Shown here in pieces: positions 1-5,611 of a stretch of 5,611 bases of DNA (position 1 is the first letter of the stretch; every line of letters starts with the position of its first letter). The notes below the pieces were generated by a model. It did not search any database, was not told the DNA's origin, and saw only the letters and a list, made by a program, of their open reading frames with translations. The position numbers were made by a program, and so were the translations under genes. This DNA is from Methanosarcina sp. Lineage in GTDB: Archaea > Halobacteriota > Methanosarcinia > Methanosarcinales > Methanosarcinaceae. The stretch covers positions 1 through 5,611 of the forward strand of contig JADGNM010000189.1 of the NCBI GenBank assembly GCA_017883485.1, in the 5' to 3' direction.

Positions 1-58
1 TATCATAATATAAAAGTTGAACATGAAGTGAAAATATATATTGTATCAAAAAAATAAA

Positions 59-1107
59 TTATGTTCTATTTTTGCATGGGGGTCGAAATGTAAATTTTAG
101 AGAATTTGGCATTTTAATACGTGGGAAAAAGAATGCTGCATAATTTTTTCTAGTTATTTTCAAATCTGTTGAGAAATATGCATTTACAGAGGTGGGCTCT
201 TTCTTGTCTTGTGGAGGATCCATCAGCAGCATGGCCCTGCGTCTTTGCAGTAGTTGGCGGCTTTATCGTAAATAGAGATACGTATCTTCTCTTCGAAATC
301 TTTTTCAAAGGTCCTTGGAGGTATGCAGAGAAGATTGAAGATATCTGCATCTTCAAGTGCGTAAATACCTTTCTTTCCTTTCTTATCATCTGAGATCAGA
401 TCTGTGTCAATGATATCAGCACCGTCATTTCCTTCTTCAAATTTAACAGGTTTTTTTGCATCAATTTTATCAGGACGTATGTCTGGTAATTCTTTAGTTT
501 CTCCGCTTACGCGTACAAACTTGGAATTTTGCTCTAAAAATTTTTTTACATAGGATGGTGCAAATGGATTTAAAGAAAGATTACGTATTATTTCGATCTC
601 CCCAGTACCAGTTCCTTCTTCTGAAGGTCCTGGATCCATAATTGTCAAATTAAAAAATTTTTCTCCCTCTTTCTTTATAATATCGTCTTTATCTTTTGTA
701 TCGTAATCAATTGCAGCCTTCAAGTTGTTACCCCACTCACCAGGACTTTTTGCTTCTAAAACTAATTCTTTAATTTTTGCTGCTTTTGATGACGGCAGTT
801 TTACTACTGCTGATTTAGTAGTAATTTTTTTGTCTTTAGAGTCTGAAGTTACCCTGACGATAACTGCATCTTTTCCACCATTTCCAAAATATTGCTGTAC
901 AGCGAAACTCATTGTACTCTTTTCCCAGAGTCCACCAAAGATCCGAACAAAGTCTCCAAAGTTATGGATCAAAATGGGTTCATTCACAGGACCTTTTTTA
1001 GCTCTTCCGACAAAAGCAGTAGTTGAAGTGCTAACCCCCATTATAGTACGAACTCCACTGGGGATTTCTTCAATGTAAACACCTGGGTATGTAGGGCTAA
1101 CTGGCAT
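59..1107 (-). pseudogene. Contractile tail sheath protein (eCIS/phage tail type), frameshifted and truncated
   Basis: Tail sheath proteins polymerise around the inner tube of contractile tails and drive it through a target envelope when they contract. The reading starts at ATG 1107 with Shine-Dalgarno AGGAG (1114-1118) six bases upstream. The N-terminus (PVSPTYPGVYIEEIPSG, then TAFVGRAKKGP and a QYFGNGG motif) is classic for phage_sheath_1/COG3497 proteins. Later landmarks are GNDGAD, IYALEDADIFNLLCIPP and AANYCKD, ending in frame 1 at residue 289. The expected continuation, RAMLLMDPP then NYAAFFFPRIKMPN, is found in another frame from 238 downward. One base is missing near 239-241 (GAC-GC-AGG where GAC-CGC-AGG is expected). 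The second frame ends at TAA 61-59, soon after a recognisable PPC motif. About 350 codons survive, whereas eCIS sheaths usually have roughly 450 or more, so the C-terminal domain is missing. A single-base sequencing error could explain the frameshift but not the early stop. Confidence 0.85.
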
Positions 1108-1175
1108 GTTTATCTCCTATTCCCTGAATTTCGATTTATTTAGTGGCCATATCTCTGCCGACGAGAATCTCTATT

Positions 1176-1316
1176 TTAATTTCTTTTATTCAATTGTCTA
1201 GTTTTTCCATCTGCTGGCACAAAAACACAGACATTATCGTATGCATCCACTTCAAGTGCTGTTGTATCCAAAGAAATATTTGACTCCAAGGATGTTAGAA
1301 CTCCCATAACTTCCAT
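1176..1316 (-). CDS. Small hypothetical ORF (46 codons) upstream of the sheath gene
   Basis: This short ORF starts at ATG 1316 and stops at TAA 1178-1176. It lies 13 bp after the zinc-ribbon-like ORF and 68 bp before the sheath start. The product is acidic in its first part, with a stretch LEVDAYDNVCVFVPADGK, and ends in a basic tail (RQLNKRN). I do not recognise the family. No convincing Shine-Dalgarno lies before the ATG (the upstream bases are TCTGAAAATTGAT), and a TGA closes the frame only 21 bp upstream of the ATG. It could be translated by coupling or be the C-terminal remnant of a larger decayed gene, which would fit the broken sheath next to it. The codon choice looks protein-like, but the support is weak. 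Confidence 0.3.
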   Translation of the reverse strand: MEVMGVLTSLESNISLDTTALEVDAYDNVCVFVPADGKTRQLNKRN

Positions 1317-1329
1317 ATCAATTTTCAGA

Positions 1330-1710
1330 TTATATATTCAGGCATTTTTTACCTCCATAAACATGAATTTGATTTTTAATTGTGGTATCTGAGTTGCAAT
1401 TCAACCGCATGAAAGCTAGACATAAAATTTCGTAATCAGAAAATTTCCCACAGGATTTTAGCCGATCCACTTCAAGTAAAAACTTACCGACCGTCCCTCC
1501 GTCAAGATTCTTTTTTTCTGCAAATAGTGCAGCGATACTTTTTAATTTTTTTCTTGACGAGTATATTTTGGGTTTTTCATCAATAAAGTTGAAGATAATT
1601 CCACATTTTTGATGGCCTACAGTTCGGCTAGAAGGATTTGCAGAAGTTTTTATGTAATCTACAAATATTGAGTCCTCTTCGACAAACTCTCCGCATTCGC
1701 ACAAAATCAA
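1330..1710 (-). CDS. Small unknown protein with a zinc-ribbon-like CxC...HxxC set
   Basis: This is an open frame of about 126 codons, ending at TAA 1332-1330. No ATG lies near the 5' end. I place the start at TTG 1710 because AGGTGG (1723-1718) sits seven bases before it; an upstream TTG at 1740 would add ten residues but has no such site. The product begins LILCECGEFVEE and soon has VGHQKCGIIFNF. The C-x-C plus H-x-x-C pairs, about 27 residues apart, resemble the two knuckles of a zinc ribbon. The rest is predicted mostly helical, with a lysine-rich middle (SSRKKLKSIAALFAEKK) and further cysteines at the C-terminus. It reads in the same direction as the sheath gene and is the first gene of that strand run, so it may belong to the same cluster. 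The function is not known to me, and a DNA- or RNA-binding role would be a guess from the ribbon alone. Confidence 0.6.
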   Translation of the reverse strand: MILCECGEFVEEDSIFVDYIKTSANPSSRTVGHQKCGIIFNFIDEKPKIYSSRKKLKSIAALFAEKKNLDGGTVGKFLLEVDRLKSCGKFSDYEILCLAFMRLNCNSDTTIKNQIHVYGGKKCLNI

Positions 1711-1748
1711 CAACCTACCACCTTTTAAGATAGCTTTCAAGTAAAGGG

Positions 1749-1970
1749 CTCGTTAAATCAATAGAGAAAGCCTCGGCTCATAAACGGGATATTTATTGCA
1801 AAATGCTCATCCTTCCTATTTTTCAAGCTTCAGATGAAAAAAAACCTGCCAAACAAAAACTCGTTAAGTAGACAATAAAGCTACAGCTAACCGAAGGAAT
1901 ATTCATCGCAAAATGCTCGTTCCTTCCAATTTCCTCCCAAAGTCAGAGAATTTCTTCTACACCCTACTAA
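1749..1970. repeat. Two imperfect tandem copies of a ~110-bp unit
   Basis: Copy 1 runs from about 1749 and copy 2 from about 1860, each opening with CTCGTTAA. The best conserved core is GCAAAATGCTC at 1798-1808 and again at 1908-1918, an offset of 110 bases, followed in both by ATCCTTCC or GTTCCTTCC. The flanking bases agree with scattered changes (ATATTTATT against ATATTCATC). In each copy the core is bracketed by short complementary arms (GGAT...ATCC in copy 1, GGAA...TTCC in copy 2), so the pairing potential is kept although the bases differ. The pair lies just upstream of the zinc-ribbon-like ORF, where a control region would sit, but no role is demonstrated. The right edge of copy 2 is approximate. 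Confidence 0.6.
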
Positions 1971-2090
1971 TTTACTCACATTATTAGCTTTCGGTGGGTA
2001 TTTTACTCAATTTTTTATAGATAAGTCTACCCACATAATATATGATACTTATAATAAATGTGTTACTAGTATAAGAGTTTTTTTTCAATT

Positions 2091-2177
2091 GGTTCTTAAG
2101 GTTTTATTAGGGGGATTATCAATTAAAGGTCGAAGCTATCTAAATAAAACTCTAAGTTTTTGAAAATCTACAGAACC
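2091..2177. mobile_element. MITE-like inverted-repeat element, copy B (87 bp)
   Basis: The element begins GGTTCT and ends CAGAACC, with imperfect inverted ends (GGTTCT-TAAGGTTTT against GGTTCTGTAGATTTT on the other strand). It aligns over its full length with the 89-bp element at 4177-4265. Shared blocks include TCGA near the middle, ACTCTAAG, and the end ACAGAACC. It has no coding capacity, so if mobile it would depend on a transposase encoded elsewhere. No clear target-site duplication is visible. It could also be a fused pair of insertion-sequence ends left by an internal deletion. Confidence 0.55.
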
Positions 2178-2290
2178 CGGGATATATAGTTCAAATTTTT
2201 TTTAACTCAAATATTTCTACGCCATGTTCAAGTCTTTCATTCCCCATATAGAGAACCGCTATTGCTATTTATATTAAACCATTAAAATTT

Positions 2291-2357
2291 AATCGGTGCC
2301 TCAGAACTCATAGGGCTCATCATGGATCAGCAAAATTTTTCATCACAGGCACCGGTT
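2291..2357 (-). ncRNA. Box C/D guide RNA, predicted to guide 2'-O-methylation of tRNA-Met
   Basis: Read on the minus strand, all four boxes are present in order: C box GTGATGA (2346-2340), D' box CTGA (2330-2327), C' box ATGATGA (2323-2317) and D box CTGA (2304-2301). The spacing is that of archaeal C/D RNAs: 3 nt between D' and C', and exactly 12 nt between C' and D. The ends close with a terminal stem, CGGTGCC (2354-2348) pairing with GGCACCG (2300-2294), extended past one C-A mismatch by two A-U pairs. Such RNAs bind L7Ae, Nop5 and fibrillarin, and methylate the target base paired five nucleotides upstream of the D or D' box. The D guide is GCCCUAUGAGUU; its complement contains CUCAUA, the anticodon loop of methionine tRNA, with the predicted methyl on the C of CAU (position 34). 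The D' spacer (AAAAUUUUG) is only 9 nt and all but one base A/U, so it is probably not a guide. A box A lies at the right distance upstream. Confidence 0.85.
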
Positions 2358-2379
2358 GATATTCAGAGAATATATGGAT

Positions 2380-2387
2380 TAATATAA
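2380..2387 (-). promoter_or_regulatory. Box A (TATA) for the C/D RNA
   Basis: TTATATTA on the minus strand is centred about 26 bp upstream of the first base of the RNA's terminal stem (2357). This is the usual archaeal distance from TATA centre to transcription start. It suggests that the guide RNA has its own promoter and is not processed from pyrF read-through. Confidence 0.5.
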
Positions 2388-2401
2388 GAAATATGTTTCA
2401 G

Positions 2402-2431
2402 AAAAAATATAAGAAAACATTTTCAAAAAAA
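2402..2431 (-). terminator. Oligo-T terminator after pyrF
   Basis: Downstream of the pyrF stop the minus strand carries a T7 run (2431-2425) and then a T6 run (2407-2402) within T-rich sequence. Archaeal RNA polymerase terminates on such oligo-T stretches without needing a hairpin. The runs separate the operon from the C/D RNA gene beyond. Confidence 0.5.
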
Positions 2432-2457
2432 CATTCTTCAGATGTTCGTCATGTCCT

Positions 2458-3123
2458 TCAGCTTTCTTTTCTTAGCTCGGCCTCAATTTCCTCAGCAATC
2501 ATGCGGGCGGCTTCTCTTGGGGATTCTGCATTATAGATACTGCGTCCGACAATCACCCAGTCAGCACCTGCTGCAATTACATCCGAGGCTTTCCCTCCCT
2601 GAGCGCCTACTCCGGGGGAGATAATGGCAAGTTCGTCTCCGATGATTTCTCTTATCCTTTTTACTCTTTCAGGCCTGGTAGCCGGGGCAACAAGCCCGAA
2701 GGCTCCTGATTCAGCGGCCATTTTAGCGATCGCTTCTGCAACAGGCTGTAAGAATTCGGCTCCTCCAGGATGGCTCATTTCGCTTATAACAAATATATCT
2801 TTCTTGTATTCGGAAGCGACTTCCTGGCAGGCATCAAGGCTGTCTTTTCCGGTAAAGCCCTGAACAATAACTGCATCTGCTCCAGCTTTAAAGACCTGCT
2901 CACAGATAAGTTGGTTGGTGTTTGGGATATCTGCGACCTTGAGATCGGCTATAATCGGGGCGAATATGGCAAGTTCCCTGATAATTTCAAGTCCTGTAGC
3001 AAGTATGAGAGGATAGCCAACCTTTATCGCATCCACAAATTCCCGGACGTCTTCTGATATTCTCAGAGCTTCTTTCCTGTCGGTTACATCCAAGGCAAGG
3101 ATCATACATGTATTCTTTTCCAT
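2458..3123 (-). CDS. pyrF: Orotidine 5'-phosphate decarboxylase
   Basis: This enzyme converts OMP to UMP and CO2, the last step of de novo UMP synthesis, in the cytoplasm as a TIM-barrel dimer. The 221-residue product has the archaeal size. Visible active-site elements, numbered from MEKNT, are D12 in ILALDV, K34 in DAIKVGYP, and the catalytic D60-x-K62-x-x-D65 tetrad region ([12 protein letters not shown]). They continue with S117 in SEMSHPG, the phosphate-gripper Q175 in [10 protein letters not shown], and R194 in VGRSIYN. All match the Methanothermobacter-type enzyme in order and spacing. I chose ATG 3123 because GAGGTGAT (3127-3134) precedes it. The open frame runs 22 codons further up, but those overlap the end of the preceding gene in another frame and match nothing in the family. 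It is the second gene of a two-gene operon with the DHS-family gene; oligo-T runs follow. Confidence 0.97.
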
Positions 3124-3126
3124 TAA

Positions 3127-3134
3127 ATCACCTC
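3127..3134 (-). promoter_or_regulatory. Strong Shine-Dalgarno of pyrF overlapping the upstream stop codon
   Basis: GAGGTGAT is an exact match to eight bases of the archaeal anti-Shine-Dalgarno complement. The TGA stop of the upstream gene (3130-3128) lies inside it, and ATG 3123 follows. The arrangement fixes the pyrF start and suggests translational coupling between the two genes. Confidence 0.8.
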
Positions 3135-4081
3135 TTATAAAGGCGAGTCCGCACTGCTGCGACCATGAGCGGGAGAGTAATAGTTGCATCTGCGTACACG
3201 GTCACTGATTTTGCATTTTCGCCTACCTTTCCCCATGACTGGGCTTCATCAAGAGTTGCGCCGCTCAGGCCGCCTGTTTCCGGGCGGTCCATTGTGAGCT
3301 GGATTGCATAATCAAAAGACTTCGGAGTCACAAGCATGGACTGAAGAATATAATTTTTGGGAACTCCACCGCCAAGCAGCAGGGCACCTGTACTTTCAGC
3401 CTCATAGCAAAGTTCCATGAACTCATGCATATCGGCAAAGGCATCTACTTGCAGAGGATTTCCTTCCTTGTACAGCCAGGCTTGAAGCCCGATCACAGAA
3501 TCCTGCAGGGCCGGACAGTAGACCGGCACATCCATCTCGGCCGCGGTTTTCAGAATGGAAGAGTCGTCCTCGAGATTTTTTCCGATTTCGGTAAGCACCT
3601 GCCTGATAGAGAGGCTTTCTTGCGGAAGGCCGGCATAGACGCCCTGTAAAAACTCCTCCAGGTCAGTAAAATGCTGGTCAGGGAGATAGACGTCGTAAAT
3701 CCTGTCTATACATTCATGCCTCAGCTGGATATCATCTGCACAGTCCGTACCCTTATAATGGTGAAGGCCCAGGGCTTCAACAGTATCGTGCACCATATTG
3801 GCTCCGGTAGTGACAAGGACATCTATATGCCCATCCCTGATAAGGTCTGCGATTATCGCTCTCATGCCCGCCGGAGTCATTGCCCCCGCAAGCCCGAAAA
3901 ATTTAGTAGTTTTTTCGGAAGCCAGCATCTCGTAATAGATGTCTACAGCCTCAGCAAGCCTGCCCGCTCCGAAAGCACAGCCGCCGTATTCCCTTAGAAG
4001 CTCATCCACACTCATATTCGGGACTATTTTTGCACTTTTCACTGGTGTTGTAAGTTTTTTAGCAGAAGCCTGAAAGTCCAT
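3128..4081 (-). CDS. dys: Deoxyhypusine synthase family protein (possibly a DHS-like paralogue)
   Basis: DHS is NAD-dependent and transfers the aminobutyl group of spermidine to a lysine of aIF5A, the first step of hypusine formation. The 317-residue product has family size. Landmarks are [13 protein letters not shown] (residues 62-74), [11 protein letters not shown] (89-99, NAD site), [11 protein letters not shown] (107-117), [12 protein letters not shown] (234-245) and [17 protein letters not shown] (270-286), where K285 is the lysine that carries the enzyme intermediate. Two places differ from canonical DHS: RIYD (127-130) replaces RIGN, and PKNYI replaces PKHHI, which removes the histidine that contacts spermidine. 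Both changes recall the DHS-like group, some of which make homospermidine. The substrate is therefore uncertain although the fold and lysine chemistry are clear. ATG 4081 has GAGGG (4092-4088) six bases upstream. It is the first gene of the operon with pyrF. Methanosarcina genomes, as I recall, carry two annotated dys genes, and this could be the divergent one. Confidence 0.9.
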
Positions 4082-4149
4082 TTTTTTCCCTCAAATATTG
4101 GAAGATAATTAAAATACAAGTACAAGATTACTAATACGTTGCCACTACA

Positions 4150-4157
4150 AAATAAAT
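4150..4157 (-). promoter_or_regulatory. Possible box A for the dys-pyrF operon
   Basis: TTTATTTT on the minus strand would place the transcription start near 4127 and give a leader of about 46 nt. AGTATATG (around 4163-4170) is an alternative. The MITE-like element ends 20 bp further upstream, so it may supply or disturb upstream promoter sequence. Confidence 0.3.
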
Positions 4158-4176
4158 GTAAGCATATACTAAAAGG

Positions 4177-4265
4177 GGTTCTGTAAGGTCTTCGGGAGAT
4201 GGATAATTTTATAGGTTCGACGTTAGCTGAAAACTACTCTAAGCTACCCAAGATTTCACAGAACC
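4177..4265. mobile_element. MITE-like inverted-repeat element, copy A (89 bp)
   Basis: The ends are GGTTCTGTAAGGTCTT (4177-4192) and AAGATTTCACAGAACC (4250-4265); the right end reads GGTTCTGTGAAATCTT on the other strand, 13 of 16 bases matching. The similarity continues inward with GGGAG against GGTAG. The whole unit aligns with 2091-2177, about two-thirds identical by eye. It lies between the dys promoter region and a gene fragment, and abuts the fragment without a spacer. The junction forms the palindrome GAACCGGTTC. There is no internal gene and no clear target duplication. Confidence 0.6.
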
Positions 4266-4405
4266 GGTTCTACCGTTTCGTACACGTCTTTGCAGCCGGG
4301 ACTGTTGATGACCTTATGGAAAAGCAGGTTCGAATACTCATTAATCAGAAGGCAATTGAAGCACCTGGAGATAAAAAAGATGATGGAAATTTTGGGATGA
4401 GTTAG
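4266..4405 (+). pseudogene. Fragment of an unidentified gene next to MITE copy A
   Basis: A plus-strand frame reads RFVHVFAAGTVDDLMEKQ, then INQKAIEAPGDKK, and stops at TAG 4403-4405. The only ATG that opens it (4199) lies inside the MITE-like element, so the original 5' end appears to be gone. The phrase FAAGTVDDLMEKQ faintly recalls the C-terminal tail of SNF2-type helicases (a Y/V-x-x-A-x-GTV-D/E pattern), but the match is too short to name a family. Base composition is less AT-rich than its surroundings, which suits former coding DNA. A decayed repeat of its last part lies at 4574-4615. Confidence 0.35.
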
Positions 4406-4475
4406 GCAAGGGGTCGCGAAAACCCTTGCCCTGGCTAGCCATTAAGTAGGTCTAGTTTCCCCCTTATAACTAGAC
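4373..4475 (-). ncRNA. Candidate small RNA with two 8-bp hairpins (~100 nt)
   Basis: On the minus strand a box A (4505-4498) is followed about 26 bp later by G4475, the first base of a perfect hairpin. GUCUAGUU (4475-4468) pairs with AACUAGAC (4457-4450) around a 10-nt loop rich in G (AUAAGGGGGA). Next come the palindrome TGGCTAGCCA (4441-4432) and a second perfect 8-bp hairpin, GGCAAGGG (4430-4423) with CCCUUGCC (4412-4405), again with a 10-nt loop. A T6 run (4378-4373) would end the transcript. The loop-1 bases AAGGGG can also pair with CCCCUU of hairpin 2, giving an alternative fold. No C/D or H/ACA boxes are seen. The second hairpin could instead terminate the plus-strand fragment, although no T-run follows it on that strand. 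The function is unknown. Confidence 0.5.
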
Positions 4476-4497
4476 GAATTATTATACGCTGTACACT

Positions 4498-4505
4498 CTT
4501 ATAAA
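4498..4505 (-). promoter_or_regulatory. Box A upstream of the small-RNA candidate
   Basis: TTTATAAG on the minus strand, preceded by AAAG, lies about 26 bp upstream of the first hairpin. It is one of the better matches to the archaeal box A in the window, and no protein gene follows it. Confidence 0.45.
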
Positions 4506-4640
4506 CTTTATTATAAAAATTATTAATATAAAATTACTATTTTTATGAAAGCAATATACTTTTGATGCAGACTTTAATCATTCAGAAGGCGTAGAAGCAC
4601 CTGGAGCTGAAAAACCTTGGTGGAGAATATGTAAGTGTGT

Positions 4641-4907
4641 TTAACTATGCTTTTTGGTCTCTTCGGATATAAGTCCCATTCTATAACAATTGACAAAATT
4701 TGTTTTGTTTTCACAATATTTAGATAAGTATTCTTGTTTTAATGGAAAATTTACTAATGGTATTTCTATTTCAGGCTTCTCAATATTAGGATCGCATATA
4801 GCCACGTATTTTTTTGCACTCACTTTACTGGATACTTTTAAAAATTTAAAACTTCCACTTGCCATACTTTTGTTTAAATATTTGCAGTTCGTTTTGTTGT
4901 CACTCAT
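4641..4907 (-). CDS. Small four-cysteine protein of unknown function (88 aa)
   Basis: ATG 4907 is preceded by GGTGA seven bases upstream, a good archaeal Shine-Dalgarno, and the frame ends at TAA 4643-4641. The product has four cysteines: C8 (NCKYLN), C38 (YVAICDP), C65 (SKYCENKTNF) and C74 (VNCYRM). The last pair has the form YC-x(5)-F-x-x-CY, seen in several small cysteine proteins that are thought to bind metal or form disulfides; the assignment here is inference. There is no signal peptide or membrane segment, so a cytoplasmic location is likely. It reads in the same direction as the next gene upstream (162 bp away) but has its own box A candidate, so it need not share a transcript. Confidence 0.65.
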   Translation of the reverse strand: MSDNKTNCKYLNKSMASGSFKFLKVSSKVSAKKYVAICDPNIEKPEIEIPLVNFPLKQEYLSKYCENKTNFVNCYRMGLISEETKKHS

Positions 4908-4952
4908 ATTAATGTCACCGGTTGATTAATTAACTAACTGGACGGCTTCTTT

Positions 4953-4960
4953 GTATAAAA
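4953..4960 (-). promoter_or_regulatory. Possible box A for the 88-residue protein gene
   Basis: TTTTATAC on the minus strand predicts a start near 4931 and a leader of about 24 nt that contains the GGTGA ribosome site. The spacing is good, but the surroundings are so AT-rich that chance matches are common. Confidence 0.35.
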
Positions 4961-5069
4961 TTCACTTTCTAATACTATAATGAAATTTATACTATTTAAC
5001 CTTGGTTTGAAATGAGGTTGTAACTTTCCTGCTACAGCCAAAAGTAGAAGCTTTTAAAAACATAAGCTT

Positions 5070-5465
5070 TTAACAGTTTATTTTTCCTTTACATTCCATC
5101 ATTACATCGGAACAGCTCTTGTATTCCCTGTCTGCACAAGTATCAAGAGCTTTTATTACTTCGCTGTGGCAATTGAGACTTTTGCAGTTCTCTATTATTT
5201 TTATTTTATTTGCAGGGAATTTCATATCGCGGAAAGCCTTCAAAGCGTTTTCCATGCATCCAAATGTCTTGAGAACATCGCCAGTGTTGTAATATTCCTT
5301 TTCAGGCATATTCTCAACAGCAAACATTACTTCACTACAGGCATTGATACTTCTAGCTTTATCCACAAGTTGCATCTTCGTTATACAACATTTCATCTGT
5401 TTGAAAGCTTGTTCTGTTTCCTTCATTGAAGTATTAAGATCAATAGAACCTGAATGTGTTTCCAT
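5070..5465 (-). CDS. Cysteine-rich protein with two 57-residue repeats (131 aa)
   Basis: ATG 5465 has AAGGAG eight bases upstream, and the frame ends at TAA after a terminal cysteine. The protein is a tandem duplication. Residues 19-73 align with 76-130 with a constant offset of 57 and no gaps, 16 of 55 positions identical and many others conservative. The shared pattern is AF[KR]xMK (A20/A77), then N-x-x-SEV-x-x-A (N41/N98), EY (57/114) and DV (63/120). There are ten cysteines, at 26, 27, 43, 70, 94, 99, 110, 118, 125 and 131, mostly not at equivalent repeat positions. Both repeats look helical and there is no signal peptide or membrane segment. I do not recognise the family. Cysteine number and lack of export suggest a metal- or cluster-binding or redox role, which is inference. 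AAGCTT repeats and a T5 run follow the stop. Confidence 0.75.
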   Translation of the reverse strand: METHSGSIDLNTSMKETEQAFKQMKCCITKMQLVDKARSINACSEVMFAVENMPEKEYYNTGDVLKTFGCMENALKAFRDMKFPANKIKIIENCKSLNCHSEVIKALDTCADREYKSCSDVMMECKGKINC

Positions 5466-5611
5466 TGTGTTTTCTCCTTTATATTGTTGTTTCTTAATAC
5501 TGTTTAATTTTGAACCTTAACTCCGACGAATCAGGGGATAAGTATTGAATATTGACCACATATTCCACATCATTAGACATCTTGCAATTAATTTTATTTA
5601 GAATGATGTAT

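Follow-up and report, generated by a model that had tools for sequence, protein, structure and literature searches.

What does the small RNA gene downstream of pyrF in this Methanosarcina contig act on, and does it act before or after its target is spliced? On the minus strand of the window (the whole 5,611-nucleotide stretch of DNA that was analysed) we predict a gene for a box C/D guide RNA with an 11-base complement of the exon-intron junction of relatives' elongator tRNA-Met. In our estimate the probability is about 0.9 that this reading is correct and that the RNA is likely to direct 2'-O-methylation of C34 before splicing. The features are listed below; the stem and boxes were read from the sequence, and other support is given in brackets.

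2295..2353, minus strand: predicted box C/D sRNA, whole (Rfam sR41 match at 2299-2350 plus the terminal stem; conserved in relatives)
2348..2353, minus strand: terminal stem, 5' strand, GGUGCC
2340..2346, minus strand: box C, GUGAUGA (also alignment)
2331..2339, minus strand: D' guide, AAAAUUUUG (12 variants among 22 loci; shared target not found)
2327..2330, minus strand: box D', CUGA
2317..2323, minus strand: box C', AUGAUGA
2305..2316, minus strand: D guide, GCCCUAUGAGUU, 12 nucleotides (bases 1-11 from box D pair with relatives' elongator pre-tRNA-Met)
2309, minus strand: G, the fifth base from box D, facing C34, the C of CAU (sequence and pairing)
2301..2304, minus strand: box D, CUGA
2295..2300, minus strand: terminal stem, 3' strand, GGCACC
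2381..2387, minus strand: tentative TATA-like element TTATATT, 28-34 nucleotides upstream of the sRNA (sequence only)
2458..3123, minus strand: OMP decarboxylase (pyrF), upstream neighbour of the sRNA in 21 of 22 loci
3128..4081, minus strand: deoxyhypusine synthase, upstream neighbour of the sRNA in the same proportion of loci

The layout is that of the archaeal C/D class. Boxes C, D', C' and D follow one another in this order, near RUGAUGA and CUGA, in the window and in 22 loci, and a terminal stem closes boxes C and D (GGUGCC/GGCACC in the window; core GUGCC/GGCAC in the 22 loci). The class also has an antisense stretch of 8-12 nucleotides beside box D or D' with the target base at the fifth position, and the D guide provides one. 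By analogy with known members, the RNA would be transcribed, bound by L7Ae, Nop5 and fibrillarin, and active in methyl transfer. An Rfam cmscan of the window gives sR41 as the best match on the minus strand (48.5 bits, E-value 4.1e-09; gathering score 54 bits) and, at the same site, sR-tMet (27.9 bits, E-value 0.055; gathering score 50 bits), both thus below their gathering scores. ARAGORN finds no tRNA in the window, so the sRNA does not lie inside a tRNA intron. The letters CTTATA stand upstream of the sRNA in 10 of 21 aligned loci.

The gene recurs throughout the genus. We find CTCATAGGGCTC in a C/D context in 22 of the 24 same-genus genomes searched, the window's own included; the two exceptions are G010, with no match, and G017, whose match is not a C/D RNA. 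In the 21 aligned loci the sRNA forms a conserved island between diverged flanks, and the D guide is invariant across the same-genus loci except for one U-to-C change beside box D in L039. This recurrence, the island and the unchanged D guide together indicate more than chance. The D' guide is variable and probably without a target. In the one locus that lacks pyrF upstream (L049), the contig breaks off. Elsewhere in the window, an open reading frame at 223-1107 (minus strand) resembles a tail sheath protein over residues 9-138 only (PHROG 23, E-value 8.9e-17; no Pfam match); within the stretches compared, we do not find it next to the sRNA in any locus of the relatives.

Which RNA does the D guide recognize? 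The plus strand at 2305-2316 reads AACTCATAGGGC, and the guide is the complement of AACUCAUAGGGC. We did not find an elongator tRNA-Met gene in the window's own assembly (2.83 Mb in 453 contigs, 81.67% complete), so the match described here is to same-genus relatives. Two kinds of CAU tRNA are present in the own assembly, the initiator (L015) and a second one (L006), which we take from its first bases to be tRNA-Ile2; CTCATAGGGC occurs in that genome at five places, one of them the sRNA itself, and ARAGORN detects no tRNA at any of them. The pattern GGTGGCTYAG... had no match in 23 genomes because these tRNA-Met genes read GATAGCCTAG; the tRNA family model recovered the gene. By DNA search it is present in 26 of 29 same-genus relatives (the misses are G009, G011 and G020, with completeness of 75, 60 and 87%) and in 69 of 79 genomes overall, the own genome counting as a miss. 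Genome G016, of the same genus as the window, has its tRNA-Met at the contig and position of that in G431, to which the named locus L184 (Methanosarcina spelaei) belongs, and this identifies the window as Methanosarcina. In G002 and G004 the elongator gene is a 112-nucleotide gene with a 36-nucleotide intron after position 37. The relatives' genes read CCAGA-CUCAUA up to this position, and their introns begin GGG. All 68 fetched genes (those of the 69 matching genomes other than G059) contain CCAGACTCATAGGG, while the rest of the intron, beyond the conserved junction, varies among relatives.

The D guide forms 11 contiguous base pairs with this precursor (10 Watson-Crick and one G-U; score 10.4). 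Counting from box D, its partners are G30 (the G-U pair), A31, C32 to A37, and intron positions +1 to +3, and the fifth guide base lies opposite C34. The earlier note had proposed, from the sequence, that the guide is complementary to a tRNA-Met anticodon loop, that the N+5 rule puts the methyl group on C34, and that the guide may pair with an intron-containing precursor across the splice site; all three proposals agree with the relatives' genes, where pairing falls to 8 base pairs (score 7.4) once the tRNA is spliced. It had the complement end in GGGC, of which GGG is borne out by the intron and the final C is not, as Methanosarcina introns read GGGA. It had also named, as what would refute it, a match of fewer than 9-10 contiguous bases around C34 or a better rRNA match; we find 11 in the precursor, while the 16S-23S operon stretch offers no more than 8. 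In a scan of 25 own tRNA genes and one relative's 16S-23S operon (G002, L179), the next-best target is tRNA-Leu(GAG), with 10 contiguous pairs of which four are G-U (score 7.6), and each of the two own CAU tRNAs forms 8 pairs, two of them G-U (score 6.8). Among shuffled guides, only 2 of 2,000 reach a score of 10 or more on the precursor.

On this pairing, the guide RNA would direct 2'-O-methylation of the wobble base C34 on unspliced elongator tRNA-Met. Guide binding and the splicing endonuclease would exclude each other on the precursor, since three of the paired bases are intronic and C32-A35 could pair with UGAG of the intron in the bulge-helix-bulge that is spliced. Such exclusion would put methylation first and would largely keep it off CAU tRNAs other than the elongator.

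Might the guide instead act on spliced tRNAs, including the initiator and tRNA-Ile2, all of which carry CUCAUA? The 8-base pairings just described would allow it, and Cm34 is given for tRNA-Met-i of M. maripaludis and P. furiosus in an excerpt of PMC7668247. However, these duplexes are about 9 kcal/mol weaker than that with the precursor (-18.2 kcal/mol for the precursor, -9.3 for Ile2, -8.9 for the spliced elongator and -8.5 for the initiator, whose best duplex is out of register). Moreover, guide bases 9-11, which pair only with the intron, are kept across the phylum draw described below, in which the pattern allowed one mismatch. We therefore consider action on spliced tRNAs very unlikely. 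A ribosomal target, with the tRNA match as a side effect, is more improbable still. It would accord with sR41 being the best Rfam match, since Pyrococcus sR41 is suggested to modify G1950 of 23S rRNA (PMC2584109, in excerpt), and the best 23S stretch binds the D guide better than the spliced elongator does (-12.1 kcal/mol). Yet the D guide's best operon match by score, in 23S at 8 base pairs with one G-U (score 7.4), is low within the range of 6 to 11, mostly 7 or 8, that 200 shuffled guides reach on the same operon stretch, and none of the 12 D' variants has a set-wide site in the one relative's operon.

The sRNA could also serve mainly to time precursor folding or splicing, with methylation secondary or absent. 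Its binding would mask the 5' splice site together with the bases of the splicing helix, and the intron itself tends to pair with exon positions 22-28 (see below). Against this, C34 lies exactly opposite the fifth guide base from box D and is a position methylated in Haloferax according to work cited in excerpts of PMC4033218 and PMC6601510, and we hold a timing role to be highly improbable. Methylation of C34 on the unspliced precursor is the reading that we prefer.

This mechanism is already in print for other archaea, and the Methanosarcina sRNA is probably a further case of the published archaeal tRNA-Met wobble guides. According to excerpts of PMC2584109, intron-containing tRNA-Met receives its Cm34 through a separate C/D RNA (sR49 is the one predicted in Pyrococcus), the guide pairs with part of the intron, methylation must precede splicing, and 18 archaeal candidate guides were found. 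By that description sR49, like our RNA, is a stand-alone C/D RNA and is aimed at the same base of an intron-containing precursor. The earlier note had taken the locus for the Methanosarcina counterpart of Haloferax sR-tMet, whose Rfam family (RF02163) also includes other haloarchaea. In favour of this, both are separate C/D genes with the guide block GAGCCCUAUGAGU in common, and the known target of sR-tMet is Cm34 of elongator tRNA-Met (PMC4033218, in excerpt). The Methanosarcina sRNA differs in that it is shorter and scores below the family cut-off, whereas haloarchaeal loci L141 and L157 reach 70.8 and 72.6 bits, and its box D is CUGA, as opposed to mostly CCGA among the haloarchaeal matches listed. 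The Rfam sR41 model (RF01126) shares the compact layout and the D guide GAGCCCUAUGAG; it differs in the last two guide bases (UU in Methanosarcina, not cg) and in the D' guide, in addition to the score below cut-off. There is a conflict of names here: RF01126 carries the tRNA-Met guide, while the excerpted PMC2584109 assigns that role to sR49 and regards sR41 of Pyrococcus either as an orphan or as a candidate for 23S. Guides of the sR50 type for tRNA-Trp likewise direct methylation of a wobble C34 before splicing, with intron pairing (excerpts of PMC2584109 and PMC7994747), but they lie in the tRNA intron, in contrast to our sRNA, whose gene follows pyrF. Human SNORD97 and SCARNA97 are also C/D RNAs for C34 of elongator tRNA-Met; unlike our sRNA, they are two cooperating eukaryotic RNAs, described as pairing with the anticodon stem-loop (PMC6601510, in excerpt).

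How widely is the guide distributed? Allowing at most one mismatch, GAYGAGCCCTATGAGNNCYGA is present in 203 of 390 Halobacteriota genomes (72/72 in family f1, 6/11 in the order's other families and 23/23 in f6). All matches listed have U at guide position 2 but differ at positions 1 and 12, so that the conserved guide block is the exact complement of ACUCAUA/GGG (the slash marks the splice site). A scan of named genomes gives at least 117 stretches with the guide, and the 80 loci listed include Methanothrix, Methanoperedens, Methanomassiliicoccaceae, Thermoplasmata, DHVE2, Marine Group III and Thermococcaceae. Of these 80 loci, 75 have U at position 2 and 5 have C. Only 65 of the 80 have a C-box-like motif upstream, so not every scan match is a shown C/D RNA; the match at L210 probably is not one. 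In the genomes of guide-bearing named loci, a pre-tRNA-Met pattern matched 17 of 44, of which 13 are real tRNA genes (L310, L311, L312 and L316 were dropped as not tRNA); the other 27 gave no match with this narrow pattern. Among the 13 genomes, 11 pair U2 of the guide with A31 and Thermococcaceae pairs C2 with G31, so that 12 keep a Watson-Crick pair, one of them through change on both sides. In a Thermoplasmata metagenome-assembled genome (L196, L309), C2 of the guide faces A31 of tRNA-Met, either a true mismatch or a misbinned contig. Guide position 1 varies freely, and we find no support for its covariation with tRNA position 30.

Does the conserved junction by itself indicate a guide? A tRNA-Met pattern matched 137 of the 390 Halobacteriota genomes (the matches were partly checked, and that in G299, L170, is not tRNA-like). 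In families f16, f25 and f26, the intron and the junction CTCATAGGG are kept in 26 of 26 genomes tried, and the guide core CCCTATGAGTNCTGA is found in none of these 26. Conservation of the junction is therefore no evidence for a guide, and the junction must have another use. In a model of the splicing fold, its CUCA can pair with UGAG of the intron as the centre of the bulge-helix-bulge. The converse is seen in f6, with the guide in 23 of 23 genomes and the tRNA-Met pattern, which is narrow, in 0 of 23. A longer but still narrow pattern, applied to 40 f6 and haloarchaeal genomes, gave two matches (L176, a real tRNA-Met, and L177): one tRNA-Met in 30 haloarchaeal genomes and one match, unchecked, in 10 f6 genomes.

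The variable part of the intron holds a second regularity, which we followed over loci L070-L137, L168-L176, L300-L309, L313-L315 and L317-L356. The motif GCGY occurs in 63 of 65 parsed introns (of 68 genes) as against 5.7% of shuffles, and it is able to pair with exon positions at about 22-28. In several groups both sides have changed and yet match (GGUGGAG/CUCCACC in DHVE2, GGCGGA/UCCGCC in Thermoplasmata, GGUGUC/GACACC in f7). With one gene from each of 16 lineages, introns fit their own exons better than swapped ones (8 of 20,000 permutations as good), and the mean ensemble pairing probability is 0.45 as against 0.13 with shuffled introns (0 of 5,000 resamples), p-values that are optimistic because the idea was formed on the loci and then tested on them. 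The hairpin is unevenly distributed, with a pairing probability of at least 0.41 in 9 lineages and at most 0.15 in 7. In 14 of the 16 lineages, the natural intron leaves the guide's target less paired than shuffled introns do. Gene by gene, the shuffle p-value is 0.05 or less in only 7 of 97 unique genes (125 of 129 loci were parsed; L112, L133, L136 and L172 were dropped). For G002 the best fold has -47.1 kcal/mol with the hairpin, compared with -37.9 when the cloverleaf and bulge-helix-bulge are enforced, the latter placed by hand since unconstrained folding does not give it; these energies ignore tertiary contacts. Intron-exon pairing is not confined to cases with a recognised guide.

The hairpin between the intron and exon positions 22-28 would expose the guide's target, a post hoc and unproven proposal. 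A further step, which we regard as doubtful, would make the intron a conformational switch that enforces methylation and then splicing in many euryarchaea. The middle of the intron would pair with exon positions 22-28, undoing the D stem and the splicing fold, and the hairpin loop would present ACUCAUAGGG to the C/D guide; after methylation of C34, the precursor would refold into the cloverleaf with its bulge-helix-bulge and then be spliced. If real, the hairpin would provide a mechanism for the order of methylation and splicing.

These findings place a predicted guide for the wobble base of tRNA-Met in Methanosarcina, a methanogen amenable to laboratory manipulation, and they show a single guide core shared by haloarchaea, methanogens, Thermoplasmata and Thermococcaceae. 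Because the core is so widespread, whereas three families have the junction and no recognised guide, the reason for retaining the intron becomes testable: it may be kept for methylation, for the order of processing, or for neither.
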